This document shows positions 1 through 56,836 of a stretch of DNA of 56,836 nucleotides, piece by piece. The translations under genes were made by a program, and so were the position numbers. Below the pieces are notes generated by a model. That model saw nothing but the letters and a program-made list of their open reading frames with translations, did no database searches and was not told the DNA's origin. The stretch's first letter is position 1. Each line of letters opens with the position of its first letter. The stretch comes from Planctomyces sp. SH-PL62 (GTDB taxonomy: Bacteria; Planctomycetota; Planctomycetia; Planctomycetales; Planctomycetaceae): NCBI GenBank assembly GCA_945905295.1, contig CAMDPX010000013.1:1-56836 (forward strand), in the 5' to 3' direction.

Positions 1-1976
1 CCGGTGGTCACAATGGCCGTTGAATACCGGGGGGCTGACGCCGCCCCGCTCGCCTGTTTCACGTTCGTTGATGCCTCTCGCTGCGACGTCCCGCGGTCCA
101 CCGGCAACAACAACATCAAACTCGGCTGGAGGCGATTCACCACGAACTGCGGCGCGACTCCCAACGCGACGTTGAGCGTCACCAATATGGCCACGACGAA
201 CGTGTCGCGTCTCGTCCAAAGTTCTTGCGACCAATCCAGCGGCTCACGATCCGCACGGACCCACATCCAGGCGATCAGGCCGCTCGTCATCAGGCTCAGT
301 GCGGCTGCGTTGAATTCGTGCTGAAACAATCCGAACGGCGTGACGAACTCTGCCAAGAAGCCGCTCAGGCCCGGCAGCCCGATCCACGCGAAGAGAGTGA
401 AACGTACCAGCCTGCGCCTTCGCAACGTGACGGGGTCGGGAGTCTTTTTCAGGCCGCCGAACTCGTCTGCGAAACAACGATCGTCTTCGGCGGCGGCCTG
501 AAAAAGACTCCCGACCCCTTCGCGTGGCAGCAGCCAAACGAGCAACCCCGCTGTGAGGCCGTGACTCAGGACGCGCAGCAGGCCGCCGATCAGACCTTCG
601 GTCGCCTGAGTCATCACGCCGATCAAGCTCAAGCCGACCGAACTGCTCGTTGCCAACGCGACGCGACGCGGCCAGTCACGCTCCCCGAACGCCAGCGCTG
701 CCGCGAGCAAACTACTCAAGCCGACCAGCGTCGTGAAACTGTCGGCGTGCTGACGCAACAAGTCGGGAAACACCGGCACGACAAACCGCAGCCAGCCATA
801 CACGCCGACCTTCAACAGCACTCCCGCCAGCACCAGTCCCACCCCGCGCGGAGCCGACGCGAACGCATCCACGAACGGTCGATGCAGCGGAGCCAATCCC
901 AGCGGCCAAGTGAATCCGACCACCAGCAACCAGAACAACCAAATGTTGATCGAACCCCACAAGAAGGCGTTCTCTCCCGCGACCGCCAGTTGCCCGATCC
1001 CTGCGATTAATTCCGGGACCGAAAAAATCAGCGAAGACATCGCCGGGTTAGGCGACGCCCGCATCCAACCGAAGGCCAACACCAATCCGCCCAATCCCAG
1101 CGTGACCAGCCAGCCTCCCCACCAACTCCCCTTCAACAGCCGAGGCACCACCTCGTGTCGCTGCGAATCGCCCCCCGATCCCACCAGCCAGGCCACCGCG
1201 AGCAATGTGCTCATCCAGCACGCCACGAACAGCACCACGTCGAGTGCCACGAACGTGCCGATCAGACTCGCTTGCAACCACAGCCAGGCGACTGGTGAGT
1301 GCGGATCGCGACGTGCGGAGTCCGGAATGAATAAGCCGCGCGCAGGTGATGATGACACAGACCCCACCGAGCTTGTCTCGGTGGAAACGGGCCTTTGCAC
1401 TACGTCTGAGACTTGCGTAGTGCAAAGGCCCGAATACCACCGAGACAAGCTCGGTGGGGTTTGTGTCGCTGTCTCTCGCGCGAGGTTGAATTCTGCACCT
1501 TGCATTCCGCACTCCGCATTGGCTCCCACCGACACCAGCAACACACTCAGCGCGACGAACCAGATGCTGATGCCATCCACGCCGACCGCGAACCGAATGT
1601 TCGGTCCCCACTGTGCCGGAACTTCGATGATGCGCCGCTCGCCGCGACGATTGAACCGCTCCAGCAGCGCAGACCGAGTTTCGCCGACCCACGCGAAGCT
1701 GTCTCGAAATTGAAATCGTTCGAGCGGGCCGAGCAGCGCCGCTTCCTCCTGCGAAGTCGCCGGCTTCAGCGGCTGATAGGCCGCGACCAGCCAGACGCTG
1801 AACGCGACGGACAACAACAGGTTGACCAACATCGTCCGACGAACCGCTGCCGCACTCGCCAGTCGAGCGAAACCAACCAGCACCGCGCTGAACACCGGCA
1901 ACAGCATCAGCCACAACGGCAAGTGCTCGCGAATCGGTCGGACCAGCGTGTCCCACATTGGAAAACTCTCCACCAT
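1..1976 (-). CDS. NuoM-like proton-channel subunit of a complex I-type module (partial, runs off the left edge)
   Basis: Translating the minus strand from ATG 1976 gives about 658 codons to the window edge with no stop. The protein is hydrophobic throughout. VGVDGIS near residue 131, LLKVGVYGWLRF near 389 and a GLPGLSGF-like segment match NuoM (NADH-quinone oxidoreductase chain M), an antiporter-like membrane subunit. The lysine of LLKVG is kept. The segment where NuoM normally has the TM5 glutamate (FFEL context) reads VACWMSTLL near residue 250, so that acid seems lost. Three inverted repeats are read through in frame: about residues 170-207, 486-514 and 640-650. They add hydrophilic peptide absent from the family. 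The ATG overlaps the NuoL-like stop as TGATG, implying coupling; ATG 1958 is an alternative start. The family assignment is solid. Whether the protein pumps protons is doubtful. Confidence 0.8.
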   Translation of the reverse strand, partial: MVESFPMWDTLVRPIREHLPLWLMLLPVFSAVLVGFARLASAAAVRRTMLVNLLLSVAFSVWLVAAYQPLKPATSQEEAALLGPLERFQFRDSFAWVGETRSALLERFNRRGERRIIEVPAQWGPNIRFAVGVDGISIWFVALSVLLVSVGANAECGMQGAEFNLARETATQTPPSLSRWYSGLCTTQVSDVVQRPVSTETSSVGSVSSSPARGLFIPDSARRDPHSPVAWLWLQASLIGTFVALDVVLFVACWMSTLLAVAWLVGSGGDSQRHEVVPRLLKGSWWGGWLVTLGLGGLVLAFGWMRASPNPAMSSLIFSVPELIAGIGQLAVAGENAFLWGSINIWLFWLLVVGFTWPLGLAPLHRPFVDAFASAPRGVGLVLAGVLLKVGVYGWLRFVVPVFPDLLRQHADSFTTLVGLSSLLAAALAFGERDWPRRVALATSSSVGLSLIGVMTQATEGLIGGLLRVLSHGLTAGLLVWLLPREGVGSLFQAAAEDDRCFADEFGGLKKTPDPVTLRRRRLVRFTLFAWIGLPGLSGFLAEFVTPFGLFQHEFNAAALSLMTSGLIAWMWVRADREPLDWSQELWTRRDTFVVAILVTLNVALGVAPQFVVNRLQPSLMLLLPVDRGTSQREASTNVKQASGAASAPRYSTAIVTT
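27..55. repeat. Half of an inverted repeat (in-frame in the NuoM-like gene)
   Basis: ccggggggctgacgccgccc and onward, 28 of 29 identical to 55551-55579. The complementary arm would lie left of the window. It is read through in the NuoM-like frame (about residues 640-650). Confidence 0.85.
432..518. repeat. Inverted repeat inside the NuoM-like gene
   Basis: Arms 432-461 and 486-518 (ggggtcgggagtctttttca and onward), perfect except for a three-base extension in one arm. Read through in frame as VGSLFQAAAEDD and FGGLKKTPDP. Confidence 0.9.
1354..1467. repeat. Inverted repeat inside the NuoM-like gene, repeated at the right end of the window
   Basis: Arms 1354-1405 and 1416-1467 pair over about 50 bp (caccgagcttgtctcggtgg; gggcctttgcactacg). 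The left half itself contains a smaller hairpin. In frame, it adds about 38 residues rich in Ser/Thr. Confidence 0.92.
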
Positions 1977-3988
1977 CACGACCGCAACCACAGCAGCATC
2001 CACGCCAGCACCGCCACCGAACCGACCGTCGTCAACGCCCCGATCATCGCCGAACCGCGCGACAACGGTTCCGCCGATTCGCCGAAGACGCTCGCCACAT
2101 GATTCCGCAACGACCCTGCGCTTCGGCCTAACACACGTTCCTCAATCCACACCAACCGCTCGCCGATCACTGTCGCCGGATGCACGACCAGCAAGAAATA
2201 AAGGTCATCCCAATAAAATCGATTCCGGCTCAGCCGAGCAAACGGCCCCATCGCCGCCGAAAATTTCTCAGGCAACGACGACGGCTTCGAGTACATCCAC
2301 CATGCCAGCACTGCTCCGGCCAGAGCTAACGGCATCAGAAACATCACTCGGCCGGGGTCAGGCACCGCAGAATTCAGAACTGGCGGAAGTAAGCCTTTTT
2401 CTGCGACAGAGCCGAGATCCGCCAATTCTGAATTCTGCGGTGCCTGACCCTTCGCTTGGTGCAACAGGCTGCCGAACAAGACCAACAGCGTCGTGATCCA
2501 CAACAAGATTCGGACTCGCTCATCAGCACCGAGAGCCGGCCGTGAGACCGGTTCGCGGCGACTCAGAAACCAAGCTCGAAACAGCGCGAAGCCGGTCAAG
2601 AACTCCGACAGGAAAATCGCTCCCACAACCAACAGCCACAGCCGAGCCTCTGTCGTCCCCAACACAACGGCGTCGGATTCGTCGCTCACCTTGATCGGAA
2701 TGTCGAACAGCTTCCGAGCATGTTCCCAAACGCTGTCGGCGACGGCATGACGACCACAAAGCCCCGCGACCACGAATGACAAAGTCACGACAATCAACCG
2801 CGTCGCTTGCCGGCGAATCGCCGAGTTCGCCACCAAGAGCACCGCAATCAAAACGCTTTGCCAAAGGACCGCCGACACCCCCAACAGGCCCTCGGAGTGA
2901 TCCCCAATTCCCATCGCGATCAACACGAATCCGCATTGCCCCACGGCAAATTGACTCATCACGCGCGGCCAATTCATTTGAGCCGCCGCATTCGCCGAGC
3001 ACATCAGCAACGTGAAGGCTCCCACGGCCACCATCAGCAACCGCGTGTGCGGAGCCACGGCGAACAACGGCTCTAATCGCACCAGCAACCCAATCCCCAA
3101 CGGTAAGAACGCCGCGCACAACCACCACGCCAGAACCGTGGACGGGACAGTGTCTTCGCTCGATTCATGCCAACGATTGGCCCGATCCGCCTTGAGTCGC
3201 ACGGCCACCTCATGCCCGTCGGGCACGTTCCACACGCCGACCATGACATCGGAGAGCTTCGACATCGAGTTTCCCGATTGCGCCGCGAAGCCCTGTTCCG
3301 TCTCCAACCAGACCGTCAGCGGCAACTGAGCGCACCGGCCAATGACTCCCACGAAGACACACAGCGCAATGCTCTCGATCAACTCCGGCCGCAACGCGCC
3401 AACCGCTTCCGGCGTCCACGTGGTGAACTCCAACGAAGCCTCGAAGTGCATCCAGACAATTCCGAAACCGACCAACAGAGCGATGTCAGAAATTCGCTGC
3501 ACCAACCACACCGGTCGCAGTGCCCTGTCGCGCTTGCGAGCCAACTCCGAACTCGCCCAGGCCGACAACGTCCAGCCGACGAACAACTGACCGAGGTTGC
3601 CCGCTACGTTCGCCAACGTCACGCCGAACCACGCCAACATCAGCCATCGCAGAGAGACCTCCTGGGGCCAGGCCGACAACACCAGCAGCAACACGACCGA
3701 GACCAGCGTCGTTTGCACGAACGCAAAACCGTCGAGTCGCGCTCCGAGCGTCACCTCAAAGCCCGGCATGCTCAACCATGTCACCAGCCGGAATTCTTCA
3801 AAGGTTTGCGACGGCAACGGCGGCGTGAGAAACAACCCGATCGCGCTCAACAGGACTGCGACCGCCGACAGTTGAGCGGCGGTCAGCAACACTCGGCGAG
3901 AGAGTTTCCCTTCCAGAAAACTCAGCCCGTACGCCATCAGCGGAGCACCGACCAACGTGCCGATCAGCAGTATCCGCAGCGTGTCCAT
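1976..3988 (-). CDS. NuoL-like proton-channel subunit (degenerate paralogue)
   Basis: 670 residues with many membrane helices. The C-terminus, NRFYWDDLYFLLVVHPATV followed by an amphipathic stretch, matches the end of NuoL/NADH dehydrogenase subunit 5. The central region is recognisable (QLPLTVWLETEQGF in place of the usual QFPLHVWLPDAM), but the conserved proline/histidine-rich segment is eroded and followed by a hydrophilic insert around residues 235-275. Residues about 513-545 come from an in-frame inverted repeat (2355-2450). The gene sits directly upstream of the NuoM-like gene and overlaps it by one base. Genuine respiratory operons have nuoA-K beside these; the upstream side here is pabA, so this may be a stand-alone L/M pair, as in some bicarbonate or cation transporters, or a decayed paralogue. 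The module's function is inferred. Confidence 0.75.
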   Translation of the reverse strand: MDTLRILLIGTLVGAPLMAYGLSFLEGKLSRRVLLTAAQLSAVAVLLSAIGLFLTPPLPSQTFEEFRLVTWLSMPGFEVTLGARLDGFAFVQTTLVSVVLLLVLSAWPQEVSLRWLMLAWFGVTLANVAGNLGQLFVGWTLSAWASSELARKRDRALRPVWLVQRISDIALLVGFGIVWMHFEASLEFTTWTPEAVGALRPELIESIALCVFVGVIGRCAQLPLTVWLETEQGFAAQSGNSMSKLSDVMVGVWNVPDGHEVAVRLKADRANRWHESSEDTVPSTVLAWWLCAAFLPLGIGLLVRLEPLFAVAPHTRLLMVAVGAFTLLMCSANAAAQMNWPRVMSQFAVGQCGFVLIAMGIGDHSEGLLGVSAVLWQSVLIAVLLVANSAIRRQATRLIVVTLSFVVAGLCGRHAVADSVWEHARKLFDIPIKVSDESDAVVLGTTEARLWLLVVGAIFLSEFLTGFALFRAWFLSRREPVSRPALGADERVRILLWITTLLVLFGSLLHQAKGQAPQNSELADLGSVAEKGLLPPVLNSAVPDPGRVMFLMPLALAGAVLAWWMYSKPSSLPEKFSAAMGPFARLSRNRFYWDDLYFLLVVHPATVIGERLVWIEERVLGRSAGSLRNHVASVFGESAEPLSRGSAMIGALTTVGSVAVLAWMLLWLRS
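2355..2450. repeat. Inverted repeat inside the NuoL-like gene
   Basis: Arms 2355-2387 and 2418-2450 (gggtcaggcaccgcagaatt and onward), about 32 of 33 paired. The peptide encoded is KGQAPQNSELADLGSVAEKG and onward, inserted at about residues 513-545. Confidence 0.92.
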
Positions 3989-4021
3989 GTCCGCTTTCGT
4001 TGCTTTGGGTGCGAGCCAACG

Positions 4022-4621
4022 TCACGCGTCTTTCAAAGCTAAAAAGTTCTTCAGAATCTGGATGCCGTTCTCGCCGGTCAAATAGCTCTCCGGATGAAAC
4101 TGCACGCCATGCGTTTCGTAGCGCCGATGCCGCAACCCCATGATCTCGCGCGGCAGGCCGGGAGACTCGGCATCGGTCCAAGCCGTGACTTCCAATTCGG
4201 GAGGCAACGTCGCTTCGGGCACGATCAAACTGTGATATCGCGTCGCCTCAAACGGATTCGGCAAGCCCTTGAAGACACCACGATTGTCGTGAGAGATCAT
4301 CGACGTCTTACCGTGCATCGGTCGCCGCGCCCGCAAGACCTGTCCGCCGAAGACGTCCCCCAGGCTTTGATGTCCCAGACAAACTCCCAGCACCGGCAGC
4401 TTCGGAGCGAAGTAGCGAATCAACTCGCGCGAGATGCCCGCCTCGGCCGGAGTACACGGGCCAGGGGACACGATGATGCGATCCGGCTGAAGCTGCTCGA
4501 TCTGCTCGATCGTGATTTGGTCGTTCCGAGCGACCTCAATTTTCAGCGACTTGTCGATCTCGCCGAACCGCTGCACGAGGTTGTAGGTGAAGGAATCGTA
4601 GTTATCGAGAACGAAGATCAT
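4022..4621 (-). CDS. pabA: Glutamine amidotransferase, TrpG/PabA family (anthranilate / aminodeoxychorismate synthase component II)
   Basis: Class I glutamine amidotransferase of 199 residues that hydrolyses glutamine and channels ammonia to a chorismate-using partner (TrpE or PabB), for tryptophan or folate synthesis in the cytoplasm. The start chosen is the ATG giving MIFVLDNYDSFTYN, the invariant N-terminus of the family; an upstream in-frame start at 4678 would add 19 unrelated residues. The oxyanion segment SPGPCTPAEAG, the nucleophile Cys81 in GVCLGHQ, and the His176/Glu178 pair in FHPES are all present. No trpE or pabB lies nearby, so sequence alone does not separate trpG from pabA; many bacteria use one protein for both. 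It is read toward the NuoL-like gene, with 33 bases between. Confidence 0.9.
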   Translation of the reverse strand: MIFVLDNYDSFTYNLVQRFGEIDKSLKIEVARNDQITIEQIEQLQPDRIIVSPGPCTPAEAGISRELIRYFAPKLPVLGVCLGHQSLGDVFGGQVLRARRPMHGKTSMISHDNRGVFKGLPNPFEATRYHSLIVPEATLPPELEVTAWTDAESPGLPREIMGLRHRRYETHGVQFHPESYLTGENGIQILKNFLALKDA

Positions 4622-5221
4622 CGGACCACTCGCGTCAACAGGCTTGTCTCTCGGAAGTCGCGGCATCCTACCGACCACGCCATGTCCTCAACAGCAATGC
4701 GGTCGCGCCGTCCTCGGCTGGCTAATTTGCCCGGTCGCCCGACCCCTTGTGGGCCGGTTGATTCGACACGAATTGGAAAACAGAGAGAGACGGTCCTGAA
4801 TTCTCCGACCCACAAGGGGTCGGGCTACAGACATTGCAGCGTCAAGAATTAGCCAGCCGTGGCGTAGTGGCCGCGTTGCGTTGAATGCCAACATGGGCAC
4901 TATTAGGATGCCGCCCCTCGCGACGGCTGCCGAATGGATTTGACGTAGCGAGAGGCAGAACGCGAAGTCGGTCGGGTTGCTGGAGTCGGTGGCAAAAGAT
5001 GCCGAGGCTCAAGGCAATCGGCTTCAGGAGGATTTCGGCCGACTTCCAAAATAGCGATGCGGCGCAGCAGGTTGCGGTCGAGCATCGCCAGCCGGCACAC
5101 AGCGTGCTCCGGTGAGCAAAGTTGCGGACGAGGTGTTTTGCTCGATGCCACTTCGTTCGCGAATCGTCGTCTAGTCGGATTGGCTTTCGAGCAAGGTTTT
5201 TGTCTTAGGAGTTGCGCTCAG
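4622..5221. other. Intergenic region between pabA and glnN, with a nested inverted repeat
   Basis: Divergent intergenic space of about 600 bases. Its first part holds the nested palindrome listed separately (4715-4859). From 4860 to 5221 I see no convincing gene: the open frames there have biased, repetitive composition and no ribosome-binding site of their own. The segment presumably carries the glnN promoter. I could not identify a confident -24/-12 or -35/-10 pair. A good Shine-Dalgarno (aggag) sits just before ATG 5222. Confidence 0.5.
4715..4859. repeat. Nested inverted repeat
   Basis: Outer arms 4715-4727 and 4847-4859 (cggctggctaatt and its complement) enclose inner arms, about 4735-4753 and 4809-4826, built on gaccccttgtggg. 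The centre contains gaattc. It lies in a divergent intergenic region, so it is not a simple terminator. Confidence 0.85.
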
Positions 5222-7399
5222 ATGTCTCAGAATGCTCGTGCTTCCGCGATTGCCGCCGTCGTCAGTTACAAGTCCGATGCCACGCCGTTGAACTTTCGTG
5301 AGATTCCCAGCCCGTCGCTGTTCGGAGTCAACACGTTCAACGAAAAAGAAATGCGTGCTCGCCTCCCCAAGCCGATCTTCAAGGCTCTGCAGAGGAGCAT
5401 CAAAAAGGGTGATAAGCTCGACTCCAGCATCGCCGACGCCGTCGCCACCGCCATGCGCGACTGGGCCTTGGAGAAGGGAGCCACGCACTACGCTCACGTC
5501 TTCCAACCGCTGACCGGCATCACCGCCGAGAAGCACGACAGCTTCCTCTCGCCGACCGGCGACGGCAGCGCGATCTCCGAATTCACCGGCAAGCAATTGA
5601 TTCAAGGTGAGCCGGACGCCTCGTCATTCCCCAGCGGCGGCATCCGCGCGACGTTTGAAGCTCGCGGTTACACGGCGTGGGACGTGACCTCCCCCGCGTA
5701 CATTCTGGAAAACGCCAACGGCACGACGCTCTGCATTCCGACCGCGTTCTGCTCGTGGACCGGCGAGGCGCTCGACAAGAAGACGCCAGTGCTCCGTTCG
5801 ATGCAGGCTCTCAATAAGCAAGCTCAGCGAGTGCTGAAAGCGCTCGGTACCAGCGAACCCGATTACGTCTTCGCGACCGGTGGGCCGGAGCAGGAATACT
5901 TCCTGATCGACCGCAACTTCTATTTCTCGCGGCCCGATTTGAACATCTGCGGCCGGACGCTCTTCGGAGCCAAGCCGCCCAAGGGCCAAGAGTTCGAGGA
6001 TCAGTACTTCGGTGCGATTCCCGACCGCGTGCTGGCCTGCATGCTGGAAACCGAACGTGAGCTGTACAAGCTCGGCGTGCCGGTGAAGACGCGGCACAAC
6101 GAAGTCGCTCCGTCACAGTACGAGTTGGCTCCGATCTACGAGAACGCCAACGTCGCAACCGACCATCAGCAACTCACCATGCTGATGCTGCAAAAGATTG
6201 CCCCCAAGTACGGCCTCGCCTGCTTGCTGCACGAGAAGCCGTTCGCCGGCATCAACGGCAGCGGCAAACACCTCAACTGGTCGCTGGGGACCGACTCGGC
6301 CAACTTGCTTGAACCGGGCGACAACCCACACCAGAACATGCAGTTCTTGGTGTTCTGCGCCGCCGTGATTCGCGCGGTCCACAAGAATGCGAAGTTGCTG
6401 CGAGCCTCGATTGCTCACGCGGGGAACGATCATCGCCTCGGTGCGAACGAAGCTCCGCCGGCGATCATCTCGATCTTCCTCGGCGACATGCTGACCGATG
6501 TCTTCGAGCAACTCGAAAAGGGCAAGCTGGAGTCGTCCAAGAAAGGGGGCTACCTGACGATCGGCGTCGATACGTTGCCCGCTCTGCCGAAGGACGCTGG
6601 CGACCGCAACCGCACCAGCCCGTTCGCCTTCACCGGCAACAAATTCGAGTTCCGCGCGGTCGGATCGAATCAGTCCATCTCTGGTCCGCTGGTCGTGCTC
6701 AACACGATCGTCGCCGAGAGCTTGGACTACGTCGCCACGGAATTGGAGAAAGCCACCGGCGGCGACGCCAGCAAGGTGGCCGCCGCGGCACAGACGCTCG
6801 TGCAGAGCATCTACAAGCAGCACAAGGCGGTGATCTTCAACGGCAACAACTACTCGGAAGAGTGGCATCAGGAAGCCGAGAAGCGTGGCCTGCCGAACCT
6901 TCGCAATACGGTCGATGCTCTCTGTGCGATCAAGGAAAAAGAAGCGGTCGCTCTGTTCGACAAGTACGGCGTGCTCAATCCGCGTGAGACCGAAAGCCGC
7001 TACGACATCTACGTCGAGCGATACTGCAAGGACATCAACACGGAAGGCCGCCTGTGCCTCGGCATGGCTCGCTCCTCGATTCTGCCGGCCGCGTACCGCT
7101 ATCAAGGCGAGTTGGCTCAGACCGCCGCCGCGATGAAAGCTTGCGGACGCACGCCCGATACCAGTTCGCTCGACTCTGTCACCGAGCTGACCGGTCAACT
7201 CGAAGGCGCGATCAAGCAACTGCAACACGCGGTCGAGCACACCGCCAGCGGCGATCTCCTGTCTCACGCGAAGCACTATCGCGACGAAGTTTGTCCGGCG
7301 ATGCTGAAGGTCCGTAATGTCGCTGATGAACTGGAGCAAATCGTCGCCGACGACCTCTGGCCGTTGCCGACCTACCGCGAGATGCTCTTCATCCGGTAA
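5222..7399 (+). CDS. glnN: Glutamine synthetase type III (GlnN family)
   Basis: 725 residues, the usual size for type III glutamine synthetase, which makes glutamine from glutamate, ammonia and ATP as a large homododecamer. Family signatures visible are the N-terminal [17 protein letters not shown], the [11 protein letters not shown] segment with its metal-binding glutamates, [34 protein letters not shown] for ammonia/glutamate binding, and [19 protein letters not shown] near the nucleotide site. The start is ATG 5222, preceded by ttaggagttgcgctcag, a good ribosome-binding site; the open frame extends upstream to 5057 without coding character. A strong intrinsic terminator follows at 7431-7466. 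The gene is monocistronic by spacing. No PII or amt gene is nearby. Confidence 0.95.
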
Positions 7400-7430
7400 C
7401 GGATTTGAGTGAGTGACAACCTGAAAATCA

Positions 7431-7466
7431 CCGGGCGAGTTCCACACGAACTCGCCCGGTTTTTTG
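7431..7466 (+). terminator. Intrinsic terminator of glnN
   Basis: Perfect 11-12 bp GC-rich stem (ccgggcgagtt / aactcgcccgg) with a 6-base loop, followed at once by tttttt. It is placed 31 bases after the glnN stop. Confidence 0.95.
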
Positions 7467-7561
7467 TAGTGGGACAAGCTCGCTTCGAGCGCCGGCCCAC
7501 CGCAGGCTCGTGTGCCAGTTTCTGGTGGGCCGGCGCTCGAAGCGAGCTTGTCCCACCCTAC
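7466..7561. repeat. Long inverted repeat
   Basis: Arms 7466-7501 and 7524-7561 pair over about 35 bp (gtagtgggacaagctcgctt and onward). It starts immediately after the glnN terminator T-run and lacks its own T-tract. It therefore looks like one of the dispersed palindromes rather than a second terminator. Confidence 0.9.
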
Positions 7562-7636
7562 ATTGGGTTGCGGCTCAACCGCGATGGTTAAACGAATTCA
7601 GACAGACGAGCGGCGGACTACGATTGCTGGGATGTC

Positions 7637-8620
7637 TTACGGTTGGTCCTGCAAGCGTCGTTGTGGCGGAAACTGACGATGCAGTTCCACCAACGATGCC
7701 CGCACGGTTTCACGGTCCCCGACGACGACAAAGTTGCGGAAGGAATACTCGCCCGGTTCGATCCCGTCCGCGTGCCGCTGGCGAAAGACTGTGTTCCACT
7801 TCATGACTCGCTCGGGCTCAAACCGCCAACGGCCATAGCCAACATTCTCAAAGCCCACCGACGGCTGTTGCGGAGAATAGATCCCCATCGCGTGGCTGCC
7901 GCTTTCGGTAGACAAGACGAGGGGAAACGATTGCTCGCCCGGACCGAAGTCGATCGGTTGCAGTTCGCCGGTTTGAGGCCGAAACGTCCAGAACGAACGA
8001 AACTCCTCCGGCATGTAGCCAGTCAACGCCTCGAACTGCGCGAATGTGTGTCGTTCATTCAGAGGCACGGTGAATGTCACGTCGTAGCGAATGACATGCG
8101 GCAAATCCGGCAGGCCAATCTGTACTCGTTTCATCAGTAAGTGATTCGACAACTTGGTCGTGTTGATCGCCGGATGCCCCTCGGATTTCTGGCCGGGAGA
8201 CAGCCAGAATGCCATTTGCGTTGTGGTCTGCAGCGCAGCCTCGGTCGCGACGGAGTGCAACAATCGGCTGGTCGAGTTCGGCCCAGCACCGTCATCTCGC
8301 GAACCGGCTTCGGTCGGATTGAACGCTTCGGCCCAGTGCTTGCCGTCCGAACTGAAACTGCTGGCCGACTGCAACTGCCGGCCGTGATCGGCGCTGTTGA
8401 TGAACTCTTGGCCATTCCAAGTCAGCGAATGCACGGCCCCAGCCAGCCGAGATGTCGTAGTGATGACGATCTCCGAGTTCCCCGCAGCACGGCGAATGGT
8501 AAAGTCTGCGCGGGGCGTCTGTGACGGCTCATCAGACAGACCGACAGCAGCAGAGAGATTGTGAGCGAGCAGAAGGAGCCCGACAAATGAAAGGAGACGA
8601 CGAATGAATTGCGCGTGCAT
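7637..8620 (-). CDS. Secreted protein of unknown function (signal peptide overlaps a palindrome)
   Basis: About 327 residues from ATG 8620. The N-terminus, MHAQFIRRLLSFVGLLLLAHNLSA, is a clear Sec signal peptide. The mature part is beta-rich and resembles glycan- or ligand-binding periplasmic domains (Trp- and aromatic-rich strands), but I do not recognise a named family. It lies just downstream of, and in the same direction as, a DUF1501 gene. The inverted repeat 8575-8653 covers the ribosome-binding site (aaggag), the start codon and the first codons of the signal peptide, so the repeat and the gene's start are one object. An upstream start at 8674 is possible but would lie ahead of the repeat and spoil the signal peptide. 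Confidence 0.8.
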   Translation of the reverse strand: MHAQFIRRLLSFVGLLLLAHNLSAAVGLSDEPSQTPRADFTIRRAAGNSEIVITTTSRLAGAVHSLTWNGQEFINSADHGRQLQSASSFSSDGKHWAEAFNPTEAGSRDDGAGPNSTSRLLHSVATEAALQTTTQMAFWLSPGQKSEGHPAINTTKLSNHLLMKRVQIGLPDLPHVIRYDVTFTVPLNERHTFAQFEALTGYMPEEFRSFWTFRPQTGELQPIDFGPGEQSFPLVLSTESGSHAMGIYSPQQPSVGFENVGYGRWRFEPERVMKWNTVFRQRHADGIEPGEYSFRNFVVVGDRETVRASLVELHRQFPPQRRLQDQP

Positions 8621-8653
8621 GAATTCGTCGTCTCCTTTCATTCGTCGGGCTCC
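8575..8653. repeat. Inverted repeat shared with 52199-52272; provides RBS and start codon
   Basis: Arms 8576-8605 and 8622-8653 are almost perfect complements built on atgaaaggagacgacgaat. Nearly the same arms occur at 52199-52272, also just upstream of a minus-strand gene. Here one arm holds aaggag and the loop holds the ATG of the secreted protein. Confidence 0.9.
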
Positions 8654-8694
8654 CTCCGTTTGTATCGACCACATTCACTTCATCGCGCAACGGT

Positions 8695-10104
8695 TCACGC
8701 CAAGATTTCGTGAACGACTCGCCCAGCGACGTCGGTCAATCGGAATGGACGGCCGGCGTAGTTGAACGTCAGACGCTCGTGATCCATGCCAAGCAGATGC
8801 AGCGCGGTCGCATGCAAGTCGTGCATGTGAACTTTGTCCTGCACGGCGTGATGGCCCCACTCGTCGGTCTCTCCGTGAGCGAAGCCGGGCTTCACGCCGC
8901 CTCCGGCCAGCCAGATGGTGAAGCCTCCGGGATTGTGGTCTCGGCCGGTGCCGTTCTTCTCGGCGTATGGCGTGCGGCCGAACTCGCCGCCCCACCAAAC
9001 TAAGGTGTCTTCCAGCAGTCCGCGCTGTTTGAGATCGGTCAGCAACGCGGCAACCGGTTGATCGACTGCCTTCGCGTGATCACCGTGCTTGGGCATGTTG
9101 CTGTGCTGATCCCACGCCGGGTTCGCCGAGTTGTCGGCGTAGTTGACTTGAATGTATCTCACGCCCGACTCGGCCAAGCGTCGAGCCATCAAGCACTGCC
9201 GGCCGAAGTCGTCGGTGGGTTTCTGGTCGATGCCGTACATCGCCAGCGTCTCTTTGGACTCGCGGTTGAGATCGAACACTTCCGGTGCGTAATTCTGCAT
9301 CCGGTGCCCCAACTCGAACGAATCGAGCACCGCTTGCAGTTCGTTGTCGCCGGGATGTTGGACCACCTGCTCGGCATTGAGCGACCGGATCAATTCGAAA
9401 CGTTCGCGCTGCTCGGCCAGCGAGAGCCGGTCGTTGCTGAGGTTTCGCACCTGAGCTTCTTTCGTCGGGATCCCCGCGCGGCCAATCGCCGTCCCCTGAT
9501 AGACCGGCGGCAAGAATGCGCTCCCGAAGTTTCTCGGTCCGCCATTCGCAATCGCCGGGCAAATCGACACGAAGCCCGGCAGGTTCTGGCTCTCGGTCCC
9601 CAAGCCGTAGCTGATCCAAGCTCCGACGGAGGGCCGAATCAAATTTGTGGAACCGGTGTGTAAGAACAATGTCGCCGGCCCGTGAGCGACTCCTTCGGTG
9701 TGCATGCTGCGGATCATGCACAGGTCATCGACATGCTCGGCCATGTGCGGGAAGAGTTCCGACGCCCAGCGGCCGCACTCGCCATGCTGCCGGAATTTCC
9801 ACAGCGGCTTCATGACACGGTGCTGCACGATCTTGCCGGTCTTGGCCAGCGTCCGAGCATCATCGAACTCGCGCATCTGGCCGTCGTGTTGATCGAGGAG
9901 CGGCTTGTAATCAAACGAATCGACATGGCTAACTCCCCCGGCCATGAACAGAAAAATCATCCGCTTTGCCCGCGCCGGATGCAGCGTAGTCTTCGCAGCC
10001 AGAGGATTCCCGGCCGCACTGGCGGACTGAGCCAACCCGGCCAGCGCGAGATGCCCGAAACCACAGGCGACCGTTTGGAGAGCACGGCGACGGGAAGCAT
10101 TCAT
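8695..10104 (-). CDS. DUF1501 family protein (sulfatase-like, Tat-exported)
   Basis: 469 residues. It begins MNASRRRALQTVACGFGHLA, an RR-containing N-terminus with a hydrophobic stretch, typical of Tat export in this family. DUF1501 proteins have an alkaline-phosphatase/sulfatase-like fold. Visible family segments are MIFLFMAGGVSHVDSFDYKP, WISYGLGTESQNLPGFV, WWGGEFGRTPY and GRDHNPGGF. In planctomycetes the gene is usually paired with a DUF1549/DUF1553 cytochrome-like gene. No such partner is adjacent here: the neighbours are a secreted protein downstream and, after 250 bases, rpsT in the other direction. The substrate is unknown. Confidence 0.9.
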   Translation of the reverse strand: MNASRRRALQTVACGFGHLALAGLAQSASAAGNPLAAKTTLHPARAKRMIFLFMAGGVSHVDSFDYKPLLDQHDGQMREFDDARTLAKTGKIVQHRVMKPLWKFRQHGECGRWASELFPHMAEHVDDLCMIRSMHTEGVAHGPATLFLHTGSTNLIRPSVGAWISYGLGTESQNLPGFVSICPAIANGGPRNFGSAFLPPVYQGTAIGRAGIPTKEAQVRNLSNDRLSLAEQRERFELIRSLNAEQVVQHPGDNELQAVLDSFELGHRMQNYAPEVFDLNRESKETLAMYGIDQKPTDDFGRQCLMARRLAESGVRYIQVNYADNSANPAWDQHSNMPKHGDHAKAVDQPVAALLTDLKQRGLLEDTLVWWGGEFGRTPYAEKNGTGRDHNPGGFTIWLAGGGVKPGFAHGETDEWGHHAVQDKVHMHDLHATALHLLGMDHERLTFNYAGRPFRLTDVAGRVVHEILA

Positions 10105-10357
10105 GGCAAGACCTCGTTTCTCGAATCATTCTTCCGTTACTGAGTGAGTCGTATCCTAGCCGACGAAGGTGACCTCGACAAAATCGTGCCCGAAAAATTC
10201 GAACATGTCCGTCAAAGTCACGCCACGGGCAGCGGTGGCGCGATTCGCTGGCAATCGAGAAAGTCGCCGCCTAGAATCCCGCCCCTTCCGCCGAGTCGGG
10301 ATGCCCCGATCGCCGGTGAGATTTTGGATCTTTTGACCTCGAACCCATAAGTCAGAC

Positions 10358-10636
10358 ATGCCCAACAATCCCAATGCCGCCAAGGCGGACCGCCAAGCTC
10401 AGAAACGCCGCCTGGTCAATCGCTCGCAACATGCGTCGCTGAAGACGCTGATTAAGAAATTCCGAACCTCGCTGGATACGACCGGCAGCGACGCCCCGGC
10501 GGCGACGGTCACGTTGGGTGAAGTCTCCAAGCGACTGGACCAGGCCGGAGCCAAACGGTTGATCCATCCGAACAAGGCCGCACGGCTGAAATCGCGATTG
10601 GCGAAAGCGGCGAACAAGAAGGCGGCCGCTAAGTAG
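10358..10636 (+). CDS. rpsT: 30S ribosomal protein S20
   Basis: 92 residues of very basic sequence. MPNNPNAAKADRQAQKRRL at the start, then a helical Lys/Arg/Ala-rich body ending AANKKAAAK, match bS20, which binds 16S rRNA early in 30S assembly. No strong Shine-Dalgarno is visible just ahead of the ATG, which is not unusual for rpsT. It stands alone between two minus-strand genes and ends in a strong terminator, so it is a single-gene transcription unit. The 250 bases upstream carry its promoter and that of the DUF1501 gene. Confidence 0.95.
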   Translation: MPNNPNAAKADRQAQKRRLVNRSQHASLKTLIKKFRTSLDTTGSDAPAATVTLGEVSKRLDQAGAKRLIHPNKAARLKSRLAKAANKKAAAK

Positions 10637-10667
10637 GCGTCGGCGACTCAAAGACGTCTTTGAATCA

Positions 10668-10722
10668 AAGGCCCCGACGACTGAGGGATTCCGAGATCCC
10701 TCGATCGTCGGGGCCTTGTTTT
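10668..10722 (+). terminator. Intrinsic terminator of rpsT
   Basis: Two stacked stems: outer aaggccccgacga / tcgtcggggcctt and inner gagggat / atccctc, followed by gtttt. It is located 31 bases after the rpsT stop and may also serve the convergent cyclophilin gene. Confidence 0.9.
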
Positions 10723-10784
10723 GCTCTCTGTGCGGTCAAGAAATGAGCCCGGCCTTTTTGAAAAGCCGGGCTTCTCGCTGCATG

Positions 10785-11552
10785 CTACGGTTTATCGCCG
10801 TCCTTGGATTTGCGGTCGTCGAGCGGCGGGTCTTCGGTTGTTTTCGCTTCGCCAGTCGCGGCAGAAGTTTCGACGAAGCTTGCTCTCTTGATCGAGTCGA
10901 GCCCAGGGAAGGCACTGTCGAGGAAGGCGTTGCCCTCTTTCTGAATGCGACCTTGTTGATCGCTGGCCTTTCCGCCGTACTTGGCATTGAGAGTTTCCAG
11001 AGCTTCCATGCCGGAGAGCACTTTGCCGAACGGCGTGAAGCCGTCCTGATCTAAAGAGGCGTTGTTGACGTAATTCACGAAGATCTGCGTGCTCCGCGAA
11101 TTTGGAAGCCCAGACTTGGCGAACGTCACCATGCCGGGCCGATTCGATTGCAGGTTGCCCCCTGTGGGCCGGTCATCCGGAATGTTGTTGTCACGCCACT
11201 CGTCCATCACCTTGGGATCGCCGTGGATTCCCCACTGCACCATGAATCCGGGAATGACTCGGAAGAAGCGGCAGTCGTCATAGAAGCCGATCTTCACGAG
11301 TTCATAAAACCGCGCGGCACCGTGTGGTGACCAGTCGCGATGAACTTCGATCAGAACGTCTCCCTGCGTCGTTTCCAACTTCACTTGGTACGTCTCTGGA
11401 ACATCTCCGGCCGGCGTGTCGTCAGACTCGACCTGCTTGTCGAGTGGCGGCCCCATTGGCAACGGCAGGTCCGCTTGCTGCGGCGGAGCACACCCCGCCA
11501 ACGTCGCGACGGCGATCGATCCACAAAATTGGCGTCGAGTCAAATTCCACAT
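10785..11552 (-). CDS. Cyclophilin-type peptidyl-prolyl isomerase, predicted lipoprotein
   Basis: 255 residues from ATG 11552. The N-terminus has an RR motif (MWNLTRRQFCG) and a lipobox, ATLAGC, suggesting export and lipid anchoring. The cyclophilin core carries the family blocks GAARFYELVKIGFYDDCRFFRVIPGFMVQ, TFAKSGLPNSRSTQIFVNY and DGFTPFGKVLSGMEAL; the catalytic arginine is in FRVIPGF. Cyclophilins speed proline isomerisation during folding, here outside the cytoplasm. The gene is the second of a tandem pair with 11645-12310, clearly a duplication. An upstream GTG/ATG frame (to 11642) would run through the palindrome between them and is unlikely to be used. Confidence 0.9.
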   Translation of the reverse strand: MWNLTRRQFCGSIAVATLAGCAPPQQADLPLPMGPPLDKQVESDDTPAGDVPETYQVKLETTQGDVLIEVHRDWSPHGAARFYELVKIGFYDDCRFFRVIPGFMVQWGIHGDPKVMDEWRDNNIPDDRPTGGNLQSNRPGMVTFAKSGLPNSRSTQIFVNYVNNASLDQDGFTPFGKVLSGMEALETLNAKYGGKASDQQGRIQKEGNAFLDSAFPGLDSIKRASFVETSAATGEAKTTEDPPLDDRKSKDGDKP

Positions 11553-11563
11553 GAGCCTTCCCT

Positions 11564-11641
11564 TGGAGTGCGGCGTGTCAGCACCGCTTTGGATCTGTGC
11601 AGAGATTTGGAAAGAAAGCGGCGCTGACACACCGCACTCCA
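11564..11641. repeat. Inverted repeat between the two cyclophilin genes
   Basis: Arms 11564-11590 and 11615-11641 (tggagtgcggcgtgtcagca and onward) pair over about 27 bp with two mismatches and a 24-base loop. It fills nearly all of the space between the tandem genes. It has no T-run on the minus side. Confidence 0.9.
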
Positions 11642-11644
11642 CAG

Positions 11645-12310
11645 CTATTTCTGTTTTTTCGCTTCCAGGACCGTCGCCTTCTTGATGAAGTCCAGTCCGG
11701 GATAAGCCTTGTCGAGAAAGGCGTTGCCTTCTCGCTGGATGCGAGGCTGTTGATCGCTGGGGGAGCCTTCGTACTTGGCGTTGAGCTTGTCCACCACATC
11801 CATGCCTTCGACGACCTTCCCAAACGGCGTGAAGCCGTCCGCATCGAGCCGGGCATTGTCGGCGAAGTTGATGAAGAGTTGCGTGGTCCGCGAGTGGGGC
11901 TTGCCGGACTTAGCGAACGTGATATAGCCGCGAGTGTTCGAGGCACGCTCCTTGGCCGGAACGGCGTCGTCTTTGATTTCGGCGTCGCGCCACTTCGACT
12001 GAACTTTGGGATCGCCGTTGATGCCCCATTGCACCATGAAACCGGGGATGACACGAAAGAAACGGCAATCTTCGTAGAAGCCCGCTTTGACGGCGTCGTA
12101 AAACCGAGCGGCCCCATTCGGCGACCACGCGCGAGTGACTTCGATCACGATGTCACCCTTCGAGGTCTCGATCTTCACTTGAAACTTCGCCGGGATGCTG
12201 TCCGGTTGCGGCGTCTTGGGATCTTTGTCGTCGGCTTGCGCCGATTGAATGGCCGAGCCAATCACCGCGGTCGTGGCGACCGTACCGCAAAACTGTCGTC
12301 GAGTAATCAT
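11645..12310 (-). CDS. Cyclophilin-type peptidyl-prolyl isomerase, exported
   Basis: 221 residues from ATG 12310, which has aaagga upstream. The N-terminus MITRRQFCGTVATTAVIGSAIQSAQA is a Tat-like signal with an AQA cleavage site and no lipobox, unlike its neighbour. The core repeats the same cyclophilin blocks (GAARFYDAVKAGFYEDCRF, FRVIPGFMVQWG, DGFTPFGKVVEGMDVV). Identity with the downstream copy is high across the domain, so this is a tandem duplication with divergence in anchoring: one soluble, one lipid-anchored. The upstream neighbour in the same direction is the DUF6807 gene, 40 bases away, so the three may share a transcript. Confidence 0.92.
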   Translation of the reverse strand: MITRRQFCGTVATTAVIGSAIQSAQADDKDPKTPQPDSIPAKFQVKIETSKGDIVIEVTRAWSPNGAARFYDAVKAGFYEDCRFFRVIPGFMVQWGINGDPKVQSKWRDAEIKDDAVPAKERASNTRGYITFAKSGKPHSRTTQLFINFADNARLDADGFTPFGKVVEGMDVVDKLNAKYEGSPSDQQPRIQREGNAFLDKAYPGLDFIKKATVLEAKKQK

Positions 12311-12349
12311 CGAGAATCCTTTCAAGAAGAACGTGGTTGAAACAATCGA

Positions 12350-13279
12350 CTATTCAGAGGCTTTCAAAAACTGAGCGTTGACGTCGGGCAGCTTCGCGGA
12401 CGCGGCGTCGCCGGTGTGGAAGAAGATGCCATAACGAATCCGCGGTCCCGAGCCTTTCGGGAAGACATCGTCCACCGGTTTCTCTTGGTTGTTCGTGTAG
12501 GCCGCCTCGCCGAAGGGGCTGACCGAGAACAGGCCGTAGTTGCGGACGTGATAACGGCTCGGCCGGAAATTCTTCGGATGATCGAAGATTGTCACGCCGA
12601 AAATTTTGCCATCGACCGGGCCGACGTAATCCACCCACGCCGAGCGTTGGCCCCAGCATTCCTTCGAGCCGTTCTTGCCGTCGGCATTCGTGATGACGCC
12701 GCTCCCTTTGTCTTCGCGCATCGACTCGGCGATGCGGAAGCCGAGTAGTCCTTCCTTCGTGTCTCGGAAGTTGACTTTGCTATTGCCCATGCGGAGGTCA
12801 ATGTCGTAGGTCAGCAGCCGATTCGCGTGGATGCCGATCGTCGTCGTTTCGATCAGCACGGCTTGCCCATCGGGGCCGAGCCAATGATTCTCGGCCTTGA
12901 GCTTCGCCGGGTTCCCTTCGGCGACGAGCAATTCGAGGCTGCGGTTTTCAATCTTCCCTTTCTCAGCCCAGAACTTGATCTCGTTGACTTCATCCACCGA
13001 GACCCAGATCCCTTTGTGATGCGGATGGTCCCCCTTGTAGTCCTCGCCGACGATCGGCCGGGAGAGTTGCGTGCCGGCCAGCTTCACCGGCGAGAAGAAC
13101 GGCTTCGGTAGCGACTTGGCGAATTGATACGTCGCGAATTCTTCGCCGTTGATCGTGACGGCAACCGTGTCGCCGCTGCGAACCAACTTGACCGTGTCCG
13201 CCGCGAAGGTGCTGGCAGACGAGACGAAGACCAAAACTCCCCAGACGACCAACATCGTGTACTTCGTTCGCAGGTTCAT
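12350..13279 (-). CDS. DUF6807 (PmoA-like) secreted protein
   Basis: 309 residues from ATG 13279, with gaggag upstream. An open frame extends 172 codons further but passes through palindromic repeats and has no coding character. Residues 1-24 form a signal peptide ending SASTFAA. The body has the PmoA-like/DUF6807 pattern: VTINGEEFATYQF, SRPIVGEDYKGDHPHHKGIWVSVDEVN with the DHPHHKG block, and HVRNYGLFSVSPFGEAAYTN. The family is common in planctomycetes beside oxidoreductases and sugar-related genes; no enzymatic role is established. The histidine cluster suggests metal or ligand binding. Confidence 0.85.
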   Translation of the reverse strand: MNLRTKYTMLVVWGVLVFVSSASTFAADTVKLVRSGDTVAVTINGEEFATYQFAKSLPKPFFSPVKLAGTQLSRPIVGEDYKGDHPHHKGIWVSVDEVNEIKFWAEKGKIENRSLELLVAEGNPAKLKAENHWLGPDGQAVLIETTTIGIHANRLLTYDIDLRMGNSKVNFRDTKEGLLGFRIAESMREDKGSGVITNADGKNGSKECWGQRSAWVDYVGPVDGKIFGVTIFDHPKNFRPSRYHVRNYGLFSVSPFGEAAYTNNQEKPVDDVFPKGSGPRIRYGIFFHTGDAASAKLPDVNAQFLKASE

Positions 13280-13314
13280 CGGCAGTGGCTCCTCGAAAGG
13301 GATCGGCTTATCGT

Positions 13315-13377
13315 GGTGCAGGCGGCTCGCCGGCACAGAAATCGAATTCCACTCGGTGCAGGCGAGCCGCCCGCACC
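13315..13377. repeat. Inverted repeat upstream of the DUF6807 gene
   Basis: Arms 13315-13331 and 13361-13377 (ggtgcaggcggctcgcc) pair 16 of 17; gaattc lies in the loop. It lies 36 bases upstream of the DUF6807 start codon and so in its 5' untranslated region or promoter. Confidence 0.8.
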
Positions 13378-13487
13378 TCGGCGATGAGTATGGCCACTGA
13401 GCTTCGCAAATGAAAAGTGAAACGCCATCCGCAAACCAATCGAATTCGACGCCGAAAAACCAGCCACTGTGATTCATTCCTCTGACT

Positions 13488-13520
13488 CCATTCCTCTGCC
13501 AAGACTTGCCAGAGGAATGG
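13488..13520. repeat. Short hairpin upstream of the DUF1295 gene
   Basis: ccattcctctg (13488-13498) pairs with cagaggaatgg (13510-13520). The element attcctctg is also directly repeated just before it. It lies 28 bases upstream of ATG 13548. Confidence 0.7.
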
Positions 13521-13547
13521 GGCCAGAAGATGTCCTGAGGAGATTTG

Positions 13548-14327
13548 ATGTCCCCGTTCGCACAAACTTTGCTGGCCACGTTGGCAGTCGTGTTGGCGAC
13601 GCTGTTCGTGCTGTGGTTGCTCAGTGTTGCCAAGCGCGATGCCAGCATCATCGATCCGTTTTGGGGGACCGGCTTCGTGCTCGTGGTATGGACGACGTTC
13701 GCGCTGAATCCGCAGGAACCGCCCCGTTCACTGCTGCTGGCGGTGCTGACCACGATTTGGGGAGCGCGGTTGTCGCTGTTTCTGCTGTGTCGCAACTGGG
13801 GGCACGGCGAGGACCGTCGCTATCAAGCGATGCGTGTTCAACACGGCCAGCGTTTCTGGTGGGTCAGTCTGATCTCCGTCTATTTGCTGCAAGGGATCAT
13901 CTTGTGGTTCGTGTCGTTGCCGATTCAGGTCGCGCTTGTCACTGCGTCTGATGCGCCGTTGAGTTGGCTGGATGCGATCGGGGCCGCGTTGTGGGGGACC
14001 GGCGTGTTCTTCGAGACGGTCGGTGATTGGCAGTTGGCACGCTTCAAAGCCAATACGGCGAACGTGGGTCGAGTCATGGATCGTGGGCTGTGGCGGCTGA
14101 CTCGGCATCCGAATTACTTCGGCGACTTCTGTGTCTGGTGGGGCGTGTTCCTGATCGCCGCGTCGAGCGGAGCTTGGTGGACGGTGCTGAGTCCGCTGGT
14201 GATGTCGGTGTTGCTGCTGAAGGTGTCGGGAGTGACGCTGCTCGAAAAAACGATCACCGAGCGCCGGCCGGATTACGCGGCATATCAAGCGCGAACGAAT
14301 GCGTTCTTTCCGGGGCCGCCAAAGTAG
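13548..14327 (+). CDS. DUF1295 / steroid 5-alpha-reductase-like membrane protein
   Basis: 259 residues from ATG 13548, with gaggag seven bases upstream; the codon three positions earlier is TTG and less likely. It has about six membrane helices. The C-terminal signature GLWRLTRHPNYFGDFCVWWGVFL and the final RRPDYAAYQARTNAFFPGPPK are diagnostic of the DUF1295 family, related to steroid reductases and isoprenylcysteine methyltransferases. Family members are thought to reduce or modify lipids using NADPH; the substrate here is unknown. It converges on the VWA gene, with repeat DNA between them. Confidence 0.9.
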   Translation: MSPFAQTLLATLAVVLATLFVLWLLSVAKRDASIIDPFWGTGFVLVVWTTFALNPQEPPRSLLLAVLTTIWGARLSLFLLCRNWGHGEDRRYQAMRVQHGQRFWWVSLISVYLLQGIILWFVSLPIQVALVTASDAPLSWLDAIGAALWGTGVFFETVGDWQLARFKANTANVGRVMDRGLWRLTRHPNYFGDFCVWWGVFLIAASSGAWWTVLSPLVMSVLLLKVSGVTLLEKTITERRPDYAAYQARTNAFFPGPPK

Positions 14328-14328
14328 A

Positions 14329-14473
14329 CCAGTCACTCCGTGACTGGAACGTTCGAGTCACGGAGAGGCTGTGAAGTTTTCGTGGAGCACGTTTTCAACG
14401 TGCTCGAAAATAGGCTGATTGGGCACGTTGAAAACGTGCCCCACGTCATTTATTCACAGCCTCGGAGTGACTC
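14329..14473. repeat. Nested inverted repeats between convergent genes
   Basis: A perfect palindrome ccagtcactccgtgactgg (14329-14347), then outer arms 14355-14375 / 14453-14473 (18 of 21 paired) enclosing inner arms 14382-14403 / 14422-14443 (gtggagcacgttttcaacgt and onward). The right outer arm overlaps the last codons of the VWA gene. Confidence 0.85.
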
Positions 14474-16358
14474 TTCTACTTTTCCCGACTGGCCGCAGGA
14501 CATGCCAGTCGGCGAACGCGGACAGCAGGATGAGCACGATGCCGACCAGGATCATCCACGTCAGCGGCTGATCGATTTGAAAGCCGCCGAGCGACGACGT
14601 TTCTTCCTTCGGTTCGCGGCGGCCGGGACGCAGGCCGGTGAGCGTAGATTCGTCCGCGTCGTAGAAGTTGACGGCGAACTCTCCGAGTGGATGATCGCCA
14701 TCGAGGATCGTGTAGACGGCGGCTTCATCCAGCGGCGGCACTTCCACAATCGTCGCTCGCGCGAGCGGTCGCTTCTGATTGCCGTGGACCAGCAGCAGCG
14801 GACGCGCCGCCGAGTCCTTCGAGTTGTCCACCGTCTTCGCAGCATCAGCGGCTAAAGTTGTTGCGGCGGGCGGAGCATCCTCGATCAAGCGGAAACGAAT
14901 CTCTTCGTTCAGCCGGTAATTCCAGCGGCGCAGGCCCGGCAGGTTGTCGCGCCGGAGTTCGATCAGATTGCTGAGCAAGATCGGCCAGTCGGGACTCTCG
15001 GCGAGGTTCGTGCGTGCGAAGTCCAGGTTCAGCAAGTAGGCCGTCGTGCGCGTGCCGTTCAGACGCGACAGCAGCGGATGCTGTCCGGCCGTGATGATCG
15101 GTGCGACATCCAATTTCAGCGGCTGCACTCCGCCCCAGACGACGCCGCTCAGCGTCAGTCCGTCGAGCAACGGGTTTTGTTTTTCGAGGATGTACGGCCC
15201 GATCAAATCGGTCGCGGCTTTGCGAGCCGTGTCGCTCGGATCGAACGGCCCGATCCCCAGCCACCACAGCTCGCGGCGCGACGGCGGCGATGGCTGAGCC
15301 GGTGCGATGATCAGCTCCGCGGATTCGACATCACTCAGCGACACATCGGGGACGCCGCGCAGCACACGCTGCACGGCTTTCAGCGAGGGCGAATCTTTCG
15401 GCAGTGCGACGGCGACATGCAGCGTGCGAACTTTCGGCTCGATCAACTCGATGCGATCGTCCAGCGGCAATCCGTCACCGATCGTCTCCGTCTTGATGAT
15501 GAGCCGTCCCAGTCCACCGGGGACTTCCACTTCGAGCGGCGCGGCGACTCCTGCCGCCAACGAGATCGTCTGTTGAAAAACCGACTGCTCGCCGACCGCT
15601 CCGGCGACGCGCACATTCGCCGCGCGCTGACCATGATTCGTCAGCCGGATGAAGACACGCCCCTTCGCCGTGCGCGAATCGAAATCCCAGCGCGCGGCCG
15701 AAATCGACACGTTCTCCAACGCGCGGCCCACGGAGACGATCTCCATCAATTGCGGCACCGCGACTTTTTCGTCCGGCACCACGTCCGTCAGAAACAGCAA
15801 CTGGCCGGTCTCTGCCGCTAACTGCGCGGCTAAGTCCCACGTCGGTTGAAAGTCATGCTTCGGCAGCGCGGGACGCCAATCGTCGAGCTTCGGTTTCGCT
15901 TCGTCCCAGACAACCGCCGGGCCGGCGAGCATCTCTGGACGACGTCCGGTTCGCAGCAAGGTGACGACGCTGCCGCGCGGCAATCGCTGGACTCGCCGAT
16001 CTAACTCGACCACCGCCGCGTCACGAAACGATTTCTCCTCCAACCCCGGCGGACGCGACGACATCGACGCCGAGTTGTCGAGCACCACCACCAGATGCAC
16101 GACCTTGCCCACATCACCCCAACGCGGATCGGACAAGACCAGCGAGAGAATTAACGCCGCCAGCAACTCACAGATCAGCGACGGTGTGATCGGCAGTCGC
16201 TCGCGCGTGCGGCCAGCCGTGGTCGTATGCGTCTCGACGCCCCACAGGTGCAGGCCCGCAACAAACAAGGGTGGATAGCGCCGATGATAAAGGTGAATCA
16301 CCACGATCAACGGCAAGGCCACCAGCCCCAGTAAGCCCCACGGATTCGCGAAGTACAT
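14454..16358 (-). CDS. BatA-like protein with von Willebrand A domain
   Basis: 634 residues from ATG 16358. It opens MYFANPWGLLGLVALPLIV followed by HLYHRRYPP, the BatA/aerotolerance N-terminal domain with two membrane helices. A VWA domain follows with the MIDAS motif DNSAS (HLVVVLDNSASM). The middle is a long beta-rich periplasmic region, and a last helix ends WMILVGIVLILLSAFADWHVL. Such proteins usually sit in an operon with MoxR and DUF58 genes; none is adjacent. The last residues (RRVTPRL) are encoded by a repeat arm. Gene 16587 diverges from it. The role is probably in envelope complex assembly, by analogy. Confidence 0.85.
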   Translation of the reverse strand: MYFANPWGLLGLVALPLIVVIHLYHRRYPPLFVAGLHLWGVETHTTTAGRTRERLPITPSLICELLAALILSLVLSDPRWGDVGKVVHLVVVLDNSASMSSRPPGLEEKSFRDAAVVELDRRVQRLPRGSVVTLLRTGRRPEMLAGPAVVWDEAKPKLDDWRPALPKHDFQPTWDLAAQLAAETGQLLFLTDVVPDEKVAVPQLMEIVSVGRALENVSISAARWDFDSRTAKGRVFIRLTNHGQRAANVRVAGAVGEQSVFQQTISLAAGVAAPLEVEVPGGLGRLIIKTETIGDGLPLDDRIELIEPKVRTLHVAVALPKDSPSLKAVQRVLRGVPDVSLSDVESAELIIAPAQPSPPSRRELWWLGIGPFDPSDTARKAATDLIGPYILEKQNPLLDGLTLSGVVWGGVQPLKLDVAPIITAGQHPLLSRLNGTRTTAYLLNLDFARTNLAESPDWPILLSNLIELRRDNLPGLRRWNYRLNEEIRFRLIEDAPPAATTLAADAAKTVDNSKDSAARPLLLVHGNQKRPLARATIVEVPPLDEAAVYTILDGDHPLGEFAVNFYDADESTLTGLRPGRREPKEETSSLGGFQIDQPLTWMILVGIVLILLSAFADWHVLRPVGKSRRVTPRL

Positions 16359-16586
16359 TGAAATCAACTCCGAGCGGTCTTTCGCAGAGCGCGTCACAGC
16401 TAGCGCCAGTTTTGCGAAGGTCTCTGCAAACGGCAATCAGTGCGAGATCGGAGTCTCTGAGAAGCCCCTGGCTTTTCCTCAGAAGAGGTGACGTCGGCCA
16501 AGCAAGAGGCTAGGCTGCTCACGCGATGCACCGCTGGACGGGGTCGTGCGGTCGCATTTCTTGATCACTCACGCAGGAGATTTCTC

Positions 16587-17555
16587 ATGCCTCGCATCGT
16601 TCGTCCGTGGTTGGGTTGGTCGTTGATGTTGTCACTGTCCGCTGTGGGGTTCTGCGGTTGTTCCTCAGAGGAACCGGCAGCGGCCCCCGCGGCCAACAAT
16701 CAGGCACAAGCGAATGCTCCCGCAATGGTGGGTGCAATGCCGCCCGGTATGCCGGGAGCACCCGGCGGAATGCCAGGCGCACCGGGTGGAATGCCAGGCG
16801 CACCGGGTGCGATGCCAGGCGCACTCGTCCCGCCGCCAGGCGCGGTTGCGGGAGCACCGGCGGTCGCGCCGGACGCAGCGGCTGCGTTCGCCGGAGCGCC
16901 CGGCGGTGCCGTCGTGGCTCCGGGAGCACTGGCGGTCGCACCAGCAGTCGCGCCGGACGCAGCGGCGGCATTCGCGGGAGCGCCCGGCGGTGCCGTCGTG
17001 GCTCCAGGAGCAGCAGCGGCCGCGCCGGCAGCACCCGGAGCAGCGGCCGCATTCGCGGGAGCACCAGGCGGTGCCGTCGTGGCTCCGGCAGCGCCAGCGG
17101 CCGCACCAGGCGCAGCGGCTGCGTTTGCGGGAGCACCAGGCGCAGTGGGTGCGGCACCGGGAGCTCCAGGGGCACCGGGAGCGGCCGGCGGTCCAGGTGG
17201 TGCTCAAAACCCGCAGTCGCAACCGGGAACATTCGGGTTCCCAGCCGAGAAAGTGGCGCTCACCCTGATGAGAGGCGACATCACCGGTTTGGAAGAATTC
17301 ATCAGCGCGAAGTGCAAGGGGCCACTCGGCGACGTTCGCGATGGCAAGGCGACGGAGAAGCAGATCGATGACCTCAAGAAGACGTTTACTGGCCTCAAGG
17401 AAGGGAGCAAGCCGCGAAATGAAGGTGGCACTTGGTCGCTCTCAGTTCGCAATGCCGACAACGCCCTCATCAGCTTCAAGGTCAAGAAGGAAGGCGAGGA
17501 CTACAAAGTCATCGAGATGACGGTCAAAGCGGGAACCGCCAAGAAAAATCGCTAA
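16587..17555 (+). CDS. Ala/Gly/Pro-rich low-complexity lipoprotein
   Basis: 322 residues from ATG 16587 (aggaga six bases upstream). The signal peptide ends VGFCGCSS, a likely lipobox region with acylated Cys. About residues 50-215 are low complexity: short GMPGAPG units, then longer units around AAAFAGAPGGAVVAPG repeated about five times. The underlying DNA (16740-17190) is tandemly repeated. The last 105 residues form an ordinary charged domain, FPAEKVALTLMRGDITGLEEF to the end, unrecognised. The design suggests a surface-anchored domain on a flexible stalk. Start and reading frame are well supported by the ordered C-terminus. Confidence 0.85.
   Translation: MPRIVRPWLGWSLMLSLSAVGFCGCSSEEPAAAPAANNQAQANAPAMVGAMPPGMPGAPGGMPGAPGGMPGAPGAMPGALVPPPGAVAGAPAVAPDAAAAFAGAPGGAVVAPGALAVAPAVAPDAAAAFAGAPGGAVVAPGAAAAAPAAPGAAAAFAGAPGGAVVAPAAPAAAPGAAAAFAGAPGAVGAAPGAPGAPGAAGGPGGAQNPQSQPGTFGFPAEKVALTLMRGDITGLEEFISAKCKGPLGDVRDGKATEKQIDDLKKTFTGLKEGSKPRNEGGTWSLSVRNADNALISFKVKKEGEDYKVIEMTVKAGTAKKNR
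16740..17190 (+). repeat. Coding tandem repeats (Ala/Gly/Pro units)
   Basis: First copies of ggaatgccaggcgcaccggg, then larger units containing ggcggtgccgtcgtggctcc at about 16903, 16987 and 17069. Copy number is likely variable between strains, as with other coding minisatellites. Confidence 0.8.
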
Positions 17556-17580
17556 CGCCTTGAGAGTTTGGGTTTCGCAG

Positions 17581-19026
17581 ATGCTCGATCAGACATCGTC
17601 TCGCCGACATTTTCTGGCGGCCCAAGCGCTCGGCTTGGGATCGGTCGCGCTGACGTGGCTCCTGCGTCAGGACGGCGTACTCGCCGAGACCGTGCGTCCG
17701 GAATTGGAAAAGAAGTCCTACGACCTCTTGCCCAAGCCGGCAGTCGGTCAGCCTCAAGCCCGTGCGATGGTTTCGCTGTTCATGCAAGGTGGTCCTAGTC
17801 ATATCGACCTGTGTGATCCAAAACCGGTCCTCAATCAACTTGACGGGCAGAAGTTCCCCGGCGACATCAAGTACGACAACGCGGCCGAAGCCAGTTCGCG
17901 AGTGCTGGGTTGCCCTTGGCGATTCCGCAAGCACGGCGACTGCGGCATGGATTTCTCCGAACTGCTGCCGCACTTCGGCGAGATCGCGGATGACATCACG
18001 CTCATTCGTTCGATGACCACGGGCGTGAACAATCACGGCGAGTCGTTGTACGCGCTCAACACCGGCCGCACGCAAGCGGGGCGGCCATCGTTGGGAAGTT
18101 GGCTGACCTATGGCCTGGGGACCGAAAGCCAAGACTTGCCCGCCTACGTCGTACTGACAGATCCAGGTGGCTTGCCGGTGCTCGGCACACACAACTGGTC
18201 GAACGGCTGGCTGCCGGCGCTGTATCAAGGAACTGTCGCACGCTCGCGCGAACCGCGCATCCTGAACCTCGACCCGCCGCCGCAACTCAAGGGACTCCCT
18301 CAAGAACGCTACTTGGAATATGTCGCCAAGCTGAACCGCGAGCACCTCGCGCGACATCCCGGCGAGACAGACCTCGAAGCTCGCATTGCTTCTTATGAGT
18401 TGGCGGCCCGCATGCAGACCGCGGCGAAAGAGGCACTGGACTTGTCGCAAGAAACCGAGGCGACTCAAAAGCTCTACGGCCTCGACAACGAAAAGACTCG
18501 TGACTTCGGCACGCGTTGCTTGCTCGCGCGGCGGCTGATCGAACGGGGCGTCCGGTTCGTCTCGGTCTACTCGTACGCTCAGATGTGGGACCACCACGGA
18601 GCCTTGCGCGGCGCACTGCCGCAAGCCTGCTTGCGGATCGACCAACCGTGTGCGGCGCTGGTCAAAGACCTTAAGCAGCGTGGGTTGCTCGATTCGACCG
18701 TCGTGCATTGGGGCGGCGAAATGGGACGGCTGCCGGTCATCCAAAACGACACCGGCCCCGACCGCGTCGGCCGCGATCACAACACCTACGGCTTCTCCTC
18801 CTGGTTCGCTGGCGGCGGCTTCAAAGCCGGCCACACCTACGGCGCGACCGACGAGTTCGGGCATCGCGCCGTCGAAGGCATCGTCACGCATCACGACTAC
18901 CACGCCACGCTGTTGCACCTCTTCGGTCTCGATCCGAAGCAGCTCACGTTCACTCGCAACGCTGCGCCGCAATCGTTGATCGACTCGACTGCCACGGCGC
19001 GAATCGTGAGAGAGGTATTGGCGTGA
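17581..19026 (+). CDS. DUF1501 family protein (sulfatase-like), second copy
   Basis: 481 residues from ATG 17581; an upstream TTG would add seven residues. The N-terminus contains SSRRHFLAAQALGLGSVAL, a twin-arginine signal. Family blocks are MVSLFMQGGPSHIDLCDPKP, WLTYGLGTESQDLPAYVVL, LLARRLIERGVRFVSVY, HWGGEMGRLPV and GRDHNTYGF. It is distinct from the first copy at 8695-10104 (different central part), so it is a paralogue and not a recent duplication. Again there is no DUF1549/1553 partner next to it. Its stop overlaps the start of the small gene 19023-19418 (GTGA). Confidence 0.92.
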   Translation: MLDQTSSRRHFLAAQALGLGSVALTWLLRQDGVLAETVRPELEKKSYDLLPKPAVGQPQARAMVSLFMQGGPSHIDLCDPKPVLNQLDGQKFPGDIKYDNAAEASSRVLGCPWRFRKHGDCGMDFSELLPHFGEIADDITLIRSMTTGVNNHGESLYALNTGRTQAGRPSLGSWLTYGLGTESQDLPAYVVLTDPGGLPVLGTHNWSNGWLPALYQGTVARSREPRILNLDPPPQLKGLPQERYLEYVAKLNREHLARHPGETDLEARIASYELAARMQTAAKEALDLSQETEATQKLYGLDNEKTRDFGTRCLLARRLIERGVRFVSVYSYAQMWDHHGALRGALPQACLRIDQPCAALVKDLKQRGLLDSTVVHWGGEMGRLPVIQNDTGPDRVGRDHNTYGFSSWFAGGGFKAGHTYGATDEFGHRAVEGIVTHHDYHATLLHLFGLDPKQLTFTRNAAPQSLIDSTATARIVREVLA

Positions 19027-19418
19027 GCAAGACGGCTCGATCGCAATCCGAGAAGTCGGTCCAAGTTGATCGGCGTCTGCTGGGTTCGTGGCGATCGGAT
19101 CGCCGCCGAACAATGGCCGAATGGATTTGGCCGCGCAGTATGAAGCCCGATCGAAGGAAATGGTTCGCGGGGCTGTTTGGACACCTCAAGCTGCGCTACA
19201 CGCCTCGCTACCTTTATTCCGATCTCAAAGGCTTTTGCGAGCGGGATCTCTACGAAGTCGTTGCGATGGATTCTGACTCGGTCGCAATTCTGTGCAGTCC
19301 GGGACGCATTCTGCACATCCATTTCGAGGACGACCACTATTGGATTTCGCTGGGCCGTAATCGGGAGTGGTTCAAGCGAGTGAAGTCCAAGCCACGTCAG
19401 GCAGCCGCGCGGCGTTGA
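19023..19418 (+). CDS. Small uncharacterised basic protein coupled to DUF1501
   Basis: 131 residues, GTG start overlapping the DUF1501 stop as GTGA. The central part, LLGSWRSDRRRTMAEW to LHIHFEDDHYWISLGRN, has the strand pattern of a lipocalin-like or beta-barrel domain (GxW near the start). No signal peptide. The 3' end overlaps the P450 gene tail-to-tail by 22 bases. Support comes from codon use, coupling and the ordered sequence. I do not recognise a named family, so the function is unknown. Confidence 0.7.
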   Translation: MSKTARSQSEKSVQVDRRLLGSWRSDRRRTMAEWIWPRSMKPDRRKWFAGLFGHLKLRYTPRYLYSDLKGFCERDLYEVVAMDSDSVAILCSPGRILHIHFEDDHYWISLGRNREWFKRVKSKPRQAAARR

Positions 19419-20830
19419 TGAGCGGCAGAGGGCAAGTCGACCAAAGTGTGAATGTTTCCGCTGACCGGAGCGGATGCAAAACGTCCGTCGGGAGCGGCTA
19501 GCTCCATCGGCAACCCAAAGATCGGATTGAGCATCGTCGAGACAACTCGGCCGGCGATCTCCGAATTGGCCACAACCTCCAGACGAAACCTCTTGAGGAT
19601 CAGCGGCAGGATTGTTTTCAACGTGACCAGCGCCAGCGGTGCGCCGAGACAAAGCCGCGGTCCGGCTCCGAAAGGGAGGTATTCGTAGGGAGTCGGCGTG
19701 ATCGTCAGCCAACGGTCGGGATCGAAGACTTCCGGATTCGGGTACAGGTCGGCTCGGTGATGTGTCATGAACTGGCTGAAAATGACCACGGAATTCTTCG
19801 CCAAGGACAACGGTCCCAATTCGACTGGAACGCTGTTGCTCCGTTGTGAATAACTGGATGCCGGCAGCAATCGCATGCTTTCACGCAGGACTCGATCCAA
19901 CAACGACCCTTTCGCACTGTCAAATGCCGCGAGAGGTTCGTCGTACTCGCCCGCTTGCAGTTCACGAAACAGCGGACGCATCACGTTGGGATGCTGAGCC
20001 AGCAGAAACAGCGTCCAGCCCAGTGTGTTCGAGGTGGTCATGTGCGCCGCGCCAAACAGCAATGCGACGTGACCGATGAGTTGCTCGGTCGTGATTCCGC
20101 CAGTCTCGTCATGCACGCGGATCAGTTGCGACAGCAAATCAGTACCGGGTTTCGCCGCGCCGCGCCGCAGCCGTACCAAATCCAAAATGCGTGTTTCGAG
20201 CCGTTTGGCCAACAACAACAGTTCGTCGTAACGCGGCATGAAATCGTCTGCCGGCAACAGGGCCGCCAAGCCGAGTTGATGATTCAGCTCGACCCACGGA
20301 TCAAGCATCTCGCCAATTTCCAACGCGATCTGCATCTGGTCCATGCCGAAGAGCATCGTGCTGGTGATCTTCCGGGCGAGCACCGTCATCTCCGTCGCGA
20401 TGTCGCGCGTTTCGCCGGGCCGCCAGCCGTCGAGCATCTGGGCCGTCAACGTCGTGATCGTGTCGTGATGAACGCCAATCGCCCGCTTCTCGAACGGACC
20501 GGAGACCTGCCGGCGTTGCTGCTTGTGTTCTTCGCCATTCATGCTCAGCAGCCCGCACGTCAGCCGCCGTTGAGCCGAATTCTTGGGGCCGCGCAAGGCG
20601 AAGAACCGCGAATAGAACAGCTTCGAGTCGCTCAGTACTTGGTGGTTGAGCTGCGGATTGAAAACGAAGACGAGTTGCTGTTTGGATTCGCGCAACGCGG
20701 CGACATCGCCATGCTCGCGACGCAACCACCTCATGCAAGCGATGGGGTCGGCGACGAAATCCTCAAGCCGCCCGTCCGTGATGGGGGGCTGACTCGTCCA
20801 AAGGTTGATCCCAGCAGCCGGTCGATCCAT
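19397..20830 (-). CDS. Cytochrome P450
   Basis: 477 residues, full length for a bacterial P450 monooxygenase. The haem loop FGAGPRLCLG has the FxxGxRxCxG cysteine ligand. The K-helix ExxR is in VLRESMR and the PERF-like segment is FDPDRW. The I-helix reads LLFGAAHMTTSNTL; in most P450s it is AGHE/DTT, so the acid before the conserved threonine is replaced by methionine. That acid-alcohol pair helps protonate bound oxygen, so catalysis may be altered. No ferredoxin or reductase lies nearby. The substrate is unknown. Confidence 0.93.
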   Translation of the reverse strand: MDRPAAGINLWTSQPPITDGRLEDFVADPIACMRWLRREHGDVAALRESKQQLVFVFNPQLNHQVLSDSKLFYSRFFALRGPKNSAQRRLTCGLLSMNGEEHKQQRRQVSGPFEKRAIGVHHDTITTLTAQMLDGWRPGETRDIATEMTVLARKITSTMLFGMDQMQIALEIGEMLDPWVELNHQLGLAALLPADDFMPRYDELLLLAKRLETRILDLVRLRRGAAKPGTDLLSQLIRVHDETGGITTEQLIGHVALLFGAAHMTTSNTLGWTLFLLAQHPNVMRPLFRELQAGEYDEPLAAFDSAKGSLLDRVLRESMRLLPASSYSQRSNSVPVELGPLSLAKNSVVIFSQFMTHHRADLYPNPEVFDPDRWLTITPTPYEYLPFGAGPRLCLGAPLALVTLKTILPLILKRFRLEVVANSEIAGRVVSTMLNPIFGLPMELAAPDGRFASAPVSGNIHTLVDLPSAAHQRRAAA

Positions 20831-21074
20831 GAAGAGACTTTCTCATCCTTGAGTGTCAGTCGGGGATCTGTAACTCGTTTTCAGACTTTGTCGCTAGATG
20901 AATTCCCAGAATTGGCCCTCCGCCATTTGTGTTGAAAACGCTTGCGGCTCGCAGAATTCTTCGTCTTGCCTCTCCGAAATGGATTGCGCTAAAACCCCAT
21001 CGACTCGCCAAGTTTTCGAGTCGGAGACTTCTTCTCGGATCGAATCTCGGAACCTGCCCACGGATGGTGCGATA

Positions 21075-22406
21075 ATGATGAAAATCTGGCGGCCTGGATG
21101 CTGGATGCTGGCGACAACAATGCTCACAGGTTGCGGAGGAGGATCGAACCCCGCGCCCCCATCGCAACTGACGACAAACTCCACTGCGAACCACTCGCTC
21201 ACTCCAGCCGATGACGTTGATCCCCCAGATTCCAATCGCGGCGTTGTACACGCCTCTGGCATCGGCCAGTCTCAGATGAACGCCGCCTCTGGCGTAGACG
21301 ATTCCGATTCCGACCGCGCCCAGCCCAAGAAGGACTCACCAGAATGGTTCGTTCTTCAAATCACGCGACTCAAGCTGCGACCACTTGGTGATTCGGTCGA
21401 TGCGTTCTCGCAAACGACCGAAAGGCAAGCCGAACTTCGCCGCGAACGCAATCAGCAGTTGGTCGATTTGGCCACAGAAGCGATCGCACGCACCCACAAG
21501 GACAAGGACGAGTCAAAGATCCGAGTCTTCGATCTCGCGGTGCATCACCTTCTGGAGGCGGAATTGCAACTCGCCCTGACAGGAGACCAAGACCACATCG
21601 ACGCGATTTATGAGCATGCGAGTTCGTTGTACGAACGAGATCCGCAATCGAAAGCGGCCGTCGAGGCGGGACAAGTGCTAATCTCGTTCGCACGCCTCAA
21701 CGCTCAACGGTTCGGACAGCAAGAGCCGAAGTGGCTGACGGAGTACGGCCGGCTCGCGCGGCAGTTTGCCAAGCAATTCCCTCAGGAAGAACGCCAAGCA
21801 ATTCCCGTCCTCTTCGCCGCCGGACAAAGCTGCGAATATCACGGCATGACGGCTGACGCGATTCAGTGTTATGCGACGGTCCGCGAGCTCTTCCCGGAAA
21901 GCTCCGCCGCCGAACGAATCACGCCCATCCTCCGCAGATTGAACCTCAAAGGCCAGCCGTTGCAGCTCGCAGGTCCGACGATCGGCGGTGGCTTTCTGAA
22001 CGCCGAAGAGTTGCTCGGCAAGCCGCTGCTCGTTGTGTTTTGGACGACTCAGACTAAGCCGTTCGTGCGGCAGTTGCCGGCGCTGCAAGAACAGCTCGGC
22101 CAGATCGACGCCAGCCGCCTGAATATCGTCAGCGTGAATCTCGATGACGACGATAATGAATCCGCCGTGCAGACGTTCTTGGAATCCAATGGCCTGAATT
22201 GGCCGACAATCTTTCAGACCGATCCCGACAAACGCGGCTGGAACAATCCCGTAGCCGCCTATTACGGAATCCAATCCGTACCGCTGTATTGGGTCGTTTC
22301 CTCAAAAGGAAATGTCGTGGAGACGGCCACCAACGTCCAACAAATCGAACCTTTGCTCCAAAAGCTGATGACACCTAAGCAGCCAGCGGAAGACGGTCAA
22401 AAATAG
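21075..22406 (+). CDS. Thioredoxin-fold lipoprotein without active-site cysteines
   Basis: About 443 residues from ATG 21075 (ATG 21078 also possible). MMKIWRPGCWMLATTMLTGCGGG is a lipoprotein signal with lipobox LTGC. Residues about 100-310 are helical and TPR-like (LYERDPQSKAAVEAGQVLI and similar), and the C-terminal part is a TlpA/AhpC-type thioredoxin fold. Where TlpA proteins have FWATWCGPC, this one has VVFWTTQTKPFVRQ: both cysteines are gone, so it cannot act as a disulphide oxidoreductase. The rest of the fold is intact (VSVNLDDDDNESAVQTFL, GIQSVPLYWVV with the cis-proline). It was probably repurposed for binding. Confidence 0.85.
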   Translation: MMKIWRPGCWMLATTMLTGCGGGSNPAPPSQLTTNSTANHSLTPADDVDPPDSNRGVVHASGIGQSQMNAASGVDDSDSDRAQPKKDSPEWFVLQITRLKLRPLGDSVDAFSQTTERQAELRRERNQQLVDLATEAIARTHKDKDESKIRVFDLAVHHLLEAELQLALTGDQDHIDAIYEHASSLYERDPQSKAAVEAGQVLISFARLNAQRFGQQEPKWLTEYGRLARQFAKQFPQEERQAIPVLFAAGQSCEYHGMTADAIQCYATVRELFPESSAAERITPILRRLNLKGQPLQLAGPTIGGGFLNAEELLGKPLLVVFWTTQTKPFVRQLPALQEQLGQIDASRLNIVSVNLDDDDNESAVQTFLESNGLNWPTIFQTDPDKRGWNNPVAAYYGIQSVPLYWVVSSKGNVVETATNVQQIEPLLQKLMTPKQPAEDGQK

Positions 22407-22431
22407 CGGCGAACCGGCACTGACAAAACAA

Positions 22432-22470
22432 AACAGGCACCCGCGAACAAACCGCAGATGCCTGTTGTTA
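22432..22470 (-). terminator. Intrinsic terminator between convergent genes, best for lexA
   Basis: Stem aacaggca / tgcctgtt with a 19-base loop. On the minus strand it is followed by ttgttttgt, a fair U-tract 36 bases after the lexA stop. On the plus strand the tail is weaker. Confidence 0.6.
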
Positions 22471-22501
22471 TTGAGATCAGAATCTTGAACTTGGCGCGGG
22501 A

Positions 22502-23116
22502 TTAAAGCTTTCGCACCACGCCTACGACCATGCCGAGAATCTTGACGTCGTCGGTGAAGATCGACTTCTTCGGTCCGCTGATCGAGTCCAGCCGAATCCG
22601 ATTGTTATCCTGGTAGAACCGCTTGTAGTGCGTTTCTTTGCTCTCGGTGACAGCGATCACTCGGTCGCCATCGCGATAGAATTGCTGCATCCGGCAGACC
22701 AGATAATCGCCCTTAACGATGTGTTCCTCGGCCATCGAATCATCCGACGCGCGGTACATGAAATGGTCGCCAGAACCCAGCAGGTCCATGAAATCGATCT
22801 GCTCGGTTTCCTTATTCTCCTTCAATCGGGTGGTCTGGCCGAACTGCCCGCGAAGATCGACCGCCGTTTTGCGCTGCGGCTTGTCCGACAATTGAATCGC
22901 CCGCGACAGATTTGGTTCGCGGGTGATCAGCCCCTTTTTTTCCAGAGCCTTCAAGTGGCACATGACTCCGTTCGGAGACTTGATGCCAAACTCGTCGCCA
23001 ATTTCACGCACCGTCGGACCGTACCCGCGGTTCATGATGTTGTCCTTCACGAACTCGTAGATCTCGCGCTGCCTGGGTGTGAGGTTCGCCGTTTTGGTCA
23101 TCAAAATGTTTGCCAT
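22502..23116 (-). CDS. lexA: LexA-type SOS repressor with altered cleavage region
   Basis: 204 residues. The N-terminal winged helix (LTPRQREIYEFVKDNIMNRGYGPTVREIG) and the S24 peptidase-like C-domain (DLLGSGDHFMYRASDDSM) identify LexA, which represses DNA-repair genes until RecA-stimulated self-cleavage. The catalytic Ser127 and Lys165 are in place. The usual Ala-Gly scissile pair is not seen: the region reads AVDLRGQFGQTTRL, with Phe92-Gly93 the nearest candidate. Either cleavage occurs at a non-standard bond or it is impaired. The start at 23116 has aaaggac upstream; the ATG five codons later is an alternative. Confidence 0.9.
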   Translation of the reverse strand: MANILMTKTANLTPRQREIYEFVKDNIMNRGYGPTVREIGDEFGIKSPNGVMCHLKALEKKGLITREPNLSRAIQLSDKPQRKTAVDLRGQFGQTTRLKENKETEQIDFMDLLGSGDHFMYRASDDSMAEEHIVKGDYLVCRMQQFYRDGDRVIAVTESKETHYKRFYQDNNRIRLDSISGPKKSIFTDDVKILGMVVGVVRKL

Positions 23117-23449
23117 CTGCTACGTCCTTTTTCCTAATGCGTCCCAATTAAACGCGGAGCCGCCGGGGGGCCATCCTGCCTGGGGACACAACGCTCAGAC
23201 AGGTATCCGAAAAAATGTATCTCAATAGAACTGATGATATACGGTTGTCGCAAGATCGGCTGGCCACTCTTTTGGAATTTTTCCAACAATTTCCGCGCCC
23301 AGCGAACTTGGTGAATTGCGATCAACAAACCCAATCCCGTCGGGATCAATCGCTGAAACTGACGGTCCGCCCGCAGTTAAACAGCGGCGTTCGGCCGTCT
23401 CAATAGACTTGGCGAAAGCTCAGGATTTTCCTGAAGCACTCCGAACCCG
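23117..23449. other. Intergenic region upstream of lexA
   Basis: 333 bases between lexA (minus) and the end of the response-regulator gene (minus). It is AT-richer than its surroundings around 23210-23280. It presumably holds the lexA promoter and operator, but I cannot point to a convincing palindromic SOS box. No open frame in it has coding character. Confidence 0.4.
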
Positions 23450-24898
23450 TTAGCTGGCCCGTGCGACAGCATCCGAATGATACTGATTGAGCTTGTTGTA
23501 AAGCGTCTTCAGGGAAATTCCGAGTTCGGCAGCCGTCTTGGGCTTATCTCCAGCGTTGCGCCCCAGAGTCGCCAGAATCACTCCACGTTCCATCTCTTGC
23601 AGCGTGGTCGCGTGAATTGTCTGAGTTGAGTCCACTGCGATTGGTTGTCCGTGCGATTTTCGATGACGTCGCACGCTCAGGCTGCTGGGCAGATCATCCG
23701 GCGAGATGGTCTTTCCGTCTGAAAGAATCACCGCATGTTCCAAGGCATTGGCCAGTTCGCGGACATTGCCCGGCCAGTCGTGATTTGTCAGCACGTCGAC
23801 CGTTTCCTGCGGCAGCATTTTGGTCGGAGCCTGGCGGCGTTTGAGATGCCGAGCAATCAAAGCTTGCGCGAGAGCCGGAATGTCCTCTTTCCGGTCGCGC
23901 AACGACGGGAGCGCGACTTCAAACGTGTTGATGCGGAAGAAGAGATCTTCGCGAAACGTGCCAGCGTCAATCATGTCCGTCAAGGGGCGGTTCGTCGCGC
24001 AAACAATGCGAACATCCACGTGAAACGCTTCATTCTCTCCGACACGGCGGACTTCGCCTGATTCCAAAAACCGCAGCAGCTTTACCTGCATCGCTCTATC
24101 CAACTCGCCAAGTTCATCGAGGAACAGGGTGCCGCCGTCCGCCACTTCGAGCAACCCCTTGCGGCTGATGTCCGCACCGGTGAACGCTCCCTTGCGATGT
24201 CCGAAGAATTCGCTTTCCACGAGTTGTTCCGGCAGAGCGCCACAATTGACCGCGACAAACGGCATCGACGCACGCGGGCTGAGATCATGAATGCGGCGTG
24301 CGACCAGTTCTTTTCCCGTGCCAGTCTCGCCCAAGATCAGCACGCTGGAATCTGTCGGCGCGATCTTGTCGATCAGTCGTTTAACGCGCATCATGGGAGC
24401 CGAATCGCCGATGAGGTCCGAATTCCCCTGCACCGCCTTCAACGACTTTTCGAGCGCGATGGTCTTGTTCGTCAGCGTGCGATGTTCGGCGACACGGAGC
24501 AACAGGCTGTCGAGGTCGAACAGGCTGCACGGCTTGGGCAGGAAGTCGAAGACTCTCATCCGCAGTGCTTGAATGGCGGTGTCCATGCTGCCGTGCGCCG
24601 TGTGAATAATCGCCAGCGTGTCCGGGGCGATCTCTTTCATTCGCGCGGCGACTTCCCAGCCTGACAGGCCGGGCATTTGCAGGTCGATGATCGCGCAGTC
24701 GAACGATTTCTCGGCAAGCACCTTCAAGGCCGACGCACCGTCTTCGCAAACGGTCACGTCATGACCGCGATCTGGAAGTTCGGTGGCCATGATTTGACGA
24801 ATGAGCGGTTCGTCATCGACGAACAACACACGCAGCTTGCAGCACGATGCAGCGCTCAAGGCTCGACTCCCGACTCCATTCGGTGCGGCTCCTCGCAC
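23450..24898 (-). CDS. NtrC-family sigma-54-dependent response regulator
   Basis: 482 residues as drawn from GTG 24898; the receiver domain proper starts near residue 22, so TTG 24859 or a later codon may be the true start. Domains: a receiver with Asp72 in IIDLQMPG; an AAA+ domain with Walker A GETGTGKE, the sigma-54 contact loop GAFTGA and an arginine-finger segment; and a Fis-type helix-turn-helix, KPKTAAELGISLKTLYNKL. It activates promoters of the -24/-12 type when phosphorylated. It lies about 110 bases downstream of the sensor kinase in the same direction. A short hairpin (24889-24917) overlaps the start region. Confidence 0.95.
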   Translation of the reverse strand: MRGAAPNGVGSRALSAASCCKLRVLFVDDEPLIRQIMATELPDRGHDVTVCEDGASALKVLAEKSFDCAIIDLQMPGLSGWEVAARMKEIAPDTLAIIHTAHGSMDTAIQALRMRVFDFLPKPCSLFDLDSLLLRVAEHRTLTNKTIALEKSLKAVQGNSDLIGDSAPMMRVKRLIDKIAPTDSSVLILGETGTGKELVARRIHDLSPRASMPFVAVNCGALPEQLVESEFFGHRKGAFTGADISRKGLLEVADGGTLFLDELGELDRAMQVKLLRFLESGEVRRVGENEAFHVDVRIVCATNRPLTDMIDAGTFREDLFFRINTFEVALPSLRDRKEDIPALAQALIARHLKRRQAPTKMLPQETVDVLTNHDWPGNVRELANALEHAVILSDGKTISPDDLPSSLSVRRHRKSHGQPIAVDSTQTIHATTLQEMERGVILATLGRNAGDKPKTAAELGISLKTLYNKLNQYHSDAVARAS

Positions 24899-24917
24899 AG
24901 AGTGTGCGAGCAGCGTG
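24889..24917. repeat. Short hairpin between kinase and regulator genes
   Basis: gctcctcgcaca / tgtgcgagcagc pair around gag. It sits at or just ahead of the response-regulator start, where it could affect translation of the downstream gene. Confidence 0.6.
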
Positions 24918-25007
24918 GCTTACTCCGTTTCGACGTTCCGTGTCACGGAAGGGCGGGGTTGATAGCAGAACCCGGCAAACCAGGCAACGGGGGCTGGTGA
25001 GGCGAAT

Positions 25008-26654
25008 TCACGCCGCCTTTTGTTGTGAAATGGCCGTTCGCGGCAAGCTCAATCGAAACGTGCTGCCTTGGCCGGGACCAGAACTGGTGGCTGCGAGTCG
25101 GCCGCCGTGTTCGGTGACAATACGATGGCAAATAGGCAATCCGAGGCCAGTCCCTTGGCCGGTCGGTTTGGTCGTAAAGAACGGGTTGAAGATTTTGCGG
25201 AGCACATCCGCCGACATGCCGCAGCCGGAATCATGGAACTCCAGTTCGATGTGATCGGTGAGTTCCTTCAAGCGGATTTCGAGAAGGCCCGTGGCGACCG
25301 ATGAAATTTCAGTTGTCGGACAGCCTTCAGAATTCTTAGGACTGGTGGGCGTCGGGCCAGACAATCGCGGGCGACGATCCACTTGATGAGCAGCATCCTC
25401 GATTGCGTCGAGCGCATTCGCGACGAGATTCAACACAACCTGCTTGATCTCAGAACCGTTGACCTCCAGCACGCACGGCTCCGAGCGGTCGAAGACGATC
25501 TCGCACTGGCGGTACTTGCTCATGGCGCGAATGAGGTGGATGACCTCGCGGATGATTTGCGTGACGTCGTGATTGGCTCGCAAGCCCTCGCCGCCGCGGG
25601 CGAAGTCGAGCAACTTTGCGGTGATCTGCTGACAGCGTGATGATTCCGATTGAATCATCTTCAAATAGTTTTCGATGAGCGTGGCGTGTTGCGGTGTCAC
25701 TTGACCGAACATCGCGGCGAAGCGAGTCAGCAGCGACTCGCTGGTCCAGCGGATCGCGGTCAGCGGGTTGTTGAGTTCGTGAGCAATTCCCGCCGCCAGG
25801 AAGCCCAAGCCGGCGAGCCGTTCTTGCCGAGTCAGTTGCTCGGCGAGTTCTTGCGCGTCTTGTTTCAGTCGGTCGCGTGTCTCGACGAAGCGATCGGCCA
25901 TGCGATTGAACGAATCGGCCAGTTCCGCGAACTCGTCGCGTGTATCGAGTCGCACGCGATATTCAAACTTGCCTTGAGCGACCCGATGCGTTCCTTCGAG
26001 CAGTTTTTTCCACGGTCGCGAAATCCAGCGTCGCCCGGCGAAGAAGCCGCAGACGAGCAACCCCAGCACCAACCCGGTCGAGATCGACACCCACCAGAAG
26101 CTGGCCCGATAAGTCTTGCGCGAGGAGTCGAGCAATTGCGGCAGGCCGGTCCCGAATTCCGGCAGGCCGGCGGCGATACCTTGCAGTTTGCCCACCTGCC
26201 AGAGCAATGACCGAGTCGTCTTGTTGGCGTTGTTCGGGTGGAGAAGTTGCCGCTGCTCGGACCGCAGATCTTTCAGCCGGCGGCCAATTTCCCACAGCCG
26301 GTCAGCGGTGAGATCGCGTGTCGTCGCGAGTTCTGGCTGCGGCGGCAAATTGGCCAGCTTGCGCAATGCATCGCCAGTGCGACGATCCGCTTCGGACAGT
26401 CGTTTCTCGAACTGCCATTGCCGCTCGGTACGTCCCGCGTCGTCTTCGGGCAGTTCGGCCAGCAACGGCTCCATCAGCGCGGCAAAGGCTTCGATCAATT
26501 CTCGCCGCTGCGGCACGCCGTTGAGGTTTCGATCTAGGTCGTTGACGACTTCGCGGTAGGAGAGGATCGCCCACAGGCTGCTGATCGTCAGCGTGGCGAC
26601 CATCGCCAGCACCAGTCCCACACCGATTAGCAATTTGCCTTTGAGAGTAAACAT
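25008..26654 (-). CDS. Membrane sensor histidine kinase (NtrB-like)
   Basis: 548 residues from ATG 26654, where a membrane helix begins (KLLIGVGLVLAMVATLTISSLWAIL); the frame is open to 26813 without coding character. Order: TM helix, about 190-residue periplasmic sensor, TM helix near 215-235, HAMP (ISRPWKKLLEGTHRVAQGKFEYRV), HisKA with His about 292 in GIAHELNNPLTAIRW, then HATPase_c (NLVANALDAIEDA, DSGCGM, GTGLGLPI). A proline-rich insert of about 35 residues separates the N box from the next strand. It is paired with the regulator downstream. The signal is unknown. Confidence 0.93.
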   Translation of the reverse strand: MFTLKGKLLIGVGLVLAMVATLTISSLWAILSYREVVNDLDRNLNGVPQRRELIEAFAALMEPLLAELPEDDAGRTERQWQFEKRLSEADRRTGDALRKLANLPPQPELATTRDLTADRLWEIGRRLKDLRSEQRQLLHPNNANKTTRSLLWQVGKLQGIAAGLPEFGTGLPQLLDSSRKTYRASFWWVSISTGLVLGLLVCGFFAGRRWISRPWKKLLEGTHRVAQGKFEYRVRLDTRDEFAELADSFNRMADRFVETRDRLKQDAQELAEQLTRQERLAGLGFLAAGIAHELNNPLTAIRWTSESLLTRFAAMFGQVTPQHATLIENYLKMIQSESSRCQQITAKLLDFARGGEGLRANHDVTQIIREVIHLIRAMSKYRQCEIVFDRSEPCVLEVNGSEIKQVVLNLVANALDAIEDAAHQVDRRPRLSGPTPTSPKNSEGCPTTEISSVATGLLEIRLKELTDHIELEFHDSGCGMSADVLRKIFNPFFTTKPTGQGTGLGLPICHRIVTEHGGRLAATSSGPGQGSTFRLSLPRTAISQQKAA

Positions 26655-27081
26655 CGCGGTCGTCGATCCCTGACGAAGAAGCTCCAGCAACGGGCGGGAG
26701 TTGTAGCGAGTCACCGCGCGCCGTTCGACATCAATTCCTCCCGGCTCGCAAACCGCGCTGATGAAGTGCCTTATTAAAAATGGCCACCGTCGGGCCTGCC
26801 CCGGCGGAGCCATGACTGGTGAGCGACAACGCTGCTGCCTCTTGGCTTTCGCCCCCGTTTGGGGGTGGCGTTATTTCCAATCGCGAACGAATCGCAGGGC
26901 GCGTTGGCGGACGGGGCGCTGAGGGTTTGGTCGGAGGTGATGGCTCCGCTCGCAACGCTCAGGGGTCTGGCAATTCAGAATTCCGAAATTCCGAATTGGC
27001 CGACGCGCGACATCGGTGGTCGTTGCAGCGATCCAGTCGGCCCATTGGGAATCGTGAAGTGCCTGACCCAGGTGTGCCGCA
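26655..27081. other. Intergenic region with degenerate inverted repeats
   Basis: 427 bases upstream of the kinase gene. Around 26965-27068 lies a decayed palindrome: attcagaattccgaaattcc in the left part and gtgcctgaccc at the right recall the arms of the repeat inside the NuoL-like gene (2355-2450). I see no convincing gene. Confidence 0.5.
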
Positions 27082-27306
27082 GTGACCCACAAGGATCGCC
27101 AGATTGCCCAACGCGAAGCCAAACTCGCGCAGAGGAGCGAAGTCGTCGCCGAACTTTTGCAGGAGCATGTGCAGCTAAAAAAGAGCTTGGGGAACTCAAA
27201 CGGAGTTTGGGTTCCCCACAACACGCGCGACGAGATCGTGGACTACGTGGCCCAGTGGTCCCAACGCGCCGACATCGCCGCCAAGCAGATCGGCGAGACC
27301 GCCTGA
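27082..27306 (+). pseudogene. Transposase N-terminal fragment (IS3-like)
   Basis: 74 codons from GTG. A coiled-coil-like start (LAQRSEVVAELLQEHVQLKKSL) is followed by VWVPHNTRDEIVDYVAQWSQRADI, which resembles the helix-turn-helix leader of planctomycete IS3-like transposases, where the helix would continue into a WLG..KFYDW motif. Here it stops at IGETA. No DDE catalytic part follows. It ends 70 bases outside the left att site of the island, so it marks an older insertion at the same spot. Family placement is tentative. Confidence 0.5.
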
Positions 27307-27791
27307 AATCAGGCTTGAACATGAAACCAACATGAAACGCGAGTTTCTGACACAGTACGGAATCGACGTAACTGAATAGCCGAGGCGGGACTCGAATCAT
27401 CGACGGATTTCGCGGGGAATTCGACGATTGGCCGACAAGGCGACTCACAATCAGACTCACTTGGCGTTGTTTCCGATCCGCGACTCGCTCGGCTGATCGA
27501 AGTTTGGCCGGCTCTGGCGGAGGACGTGAAGGGCGAGATGCTCACGCTGGCGGGGCTACGACCCTACGACTTTGACGACTTCAACGACGTGGGGACTGAC
27601 GTGGCACCGGTTGCGGAGAGGGAATCGCGATGAAGCGGGCACGACTCGTGACGGGGCGGGCTTTCTGGTGGACTTCAAGCGAGGCTCTTCTACGATTTCA
27701 ACCGCTTGATGAATGAAGTAGTCTGCGGTGAGACATCGCCCGAACAAGGGCGCGGCTTGGTTCGTGAGATAGTCCGTTTGAGGGTCGAGAA
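27307..27791. other. Left end of the island: att copy, integrase-tail remnant, no intact gene
   Basis: 485 bases without a gene. They contain the left att copy (27377-27396) and a 22-base exact match (27440-27461) to the integrase gene's 3' part (40532-40553). An open frame without a start, 27379-27632, encodes a C-terminal-like stretch (RLARLIEVWPALAEDVKGEM), which looks like debris of an island-end gene. Nothing further is recognisable up to hicB. Confidence 0.5.
27377..27396. repeat. Left attachment-site copy (displaced tRNA-Leu 3' end)
   Basis: tagccgaggcggga, one mismatch, then tcgaa: the T-arm and acceptor end of the tRNA-Leu at 40674. This is the old tRNA end displaced when the island inserted. 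Confidence 0.85.
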
Positions 27792-28157
27792 ATGAACGCT
27801 CTTCGTGTGCCGTTGCGTGTCGTGTTCTACGAGGAAGAGGGCGAGTGGGTCGCTCATTGTTTGGAGTTCGACCTTGTCGGATGCGCCGCGACTCGTGAGG
27901 CCGCGTTGTTGCTGCTTTCGGAAGCGATCGTCACTCAGTTGGAAGCCACTCGACAGAACCAGAACTTGGCGAATCTGTTTACTCCCGCCAGCGGCGAGTG
28001 CCTGGCGAGGTTCGCGGCCGGTCACGACGTTGCGGAATGCGAGTTAAACATCCCGTGGCTCTCACCCGACGTGGTGATCGAACGGGCGGACGTCCGCGAG
28101 TTCCGCGAGAATTGGGACTCACCGCAATCGGTGCCCGGTGATTTGGTCTCGGCGTAG
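27792..28157 (+). CDS. hicB: HicB-like antitoxin
   Basis: 121 residues. RVPLRVVFYEEEGEWVAHCLEFDLVGCAATREAALLLLSEAI is the HicB partial RNase H-like fold (exposed strand pair, WVA-C-EFDL, then the helix with GxT/REEA). HicB binds and neutralises HicA and usually autoregulates the pair; this one has an extended C-terminus ending in LVSA rather than an obvious helix-turn-helix. The stop is three bases from the hicA GTG. The order hicB-hicA is the reverse of the commonest arrangement but is known. It lies just inside the island's left end and may stabilise it. Confidence 0.8.
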   Translation: MNALRVPLRVVFYEEEGEWVAHCLEFDLVGCAATREAALLLLSEAIVTQLEATRQNQNLANLFTPASGECLARFAAGHDVAECELNIPWLSPDVVIERADVREFRENWDSPQSVPGDLVSA

Positions 28158-28160
28158 GAC

Positions 28161-28406
28161 GTGGCGATGGCGAAACGTCGTGTGACGATCCACGAACTGC
28201 GCCGCATTCTGAGACGCTACGGCGTTGAGGAAGACTCATCGCGCGGCAAAGGGAGCCACACGCTGTTTTTCAAACAGTTCGACGACGGCGAATTCACGGA
28301 CCCGATTCTGACTAACGGCAAAAACGTAAATCCCGCCTATGTGAAATGTGCCCGCCGCAGGTTTCGCCTGACGCCTGAAGACGGCGTTTCCGATGACGAG
28401 TTGTGA
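28161..28406 (+). CDS. hicA: HicA-like mRNA interferase toxin
   Basis: 81 residues from GTG 28161, or 79 from ATG 28167 (MAKRRVTIHELRRILRRYG). This double-stranded-RNA-binding-like toxin cuts mRNA; the catalytic histidine is in KGSHTLFF. The pattern helix, GSH strand, PxL..GK matches HicA (here DPILTNGKNVNPAY). It is immediately downstream of hicB and surely co-transcribed with it. Its tail, TPEDGVSDDEL, is acidic. The next gene is convergent (DUF3800). Confidence 0.8.
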   Translation: MAMAKRRVTIHELRRILRRYGVEEDSSRGKGSHTLFFKQFDDGEFTDPILTNGKNVNPAYVKCARRRFRLTPEDGVSDDEL

Positions 28407-28579
28407 CGCCTTCCGAAGGTTGAAATTCAATGAATTTTGGCGGAGATGGTAGGCCGCTTGACCGATGAAAGAGATCAGTGATATGTTGAGTTGAGGCTGG
28501 CGGACAAAAATCGGCTCCATGCCGTGTGGTCCTGGAATTCGTTCCGGGAGACCCTATATCCGCCGGCTTTTTTGTTGCG

Positions 28580-29404
28580 CTACTCGTCCTGTGGAACCAG
28601 CGGGTTCTGTTGGGTGTAAAAGGCTCCGCGTCTTGAGCCTTGAGTGATGTCGAGATCGTGAATCTCGCCGACTTGGGGCCACATCAGTTCGATGAAGCGG
28701 CTTTCGCCCATCTCAAAGTGCCGCTGCAAGGCCCACAAGAAGTAATCGCAGGCTTGCAGGCAGGCGTCCTCTTTCGAGAGCTTGGCTTGAATGTTGACGG
28801 TGTGCTTACGGGCGAATCCGAATTTCTGTTCAAAGTCCTGTTCGGCTTCAGCGAGTGCCTTACGAAGCGCGGCATTTCGATTCGATTTGCCACGACTGGC
28901 GAAGATCAAGTTCACTTCGTCGGCGGTTCGGCGGAGCTTGTTGAACAAGTGCCGGGTCAACGTGTCGTAGAGATCGTTTTCGCGATAGCGGTAGTTTGGA
29001 TCGGCGTCGGTTTGTTGGCGGACGAAGTTGACGAGGTCCAGCTTGTTCCGAACGACGGCGTAGAACCGGACGTTGCTTTTCAGGAGCAGCGAAAAGACCT
29101 CGCGGCGGACTTCGGGAAGATCGTTCCTGGCGTGGAACATGACTGCCGTCTTCTGGCGTTCCGGCTTCATGGATTCGACCTTCCGAAAGTAGGGATCAGC
29201 CAGCAGATTGCCACGCAGTTGGTTCAAGCTGTCGCGCAAGGCGTCGCAATCGTCCACGAGTAGTTTGCCGAGGATGAAATACTTCGACGTGCCCTCTTCT
29301 CCGACCAGCACTTTCTTTCCCCGTCTATCAAACAGAACGGGGTCTCCCGCTTCGTCGATGAAGTAGTTGATGACGTCAAGTTCTTGAGCATCAGCCATGT
29401 TCAT
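28580..29404 (-). CDS. DUF3800 protein
   Basis: 274 residues; ATG 29404 overlaps the preceding 40-codon ORF's stop as ATGA, and ATG 29398 is a second choice. The N-terminal INYFIDEAGDPVLF is the DUF3800 signature (IDESG), with acidic residues thought to form an RNase H-like active site; SKEDACLQACDYFLWALQRHFE near the end is the matching conserved block containing Asp. The family often sits in defence islands and near restriction systems. It is the last gene of the restriction operon. Biochemical function is unproven. Confidence 0.88.
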   Translation of the reverse strand: MNMADAQELDVINYFIDEAGDPVLFDRRGKKVLVGEEGTSKYFILGKLLVDDCDALRDSLNQLRGNLLADPYFRKVESMKPERQKTAVMFHARNDLPEVRREVFSLLLKSNVRFYAVVRNKLDLVNFVRQQTDADPNYRYRENDLYDTLTRHLFNKLRRTADEVNLIFASRGKSNRNAALRKALAEAEQDFEQKFGFARKHTVNIQAKLSKEDACLQACDYFLWALQRHFEMGESRFIELMWPQVGEIHDLDITQGSRRGAFYTQQNPLVPQDE

Positions 29405-29523
29405 TTCGCCTTGCGAATCGTGTCGGTTCCATCGCGTTCGATTAGGTTGCGGCGGACGTTTGCGAACTGTCGGGCGGCGGGGAAGCGAATGCGCCAGGCC
29501 ACCGCCAGCGTTCGTTGGCTCAA
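29401..29523 (-). CDS. 40-codon ORF between radC and DUF3800 (previously easy to miss)
   Basis: TTG start with a strong ribosome-binding site (ctggaggaaggaagac). Its TTG overlaps the radC stop as TTGA, and its TGA overlaps the DUF3800 ATG as ATGA. It encodes SQRTLAVAWRIRFPAARQFA and onward, ending TIRKAK: basic, likely helical, with coding-like composition. It is short enough to be skipped by gene callers. It could be a small regulatory protein, a translational coupling leader, or the tail of a lost gene. Confidence 0.5.
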   Translation of the reverse strand: MSQRTLAVAWRIRFPAARQFANVRRNLIERDGTDTIRKAK

Positions 29524-30182
29524 AGTCTTCCTTCCTCCAGAAAGCTGAAGTACCCCGTGCGGTTGAAGATGATGTGATCGAGCAATTCGATTCCCACGAT
29601 TGATCCCGCTGCTTTGAGTTGGTTAGTGATGTTGATGTCGCTGGGTGACGGTTCGAGGTCGCCGCTGGGGTGGTTGTGAGCGACGATGACTGCCGAGGCG
29701 CGGTCGGTCAGCGCATCGGCGAAGACTTCGCGAGGATGAACCGGAGTGCGGTCGATCAGGCCCATCGAAACGACGCGGATGTTCAGAATCTCGTTGGCAC
29801 CATTGATGGTGGCACACAGAAAATGTTCCTGCTTCCGGTCGGCGTAGTGCCGAACGTGCGGCAGCAGATCGGCTGGGGTCACGATCTTGACGCCCTCCGG
29901 TTTGATTCGGCGACGCGCGAATTCAATGGCCGCCAGAATCAACGTGGCTTTCGCATCACCAACACCGGGGAAACTGGTCAAGTCTTCGGCACGAACATCC
30001 AAGCCTCGCTCGTCGATGACTTTCGCGAGCTTGCCGGCCAGAGTCATCACGTCCATGCCCGGTGTGCCCTTGCCCAGCAGAATGGCCAGCAATTCTTGAT
30101 CGCTGAGTGCTGCTGCGCCATTGCGCAGCAACTTCTCACGCGGGCGATCCTGTATCGGGATTTGATCGAAACGATTGCTCAT
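29520..30182 (-). CDS. radC: RadC-family JAMM protein
   Basis: 220 residues from ATG 30182; the frame opens at a TTG five codons earlier. The helix-hairpin-helix region (LTSFPGVGDAKATLILAAIEFARR) precedes an MPN/JAMM domain with AHNHPSGDLEPSPSDI, the full HxHx7SxxD zinc site. RadC proteins are carried by many islands and phages. The name derives from a mis-assigned repair phenotype and the role is unsettled, with antirestriction or DNA-processing functions suggested. It starts four bases after the hsdR stop, inside the operon. Confidence 0.93.
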   Translation of the reverse strand: MSNRFDQIPIQDRPREKLLRNGAAALSDQELLAILLGKGTPGMDVMTLAGKLAKVIDERGLDVRAEDLTSFPGVGDAKATLILAAIEFARRRIKPEGVKIVTPADLLPHVRHYADRKQEHFLCATINGANEILNIRVVSMGLIDRTPVHPREVFADALTDRASAVIVAHNHPSGDLEPSPSDINITNQLKAAGSIVGIELLDHIIFNRTGYFSFLEEGRL

Positions 30183-30186
30183 GGAA

Positions 30187-33108
30187 TCAGACCGCAACCA
30201 ATTGGGTTTGAATCACCGTCACCGCCATGATGTCGAAGATGCCGCCGGTGTCTGTGTATTTGGGATCGGCCAATTCCTCGTAGCGGCCCCGGTGGTCGTA
30301 GGCAGTTTGAATCTCGCCGTTCACCTGCCCGCGATATGTGCCGTCCAGAAAAATGCGATCGTCGCGATGTGCGATGACTGTGGCGTGGATCGTGGGGTCG
30401 GCGGATTTTTCCTCGGTGACTTGTTTGATGTAGAGGGCTTCCTCGTCGGTGATGGCGAACTTGGCTCGAATCTCATCAATCATGTCTTGGACGGAGACTT
30501 TCTTTTGCGGCGGGCCAGCGCCTTTTTTGCCTTTGCCGGGTTTCAGTTTCACCGGCCCGGTGCTGGTCGTGACGCCCTGATATTCGACGGCGGCCTTGAT
30601 GACTTCCGTCTGTCGGATCTGTTTCATCAAGTCGGACACGCTGCCTTGCTTGATGAGTTGCGGGCCGACGTATTCGGCGAACGTCGCGAACTCGTTCAAC
30701 TCCGGCGCGTAGGTGAAAAAACACGACATGAAATGGAAAACCTTGGCGTATCGTGCGAGCGAATAGACGAACGCCTTGCTGTCTTCGGTCTCGGTAAAGC
30801 TGGCGAGAAATCGCGTGCGCAGCGCGTTGACGAAGAATTGCACTTGGGCGTCCGTGCCAGTCGTCGCAAGTCGCGTGAATTGGGCGGCATCATTTTGCGT
30901 GAAGACACCCGCAGCCAAGATTTCTGCGTAGAGCTTGAGGCAAAGCTCTTGGTCCGGTTCTTCCGGCACGAACGGCGTCCCTTTGCGGTATTTCTGAAAC
31001 GCCTTGAGGATGGCGGCGGCGTTGTTCGTGAAGTCCACGACCACGACACCCGACTTGCCGTCGTGGCAGCGGTTCAGCCGTGACACCGTTTGCACGGCGT
31101 TGCGGTCCACGACGGGCTTGTCGAGAAACATGCCGGCGAGCAACGGCTGATCGAAGCCGGTTTGGAATTTGTTGGCCACGACCATCAGCCGGTAGTCGTC
31201 CCCCTCGAAGCGTTCCTCGATCAACTCGCCGTCTTTCAACTCGTTGATGGCGTGCTCGTGAATTTCCGCGTTGGTTTCGGGATGCGTGAAATCCGAGAAG
31301 GCGTACAGGACTTTGTAACTCGCCCCGCGTTCTTTGAGCTTCTCTTTGATGATGTTGAAGTACCGCAAGCCGGCGACGCGGGAACTGGTGACGATCATCG
31401 CCTTGGCCCGGCCCTCAATGAGCGGCAGCACATCTTGCTCGAAGATGCGGAGCATCACCTCGGCCTTGTATTGAATGAGTCCGTCATCCTGAAATGCGAC
31501 GTTCATCAGCGTCTTGGCAACGACTCCTTTGGAATAGACCTTTTCTTCCTCGTCGGGCGGGGGAACGAAATGGCAATGCAGGTTGTAGAGCGTCTTGTAG
31601 GAAATGATGCTGGCGGCCACGTCCACGATGTAGCCTTCGGCGATGGCCTCGGCTTCGGTGTAGGTGTCGAACGCGGCGTTGAACAACGTGAGGGTCGCTG
31701 GCGCGGGCGTGGCGGTGAACGCGACGAACAACTGGTTGGCGTCGTGCTCGCGGATGACTTTGGCGAGCTGATCTTCGGGGTCTTGTTCCGGGGTGTCAGC
31801 GTCCGGTTCGTCCGCTTTGCGGAATGGCAGGCGGATCGCCGCGCCCATTTGGCCTTCTTGCGAGCGATGCGCTTCATCAATCAGGAACGCGACTCGCAGA
31901 TTCTTGAGGGCCGGGTTGCTCTTGAGTTCGTCCAACACGTGCGCAAACTTCTGCTGCGTGGTCACGATGATCGGCTTGCGATTGTTGAGGAAGCGAGGCA
32001 GGTCGTCGGAATGCTTCGCGATCCCCACTACGTCTTTCAAGTGGGTGAAATTCGCGATGTCCTCCCGGATGTTCGTGTCGAGCGATTTGCGGTCGGTGAG
32101 AATGAAGGTGATGTCCACCAGCTTTTCGCTCGTGCCGGGTTTGAAGAGGCTGTGCAGGCGGTCGGCGAGCCAGCAAATCGAGAGCGTCTTGCCGCTGCCG
32201 GGCGAGTGCTCCGCCAGATACTTGCGCCCGATGTTGCCGGTGGCGGCGAAGTGATCCGAAATGTCTGCCGAGACTTTCCGCACCAAGCGAGCCTGATGGT
32301 AGCGCGGGAAGATTGTGAACGCTGGACGTTGCGGCTTGTCGTCCTCCGCCTCGCGCTCGGGCACGCGGACCAGGAAGAATGACAACGCCTCCAACAACTG
32401 CTCCTTGGACAAGACTTCGCGGTAAAGAAACTCGACCGGATACTCGTTGGGATTTGTGGGTGTGTTGGTCAGCCCCATGTTGTGCCAACGAAAATTCTCT
32501 TCACGGCGCGGATTGGTGGCAGCCATCACGTCGGTCGTGTCGGCGGCGAGGTACAGGAACGGGTGCTGGAAAATCTTGCGCGCGTGGTCGCGGGCGGCGA
32601 ACTGCGCCACGGCGTCATGCACGTTCTGGTTCGCCTCGTGCTTCAACTCAAGCGCGACGATGGGCAGTCCATTGAGGAAGAAGACGAAATCAATCTCCTT
32701 GTTCGTCTCTCCAAAATAGAAGTGCGGGCGAAACGTAATGCGGTTTTCGGCGTGTTTCGTGGTCGCGGCGCTCTCTGCGGAACGGGGCTTGGGATAGAAC
32801 AGCCGGAACTCCAGCCCGCGCACCTTGAGGCCGTGACGCAGCAGCATCCACAGTGGCGTGTGCTCCAGTTCCTTGCGCAGCGCCTTGAAGACTTCGTCCC
32901 GCGCGTCCGTGCCGTAATCGTCTGTCAGCTTCTTGAGCGTGTCGGCTTGCGTGGCCTTGAGAAACGCCCAAAGGTGATCTTCGGCGATGCAATGCTCGGT
33001 GTCCGTGATGTCGGTCTGCTCAAGCACGCCGTACTTGTGCTCGCGGACGAGATAATCCGCGATGTGCTGCTGAAACGTCAGCTCCGGTGCTTTCTTTCGC
33101 TTGGCCAC
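30187..33108 (-). CDS. hsdR: Type I restriction enzyme, R subunit
   Basis: 973 residues from GTG 33108, with gaggaagg upstream, two bases after the preceding stop. The N-terminal nuclease has EIDFVFFLNGLPIVALELK (PD-ExK, near residue 150). The SF2 translocase follows: Walker A HSPGSGKT near 303, DEAH in LIDEAHRSQEGQM near 411, and the later helicase motifs MFLDKP and QTVSRLNR. HsdR cuts DNA after ATP-driven translocation when joined to HsdM and HsdS. It looks intact. The C-terminal 150 residues would contact HsdM/S. Its position after hsdS and the second DUF1016 gene is unusual only for the inserted genes. Confidence 0.96.
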   Translation of the reverse strand: MAKRKKAPELTFQQHIADYLVREHKYGVLEQTDITDTEHCIAEDHLWAFLKATQADTLKKLTDDYGTDARDEVFKALRKELEHTPLWMLLRHGLKVRGLEFRLFYPKPRSAESAATTKHAENRITFRPHFYFGETNKEIDFVFFLNGLPIVALELKHEANQNVHDAVAQFAARDHARKIFQHPFLYLAADTTDVMAATNPRREENFRWHNMGLTNTPTNPNEYPVEFLYREVLSKEQLLEALSFFLVRVPEREAEDDKPQRPAFTIFPRYHQARLVRKVSADISDHFAATGNIGRKYLAEHSPGSGKTLSICWLADRLHSLFKPGTSEKLVDITFILTDRKSLDTNIREDIANFTHLKDVVGIAKHSDDLPRFLNNRKPIIVTTQQKFAHVLDELKSNPALKNLRVAFLIDEAHRSQEGQMGAAIRLPFRKADEPDADTPEQDPEDQLAKVIREHDANQLFVAFTATPAPATLTLFNAAFDTYTEAEAIAEGYIVDVAASIISYKTLYNLHCHFVPPPDEEEKVYSKGVVAKTLMNVAFQDDGLIQYKAEVMLRIFEQDVLPLIEGRAKAMIVTSSRVAGLRYFNIIKEKLKERGASYKVLYAFSDFTHPETNAEIHEHAINELKDGELIEERFEGDDYRLMVVANKFQTGFDQPLLAGMFLDKPVVDRNAVQTVSRLNRCHDGKSGVVVVDFTNNAAAILKAFQKYRKGTPFVPEEPDQELCLKLYAEILAAGVFTQNDAAQFTRLATTGTDAQVQFFVNALRTRFLASFTETEDSKAFVYSLARYAKVFHFMSCFFTYAPELNEFATFAEYVGPQLIKQGSVSDLMKQIRQTEVIKAAVEYQGVTTSTGPVKLKPGKGKKGAGPPQKKVSVQDMIDEIRAKFAITDEEALYIKQVTEEKSADPTIHATVIAHRDDRIFLDGTYRGQVNGEIQTAYDHRGRYEELADPKYTDTGGIFDIMAVTVIQTQLVAV

Positions 33109-33110
33109 GG

Positions 33111-34184
33111 TCAGTCCTTCCTCGCTTCGAGCCGTGCCCGCGCGAGCCGCACCGCGTCATGCAGTTTGCGTTCGAGTTCTGCCTTGGGGAGCAAGTTCTT
33201 CAAATAGCTGGCGACATGAATGCCGCTCTTGTGAAGCTCCAGCAAAGCGACATGTTCGTCACTCTTGCCGGCGCACAGGATGATGCCCAGCGGCTCGGCC
33301 TCGCCCGGCTCGCACTCATGGCGTTTGAGCCAGCTCAGATAGAGTTCCATCTGCCCTTTGTCCGCAGCTTCAAATTCGCCGATCTTCAAGTCGATGGCCA
33401 CCAGCCGACGCAGCTTGCGGTGGTAGAACAGCAGATCGAGATGGTAGTCCCGATGATCAATCTGCATCCGCTTTTGACGTTCGACAAAACAGAAGCCGCC
33501 TCCCAACTCCAGGATGAAGGCTTCAATCTCACGCAAGACCGCCGCCTCGAAATCCTTCTCCGCGTAGGTGTCTTTCAGGCCGCAGAAGTCGAGGACGTAG
33601 GGGTCGCGAAAGACCAAGTCGGGAGTCAGCTTGTCTTCCTCGCGGAGTTGTTTGAGTTCCTGGCGGATGAGTTTGTCCGGCTTCTTGGAAATCGCGGTGC
33701 GCTCGAAGAGCATCGACTGAATCTTCTGGTGGAGCGTCCGCGTGTTCCAATTTTCAATGCGGCACATCTCAGCATAAAAGTCGCGTTTCAACGGGTCGTC
33801 GATTGGAATGAGCGTCTTGAAATGGGTCCAACCCAATTGTCGCCGCAGTGCGGCGACAATCTCCTGATCGGGGAAGACCTCGGCGAATTGGACCATCCGC
33901 CGCAGATTTTTCTCAGAAAACCCGCGCCCGAATTCCACTTCCAATTGTGTCCCCAGTGCGGACACAATCTTCTGTCCGTACTCCGCCCGCTTCTCTTTCA
34001 GGATGTCCTGCCGGATGCGCCGTCCGACATGCCAGTAAAGCGTCGCCAGCCCCGAGTTGATGGCTCTCGCGACACTTTCGCGAGCTTGCAGGATCAGTTC
34101 CCGTACGTCCGACAGCAGAGAGGCCGGATTGGTGGGGCGGGCCAGCGCGGTGTCGCGTTTTTTGGGCGGCGATTTACGATTCAT
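33111..34184 (-). CDS. DUF1016/PDDEXK nuclease family protein (YhcG-like), intact copy
   Basis: 357 residues from ATG 34184 (MNRKSPPKKRDT); the frame is open to 34265 through another palindrome. The N-terminal DUF1016 helical domain (LILQARESVARAINSGLATLYWHVGRRI, FSEKNLRRMVQFAEVFPD) is followed by a PDDEXK nuclease-like domain (YHLDLLFYHRKLRRLVAIDLKIG near residue 258). The family is common inside type I restriction operons and in defence islands. Two palindromes in the coding strand (33836-33860, 33944-33968) encode IVSALGTQL and IVAALRRQL around the helix junction. It overlaps neither neighbour and is close to hsdR. Confidence 0.9.
   Translation of the reverse strand: MNRKSPPKKRDTALARPTNPASLLSDVRELILQARESVARAINSGLATLYWHVGRRIRQDILKEKRAEYGQKIVSALGTQLEVEFGRGFSEKNLRRMVQFAEVFPDQEIVAALRRQLGWTHFKTLIPIDDPLKRDFYAEMCRIENWNTRTLHQKIQSMLFERTAISKKPDKLIRQELKQLREEDKLTPDLVFRDPYVLDFCGLKDTYAEKDFEAAVLREIEAFILELGGGFCFVERQKRMQIDHRDYHLDLLFYHRKLRRLVAIDLKIGEFEAADKGQMELYLSWLKRHECEPGEAEPLGIILCAGKSDEHVALLELHKSGIHVASYLKNLLPKAELERKLHDAVRLARARLEARKD
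33836..33860. repeat. Coding palindrome in the DUF1016 gene
   Basis: attgtcgccgc / gcggcgacaat around agt: perfect 11-bp arms, encoding IVAALRRQL on the minus strand. The same unit recurs at 34241-34267. Confidence 0.9.
33944..33968. repeat. Coding palindrome in the DUF1016 gene
   Basis: attgtgtccc / gtccgcact-type arms: attgtgtcc pairs with ggacacaat around ccagtgc. It encodes IVSALGTQL and is a diverged copy of the 33836 unit. Confidence 0.85.
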
Positions 34185-34240
34185 GCTGGCAAAATCCTCA
34201 CGATGTGCGGTGGCCGTACCCATCATAAACCATCCGTCGG

Positions 34241-34267
34241 AATTGTCGCCGCAGTGCGGCGACAATT
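34241..34267. repeat. Palindrome upstream of the DUF1016 gene
   Basis: aattgtcgccgc / gcggcgacaatt around agt, the same unit as 33836-33860, but located before the chosen start, in the hsdS-DUF1016 spacer. Confidence 0.9.
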
Positions 34268-34449
34268 CGGCGCGTCGCCTCCCACCAGCCGATCAAGCGG
34301 ATCATGGGGATGAGTCGTTTGAGGCGTTTGTGAGTCGTTTTGTACGGGCGAATGTCCCATAAACGTCCCATTCCTGGCGGAAGCCGTCGGCACGGGAGAA
34401 CCTGGTCCCACGGACGCGGACTTGCGGGGAGTTCTCGCGGGTTTGACGC

Positions 34450-35811
34450 TCATGCTCCCGGACTCCGATTCTGTGCCCGATTCAAGTCCGCCTCCGTCAC
34501 CCGCCGCTGGCCGGTGACGCACTCGTGAATCAGCGACTTGCGGTAGGCGGTCAGCGTGGCGATTTGCGATTCGATGCCGGTGACGATGGATTTGACTTCG
34601 CTGAGTTTCGCGTCGAGGTGTGCGCAGATGGCAACCTGCTCGTCGCGCTGTGGCAGTGGAATCGGGAACTCGCCGACTTTTGTTCCGTTCGTGCAAGCGA
34701 GGTTTGTCGTCCGCTTGCCGGTCGCTTCAAAGTAATCGCGGCCGTATCGAGACGCGGTCACATAGGTCAGGAATTTTGGAAGCAGCTTGTGGCAGAAACA
34801 GCGCACGGCGAAGACATGGTTTTGATGCAAGCATCCTTCGATTTCGCCGTGCCACAAGTAGCCGCGTCCGAGCTTGTCCAAGTCTCCGCCTTCGGTCATG
34901 AGCACGTCGCCTGAGCGGAGTTCGACACGCGCCGCTACCGCCGCCGGAACCTCGATCAGAGTCACGTCGTCCAGATCAAGATGACCGTCCTGCACGTTGG
35001 CGACGCGCAAGTAGGGGCGTTCAATCAGCGGGCCTTCGTAGGTCTTGCCGAGCGTCAGGCCGGTTTGAATCTCCGCGATGCGTTTGAGACACACCAGACT
35101 CCATCCGCGCGGCACGCTTTCCATCCAGCTATTTCCGGTGTCTTGCAGTTCGACGTGCTCGGTCAGTCCTCGCGTCACGGCACGTTGGACAATGGCCTTG
35201 CGAAGTTCGTCGAGGGTTTCGAGTTGGCGGCGTTTGGCGGCCACCGCCGCGTCAATCGCCGCACAACTCGCATCCAGATACGCCGCGATCCGCTGTTGCT
35301 CTTCGCGCGGCGGTTGGAGAACAGGCAAATAGCCAGTCTTCACTTGGTCGAGAATCGGTAGCGTTGTCGCAGAGGCAATGCCGGGAATCACATCCTCGTA
35401 AATCTTGAACTGGTAGGCGAGATAGCGGCCGCTCAATCGTTGGTTGCAGGTGATGCCGATGATTTGCTGGTTACACGACGCCACCTCGGTAATGAGACCG
35501 ACCTTGCCAATAGTCGCGCCAATGCCGACGAGGAACACCGTCGCGGCGGAGAACATGCGGAGCGTGCCGTCGCGTCTCGCAGCTTCGTTGATGAGCTTAC
35601 GAGGCTCGCGCAGTTCGAGGTCGCCGTCGTAGCTGCTCGGTGTGAACCAGGCGATAGTTCCGTCAAAGTAATAGTCGGGAGTGTCTGTCGGCGGAGTCGT
35701 GCCAGACTGGATACGCGCGGCAAATCGCTTGAGGTGCTCACAGCGCCAGTGCAGCGGAATCTCGCCAAACCAATCCAGGCCGGAACTCTTCTTGTCGGGA
35801 TAGGAGTTCAT
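34450..35811 (-). CDS. hsdS: Type I restriction-modification specificity subunit
   Basis: 453 residues from ATG 35811 (MNSYPDKKSSGLDWFGEIP). It has two target-recognition domains: first LKRFAARIQSGTTPPTDTPDY to TGYLPVLQPP, second LKRIAEIQTGLTLGKTYEG to GEFPIPLPQRDEQ. Each is followed by a helical spacer (IAAYLDASCAAIDAAVAAKRRQLETLDELRKAIVQ and ICAHLDAKLSEVKSIVTGI). It sets the DNA sequence methylated and cut. ATG 35811 overlaps by one base the stop of the duplicated hsdM tail (TGATG). An alternative start 32 codons earlier exists but would be antiparallel in frame to that tail. Intact. Confidence 0.95.
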   Translation of the reverse strand: MNSYPDKKSSGLDWFGEIPLHWRCEHLKRFAARIQSGTTPPTDTPDYYFDGTIAWFTPSSYDGDLELREPRKLINEAARRDGTLRMFSAATVFLVGIGATIGKVGLITEVASCNQQIIGITCNQRLSGRYLAYQFKIYEDVIPGIASATTLPILDQVKTGYLPVLQPPREEQQRIAAYLDASCAAIDAAVAAKRRQLETLDELRKAIVQRAVTRGLTEHVELQDTGNSWMESVPRGWSLVCLKRIAEIQTGLTLGKTYEGPLIERPYLRVANVQDGHLDLDDVTLIEVPAAVAARVELRSGDVLMTEGGDLDKLGRGYLWHGEIEGCLHQNHVFAVRCFCHKLLPKFLTYVTASRYGRDYFEATGKRTTNLACTNGTKVGEFPIPLPQRDEQVAICAHLDAKLSEVKSIVTGIESQIATLTAYRKSLIHECVTGQRRVTEADLNRAQNRSPGA

Positions 35812-35903
35812 CACGTCGCAGCCAGCCTTTCCAACATCGTCTCCGCGTCCTTCTCCAACTTTCGGAACTCGGCCAACAGGTCGTTTGATGTCGTGGTCGG
35901 CAT
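35811..35903 (-). pseudogene. Duplicated hsdM 3' tail used as a leader ORF before hsdS
   Basis: 30-codon open frame, ATG 35903, encoding MPTTTS then DLLAEFRKLEKDAETML and ERLAAT. The true hsdM ends PTPAK then DLLAEFWKLEKEAEKML. The DNA also matches. It starts directly after the DUF1016 stop (TGAATG), and its own stop overlaps hsdS ATG. So the DUF1016 gene lies between two copies of the hsdM tail. It may now serve only for translational coupling. Confidence 0.8.
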
Positions 35904-37192
35904 TCAATTCCCACTCTCCATTTCCGCCCGCAGGAGATTGGCGAGCTGTTTCGCGGAGGGGAGTTTGCCTTTCAGCTCACCGGGCAGTTTCGACTGCAAC
36001 TGATAGGCGGCGACGCCGATGGGGTTGGCTTTGGTGCGGAGCGCGTATTCCACCTCCACATCCTCCTTTTCCGCGCAGAGGATGATGCCGATCGAGGGCT
36101 TGTCGCCGGGGCCGCGTTCCTTGTCGTTGAGCAGGTTCAAATAGAAATCCATCTTGCCCGCGTGCTCCGGCTCGAAGGGGCCGACCTTGAGATCGAAGGC
36201 GACGAGTGCCTTGAGGAACCGGTGATAGAACAGGAGGTCGATGAAATACTCCTTCGCCCCCAGCTCGATGCGGTGTTGCCGCCCGACGAAGCAGAAGCCA
36301 TAGCCAAGCTCCAGCAGGAACGCTTGCAGGCGCGAGATCAGCCGGTCTTCGAGTTCACGCTCCCGCACGGCGCGGCGCAGGCCGAGGAACTCCAGGTTGT
36401 AGGAGCTTTTCAGCATCTCGTCGGCCTGCTCGGCGAAGTGCTCCGGCAACGCGAGATCGAAGTTGTGCGTCTTCTTTTCCGTGACGGCCCGCTCGTAAGC
36501 GCTGGCCTTGATCTGATTGAGCAACACATTTCGCGACCAGCCGAAACGGGCGGTGGCCTGGAAATACCAGATGCAGGCAGCGGGGTCCGTGAGCTTGTCG
36601 AGCATCATCATGTGATGTCCCAGGGAATTTCTGCAACAAGCTGCTGCAGAAATTGGCCAGGGCCGCCCTCACTCATTTTGGCCACAGATTGTGGCCAAAT
36701 TATGACTCTTTCTAATTCTGCAGCAGGTTGCTGCAGAATTACCGACGGGGCGTCGCCTGCTTCCAATTTGGCGACAGGCTGTCGACGTTTCTTGTCTCCG
36801 GCCAATTCTGCGACAGCCTGTCGCAGAATTGGGCTCGCCCCGCGCTGACTCATTTCTCGCGCAGCTTGTGCCAGAAATTCAGGAGCCGAATAGGCTTCGT
36901 AGAGACGCCGCATATACCACACATTGCGCGGGGAGAATCCGCGCATGGATGGGAACGCCCGGCGCAGGTCTGCCGCAACCAGTTCCACGACAGATTCACC
37001 CCAGCCAAGCGCCCGCTGCTTCTCAACAATCCCGCGCCCGATGTCCCAATACAGGAAGATCATTTCGTGATTGACCCGCCGTGCCACGGAGAGACGAGCG
37101 GTGGCGACGCGAGCCTTCAGTTCCTCGACAAACTGCCGATAGTCGGCGCTGATGGCCAGCGCAGTGTCGGTCGTCTTTTTCATCTTTTTCAT
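35904..37192 (-). pseudogene. DUF1016/PDDEXK family gene split by a one-base frameshift
   Basis: Two open frames make one gene. 37192-36608 (ATG overlapping hsdM stop as ATGA, MKKMKKTTDTALAIS) gives the DUF1016 domain; 36611-35904 (MMMLDKLTDPAACIWYFQA) gives the junction and PDDEXK domain (YFIDLLFYHRFLKALVAFDLKVG). The first ends AEIPWDIT where the family reads IPWGHH; restoring one G in tggg at about 36619 fuses the frames through GHHMMMLDKL. The stop and restart overlap (catgatgatg), so two coupled polypeptides are also possible. Residues about 115-190 contain six palindrome-encoded repeats. A sequencing error is not excluded. Confidence 0.85.
36626..36878. repeat. Cluster of six coding palindromes inside a DUF1016 gene
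   Basis: Units at 36626-36654, 36675-36700, 36713-36741, 36764-36787 (imperfect), 36802-36832 and 36852-36878 (imperfect). Spacing alternates between about 38 and 50 bases. Typical unit: aattctgcgacag / ctgtcgcagaatt. On the minus strand they encode FLAQAAREM, ILRQAVAEL, RRQPVAKL, ILQQPAAEL, IWPQSVAKM and FLQQLVAEI. Confidence 0.9.
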
Positions 37193-39183
37193 TTCGCCAG
37201 TCCCTCCAACATTTTCTCCGCCTCTTTCTCCAGCTTCCAAAACTCCGCGAGCAAATCTTTCGCGGGCGTGGGTGGCTGGTAACGGTAGAAATATTTGTTC
37301 GGCAGGAATTCGTAGCCGTGTTGCGGGCTGTCCTCCCAGCGGATGATCGGCTTGGCAATCTCTCGTTGCAGGAACGCCTCGATGTCCTCGCCGTGCGGAA
37401 TGTATTCGTCGTCCGCGACGTAATGCCGGTGCGTCCATTCGACGGAGAGAATTTCCGGCCGGTCGCCCAGCGCGGCTTTGAACTTCTTCGCGGCGTTGTC
37501 CTTGGGGGACACGACGAGGGTGATGGTCTTCTCGCCGCTCTCCGCTTTCACGCGCACGCGGAAGGTCAGGTCACTGTCGTAAAACTCCTGCTCCTTCTTC
37601 ACGTTCGCGGCGGTGAATGCCTTCTCGTAAGGCTCGGTGAGCATGGCCGGCTTGTCTTGCTCGTCGGATTGCCAGAACACGACGCTGACCTTGTGGTAAG
37701 CGAAGTCCTTTTCCTTGGCGTTGTTTTTGAAAATCTTGACGCACACATCGGCGTAGCCTTTGGCCCAGCCGTCGCGGTAACGCTGCTCGATCCATTCGCG
37801 GTGCGCGTCGGTCATGCGGTTGCGTTTGCTGGCGAAGGCTTTTGGCTCTTTCTCGAATTGCTTCCGCGCGTCAATCAGCATCACGCGCCCGCGATGACTG
37901 GCGGGCTTTTCGTTCCGCAGCAGCCAAATGTAGGTAAAGATGCCGGTGTTGTAGAACAACTGGTCCGGCAGCATGACGATGGCATCGAGCCAGTCGTGCT
38001 CCAGAATCCAACGGCGGATTTCGCTCTCGCCGGAACCGCAATCACCATTGGAGAGCGGCGAGCCGTTGAAGATGACCGCGATGCGGCTGCCACCCTCTTC
38101 GGCCGGGATCATCTTGCCCAGCATGGTTTGCAGGAACAGCATCGCGCCATCATTCACGCGCGGCATCCCAGCCTGATAACGGGTCGTCTCCAGTTGGCGT
38201 GCCTCGGTTTCGTATCCATCTTTGCCGCCCCAAGTGACGCCAAACGGCGGGTTGCTCAACATGCGGTTGAAGCGGTGCTTCGGCTCTGGCCACTGGTCGC
38301 CCGGATCGCGGCTTTGCGGATCGTGTTTGATTAACGAGTTGCCGAGAGTGATTTTGACCTGTTGGTCGTTCTTGATCAGTAGGTCCGCCTGACAGACGGC
38401 ATAGTTCGTCGGCGACAACTCCTGTCCGTGGACGGTCAGGAACTTTTCGACGCGCTCCCGTTCCGCCGGAGTGGCGGCTCGGTCCAGCAAATGTTCTTTC
38501 GCCACGGACAACATGCCGCCCGTGCCGGCCGCCGGGTCGTAAATGGAGAAGTGCCGATCGGGAATCGGAATCTCCAACAACTCGACCATCAAGCGGATGA
38601 CTTCGCGCGGCGTGAAGTGATCTCCAGCCTCTTCGCCGCTTTGTTCCGAGAATCGCCGGAGCAACTCTTCGTAGATGTAACCCATCTCCAGCCCAGAGAG
38701 TTGGTCCGGGCCAAGCGCGAGTTCTTTGTATTGATTCAGGATCGGGGAGAGCCGGTTGTTCTTCACCATCGTTCCGATGGTGGCCCGATAATTGAAGTGC
38801 TCAATGATGTCGTCAACATTCTTCGAGAAGCCGTTCACATAGTCGCGAAAGTTATCCGCCAAGAGCGTGGGGTCTTCCTCATAAACCTTGCGCAGCGTCC
38901 AGTCGGTCTTGTTGGAGAACGGCGACTGCTTGGGATTCAGTTCCAATTCCTTGACCAGCTTCGCAAGTTCCTTCTCGGTGAGCTTGGGGCGATCAGCCAG
39001 AACCTTGGCCCGCTTCGCCTCACGCCACGCCAAGAGCACACACTCCAACCGTCGAATGACGATGATCGGCAGGATGACGCCCTGATACTCGTAGGGCTTG
39101 TACTTGCCGCGCAACCGCTCGGCAGATTTCCAAATGTCGCCAGCAAGGTTGTCGAGCTTGGGTTTGTTAAGGGAAAGGCTCAT
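37189..39183 (-). CDS. hsdM: Type I restriction-modification methyltransferase subunit
   Basis: 664 residues; ATG 39183 with aggacaccg upstream. N-terminal helical HsdM_N domain (LDNLAGDIWKSAERLRG), then an adenine methyltransferase with the SAM-binding motif DPAAGTGGM near residue 218 and the catalytic NPPFG near 314. An additional about 150-residue C-terminal part ends in a coiled-coil helix (DLLAEFWKLEKEAEKML). It modifies adenine together with HsdS. The stop overlaps the first DUF1016 start (ATGA), so the operon begins here. The last about 75 bases are repeated before hsdS. Confidence 0.96.
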   Translation of the reverse strand: MSLSLNKPKLDNLAGDIWKSAERLRGKYKPYEYQGVILPIIVIRRLECVLLAWREAKRAKVLADRPKLTEKELAKLVKELELNPKQSPFSNKTDWTLRKVYEEDPTLLADNFRDYVNGFSKNVDDIIEHFNYRATIGTMVKNNRLSPILNQYKELALGPDQLSGLEMGYIYEELLRRFSEQSGEEAGDHFTPREVIRLMVELLEIPIPDRHFSIYDPAAGTGGMLSVAKEHLLDRAATPAERERVEKFLTVHGQELSPTNYAVCQADLLIKNDQQVKITLGNSLIKHDPQSRDPGDQWPEPKHRFNRMLSNPPFGVTWGGKDGYETEARQLETTRYQAGMPRVNDGAMLFLQTMLGKMIPAEEGGSRIAVIFNGSPLSNGDCGSGESEIRRWILEHDWLDAIVMLPDQLFYNTGIFTYIWLLRNEKPASHRGRVMLIDARKQFEKEPKAFASKRNRMTDAHREWIEQRYRDGWAKGYADVCVKIFKNNAKEKDFAYHKVSVVFWQSDEQDKPAMLTEPYEKAFTAANVKKEQEFYDSDLTFRVRVKAESGEKTITLVVSPKDNAAKKFKAALGDRPEILSVEWTHRHYVADDEYIPHGEDIEAFLQREIAKPIIRWEDSPQHGYEFLPNKYFYRYQPPTPAKDLLAEFWKLEKEAEKMLEGLAK

Positions 39184-39493
39184 CGGTGTCCTGAAATCAT
39201 GGATGATGTTTGTCTCACTTCGGCGTCACGCCGCAGCGACCGAGTCAGTCTATTGGATTCTCGCCACGAATTCCGAGTCGCGGAACTCAAGAGAATGTCG
39301 CGGACGTCGCTATCCCGTCGGCCAATGGGGTATTGACTGGCTCTGTTGTCGATCGAGTAGTCGAGCGGTCGCAGTTTGAAGATGCCGCCGCGTGAGCTGC
39401 GGCGGGTGTGCTGGCCAATGAATGAAACTCGTCGCCACGGCGTCACGCCGCAGCGACTGCGACCGGCGTGCCGCTAACGGCTAACGCAAGATC
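39184..39493. other. Divergent intergenic region with 20-base direct repeats
   Basis: 310 bases between hsdM (minus) and the integrase (plus). An identical 20-mer, cggcgtcacgccgcagcgac, occurs at 39221-39240 and 39438-39457; each contains a small hairpin (ggcgt-cacgcc). They flank the likely promoters and could be operators or recombination sites. The sequence where the integrase N-terminus should be encoded is absent; a stop (taa) precedes the remaining frame. Confidence 0.65.
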
Positions 39494-40531
39494 GTGCGAA
39501 TCGGCAAGCTGCCGATGAAGGCCGCCGAGACAATCCTCGCCAAGATCGAAGCCCTCTTGGAAGCGAAGCTGTCGTGTCGGTCACTCGCTCCCGAAGTCGC
39601 CGAATGGATCGGCAAGATTCCTGACATGCTGGCCAAGCGGCTGGTGGGCGTGGGGCTGATTGCTCCGCGCGAGAAACGCCAAGAGGATGCCACGAAGCTC
39701 GGCGAGTTCGTTGACGCCTATTTGCTCAGTCGAACGGACATCAAGCCGCGAACCCGCATCAATCTCTTGCAGGTCCGCAAGAACCTCGTGAACCACTTCG
39801 GCGAGGATCGACTGTTGGGAGACATCACTCCCGGCGACGACGACGAATGGCGAGGCTGGTTGCTTGGTCGTGAGAAGCCGCTCGGCGCGAACACTGTCCG
39901 CCGTCACTGCGGCCGAGCCAAGCAACTGTTTCGCGCTGCAATGCGAAAGAGGCTGATTGCCGCGAATCCGTTCTCGGACATGCGGGATTGTTCCGTCCGC
40001 GCGAACAGATCACGGGAGTTCTTTCTCCGTCGTGAAGACGCCGAGAAAGTCTTGGCCGCGTGACCTGACCACGAATGGCGTTTGATCTTCGCCTTGGCTC
40101 GCTTTGGTGGCCTGCGGACGCCCTCGGAGACGTTGTTGCTCCGCTGGGCTGACGTGGATTGGGAACGCGGCCGGCTGCTGATCCGCAGCCCCAAGACGGA
40201 GCACCACGAAGGAAAAGATTCTCGGCTCGTGCCGATCTTCCCGGAACTCTGTTCCCACCTGGAATTGGCTTGGGACCACGCGCCCGAAGGGGCCGAGTTT
40301 GTGATCGCCCGTCGCCGGGACAGCGGCATCAACCTGCGGACGCAACTCCTGCGGATCATCGCCAAGGCCGGACTGACCGCGTGGCCGAAGCTCTTTCAGA
40401 ATCTCCGTGCCACTCGTGAAACCGAATTGGCCGAGACGTTTCCGCTCCACGTCGTCGTGGCTTGGCTGGGCAACAGCCAACTGGTCGCGGCCAAGCATTA
40501 CTTGCAGGTCACTGACGAGCACTTCGCCAAA

Positions 40532-40553
40532 GCGACTCACAATCAGACTCACT
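40532..40553. repeat. 22-base segment repeated at 27440-27461
   Basis: Exact direct repeat within the integrase tail, also found 63 bases inside the left att copy. It suggests a second, mostly deleted integrase at the left end. Confidence 0.75.
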
Positions 40554-40615
40554 CCGGAGCGGAAATCAGCGAACCGGACGGAAAGCCGGTCATTCGTCCG
40601 TTGCGTGACAACGAA

Positions 40616-40640
40616 AAAGCCCCGGAGTTTCCGGGGCTTT
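40616..40640 (-). terminator. Intrinsic terminator of tRNA-Leu
   Basis: Stem gccccgg / ccggggc with a short loop; on the minus strand it is followed by ttttt, 34 bases after the tRNA 3' end. It lies within the integrase open frame. Confidence 0.75.
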
Positions 40641-40673
40641 CCGTTACTTGCCGTGACATGCACACTTCAACAG

Positions 40674-40693
40674 TAGCCGAGGCGGGAATCGAA
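40674..40693. repeat. Right attachment site (within tRNA-Leu)
   Basis: The 20 bases tagccgaggcggga-a-tcgaa, forming the 3' end of the tRNA, match the left copy at 27377-27396 except for one base. Confidence 0.85.
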
Positions 40694-40759
40694 CCCGCAC
40701 GCCCCTTTCGGAACCCAGGATTTTAAGTCCTGTGCGTCTGCCTATTTCGCCACTCGGCC
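40674..40759 (-). tRNA. tRNA-Leu (anticodon UAA)
   Basis: 86 bases. The acceptor stem pairs ggccgag with ctcggct (one G-U), discriminator A. The D-arm has ggcagacgc, the anticodon stem cagga-tcctg encloses cttaaaa with anticodon taa, then a long variable arm and T-arm gcgggttcgattcccgc. No encoded CCA. The long variable arm and G-rich acceptor are typical for leucine. Its 3' end is the island attachment site and remains intact after integration. Confidence 0.95.
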
Positions 40760-40820
40760 AAGAAAGTGGAGCGAATGCTAGCGGTCGCGCGCGAGCGCTG
40801 CCATCACCCTTGCGAGGCGG

Positions 40821-41858
40821 TTACGTCTGGCGTTCCAGCACCAGCATGTTGGCGCGGCGGCTCGCGAGAATTCGGCCGGGCAGATGGATTGCGGTCGGTG
40901 GCTCGGAGTGGACCAAGTCGGCCAAGCGGTCCCAGTGAGAATAAGTCATCGCGAGACGCAGCCATTGCTGCTGTTGCCACACGCGGACAAACAGTTCTCG
41001 GACGAGAGGCCGTGTCGCCTTCGCCAATTCATCGCTGCGGAGACGCACGATGTTGTCGGATTGATCGAGCGACACGGTTTGCAACAGCGAGTCAGCGGCG
41101 ATGCGCAGCACGGCATCGCAATCGGCGGCTTGTTCCGCCAGTTGACAGAGATGTTCACGGACTCCTGGGTTGAACTCGCGTTCCAATTGCGGCAGCAGTT
41201 CGTGACGCAGACGATTGCGAGTCAGCGAGACATCTTGATTGGTCGCGTCGTTCCGAAAGTCTTGGCCGAGTTCCGTGAGGAACTGTTCGATGTCGGTTCG
41301 CCAAATCGAAAGCATGGGCCGAATGAGCCGCAGCGTCGACGAAGGCGGCATCGAATCCTCCAGGCTTCGCGACCATTCCATGCCGCGCAAACCGGTCAGG
41401 CCTGTGCCGCGCAGAATGTGATGCAGCACCGTCTCGGCCTGATCATCGGCGGTGTGCGCGGTGGCGACGACGTCGCAGTGATGCCGTGCGGCCGTGGATC
41501 GCAAGAAGTCATAGCGAGCGTCGCGAGCCGTCTCTTCGAGGCCGCGTCGACTTCGCTCGGCCAACGCTCGGACCGGAACGGTTTCGATGTCGCAGCAGAT
41601 GCTGCAACGCTCGCACAATACCCGCACCCAATCCGCGTCGGCGTCCGCTTCAGAACCGCGCAATTGATGATTGAGATGGGCGACTCGCAGCGTCAGGTTC
41701 GTCGCCGATTGCAGTTGCAACAAGCCACGCAGCAGCGCGACGCTGTCAGCTCCTCCGGAGACCGCCACCAACACGCTCTTCCCGATCGCTTCGCACCGGT
41801 TCAGACCCGTTTGAAGGTTTGTCAGAAAAATCGGCGGCGCTTCTGGCGTAGGAGGCAT
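40821..41858 (-). CDS. tilS: tRNA(Ile)-lysidine synthase
   Basis: 345 residues. VLVAVSGGADSVALL is the PP-loop for ATP; HLNHQLRGSEADADADWV, GLEETARDARYDFL, TAHTADDQAETVLHHILRGTGLTGLRGM and RNRLRHELLPQLE are TilS blocks. It converts cytidine 34 of the AUA-reading tRNA-Ile to lysidine and is essential in most bacteria. The protein is on the short side; the C-terminal lysyl-tRNA-like domains appear reduced. It lies just past the tRNA and outside the island, transcribed toward it. The start is ATG 41858, in MPPTPEAPPIFL. Confidence 0.93.
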   Translation of the reverse strand: MPPTPEAPPIFLTNLQTGLNRCEAIGKSVLVAVSGGADSVALLRGLLQLQSATNLTLRVAHLNHQLRGSEADADADWVRVLCERCSICCDIETVPVRALAERSRRGLEETARDARYDFLRSTAARHHCDVVATAHTADDQAETVLHHILRGTGLTGLRGMEWSRSLEDSMPPSSTLRLIRPMLSIWRTDIEQFLTELGQDFRNDATNQDVSLTRNRLRHELLPQLEREFNPGVREHLCQLAEQAADCDAVLRIAADSLLQTVSLDQSDNIVRLRSDELAKATRPLVRELFVRVWQQQQWLRLAMTYSHWDRLADLVHSEPPTAIHLPGRILASRRANMLVLERQT

Positions 41859-42242
41859 CGTTGAGCCAGCATTTTTGAAGTTGCGAATTTCTTAGCCGCG
41901 AAGCGGCGGCAGAGTTTAGCCGTGAGCGCAAGCCCACGGAAAAGGGAACGAATGATAAAGCTCTGAAAGGGCGACGCTCGGACATGATCCGCGCGATCGC
42001 GTCGCCCCATGGGACTTGGCGACGAATAAGTCCCGAAAACCGCGGGCTTTCGCCCACGGCTCAACTCCGTCGCCGCTTCGCGGCTGTTGATGAGCATTGG
42101 GCACGACTGCTACGACCGGAAGTCTTTCGCGCATTGCTCCGATCGCTGCGATGCGTTGAGTCGCGCTGCGTGTGGTCATTTTGCATCGCTTTGAGCGGGT
42201 GCCGCCGATCTCGTTGAAGTTTGCCGGGTAGCCTTGAGCACA
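41859..42242. other. tilS-ftsK divergent intergenic region
   Basis: 384 bases; the first half is the long inverted repeat below. From 42090 to 42242 I see no gene or terminator; it should contain the ftsK promoter. Confidence 0.4.
41893..42085. repeat. Long imperfect inverted repeat (MITE-like)
   Basis: Arms of about 47 bp, 41893-41939 (tagccgcgaagcggcggcag and onward) and 42040-42085, about 85% complementary, separated by 100 bases. The arms also have internal palindromes (gccgcgaagcggc). No transposase inside. Confidence 0.85.
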
Positions 42243-44681
42243 ATGGGAAAGACCTTTGACTTTCGGCGACTGCGAGACGATGTGCTGGCGCTCGTGCTGC
42301 TGGGTGCGGTGGCGTATGTCGGCCTCTGTCTGGTGAGCTGGGATGCGGCCGATCCTCCGGCAACGCAGACATATCCCGTGCGTGCGGCGGCTCACAATTG
42401 GGGGGGCAACCTCGGAGCCTACATCGCTTACGGATTGCGAGCGACCGCGGGGCTCGGCGCGTACTTTGTCTGGCTGTCGCTGTTGGCGATCGACGTCCGC
42501 ATGTTTACTCGGCGCGAGGTTTTCGGCTGGGGAACGGTCGCGTTCGGCTGGTCGTTGCTGTTGCTGGCCGTCTGCGTCGGCTTGCAGTTGCTGATGCCGG
42601 GGCTCGGCGGTGGGCAGATTGTCGGCAGCGGTGGGTACGTCGGAGCCTGGGGCGTCGCGATGCTGCTGCCCCTGTTCTCGAAGGCGGGGCTGATGATTTT
42701 GATCGGCTCGTGCGCGGCGTCGGGGCTGCTGTTGGCGGGAGATGTGTTGTTCGTCGATGCGGCGTTGGATTGTGTCGCCGCGCCGATGTGGCTCGTGAAT
42801 TGGATCGCGTTCGGGAAGACGATCGCTCCGGTTAAAGAGAAGGTCGCGAAGAAGAAGCCTGACGCTCCGCTGGCCGCGCGCGAAAGTGAGGCGGGTTTCC
42901 CACCTGCCCTGGAAACAGTCTTGGCGGTTTCGTCCAAACCGACCAGCGCCGAGGAAGCCGCCGACAGCGCGGTGGGGCTGCTCGATTCAATGAACGCGGA
43001 GATCATGGCGGCGCTTGGCGAAGCGGCGGCAGATGCGGGCACGTTGGAAACGTGCTCCTCGCCGGACGACGCCGAGCGGTTGCCGATCAAGGTCAATCCA
43101 CCGGCGACCGTGAAATCGGATCGCGAGCAAGTGATCGCGCAACTCGAAGCTGGCTGCCAGCAGGCGGATGGTTCGCAGTACATCCTGCCGAGCCTCGAGA
43201 TGCTCGAACATCCGGCCGAATTTCCGTACGAGGAGTTGGCGAAGAAGGCTCAGATCGCGGCGGTCACACTCGAAAAGACGTTCCAGGAGTTCGGTCTCAA
43301 CGTGAAGGTCAACGAGATCGACACCGGCCCGGTCATCACGCAGTTCGAGCTGTCGCTGGAAGCCGGCTTGCGGCTCAACAAGGTCGTGGCGTTGGAGAAC
43401 GACCTCGCGATCGCGCTGCGCGTCCCGGCCGTGCGCGTCGTCGCGCCGATCCCTGGCAAGAACACCGTCGGCGTGGAAGTCCCGAACGAGACGCAGGTGA
43501 TGGTCCGCCTGCGCGAGCTGATCGAAGCCTGCCCCGGCGACATCGAGAAGAAACGCATCCCGCTGTTCCTCGGCAAGGATGTCAGCGGGCGGCCGATGAT
43601 CATCGACCTCTGCAAGATGCCGCACCTGTTGATCGCCGGCCGCACCGGCACCGGCAAGAGCGTCTGCCTCAACGCGCTGATCCTGTCGATCTTGATGACG
43701 CGCAGTCCGGACCAAGTGAAGATGCTGATGATCGATCCGAAGATGGTCGAGCTGTCTCCGTACAAACGCATTCCGCACCTGATGCACCCGGTCATCACCG
43801 ACATGAAGAAGGCCGAAGCGGTGCTGGCCTGGGCCGTCGAGAAGATGGAAGAGCGGTACGACTTGCTGGCTCGCGTGGGCGTGCGGCATCTCGACAGCTA
43901 CAACGCGATGACTCACGACGAAGTCCTGCGCCGTTGCGGCCTGACCGCCGAGTGCGCCGAGGCCGACGCGATCCCGGACCAGATGCCGTACATCGTCATC
44001 ATCGCCGACGAGATGGCCGACATGTTGATGACCTCCGGCAAGGACGTCGAAGCGCACATCATCCGACTCGCTCAAAAGTCGCGAGCGGTCGGCATCCACC
44101 TCGTGCTCGCCACGCAGAAGCCGACCGTCGATGTCATCACGGGCCTGATCAAGTCGAACCTGCCGGCCCGCATCGCGTTCCAAGTCGCCAGCCGCACCGA
44201 CAGCCGCGTCGTGCTGGACGAAAACGGTGCCGATCGCCTGCTCGGAAACGGCGACATGCTGTTCCTCGTACCGGGGACGAGCAACCTCATGCGCGCTCAA
44301 GGCACCTACGTCAGCGACAACGAGGTCAACCGCATCATCGACCACTTCGGCGATCAAGCCCCGCAGTACTCGGCCGAACTCGCTCAAGTCGCCGCGAAGA
44401 GTCTGCTGTCAGCGGAGGGAGGCGACGGCGGTGCTCGCGAGAAAGACGACCTCTACGAACCGGCCGTCGAGATCATCATCCGCGAAGGACGAGGCAGTGT
44501 CTCGCTACTGCAACGCCATCTCGGCATCGGCTACGGCCGAGCCGCGCGCCTGATCGACTACATGGCCGAAGACGGCATCGTCGGTGACTACAACGGATCA
44601 CAGGCCCGCGAGGTGCTCTACAACCTCGAACAATGGGAAGCCATCAAAGCCTCACGCGTGCCAATGGACGCGGCGGTGTGA
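42243..44681 (+). CDS. ftsK: DNA translocase FtsK/SpoIIIE
   Basis: 812 residues from ATG 42243 (an upstream TTG would add three). Four or five N-terminal membrane helices (ALVLLGAVAYVGLCLVSW to WLVNWIAFGK), a short linker of about 130 residues, the alpha-beta motor with Walker A GRTGTGKSVCLNAL near 467 and Walker B YIVIIADEMADMLM, and the gamma winged helix (VEIIIREGRGSVSLLQRHLGIGYGRAARLI) that reads KOPS. It pumps chromosome dimers apart at the septum. The linker is short compared with E. coli. Planctomycetes lack FtsZ, so in this organism it acts without the usual divisome. Confidence 0.95.
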   Translation: MGKTFDFRRLRDDVLALVLLGAVAYVGLCLVSWDAADPPATQTYPVRAAAHNWGGNLGAYIAYGLRATAGLGAYFVWLSLLAIDVRMFTRREVFGWGTVAFGWSLLLLAVCVGLQLLMPGLGGGQIVGSGGYVGAWGVAMLLPLFSKAGLMILIGSCAASGLLLAGDVLFVDAALDCVAAPMWLVNWIAFGKTIAPVKEKVAKKKPDAPLAARESEAGFPPALETVLAVSSKPTSAEEAADSAVGLLDSMNAEIMAALGEAAADAGTLETCSSPDDAERLPIKVNPPATVKSDREQVIAQLEAGCQQADGSQYILPSLEMLEHPAEFPYEELAKKAQIAAVTLEKTFQEFGLNVKVNEIDTGPVITQFELSLEAGLRLNKVVALENDLAIALRVPAVRVVAPIPGKNTVGVEVPNETQVMVRLRELIEACPGDIEKKRIPLFLGKDVSGRPMIIDLCKMPHLLIAGRTGTGKSVCLNALILSILMTRSPDQVKMLMIDPKMVELSPYKRIPHLMHPVITDMKKAEAVLAWAVEKMEERYDLLARVGVRHLDSYNAMTHDEVLRRCGLTAECAEADAIPDQMPYIVIIADEMADMLMTSGKDVEAHIIRLAQKSRAVGIHLVLATQKPTVDVITGLIKSNLPARIAFQVASRTDSRVVLDENGADRLLGNGDMLFLVPGTSNLMRAQGTYVSDNEVNRIIDHFGDQAPQYSAELAQVAAKSLLSAEGGDGGAREKDDLYEPAVEIIIREGRGSVSLLQRHLGIGYGRAARLIDYMAEDGIVGDYNGSQAREVLYNLEQWEAIKASRVPMDAAV

Positions 44682-44741
44682 AGTCACTGCGGGCCGGATT
44701 AGACTTCTCAATCAGCTTCGGCGTCGTTGGGACGAATTGTG

Positions 44742-45065
44742 ATGAGCAGCACACTGCAACGCATTCGGGAACTGGTTTCGCGTGGCGAGGTGCGTGTTTC
44801 GGAACATGCGTACGATGAACTGGCCCGCGACGGAGTTTTCGCGACCGAATTGATTTTCAGTCTTTCCGGTGCCAGCGCTGTCGAAGATTATCCGCAGTAT
44901 GGCAAAGGCCCCTGCGCTTTGGTGTTGCATCATTTGGCCAACGGCGACCGGATTCACGCCGTCTGGGGCATTCCGCGGAACGCGGCGTCTCCAGCCGTGT
45001 TGATCACCGCCTATCGCCCAGATCCCGCACGCTGGTCGGACGACTTCAAGACGAGGAAAACATGA
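44742..45065 (+). CDS. DUF4258 protein, toxin-like
   Basis: 107 residues from ATG 44742. IRELVSRGEVRVSEHAYDELARDGV followed by YPQYGKGPCALVLHHLANGDRIHAVWGI and LITAYRPDP is the DUF4258 fold, a RelE/BECR-like small domain with a conserved histidine (SEHAYDE). Its stop overlaps the next gene's start (ATGA), giving a two-gene unit typical of toxin-antitoxin loci. Toxicity is not demonstrated for this family as a whole. Confidence 0.75.
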   Translation: MSSTLQRIRELVSRGEVRVSEHAYDELARDGVFATELIFSLSGASAVEDYPQYGKGPCALVLHHLANGDRIHAVWGIPRNAASPAVLITAYRPDPARWSDDFKTRKT

Positions 45066-45277
45066 CAACCTACCCACGAAAAAAACTGATTCGCGAGGGT
45101 GACTATGCCGCCGAAGTGGATGTCATGCTGATTGACGACGAAAACGGCTGGGGGACGTGTCTGTCGTTGAAGGACGTGGAGAAGTTGGACGCCGTCCGCA
45201 AAGCCCTTGGCACCGGAGATCTCAAAACAGCCAATCAACTCGCTCACGTCTTTGAATTGACGCCCGTCGAAGTATGA
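45062..45277 (+). CDS. Small partner of the DUF4258 gene, antitoxin-like
   Basis: 71 residues, ATG overlapping the DUF4258 stop. YAAEVDVMLIDDENGWGTCLSLKDVEKLDAVRKAL resembles the acidic small proteins that accompany DUF4258; LKTANQLAHVFELTPVEV ends it. No DNA-binding motif is obvious. It probably neutralises or assists its partner. The rtcB fragment follows in the same frame, directly after the stop. Confidence 0.65.
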   Translation: MTTYPRKKLIREGDYAAEVDVMLIDDENGWGTCLSLKDVEKLDAVRKALGTGDLKTANQLAHVFELTPVEV

Positions 45278-45496
45278 CAGCCCGATGCTTATTGCCGCAC
45301 GATCGCTCGCCAGCAGATCGGGCAGCGGCAACTGCTGCGCGAGATGCACGGCGTGTGGTTTGACGACCAACGCAGCGACCAGTTACGCGACGAGGCTCCC
45401 TCCGCCTACAAAGACGTGCAAACCGTCATGCGAGCACAACGCGATCTCACGGCGATTGTGAGAGAGTTGCGACCGGTGCTGGTTTACAAGCGATGA
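45278..45496 (+). pseudogene. rtcB 3' fragment
   Basis: Immediately after a stop, the frame encodes about 70 residues (RTIARQQIGQRQLLREMHGV, then DQLRDEAPSAYKDVQTVMRAQ, ending RPVLVYKR). This is the C-terminus of RtcB, the tRNA/RNA ligase, whose last strands contain EAPxAYKD and RPVLVYKG. The remaining about 400 residues are not in the window. It is a remnant left after the DUF4258 pair or another element replaced the gene. Confidence 0.8.
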
Positions 45497-45614
45497 TGAG
45501 CGATCGAAGGATTCGGTGCTGACGATTGCTGGATGACAAGCACGAGTGGCGTGGTAAATTCTCGCGGCTGACAACGGACGCTGTTTAACACTCAGTCGAA
45601 AACGGGGTGCTGCG

Positions 45615-48536
45615 ATGCGTACGGGATTGATGCCTATTTGTCTGGTCGCGCTGATCCTCTCTCAGCCGGCACGAAGTGCGGATCAGCCCTTCGCGATTCG
45701 GCTCGACAGCGAACGATATTTCATCGACGCGCGGGGCGAGGTCGTTCGTGCTCGGGCGGAGTATCGGTTGAAGAATGTGACCGCCAAGCCACAGACCATA
45801 GAGATGGTCTTTGTGACTCGATTGCCAATCTCGCAGGAGGTTTCGCCAAGTTCGTCCGCTGGGCGGCAACCAAGCAAGGAAGCATTACCGGTCGATGTTC
45901 GGATCAACGATCAACCTGGCGCGGTGAAACTGGAGCCGATCCCAGGGGCCGAGCCGGGCGGCATCGAAATCACTGAGCGTGAAGGAGACTGGCTTCCGTG
46001 TCGGCTTGGGACACCGTGGCCGGCTCAAGTCACGGAGGTGATTCTCACGCCGGAGCAGTCACAAGACTTGACCCAGCGCGTTGCGGACTGGATTGAGCGT
46101 GATGCTCGGTTGGTTGAACTGCGGCGGCAGGTCGACGAGATCGGGAGACAACTGCAACCCAAAGATCCGGGCCAGCCTCGGCCCGCGCCTGAGCAAGCGG
46201 CGGTGCTCCATCAACGAGCGCGTCAGTTAATCGACAACGACATGGCCAAACACTTGCACGACCGATTGGGTTGGCCATTGGATGCGGCCATTCTGTTTGC
46301 GCAGCAGACCGGAGCGCGGTACTCGCTTCACCGACTGTCGATGGGTGTTTTGCGGCAAGTCGATCCCGATGCGGCGAAGCGCTACGAGTTCGACAAGGTT
46401 GCCGGCGCGCGCGAACGCTGGGCTTTGACGCCGATTGCTCTCAGTCCATTCACAGGGGAGCCGCAGCGCGAGCGATTCGGTTGGCGCGACGACACCGTCT
46501 TCGCGAAGTTCAACCGACCGTTACCCGCTGATTTACGCCGGCGGTTCGTGACCGACGAAAGGCATTCGGGAACCGGGTTGGTAATTGGGACTCCGAAATT
46601 GGTGCGCGTGCCGGTCACCGTTCCGGCGAACGGCGATGTCACTGTGACCGTCACGCACTCATCGGGCGCGTTAGGGATCGTCAGCTACTGGTCGTTGCCG
46701 ATCAAAACGATTCAGCCCTTTGAGAAGCGTGGTCCCGTGACGGTGGAGATCGTCACGAATCGGCTCGTGACTGTTTGGCCGGCACCGACAGAACCAAATC
46801 GACTCACTCCGGACAAGGGAGCACAACGATTTGAGCTCAAGCTTCCCGCGCCGCCAGATGCCTTATCGCTGACGCTGGTGAACCTGCCGGTAGAAAATGC
46901 GGCAGACCGGTTCTTCGAACAGTTCCGCGAGGATCCTGACGCTCTTCGCGATGTTCCCGTTTTGCGACAGATGGTGACACGCTCCGACGTGCGCGACATT
47001 CTGGACGCGATCGTCGTGAGGTTGAATGCGTGGCAGCGGCAACGCTGGCTGACGATGCGCGGCTCGGCGGACTTCGCCGAACAGCATCCGTGGTTTGCTG
47101 GGAACCAATTCCTGTTGCCGAGACATGAGACTCACGACTTCACCAAGGATTTTGAGTGGATGCAGTCCAAGATGAAGTCACCGGTTTTGCATTCCGACCC
47201 GCTCAAGCCGTATGAAGACGACTTCCGCTACTTCCGCAAATCAAGTGCGTCCGGGCACGAGTTGTTGTCAGCCGAAGACATTCGCGTGATTGCTCTGGCG
47301 GTGCAACAACTTGATCCCGCGAAGCTGAAGACCTCTGAAAAGCTGGGGCGTTTGTTTTTCTTGTGCGAGGCACGAATTGACGCGGCAAAGCATCTGGCCG
47401 AATTCCTCAAACTGGCGGAAGCGAATCCGAGCCTCATGCCTCAGGCACTGGCTCACCTCGAACACTTGTCATCCGAGAAATCCACCGCGTTGCCGTTCGT
47501 TCTGAGGCAGTTCTCGAGTCAGCAGCAACTGATCGCAGACCCGAAACGATATGAACGCCACAACGCAGCCTACATGGCACTGTGTCGCTTTCAATCGGCG
47601 GAGTCCGCTCCGTTGGTTCTCGATTTTCTCCAGCAAACGACTGACCAATTGCTCGTTCAAGGAGCGATCCGGGCACTGTCCGAACAGACCTTGCCAGAGT
47701 TGTTCGATCGGCTGATCGAAGCCCACCCTCACGTCGCGGCAACGGCGGTTCAAGGACCGTACCTCCAATACTTGGAATTGCTCGGCCGCTCGAACCCAAT
47801 GCGCGCCAGCGATCTCATGAGCGAGTGGCTTGAGCAGGATGAATTCGCCAAACACAAGGAATCATTGCTCCTGATCCGCGGACGGTTGAATGATCGACCT
47901 TTGCGTGGGAGGACCGCAAAGCAGGTCAATCGACTCGATGATCTGCGGCACATCGTCCAAAACCCCAGGACGAAAGCGGACCAGCGAGACAAGGCATTGG
48001 CAGAGATGGCCCAATCACCCGACGAACTTCTCCAATACCTGACCACCGGAGCCGATCGGCGGTTGCTACGTTTGAATGCGGTCGCCGAATATCAGGATCA
48101 GCCGGAACGGGACCACGATTGGGCACCTTGGCGTGCGACCGGCGAGGCTGGTGTGCGACAATTGCTTGATGTCAGCGTCAACTGTTCCTTGATCGCTCGC
48201 TATCGGCTCGCGCACGCGCTCAGCCTGATGGATCACCAACACTTTGCGATGATCCGAAAAGCGGCGTTCGATCACGCTGGTGATGCGGATCAACGACGCA
48301 CCGCCATCGCAGCCCTGGGACACGCGCGAGATCCCGAGGCTTGCGACGGGCTCCTGGCAACACTCGACGACGAGAACTTCCGCAGTGATGCCATCCAGGC
48401 GCTACATCGATTTGACGATGCCAATATCTCCGCGCGATTACAGGAACTCAGGCGAACTATTGAAGCATTGCCTGCAAATCACCCACGACGCTCGATCTGG
48501 CTGCAACAGTTGGCCGTGATTCGATTCGCTCAATGA
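45615..48536 (+). CDS. Large secreted protein with HEAT-like helical repeats
   Basis: 973 residues. Signal peptide MRTGLMPICLVALILSQPARSA. Residues about 25-400 are beta-rich (LDSERYFIDARGEVVRARAEY, PVTVPANGDVTVTVTHSSG) with a coiled-coil-prone helix near 165-205. The C-terminal 450 residues are alpha-helical with repeated helix pairs reminiscent of HEAT repeats (AEMAQSPDELLQYL, AIAALGHARDPEACDGLLATL). I do not recognise the N-terminal family. Planctomycete genomes contain many such exported repeat proteins. It stands alone between the rtcB fragment and a convergent gene. Confidence 0.8.
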   Translation: MRTGLMPICLVALILSQPARSADQPFAIRLDSERYFIDARGEVVRARAEYRLKNVTAKPQTIEMVFVTRLPISQEVSPSSSAGRQPSKEALPVDVRINDQPGAVKLEPIPGAEPGGIEITEREGDWLPCRLGTPWPAQVTEVILTPEQSQDLTQRVADWIERDARLVELRRQVDEIGRQLQPKDPGQPRPAPEQAAVLHQRARQLIDNDMAKHLHDRLGWPLDAAILFAQQTGARYSLHRLSMGVLRQVDPDAAKRYEFDKVAGARERWALTPIALSPFTGEPQRERFGWRDDTVFAKFNRPLPADLRRRFVTDERHSGTGLVIGTPKLVRVPVTVPANGDVTVTVTHSSGALGIVSYWSLPIKTIQPFEKRGPVTVEIVTNRLVTVWPAPTEPNRLTPDKGAQRFELKLPAPPDALSLTLVNLPVENAADRFFEQFREDPDALRDVPVLRQMVTRSDVRDILDAIVVRLNAWQRQRWLTMRGSADFAEQHPWFAGNQFLLPRHETHDFTKDFEWMQSKMKSPVLHSDPLKPYEDDFRYFRKSSASGHELLSAEDIRVIALAVQQLDPAKLKTSEKLGRLFFLCEARIDAAKHLAEFLKLAEANPSLMPQALAHLEHLSSEKSTALPFVLRQFSSQQQLIADPKRYERHNAAYMALCRFQSAESAPLVLDFLQQTTDQLLVQGAIRALSEQTLPELFDRLIEAHPHVAATAVQGPYLQYLELLGRSNPMRASDLMSEWLEQDEFAKHKESLLLIRGRLNDRPLRGRTAKQVNRLDDLRHIVQNPRTKADQRDKALAEMAQSPDELLQYLTTGADRRLLRLNAVAEYQDQPERDHDWAPWRATGEAGVRQLLDVSVNCSLIARYRLAHALSLMDHQHFAMIRKAAFDHAGDADQRRTAIAALGHARDPEACDGLLATLDDENFRSDAIQALHRFDDANISARLQELRRTIEALPANHPRRSIWLQQLAVIRFAQ

Positions 48537-48604
48537 GAACTTGGCAATCGTTTCGACAACTTGAGGCAGATACAGTACAGCAGATCGAGCGTAGGCCGTC
48601 CCAG

Positions 48605-49738
48605 TTAACGAGGGTTGTCCGGTCGTTTGATCCAAGTTTCTTCAGTGAGTTTGACAACCTTCGGAGAACTGGCCTCGAAGCGGAGGTGTGTGACTTGGCC
48701 GGGTTTGATGGTGACAGTCCAGCGGCTTTTGACCATGTCGAAGTCGGACAGCAGTAAGTGGTACTCACCGGGAGGTAACAAGCCTGTGTCGCATTGGTAG
48801 TCGTGATTGAACTCGCGAGTGACTCCGTATACGCCTCCGACCACGCACGGTCCGAGTTGAAGTTGGTATTTCGCCTGCGGCGCGGTGTTTTTCCATTCGG
48901 GACCGACTAATCGCAGATCCAATTCGATTTTGCCCATCGACTCGGGTTGCGGCCGCGACAGGATCACATCGCCAAGAATTCCCAGTTGTCCTCGCGGCGG
49001 GACCGGCACCAGGAACTCGGCGTCGTGGTGAGTGAAGCTGCCGACTCGCACGGGATCGCGGTTGTCTTTTCGCCGTGTCGAATTGATGTGCTCGATCAGG
49101 ATGAAATCGCCATTCGCCAACTCTCGAAATATGCCGCCTCCCGACAATTCTTCGAGCGATACGACTTTGGTCGACGTGACTTGAACAATGTCTGTCTTTG
49201 CGGGGAGAGCAACAGCCTTTGGTGTTGGCTCGCTGACTGTCTCGGGAAAAAACAATCGGACGCCGTTGATGACACGCGATGATTCCGCAGCGGGTGCGGT
49301 TACGGAAATTGCTCGCACCGCAGGCGATGTTGTGGCGATGTCTTCATTGCGAGGAAGGATTGAGTCCTGAGGCGGCAGACGGACTTCGCTGATCTCCGCG
49401 GCGTCGCGTTGTTGAGTCTCCGCCAAAGGCTTCGGAGCCGCTGGTACGACTCCTTCCAGAACAACCCGCAGCAACGTGAACTCGCCGGCTCCAACCTGCA
49501 AGGCCTTGTGCTGAGTGGCTCGCTGGATCGCCTGCTGCCAAATCGGCGACTCAAATTCCGCACGACTCACTCGCCAAGCTGGCTTCGCTCGTACCAGCGG
49601 AGTGATGGCGATCTCTTGAGCCGGTCCGTCATCGGCTTGAACCAAGTCGCTTGGCCAGAAATGGACCGTCCCACTCAGCAACAAACACGAACTGACCATG
49701 ACGGCTGATAATAGGGGATGACCAATTTTTTTCGGCAT
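48605..49738 (-). CDS. Secreted protein of unknown function
   Basis: 377 residues; ATG 49738 with aggagacagcgac upstream. A signal peptide (MPKKIGHPLLSAVMVSSCLLL) precedes a low-complexity Pro/Ala-rich linker region and a C-terminal beta-sandwich-like part containing GPCVVGGVYGVTREFNHDYQ and DTGLLPPGEYHLLLSDFDMV, which looks like an SpaA/carboxypeptidase-regulatory-like fold. It is convergent with the HEAT protein, and its stop is 68 bases away. Confidence 0.75.
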   Translation of the reverse strand: MPKKIGHPLLSAVMVSSCLLLSGTVHFWPSDLVQADDGPAQEIAITPLVRAKPAWRVSRAEFESPIWQQAIQRATQHKALQVGAGEFTLLRVVLEGVVPAAPKPLAETQQRDAAEISEVRLPPQDSILPRNEDIATTSPAVRAISVTAPAAESSRVINGVRLFFPETVSEPTPKAVALPAKTDIVQVTSTKVVSLEELSGGGIFRELANGDFILIEHINSTRRKDNRDPVRVGSFTHHDAEFLVPVPPRGQLGILGDVILSRPQPESMGKIELDLRLVGPEWKNTAPQAKYQLQLGPCVVGGVYGVTREFNHDYQCDTGLLPPGEYHLLLSDFDMVKSRWTVTIKPGQVTHLRFEASSPKVVKLTEETWIKRPDNPR

Positions 49739-49874
49739 GTCGCTGTCTCCTATTCGGCGAGAGTGAAAAGGGACAATACTCCAACGATTGTCCTCAGTTG
49801 ACCTTGTTCAAGCTTTATGAGTTCCCCAACACGGCACGATTCTGAAAAAATCGGCGACGAAGCTGGTGCCAAAC

Positions 49875-52163
49875 TTACTCGGCATCCTTTCGTTTTGGGT
49901 CCGCTTCAGGCTTTCGCTTCGCCTCGAGTTCCGCAAGCGTTTTCTTGTCGATCGTCAACGAGTCGCGCGTCACGGGTTCAATGGTGCTCCAGCCGTCCCA
50001 ATGAACCTCGACGTCGCCGTTGTCTCGAAGGGCTTTGACCGTCACGAGATTCCAACGCCGGCCCCATTCGGCGGAGCAGCGGGTGCCGATTTCCAGCGGG
50101 GTGTCCTTTGTCACACGTTCGTGAGTTTCAGGAACCGGGATTGTGATTTGGTATGTCCGCGCGGGCCGTGCGCGACCAGCGGGAGTTGGAACGTTCGGAC
50201 TGCTTGTGCGAGCCAATGGGTTCTTCGCTTGAACCTCTTTTAACCGAGCAGCGAATTTTTGCTCGGCATCGGGTTCAGACAATTGCTCGACAATGGATTT
50301 CTGAATCACGAGCTTCTTGCGCGGGTACTTCTCTTCGCGAACCGGAAGCTGGTCGCGAAGCAAGAACACTTCCCCGACCTCTTCCCGGACGAACGTGTAG
50401 TCGAGCATCAAGCGGCCGGCCGGATTGACCTTCACCGGCATCCCAGGCAAGAGCTTAAGGTTCTTGGGCAGAACCACGTGGCCGTCGGGCGGTGGGTAAT
50501 CGGTGTCCGGAATCAGCTCGACACTGGGAGAAAAAGCGTTCGGATCGTTCTGCAATTTGGCGAGCGTCTCATCCGAAACGGCGATGGCCGACCGAGGCAT
50601 CGCGCGGTTCATGTCGTGACCAAGATGCGGCCAATGCACGACCACAGTGCCATTAGGCCGCACGGCGAGAACTTCGGCCGCGGGCCATGAGGTTCCCATC
50701 AACGCAAAGATGGGCGTGCCCGGTTTCAATGGAGTAGTTGCGGTCGCGATCGATGAGCCACGCGGCAATTGGGATTGATTTGCTTGGCCGGGCGGAACCG
50801 TAATCGGCGCGGGTTGCGGCGAAGGCAACACAGGTGTGGTTGGCGGCGCAAAAGTTGGTGTGGGGACCGTCGGGCTATTCTGCGCAACGCCATTCTCGCG
50901 ACCATCGAGCAACTCCCATTCGCCTTCCGCGGTTCGCAGCTTGATGGAGTCATAGCTGAAGAACCGCTCGTGAGTGACAAACTGCCCGCTCCCTTTGGGC
51001 CCACGCACATTGAACACGTCGGTGTTTTTGCCTCCTTCGTTCAGGCTGGCGAGAAAATTCATTTCGCATTCTTCGATCCCGCCAAGCTTCTCCAAGACGA
51101 GAGGATGTCGGTGAATCTGTTCGACGACCTTCTTGGCGTCATCGCGGCCGCTCATTCGGATGACGAGCACGGCCAGCGTGATGAATGACACGACTCCGAA
51201 TGATCCCAACCCAACCCACAACCACACGCGATGGTTCGAACTCGGTTTCGACTTCGTGACTTCACTTAGAGGCGAAACCTTGATTGGGGCTTGAGCGGCT
51301 CGACGAGGTTTCGATTGCGTGACTGGCCGGCTCAAACGGAACGTGTCACCGTCGTCGGCGACGGTCAACATCGGGATGTCATCGTCGGGCCCAATGAGTG
51401 GTGGGCTGTCTGGTTCGGTCGGAGGCTTCGGCTTCAAACAGGCCGCACATTTCCGCGGTTGATTGGAATTGCGAATCAGCGGAGCGCCACAGCTTGGGCA
51501 TTTCGTTCGAGTCGCACCGTTCGCGCATAAACCGCAGAGTCCCTCTTTGTAACTCGTCGCGATGAGGTCGCGATGGCCGCATTTGTTGCAGACGGGAATT
51601 CGTTCCAGTTCCGATATGGCATCCAGCTTCACTCGGTGGCGATACCACGCCAACGGCGGCTGACTTTCGTATTGCTGCAATTCGTCGGGGTCCATTTGGC
51701 GTTTCATGACATCAATCGTAAAACCACCCAATCCCTTGTCCCCACAAACCAGAAACCAATCGCTGAGGTCGCTGATCGGAAATGTGACGCGCTGTCCCTC
51801 GTGCAAATTGGGAATCGCATGTGGCGTGCTGTTGAGCGTGCCTGTGATCGTCACGCCGTCCGTCGCGATGTCCTCGACAAACATGTGCTCGCCGCTGCCC
51901 GGTCGCTTCGGGTTGGCGAAGAACGCTTTGACGCCCACATGAGTGAAACCTGGCACGACACGGAAGTGTTCGAGTTCCGCGTGTCGCGCGAACTCCGCGA
52001 ACGAAGCTTGAGCCGCCTTGATGGCACGCGCCATGTCAGGATCCTCGGCCGCCGTCCAATGCAAAGCATCTGTCGCAGCTCGCCCGTTTCCTCCGCCCGT
52101 TTTGTTCGCGACGGGCTGGTCTTCCGCGACTTCCAAAATCGGAATGTCCTCGGGATCGTTCAT
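49875..52163 (-). CDS. Multidomain membrane protein: DUF2314, zinc ribbons, Coa1-like domain, Tudor-like repeats
   Basis: 762 residues; ATG 52163 with gggag upstream. Residues 38-175 form a DUF2314 domain (FRVVPGFTHVGVKAFFANP, GGFTIDVMKRQMDPDEL). About 191-245 hold four CxxC zinc-ribbon pairs (CNKCGHR, CGLCANG, CPSCGAP, CAACLK). A membrane helix follows near 312-335, then a Coa1-like domain (KKVVEQIHRHPLVLEKLGGI, VRGPKGSGQF). Two Tudor-like segments (AAEVLAVRPNGTVVVHWPHLG; LVTVKALRDNGDVEVHWDGW) lie toward the C-terminus. The combination is unusual. The gene ends in a helix rich in Lys/Glu. Function unknown. Confidence 0.8.
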   Translation of the reverse strand: MNDPEDIPILEVAEDQPVANKTGGGNGRAATDALHWTAAEDPDMARAIKAAQASFAEFARHAELEHFRVVPGFTHVGVKAFFANPKRPGSGEHMFVEDIATDGVTITGTLNSTPHAIPNLHEGQRVTFPISDLSDWFLVCGDKGLGGFTIDVMKRQMDPDELQQYESQPPLAWYRHRVKLDAISELERIPVCNKCGHRDLIATSYKEGLCGLCANGATRTKCPSCGAPLIRNSNQPRKCAACLKPKPPTEPDSPPLIGPDDDIPMLTVADDGDTFRLSRPVTQSKPRRAAQAPIKVSPLSEVTKSKPSSNHRVWLWVGLGSFGVVSFITLAVLVIRMSGRDDAKKVVEQIHRHPLVLEKLGGIEECEMNFLASLNEGGKNTDVFNVRGPKGSGQFVTHERFFSYDSIKLRTAEGEWELLDGRENGVAQNSPTVPTPTFAPPTTPVLPSPQPAPITVPPGQANQSQLPRGSSIATATTPLKPGTPIFALMGTSWPAAEVLAVRPNGTVVVHWPHLGHDMNRAMPRSAIAVSDETLAKLQNDPNAFSPSVELIPDTDYPPPDGHVVLPKNLKLLPGMPVKVNPAGRLMLDYTFVREEVGEVFLLRDQLPVREEKYPRKKLVIQKSIVEQLSEPDAEQKFAARLKEVQAKNPLARTSSPNVPTPAGRARPARTYQITIPVPETHERVTKDTPLEIGTRCSAEWGRRWNLVTVKALRDNGDVEVHWDGWSTIEPVTRDSLTIDKKTLAELEAKRKPEADPKRKDAE

Positions 52164-52198
52164 GAGGTTTGACTCCCTGATGAATGTCTGAAGAGATG

Positions 52199-52272
52199 GC
52201 CCGACGAATGAAAGGAGACGACGAATAAATCCAACAACGAAAGAATTCGTCGTCTCCTTTCATTCGTCGGGC
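52199..52272. repeat. Inverted repeat, same arms as 8575-8653
   Basis: Arms 52199-52226 and 52245-52272 are perfect complements (gcccgacgaatgaaaggaga and onward), with an 18-base loop. It lies 35 bases upstream of the 762-residue gene, again in the 5' region of a minus-strand gene. Confidence 0.92.
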
Positions 52273-52310
52273 TCGTTCCTCGAATCAACCGCAGCCAGGA
52301 TTTCATTCGC

Positions 52311-53714
52311 TCATCGCGAGCATGGCAACTGTTCCGCCAACTTGAGGCAGATGTTGTAAAGCAGATCGAGCGATGTCTTGGCATCCGCACGGCTGATGGT
52401 CAGCGGCGGGCTGATGCGCAGCACCTTCCCGGCCAGCGCGCCGAGCAGATGAATGCCGTCCTCACCGAGACCGAGATAACACGCTTCGACAATGCGGACG
52501 GCAACTTCATTGGCCGTCAGTGCGCCGCGCGGTGCGCATTCGATGCCGTAAACAAGCCCCTCACGTTCGCCGCGAACTTTCGCGATCAGGCCGGTCTCTT
52601 TCAGTCGATTGAGTCCGTCGAAGAACTCGGCCGTGAGCGATCGTGTGTGTTCGAGAATCGGATTCGCTTCAAACTCGTCGAGCGTCGCCAGCACTGCCGC
52701 GCAGCCGAGCGGATTGCCGGACCAGGTGTCGGACGCTTCGCCGTATTTCAGGCTGGCGGTGATGTCTGCTCGGCCGACCGCCGCGCTGACTGGGACGCCA
52801 TTTCCCAAACCTTTACCGAGCGTCACGAAGTCCGGCTCGATACCGTAAGACTCAAACGCAAACAGACGGCCACAGCGACCAAAGTTGGCCTGCACTTCGT
52901 CAAGAATGAACGCAATGTCGTGAGCTCGACAGAAGCGTTGCAGAAGTTGGAGGTATGCAACCGGAGGATGATAGCTGCCGCCTCCGCCAAGATACGGCTC
53001 GGTGATCAGACAGTTGAGCCGCTCGCCGTATTCGGCCCAGAGCTTCTCCAGTTCATTGACGTAGGGCGCAGGGTCGAACGTCGCACCGGACTTGCTGACG
53101 TCATCGCACTCGGCCATCGGGAAGCTGATGAACTTCACGCGCGGATCGCGATCGTGATCGGTCTCGCAACCGGTGACGGCTCCGGCCAATCCCTTCTTTC
53201 CGTGAAAGCCGTAGCGTGTGGCAAGAATGATGTCGCGAGATTCATCCCGATGCAGACAAGCCCACAGCGCCTTCTGCACTGCTTCGCTGCCAGACGCGGC
53301 CCACATCACCGTCTGCAATCGGTCGCCACCGTTCGAACCTTGCAGGCATTGAACCAACCGCTCGGTCGCGCGCGTTTCGATCTCCGTGACCGCGTTGTAC
53401 GCCGTCAGTGGCACGGCCGCGTAATAGTCATCAAACCCATTCGACGGCTTGAGCATCTCCGCCGACCAACCCATGTACCCGGCCAATCGCCCCAGCCATC
53501 GCTTCGGATTGTGTCCCAAGTTCGCGACCAACACGCCGGAGCTGTAGTCGTACAACCGCCGATTCTCCGGCGTCCAATGGAACACTCCCGCCGACTTGGC
53601 AAGCACCGCTTGAGTCGGAGTAAACGTTCGCAATGCGAGCGCCTCGCGATCGGTGACAACCTGGCGAGCGGCGTTGGATCGGGTTTCATTCGGGAACTGG
53701 ATGGGTTGTGTCAT
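52311..53714 (-). CDS. Class III PLP-dependent aminotransferase
   Basis: 467 residues; ATG 53714 with aaggatcacc upstream. Family features: VMWAASGSEAVQKALWA phosphate-binding segment, FILDEVQANFGRCGRLFAFE (metal/PLP-binding Asp and Gln), and the Schiff-base lysine in TLGKGLGNGVP. It resembles 4-aminobutyrate/ornithine-type transaminases, but KYGEASDTWSGNPLGCAA and the short C-terminus are not specific enough to name a substrate. It lies downstream of a PIN fragment in the same direction. Confidence 0.9.
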   Translation of the reverse strand: MTQPIQFPNETRSNAARQVVTDREALALRTFTPTQAVLAKSAGVFHWTPENRRLYDYSSGVLVANLGHNPKRWLGRLAGYMGWSAEMLKPSNGFDDYYAAVPLTAYNAVTEIETRATERLVQCLQGSNGGDRLQTVMWAASGSEAVQKALWACLHRDESRDIILATRYGFHGKKGLAGAVTGCETDHDRDPRVKFISFPMAECDDVSKSGATFDPAPYVNELEKLWAEYGERLNCLITEPYLGGGGSYHPPVAYLQLLQRFCRAHDIAFILDEVQANFGRCGRLFAFESYGIEPDFVTLGKGLGNGVPVSAAVGRADITASLKYGEASDTWSGNPLGCAAVLATLDEFEANPILEHTRSLTAEFFDGLNRLKETGLIAKVRGEREGLVYGIECAPRGALTANEVAVRIVEACYLGLGEDGIHLLGALAGKVLRISPPLTISRADAKTSLDLLYNICLKLAEQLPCSR

Positions 53715-54164
53715 GGTGATCCTTCAGGTGGGCTATTTCAGGAGGGCATTGACGCCAGCTTGTTCAAAGTAGTGTTCCGTCGTCAGTGCGTCGGCGAGAC
53801 CATAATCGTGCATTACGACAAACGAAATGCAGTCGGTCAACGACCAGTCTTTGTCGGGACGTTTTCCGAAGAGCTCCACACGACGCTCGAACAATTGTTC
53901 GTTGGCGGGGACGTGATACGGATCGCAGGAATTAGCCGCGTATAAGTTGGCGCTGCCGATGGAGTGGCGTCCGCCGGATCGCTCGACGGCTGCAACAGGC
54001 CGCGTGCGTTGGAGTCATTGAACACCAACTTGGGCGACGTACTCGGCACTCGCTGCTCGACATGCTGGATGTGCTCGGCGAGGGGAATGTTTTCGGGCCG
54101 AGTGCCGCCGATGCGTTGATCGTCGATCAAGAAGGCAAGGCTTTGATCGACTCGATTTCCGAGT
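53715..54164. other. Region with PIN-domain fragment, otherwise no clear gene
   Basis: 450 bases between the aminotransferase and the hydrolase. The PIN fragment (53733-53949) occupies half. In the rest, a plus-strand frame (about 53975-54180) has coding-like composition but no start or recognisable family; I leave it uncalled. Confidence 0.4.
53733..53949 (-). pseudogene. PIN-domain toxin, C-terminal fragment
   Basis: 72 codons without a start, ending 18 bases before the aminotransferase start. PYHVPANEQLFERRVELFGK, then RPDKDWSLTDCISFVVM and ALTTEHYFEQAGVNALL, are the C-terminal half of a PIN-domain ribonuclease (VapC-like). The catalytic Asp in SLTDC is present, but the N-terminal half with the first acidic residues is missing. 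It is a relic of a toxin-antitoxin locus. Confidence 0.75.
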
Positions 54165-55616
54165 CTACTTGGACTTCAAGCCGACCGTGTTCACGGCGAT
54201 GACTCGGTACTGATGCGTCTTGCCGGCTTGGGTGTCGGTGAATCGCATCTCCACCAGCGGTTGCGTGGGGGTGTCGCTGTAAGAGAGGTTCTGGAAGATC
54301 GGACGACCGAAGGGGTTTTTGGCTTGCTCTGGAACGTTGGCAAGGAACTGCCCGTCACGCTCAATGATGAAGCCGGCGAGACCGCTTTCGAGGTCGGCTT
54401 CGGCGGACCAGGTTAGCACATTGTCTGAGACGCGCAGATTCGTCGGAGCAGGCGGAGGTGAGGTGTCTGTCACCGCCGAGTCTTTGATGTACTGCGTCCA
54501 CGCGGTGGCCACAGACTCATTCGGAAGCCACACGGATTTTTCGACAGCACCCGCGAACTTCGCTGCCGGAACGGGAGCGACGACATTCGCATCACCGGCA
54601 TTGAGCGGAGCAATCCAACCGTCTTTGTTCGACATCGGCTTCAGCGGATCGCCACTCTTCGCGGGCAAACGCGCGGTCAGACAGGCATCAAACCAGGGCA
54701 TCGCCAGATAGCGTTGGTTGCCACAATCATGGCTCGACAACGGATCGACGGACACGCCGATGAGTCCCCCCTTGGCTCGCACAGCGAGAAAGAACGCTTC
54801 GTTTCCCGGCCACACTCCGGCAAACCGACTTTCTTTATCCGTGACCCCTTCTTTGGTGCCGAGATTACACATCACCGGCACTTGGCAGGCTGCGTCCGAA
54901 ATGGTGTAGGGGGCGGGCTTGCCTTCGGCGGCGGTGATCGGCGGCACTCCCGAACGGAGCCAGGCTGCGGCAACTCGATCGGGGTGCAGGAACGTCATGC
55001 CGCCTGCCCAATGTCCGCCCCCACTGTGTCCCCAGAGAGCCCACGGCACGGTGGCCAATTCCGGATGACTCGACTTCGCGCCCAGTTCGATCAGCGATTT
55101 CTGAAACATCGCATCCGAGCCGTTGCGAGGATCGCACCACAACTGACAGTTGGCTTTCTCCGGCTGCTCATACACCGGACTCATCAACGCGCAGCCGTGC
55201 TTCTTGGCCAATGCCTGCCAATGCAAATCGAACGCGCCGGTCTGCCCCGACTTGCACGAGCCTTCGCCGCAACCGTGCTGATGCACGATCAACCCGCGCA
55301 GCGTTTTGACTTCCGGTGGAATCCAAACGGTGAAGCTGACCGGATAGACCAGCTCGCCCGGCTGCGACGAGCCTTCGTAGCGCACCCGGTAGTACGGCGG
55401 ATCGGCGACCAGAGAATTGACATACGGCGGCTCTTGGGCGGAGACCGTACCAATCAGGACGACAACGAGCAGAGCGATTCTCCGCGCGGTCAAAATTGAC
55501 ACAGGCGAGCGGGGCGGCGTCAGCCCCCCGGTGCGTTGATCGCTGTGAAACCGGGGGGCTGACGCCACCCCGCTCGCCTGGTTCAGTCGCAGTCGTGTGA
55601 GAAATAAATGACGCAT
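54165..55616 (-). CDS. Alpha/beta hydrolase with a C-terminal fibronectin III-like domain, signal peptide interrupted by a repeat
   Basis: 483 residues from ATG 55616, or 445 from GTG 55502. From the first start, residues 12-38 ([20 protein letters not shown]) come from the inverted repeat 55503-55579; after it, [20 protein letters not shown] is a signal peptide. The hydrolase body has [14 protein letters not shown] and the nucleophile motif WGHSGGG. The last about 90 residues form an FnIII-like beta domain ([17 protein letters not shown]). It is likely an exported esterase or acetyl-xylan-esterase-like enzyme. Either start could be used; the repeat decides which. Confidence 0.8.
55503..55579. 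repeat. Inverted repeat shared with position 27-55
   Basis: Arms 55503-55531 and 55551-55579 (aggcgagcggggcggcgtca and onward) pair 28 of 29; the right arm also matches 27-55 in 28 of 29 bases, some 55 kb away. It lies inside the hydrolase's 5' coding region. Confidence 0.92.
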
Positions 55617-55657
55617 CGGACTCACCAATGTTTGAGGTTCGAGAATTGGTCGGCAAT

Positions 55658-56398
55658 TTATTGAAGCCGGTGTTCGTACAGAGACTCGTAACTTTCGAGG
55701 CAACGGCGATAAAGATCGGCGAGCGAGTCAGGGACTTGGTCGGGCTTGGGCTGGTACGCACGGAACGCGGTTGTCGTTTCGACCTCTTTATACCAGTGCT
55801 TGGCCCAAACACCGTCCGTCGGACGCAGACCGGGAGCCCAGGAGAGCATCGACTCTTGGAAGTCGATCTGGAGTGCCTCACACAGCAGGCCCAATTGCTG
55901 ACGTGGGTTGTTGAGCATCTCGACCGAATCGATCACCAGCGGAGTGACTCCCGTGTGCTGGCGGACCCACTGAAACATCTCGAGTTGTTGAGGGAAGCCA
56001 GTGTCTTCGTCGGCGGGGTTGGGAACGATCTTGATGTAGGACGTGAGCACGTCGCGCGGATGTCGAATCAGAAAGCAGTTCGTCACGTTGGCCAGCCAGC
56101 CACGGTCAATGCTCGGCAGCAAGTGGTGAGTCATTTGCTTTTGATAAAAGATGCGTTGGCCGTCGGGAATTGGTCCGGTGAGCCACGCGACGACCTGTTG
56201 CCAATCGGTTTCGCCGGCGGCGATCACTTCGTCTTTGCCTGGATGATCCTTCTGAGTGGCGTGCAAGTAGTGGGCATAGAACGGCTCGTCGCAGACGACC
56301 GTGTCATTGCGATTGCCCCACGACCGCATCATCGCGGTGGAGATGTTGCGCGGACCGGACCACATGGCAAGACGGAGAGGCGCGGAGGAGTTCGACAT
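55658..56398 (-). CDS. Sulfotransferase-family protein
   Basis: 246 residues. [21 protein letters not shown] resembles the PAPS 5'-phosphosulphate loop, and [19 protein letters not shown] the 3'-phosphate-binding segment with Arg and Ser. [17 protein letters not shown] precedes the C-terminal helix. Members transfer sulphate to small molecules or, in this branch, have unknown acceptors. No obvious Shine-Dalgarno ahead of ATG 56398. It stands in the same direction as the hydrolase, 42 bases upstream of it, possibly co-transcribed. Confidence 0.8.
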
Positions 56399-56587
56399 CG
56401 AGGATGCTCAAGTTCGGTGGACAGAGTTGGCGAATCATTCCGAGGGGAAAATCATGGGGCTGAGGCATCGCGATGTGAAGGCTACGACATTGCGATTTGG
56501 TGACGGCACGAGAGCGCGAGAGGTTCAGATCTTCGTCCCGCTGCGGTTCTGCCGTTTGACCGAGTTCTCAATCCAACGATGTTCGCA

Positions 56588-56697
56588 AACCCCACCGAGC
56601 TTGTCTCGGTGGATTCGGGCTTTTGCACTACGTCGTGCTTCACTCCCAATCGTGATCGGCGTAGAGCAAAAGCCTGGAACCACCGAGACAAGGGGCC
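56588..56697. repeat. Inverted repeat of the 1354-1467 family, right arm truncated
   Basis: Left arm aaccccaccgagcttgtctc and onward, inner stem gggcttttgcactacg / cgtagagcaaaagcct, then ccaccgagacaag where the right arm breaks off. The same arms form the repeat at 1354-1467 in the NuoM-like gene. Confidence 0.88.
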
Positions 56698-56699
56698 TG

Positions 56700-56836
56700 T
56701 CGGTTTAATCGAAGCGTGTTCGCGTATAAGCGTCCAAATTGCAGGTCACTTCAAAAAAATGTCATTCGGACGCTTAAAGTGCCAAATTCAAATTAGTGTA
56801 AATGTACTGAACAGGGCTTCTTTCCGATTAAACCGA
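56700..56836. mobile_element. Small element with terminal inverted repeats (MITE candidate)
   Basis: 137 bases beginning tcggtttaatcg and ending with its complement cgattaaaccga exactly at the window end. An internal inverted repeat, aagcgtcc / ggacgctt, lies at 56728-56775. It is AT-richer than its neighbours and codes for nothing visible. It abuts the point where the preceding repeat's arm is cut. Confidence 0.65.

Follow-up and report, generated by a model that had tools for sequence, protein, structure and literature searches.

The DUF1016/YhcG gene appears to carry an address for its own product, with palindrome bases that change in step with the predicted DNA-reading helix

Introduction

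Proteins of the DUF1016/YhcG family are found in many phyla and in most E. coli genomes, and they are uncharacterised; in the available part of its published description the family is a predicted nuclease, with no confident fold match for the N-terminal domain (PMC1189080). In the stretch of DNA analysed here (the window; 56,836 nucleotides of contig CAMDPX010000013.1 of Planctomyces sp. SH-PL62), one gene of this family contains six short palindromes within its coding sequence. What keeps palindromes in the reading frame of a putative nuclease? An earlier note on this sequence proposed a DNA-level element and offered three roles for it: a self-target, a hairpin recombination site or a slippage hot spot. 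The analysis reported here suggests that the gene carries an address (a DNA site bound by its own product) and that the bases of the palindrome change in step with the helix that appears to read them.

Results

Two DUF1016 genes in a type I restriction-modification locus

The region 30187-39183 is a type I restriction-modification locus on the minus strand, with the gene order hsdM, DUF1016-a, hsdS, DUF1016-b, hsdR-like. The context genes hsdM (type I methylase, 37189-39183) and hsdS (specificity subunit, 34450-35907) were recognised by domain scan, and the hsdR-like gene (30187-33108) was named by eye from its translation. DUF1016-a is split over two open reading frames (36608-37438 and 35904-36611). 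Its N-terminal part (36608-37192; open frame, translation and domain scan), the probable start of which overlaps the hsdM stop, lies in a frame that stops just past the palindrome array, and its C-terminal part with the PD-(D/E)XK (YhcG_C) domain (35904-36611; domain scan) lies in the other frame. Both family domains are present, in two frames, with a second DUF1016_N piece scoring below the cut-off. The frame break at 36608-36611 is located directly past the array. The break may mark a pseudogene or stem from an error in assembly; the gene is a frame-broken family member with what would be an expanded address array. DUF1016-b (33111-34184, minus strand; domain scan, start picked by eye) has an unbroken frame, and its DUF1016_N and YhcG_C domains both score above the cut-off.

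Elsewhere in the window, distant parts have inverted and direct repeats of ~30-50 bases in common (8572-8656/52199-52278; 1358-1406/56586-56634; 26-61/55497-55585), and 16746-17181 is an array of G+C-rich, probably coding tandem repeats that have a period near 84 as well as shorter units of 21 bases.

The palindrome arrays of the window

The six palindromes noticed earlier at 36626-36878 are real. Each unit spans ~27 bp, and the arms vary from unit to unit and stay self-complementary; by pairing count four units are good palindromes and two (at 36765 and 36852) are decayed. Unit 1 (36626-36654, 12/14 pairs), of the gene's own type with the outer triplet CTG, is nearest to the LxWxH motif. It is followed by unit 2 (36675-36701, 11/13 pairs), with the outer triplet TGG of a different specificity class, unit 3 (36714-36740, 12/13 pairs, CTG type), unit 4 (36765-36791, 8/13 pairs; one arm decayed, TGG type according to the intact arm, and a partner in an inverted repeat), the perfect unit 5 (36804-36830, 13/13 pairs, CTG type) and the partly decayed unit 6 (36852-36878, 10/13 pairs). 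Centre-to-centre distances are ~48, 39, 51, 39 and 48 bases, in agreement with the alternation of about 38 and 50 bases read from the sequence before, and the units do code for nine-residue repeats, on the minus strand, as their translation confirms. The array had also been placed at the hinge between the DUF1016 and PDDEXK domains; this placement was wrong, the array lying inside Pfam DUF1016_N, whose profile positions 1-93 match before it and 100-137 after it.

The predicted ParB-type recognition helix of DUF1016-a, GFSPRNVWYM (R86, W89), is encoded at 36911-36940 on the minus strand (translation; register from alignment). With these residues the gene has CTG units, as do relatives with R and W, plus the TGG units of another class.

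DUF1016-b, with the predicted helix GFSEKNLRRM (K86, R89; 33894-33923, minus strand, register as for DUF1016-a), carries a palindrome at the place equivalent to the DUF1016-a array and of different sequence (33835-33861, the canonical place; outer triplet GTC, 12/13 pairs). An identical extra copy lies just 5' of the gene start (34241-34267, 13/13 pairs) and overlaps a promoter-like site (34249-34222); two such sites were found in the region against 1.7 expected, which is within chance. A second in-gene palindrome (33943-33969, 11/13 pairs) is located 5' of the recognition helix. Its outer triplet, GTG, would by the recognition code described below suit another helix than that of DUF1016-b.

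Palindromy is a property of the family and exceeds the demand of the peptide

The palindromes were compared with synonymous-codon shuffles, taking the best palindrome in the 82 codons that end at LxWxH and, as a control, an equal stretch of the nuclease domain. The first set comprised the own genome and its relatives, named genomes (the best 80 of at least 582) and 47 loci from viral contigs; its 143 frames gave 119 distinct genes with the hinge motif once frames without a hinge, duplicates and frames that were too short had been dropped. The mean palindrome score was 10.75 against 5.75 after shuffling, with p<0.01 in 91/119 genes; the control stretch scored 5.66 against 5.58 (p<0.01 in 1/119). 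A second set of 60 new loci (58 frames, 44 used) repeated the result, with 35/44 genes at p<0.01 and 0/44 in the control. In total, 126 of the 163 genes, from many phyla, show palindromy before LxWxH at this level, compared with 1/163 control stretches, and 37/163 do not. Randomised synonymous codons, proposed before as a check, did not reach equal palindromy, and chance or a codon effect is ruled out as the source of the palindromes. Homologues with the same type of peptide and weak palindromy, which would have told against a DNA-level element, exist (L090, L113, L118 and L128, p 0.07-0.25) but are a minority.

With a looser threshold, 248 units were found in 156/168 genes, compared with 30 in equal downstream stretches, and 95 of these 156 genes have a single unit. 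The unit centre is exactly 12 bases 5' of the hinge codon in many genes and displaced elsewhere; the codon phase is usually kept (219 of the 243 units with an assigned phase). When units of the same gene were compared, 423 position pairs were paired but different, 244 were broken and 713 identical. At synonymous third positions the pairing base is present at 1337/1388 sites, in units that were preselected for pairing. The codon shuffles, together with these synonymous-site pairings and the avoidance of G.T pairs (see below), bear out the proposal that the DNA stays palindromic to a degree that the peptide does not require; the DNA-level element is likewise upheld.

The linker of one DUF1016 gene (L270) contains six units in the order CTC, CTC, CTC, CTG, CTG, CTG, as if recording a past change of specificity.

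The sites are tied to DUF1016 genes

The whole 8.6 Mb source genome contains five sites of the own-type pattern with up to three mismatches, four of them in the array and one beside a DUF1016 remnant; the reversed pattern, used as a control, gave none. There are five DUF1016 places in this genome. The C137 gene has four palindromes of yet another sequence, and no palindrome was found in the C2 gene. In 33 other genomes the family consensus, again with up to three mismatches, was found at 36 sites in 22 genomes, compared with 2 for the reversed control. Thirty-one of the 36 sites are in or beside DUF1016 genes or remnants, an assignment made from the open frame, from site motifs, from inspection by eye in the case of some remnants, or from the locus having been fetched for its DUF1016 gene; three of the other five are in other genes (three mismatches each) and two have no DUF1016 frame at the site. 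A dispersed mobile palindrome, such as the Rickettsia palindromic element or a REP-like sequence, is rejected, with 5/5 own-genome sites and 31/36 of the others linked to DUF1016.

Copies outside the linker are rare: four were detected around the 185 genes with examined flanks, and only that of DUF1016-b is known just 5' of a start. An earlier scan outside open frames, made without a symmetry condition, gave two around 120 genes and none for the cores of other genes. Promoter-near copies as a general rule were rejected on the count of four around 185 genes. Given so few copies elsewhere, we treat the in-gene site as the functional one. Units located 5' of the recognition helix number 2 in 208 genes, compared with 1 in the equal-length control stretch, so the second in-gene palindrome of DUF1016-b is no family feature. 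Paralogues within one genome gave no support for selection towards differing addresses, in the part of the loci covered by a locus-to-genome list compiled by hand (1/33 pairs identical against 0.64 expected from between-genome pairs).

The N-terminal domain as the putative reader

AlphaFold models predict a helical N-terminal domain (mean pLDDT 78.2 and 77.4; pTM 0.57 and 0.43), in which the part before the helix-turn-helix consists of two long helices. The VIA matches of this domain are the DNA-binding domains of ParB and Noc (e.g., 7bnk, rmsd 2.3 over 96 residues, Z 7.3; 7ol9, Z 7.7), with Z of 6.9-7.7, a range that a common helical arrangement can give. The HTH_ParB profile matches weakly in 8/55 members (best E 1.2e-4), and hhalign against a ParB alignment gave E 0.0036 with a probability of only 9 per cent, aligning S-R-x-N-L-x-Y-M with the recognition helix of ParB and LPWGHN with its segment LTQGHA/ITQGHA. 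Sequence searches for a solved relative gave none (best E 0.33, unrelated), no Foldseek match reached E 0.001, and NCBIfam had no family for the three proteins scanned. These models and alignments give modest support for a resemblance of the N-terminal domain to the ParB/Noc helix-turn-helix. In the available part of the report on Caulobacter ParB, helix alpha4 enters the major groove, where R173 touches a guanine, and G170, S172 and N178 also touch parS (PMC7383237). The putative recognition helix of DUF1016 proteins is encoded 5' of the palindrome. In the nuclease domain, D239 and K256 are invariant and E215 is nearly so among 55 sequences.

Palindrome bases covary with the predicted recognition helix

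Residue numbers (86, 89, 90) follow L103, and base offsets count from the dyad. In 133 genes, differences in the outer arms of the palindrome (offsets 7-9) track distances in helix 82-99 with a partial r of 0.277, taken after removing all other regions; none of 500 permutations, which ignore descent, was as high. For the other regions the partial r with the outer arms is -0.07 to 0.07 (C-terminal domain -0.01), and this contrast weighs more than the permutation figure, because the permutation does not preserve descent. The palindrome core (offsets 2-6) tracks overall descent rather than the helix, with a partial r of 0.04 for helix 82-99, 0.163 for the preceding helix and 0.382 for the C-terminal domain.

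At single positions, among 132 genes, G7 is found in 76/78 with R86 and in 4/54 of the others; on a tree of the nuclease domain R86 changes 23 times and G7 26 times, and the two change on the same branch 19 times (2.3 expected). An acidic residue 89 goes with C8 in 8/8 genes against 4/124, with seven changes of the residue, eleven of the base and seven on the same branch (0.3 expected). R90 goes with C5 (28/35 against 7/97; ten changes on the same branch, 0.9 expected). The control pairings R86-C5, R90-G7 and residue 129-G7 are at expectation. The remaining position-89 links (K, G) have a weaker signal on the tree, with p about 0.01, and that of R89 with G8 is weak in this first set (8/18 against 20/114, p 0.025).

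For validation the rules were fixed beforehand and applied to 100 new loci. These yielded 74 genes. No helix was recognised in 15 of them, and 20 of the other 59 lacked a good unit, which leaves 39. R86-G7 held in 18/18 against 3/21, acidic 89-C8 in 5/5 against 2/34 and R90-C5 in 3/3 against 0/36; Y90-A5 was weak (p 0.098), and the controls were null.

The first and new genes were then pooled (238 genes, 30 dropped for want of a recognised helix). R86-G7 held in 55/55 against 0/46 for canonical units and in 49/56 against 5/30 for units displaced by 9-255 nt. In multi-unit arrays, 88/108 units fit their own helix and 20/108 do not, under a rule that asks for G7 with R86 and, with any other residue, merely for its absence; all 43 multi-unit genes examined contain at least one fitting unit.

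E. coli yhcG

Of 5426 complete E. coli genomes, 4417 have a yhcG match, which extends over at least 80 per cent of the gene in 3310, and none is on a plasmid. The nine full-length alleles compared have one to three units each; both the number of units and the length of the linker vary, the latter as the earlier note had proposed. The K-12 gene contains three units of the same kind of palindrome. With the K-12 type helix, GFSAKNLRQM (K86), the first unit has C at offset 7, and with the second type, GFSTRNLWQF (R86), it has G. In K-12, unit 1 has lost a pair, and neither unit 2 nor unit 3 fits the helix of the gene. In L220, an allele of the second type, unit 2 carries CGC, the outer triplet of the first unit of the common type. 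Two IS-truncated alleles (L212, about 6406; L213, about 6001) end within unit 3, at query positions 406 and 385, compared with 235 and 1060 for other truncations.

Discussion

There is strong support for selection of the site as DNA, for its two-fold symmetry, for its link to DUF1016 genes and for covariation of its bases with residues 86, 89 and 90 of the helix that aligns with the ParB/Noc recognition helix. Very probably, judging from these sequence patterns, the palindrome is the binding site of the gene's own product inside its own gene, and we are fairly confident of the whole reading, in which the DUF1016/YhcG gene carries the address of its protein. Among the roles offered at the outset the self-target fits best, because the palindrome covaries with the putative DNA-reading helix encoded by its own gene; hairpin recombination or slippage as the primary role is unsupported, as neither predicts such protein-DNA covariation. 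What stands of the initial interpretation is thus the DNA-level element, the self-target and the variable number of units, and what falls is the hinge location along with that primary role.

Two ParB-like helix-turn-helix subunits would each bind one arm with their N-terminal domains. Binding in the middle of the gene could act in cis and hold down its own expression, a negative feedback of the roadblock type that would restrain the nuclease. Extra units might raise the occupancy, or they may survive from earlier specificities. As reader and address share one frame, at a distance of only tens to a few hundred bases, they would be inherited together and could shift their specificity together. 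Self-restraint by mid-gene binding is in our estimation quite possible, if short of probable. The one point that speaks for it specifically is the identical extra copy that overlaps the promoter-like site 5' of DUF1016-b; autorepression stays a proposal because promoter-near copies are rare and the promoter-like site is within chance.

For the effect of binding we place self-restraint before self-directed cutting or recombination, which is rather unlikely, and an origin-like role last. In the case of cutting, the PD-(D/E)XK domain would cut or nick at or near the address, in its own gene or in other copies, and would thereby drive allele exchange, changes in unit number or the exclusion of rivals with the same address. 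The conserved nuclease residues (D239, K256, E215), the changing unit numbers and mixed-specificity arrays, the gene remnants with palindromes and the two IS-truncated E. coli alleles ending in unit 3 all agree with this, as does the match of the family to the PADLOC models PDC-S02, a name that we take to denote a candidate defence system. A yhcG deletion is, moreover, synthetic-lethal with dnaB, dnaN and parE alleles, according to the available part of the report (PMC2672614). However, the IS ends may be due to chance, given the other truncations at 235 and 1060, and routine cutting of the own gene should favour loss of the site; its retention in most tested genes makes routine self-cutting less likely and suggests that the site does something the gene requires. 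A broader version of the idea makes these proteins self-addressed nucleases, for which the address would serve in finding, cutting or silencing copies of that gene; they would be allele-specific selfish or defence elements whose specificity diversifies by matched changes of helix and palindrome, with a code readable from sequence; we regard this as conceivable and, on balance, doubtful.

Alternatively, the protein might gather on the repeats in its own gene to start replication or mobilisation, by analogy with lambda O, which has four annotated iterons in its own reading frame. DUF1016 genes are indeed known from mobile elements (PMC4316617, available part). Against such origin-like assembly, yhcG is chromosomal in E. 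coli (none on plasmids in 5426 genomes), a single unit is enough in many genes (95/156) and no replication gene partner was noticed beside the gene in the window; we consider it improbable.

Less likely still is a contact within the protein, in which the recognition helix would touch the palindrome-coded peptide and the covariation would arise without DNA reading. At the canonical place this peptide does directly follow the helix in the models. But the code holds for units displaced by 9-255 nt, and synonymous positions too are constrained to pair. Since displaced units cannot make the contact available to the canonical peptide, reading of the DNA is the simpler cause. We give even less credence to upkeep of the palindrome without selection, by template switching, or to its arrival as a mobile palindromic insertion of the Rickettsia type: the arms do change and remain complementary, as both would have it, but neither predicts base-specific covariation with helix residues coded elsewhere in the gene, and the units are not dispersed in the genomes searched, which tells against insertion. 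An RNA hairpin in the messenger, serving translation control or RNase processing, is the least credible explanation and was rejected, since, for all the stem-loop-like look of self-complementary arms around a loose centre, G.T pairs are avoided like A.C pairs (18 against 305.6 expected and 33 against 361.2, ratios 0.059 and 0.091, the preselection of units for pairing affecting both alike), the bases covary with a DNA-binding helix and there is no Rfam match at the gathering score.

For an uncharacterised family present in most E. coli genomes, the finding offers a specific, testable DNA target and a likely reader domain, together with a partial code (R86/G7, acidic 89/C8, R90/C5), and E. coli K-12 would allow all of these to be tested at once. 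Should binding be confirmed, the DUF1016 gene would be an unusual case of a recognition helix and its target co-evolving in one reading frame, and a natural record of changes in DNA-binding specificity.

Comparison with known systems

Both genes of the window carry the domains of the YhcG/DUF1016 family (Pfam PF17761 and PF06250; PADLOC PDC-S02), one of them in two frames. A palindrome and a ParB-like reader are not described in the available part of the family's publication (PMC1189080), and the literature searched, which included few subscription journals and no bioRxiv preprints, gave no report of a DUF1016/YhcG palindrome or ParB-like N-terminal domain.

ParB/parS and Noc/NBS have features that DUF1016 would share on the present reading: a helix-turn-helix in the same register, a palindromic target and readout of guanine by arginine (PMC7383237, available part). 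Unlike ParB and Noc, DUF1016 has a PD-(D/E)XK nuclease as the partner domain. Unlike parS, the DUF1016 site is ~27 bp long, changes in sequence and has its covarying bases 5-9 from the dyad; canonical parS (TGTTNCACGTGAAACA, no mismatch allowed) was present in none of the 409 fetched loci holding DUF1016 genes. Unlike both parS and NBS, 31/36 of the DUF1016 consensus sites are in or beside DUF1016 genes or their remnants. A parS site does lie inside B. subtilis spo0J itself (our literature search gave no match for it).

Lambda O, a replication initiator and not a nuclease, resembles the DUF1016 reading in having repeated sites inside the frame of their own binder, where for DUF1016 the binding is deduced from covariation only. 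The iterons of lambda O in its own gene (PMC6022878, available part) are directly repeated and, unlike the DUF1016 units, only weakly symmetric (2-4 of 9 pairs). The Rickettsia palindromic elements, finally, are like the DUF1016 units peptide-coding palindromes inside genes. They are about 100-150 nt long and insert in intergenic regions, RNA genes and coding sequences (PMC4316617, available part), in contrast to the DUF1016 units, which are 27 bp long and tied to one gene family.
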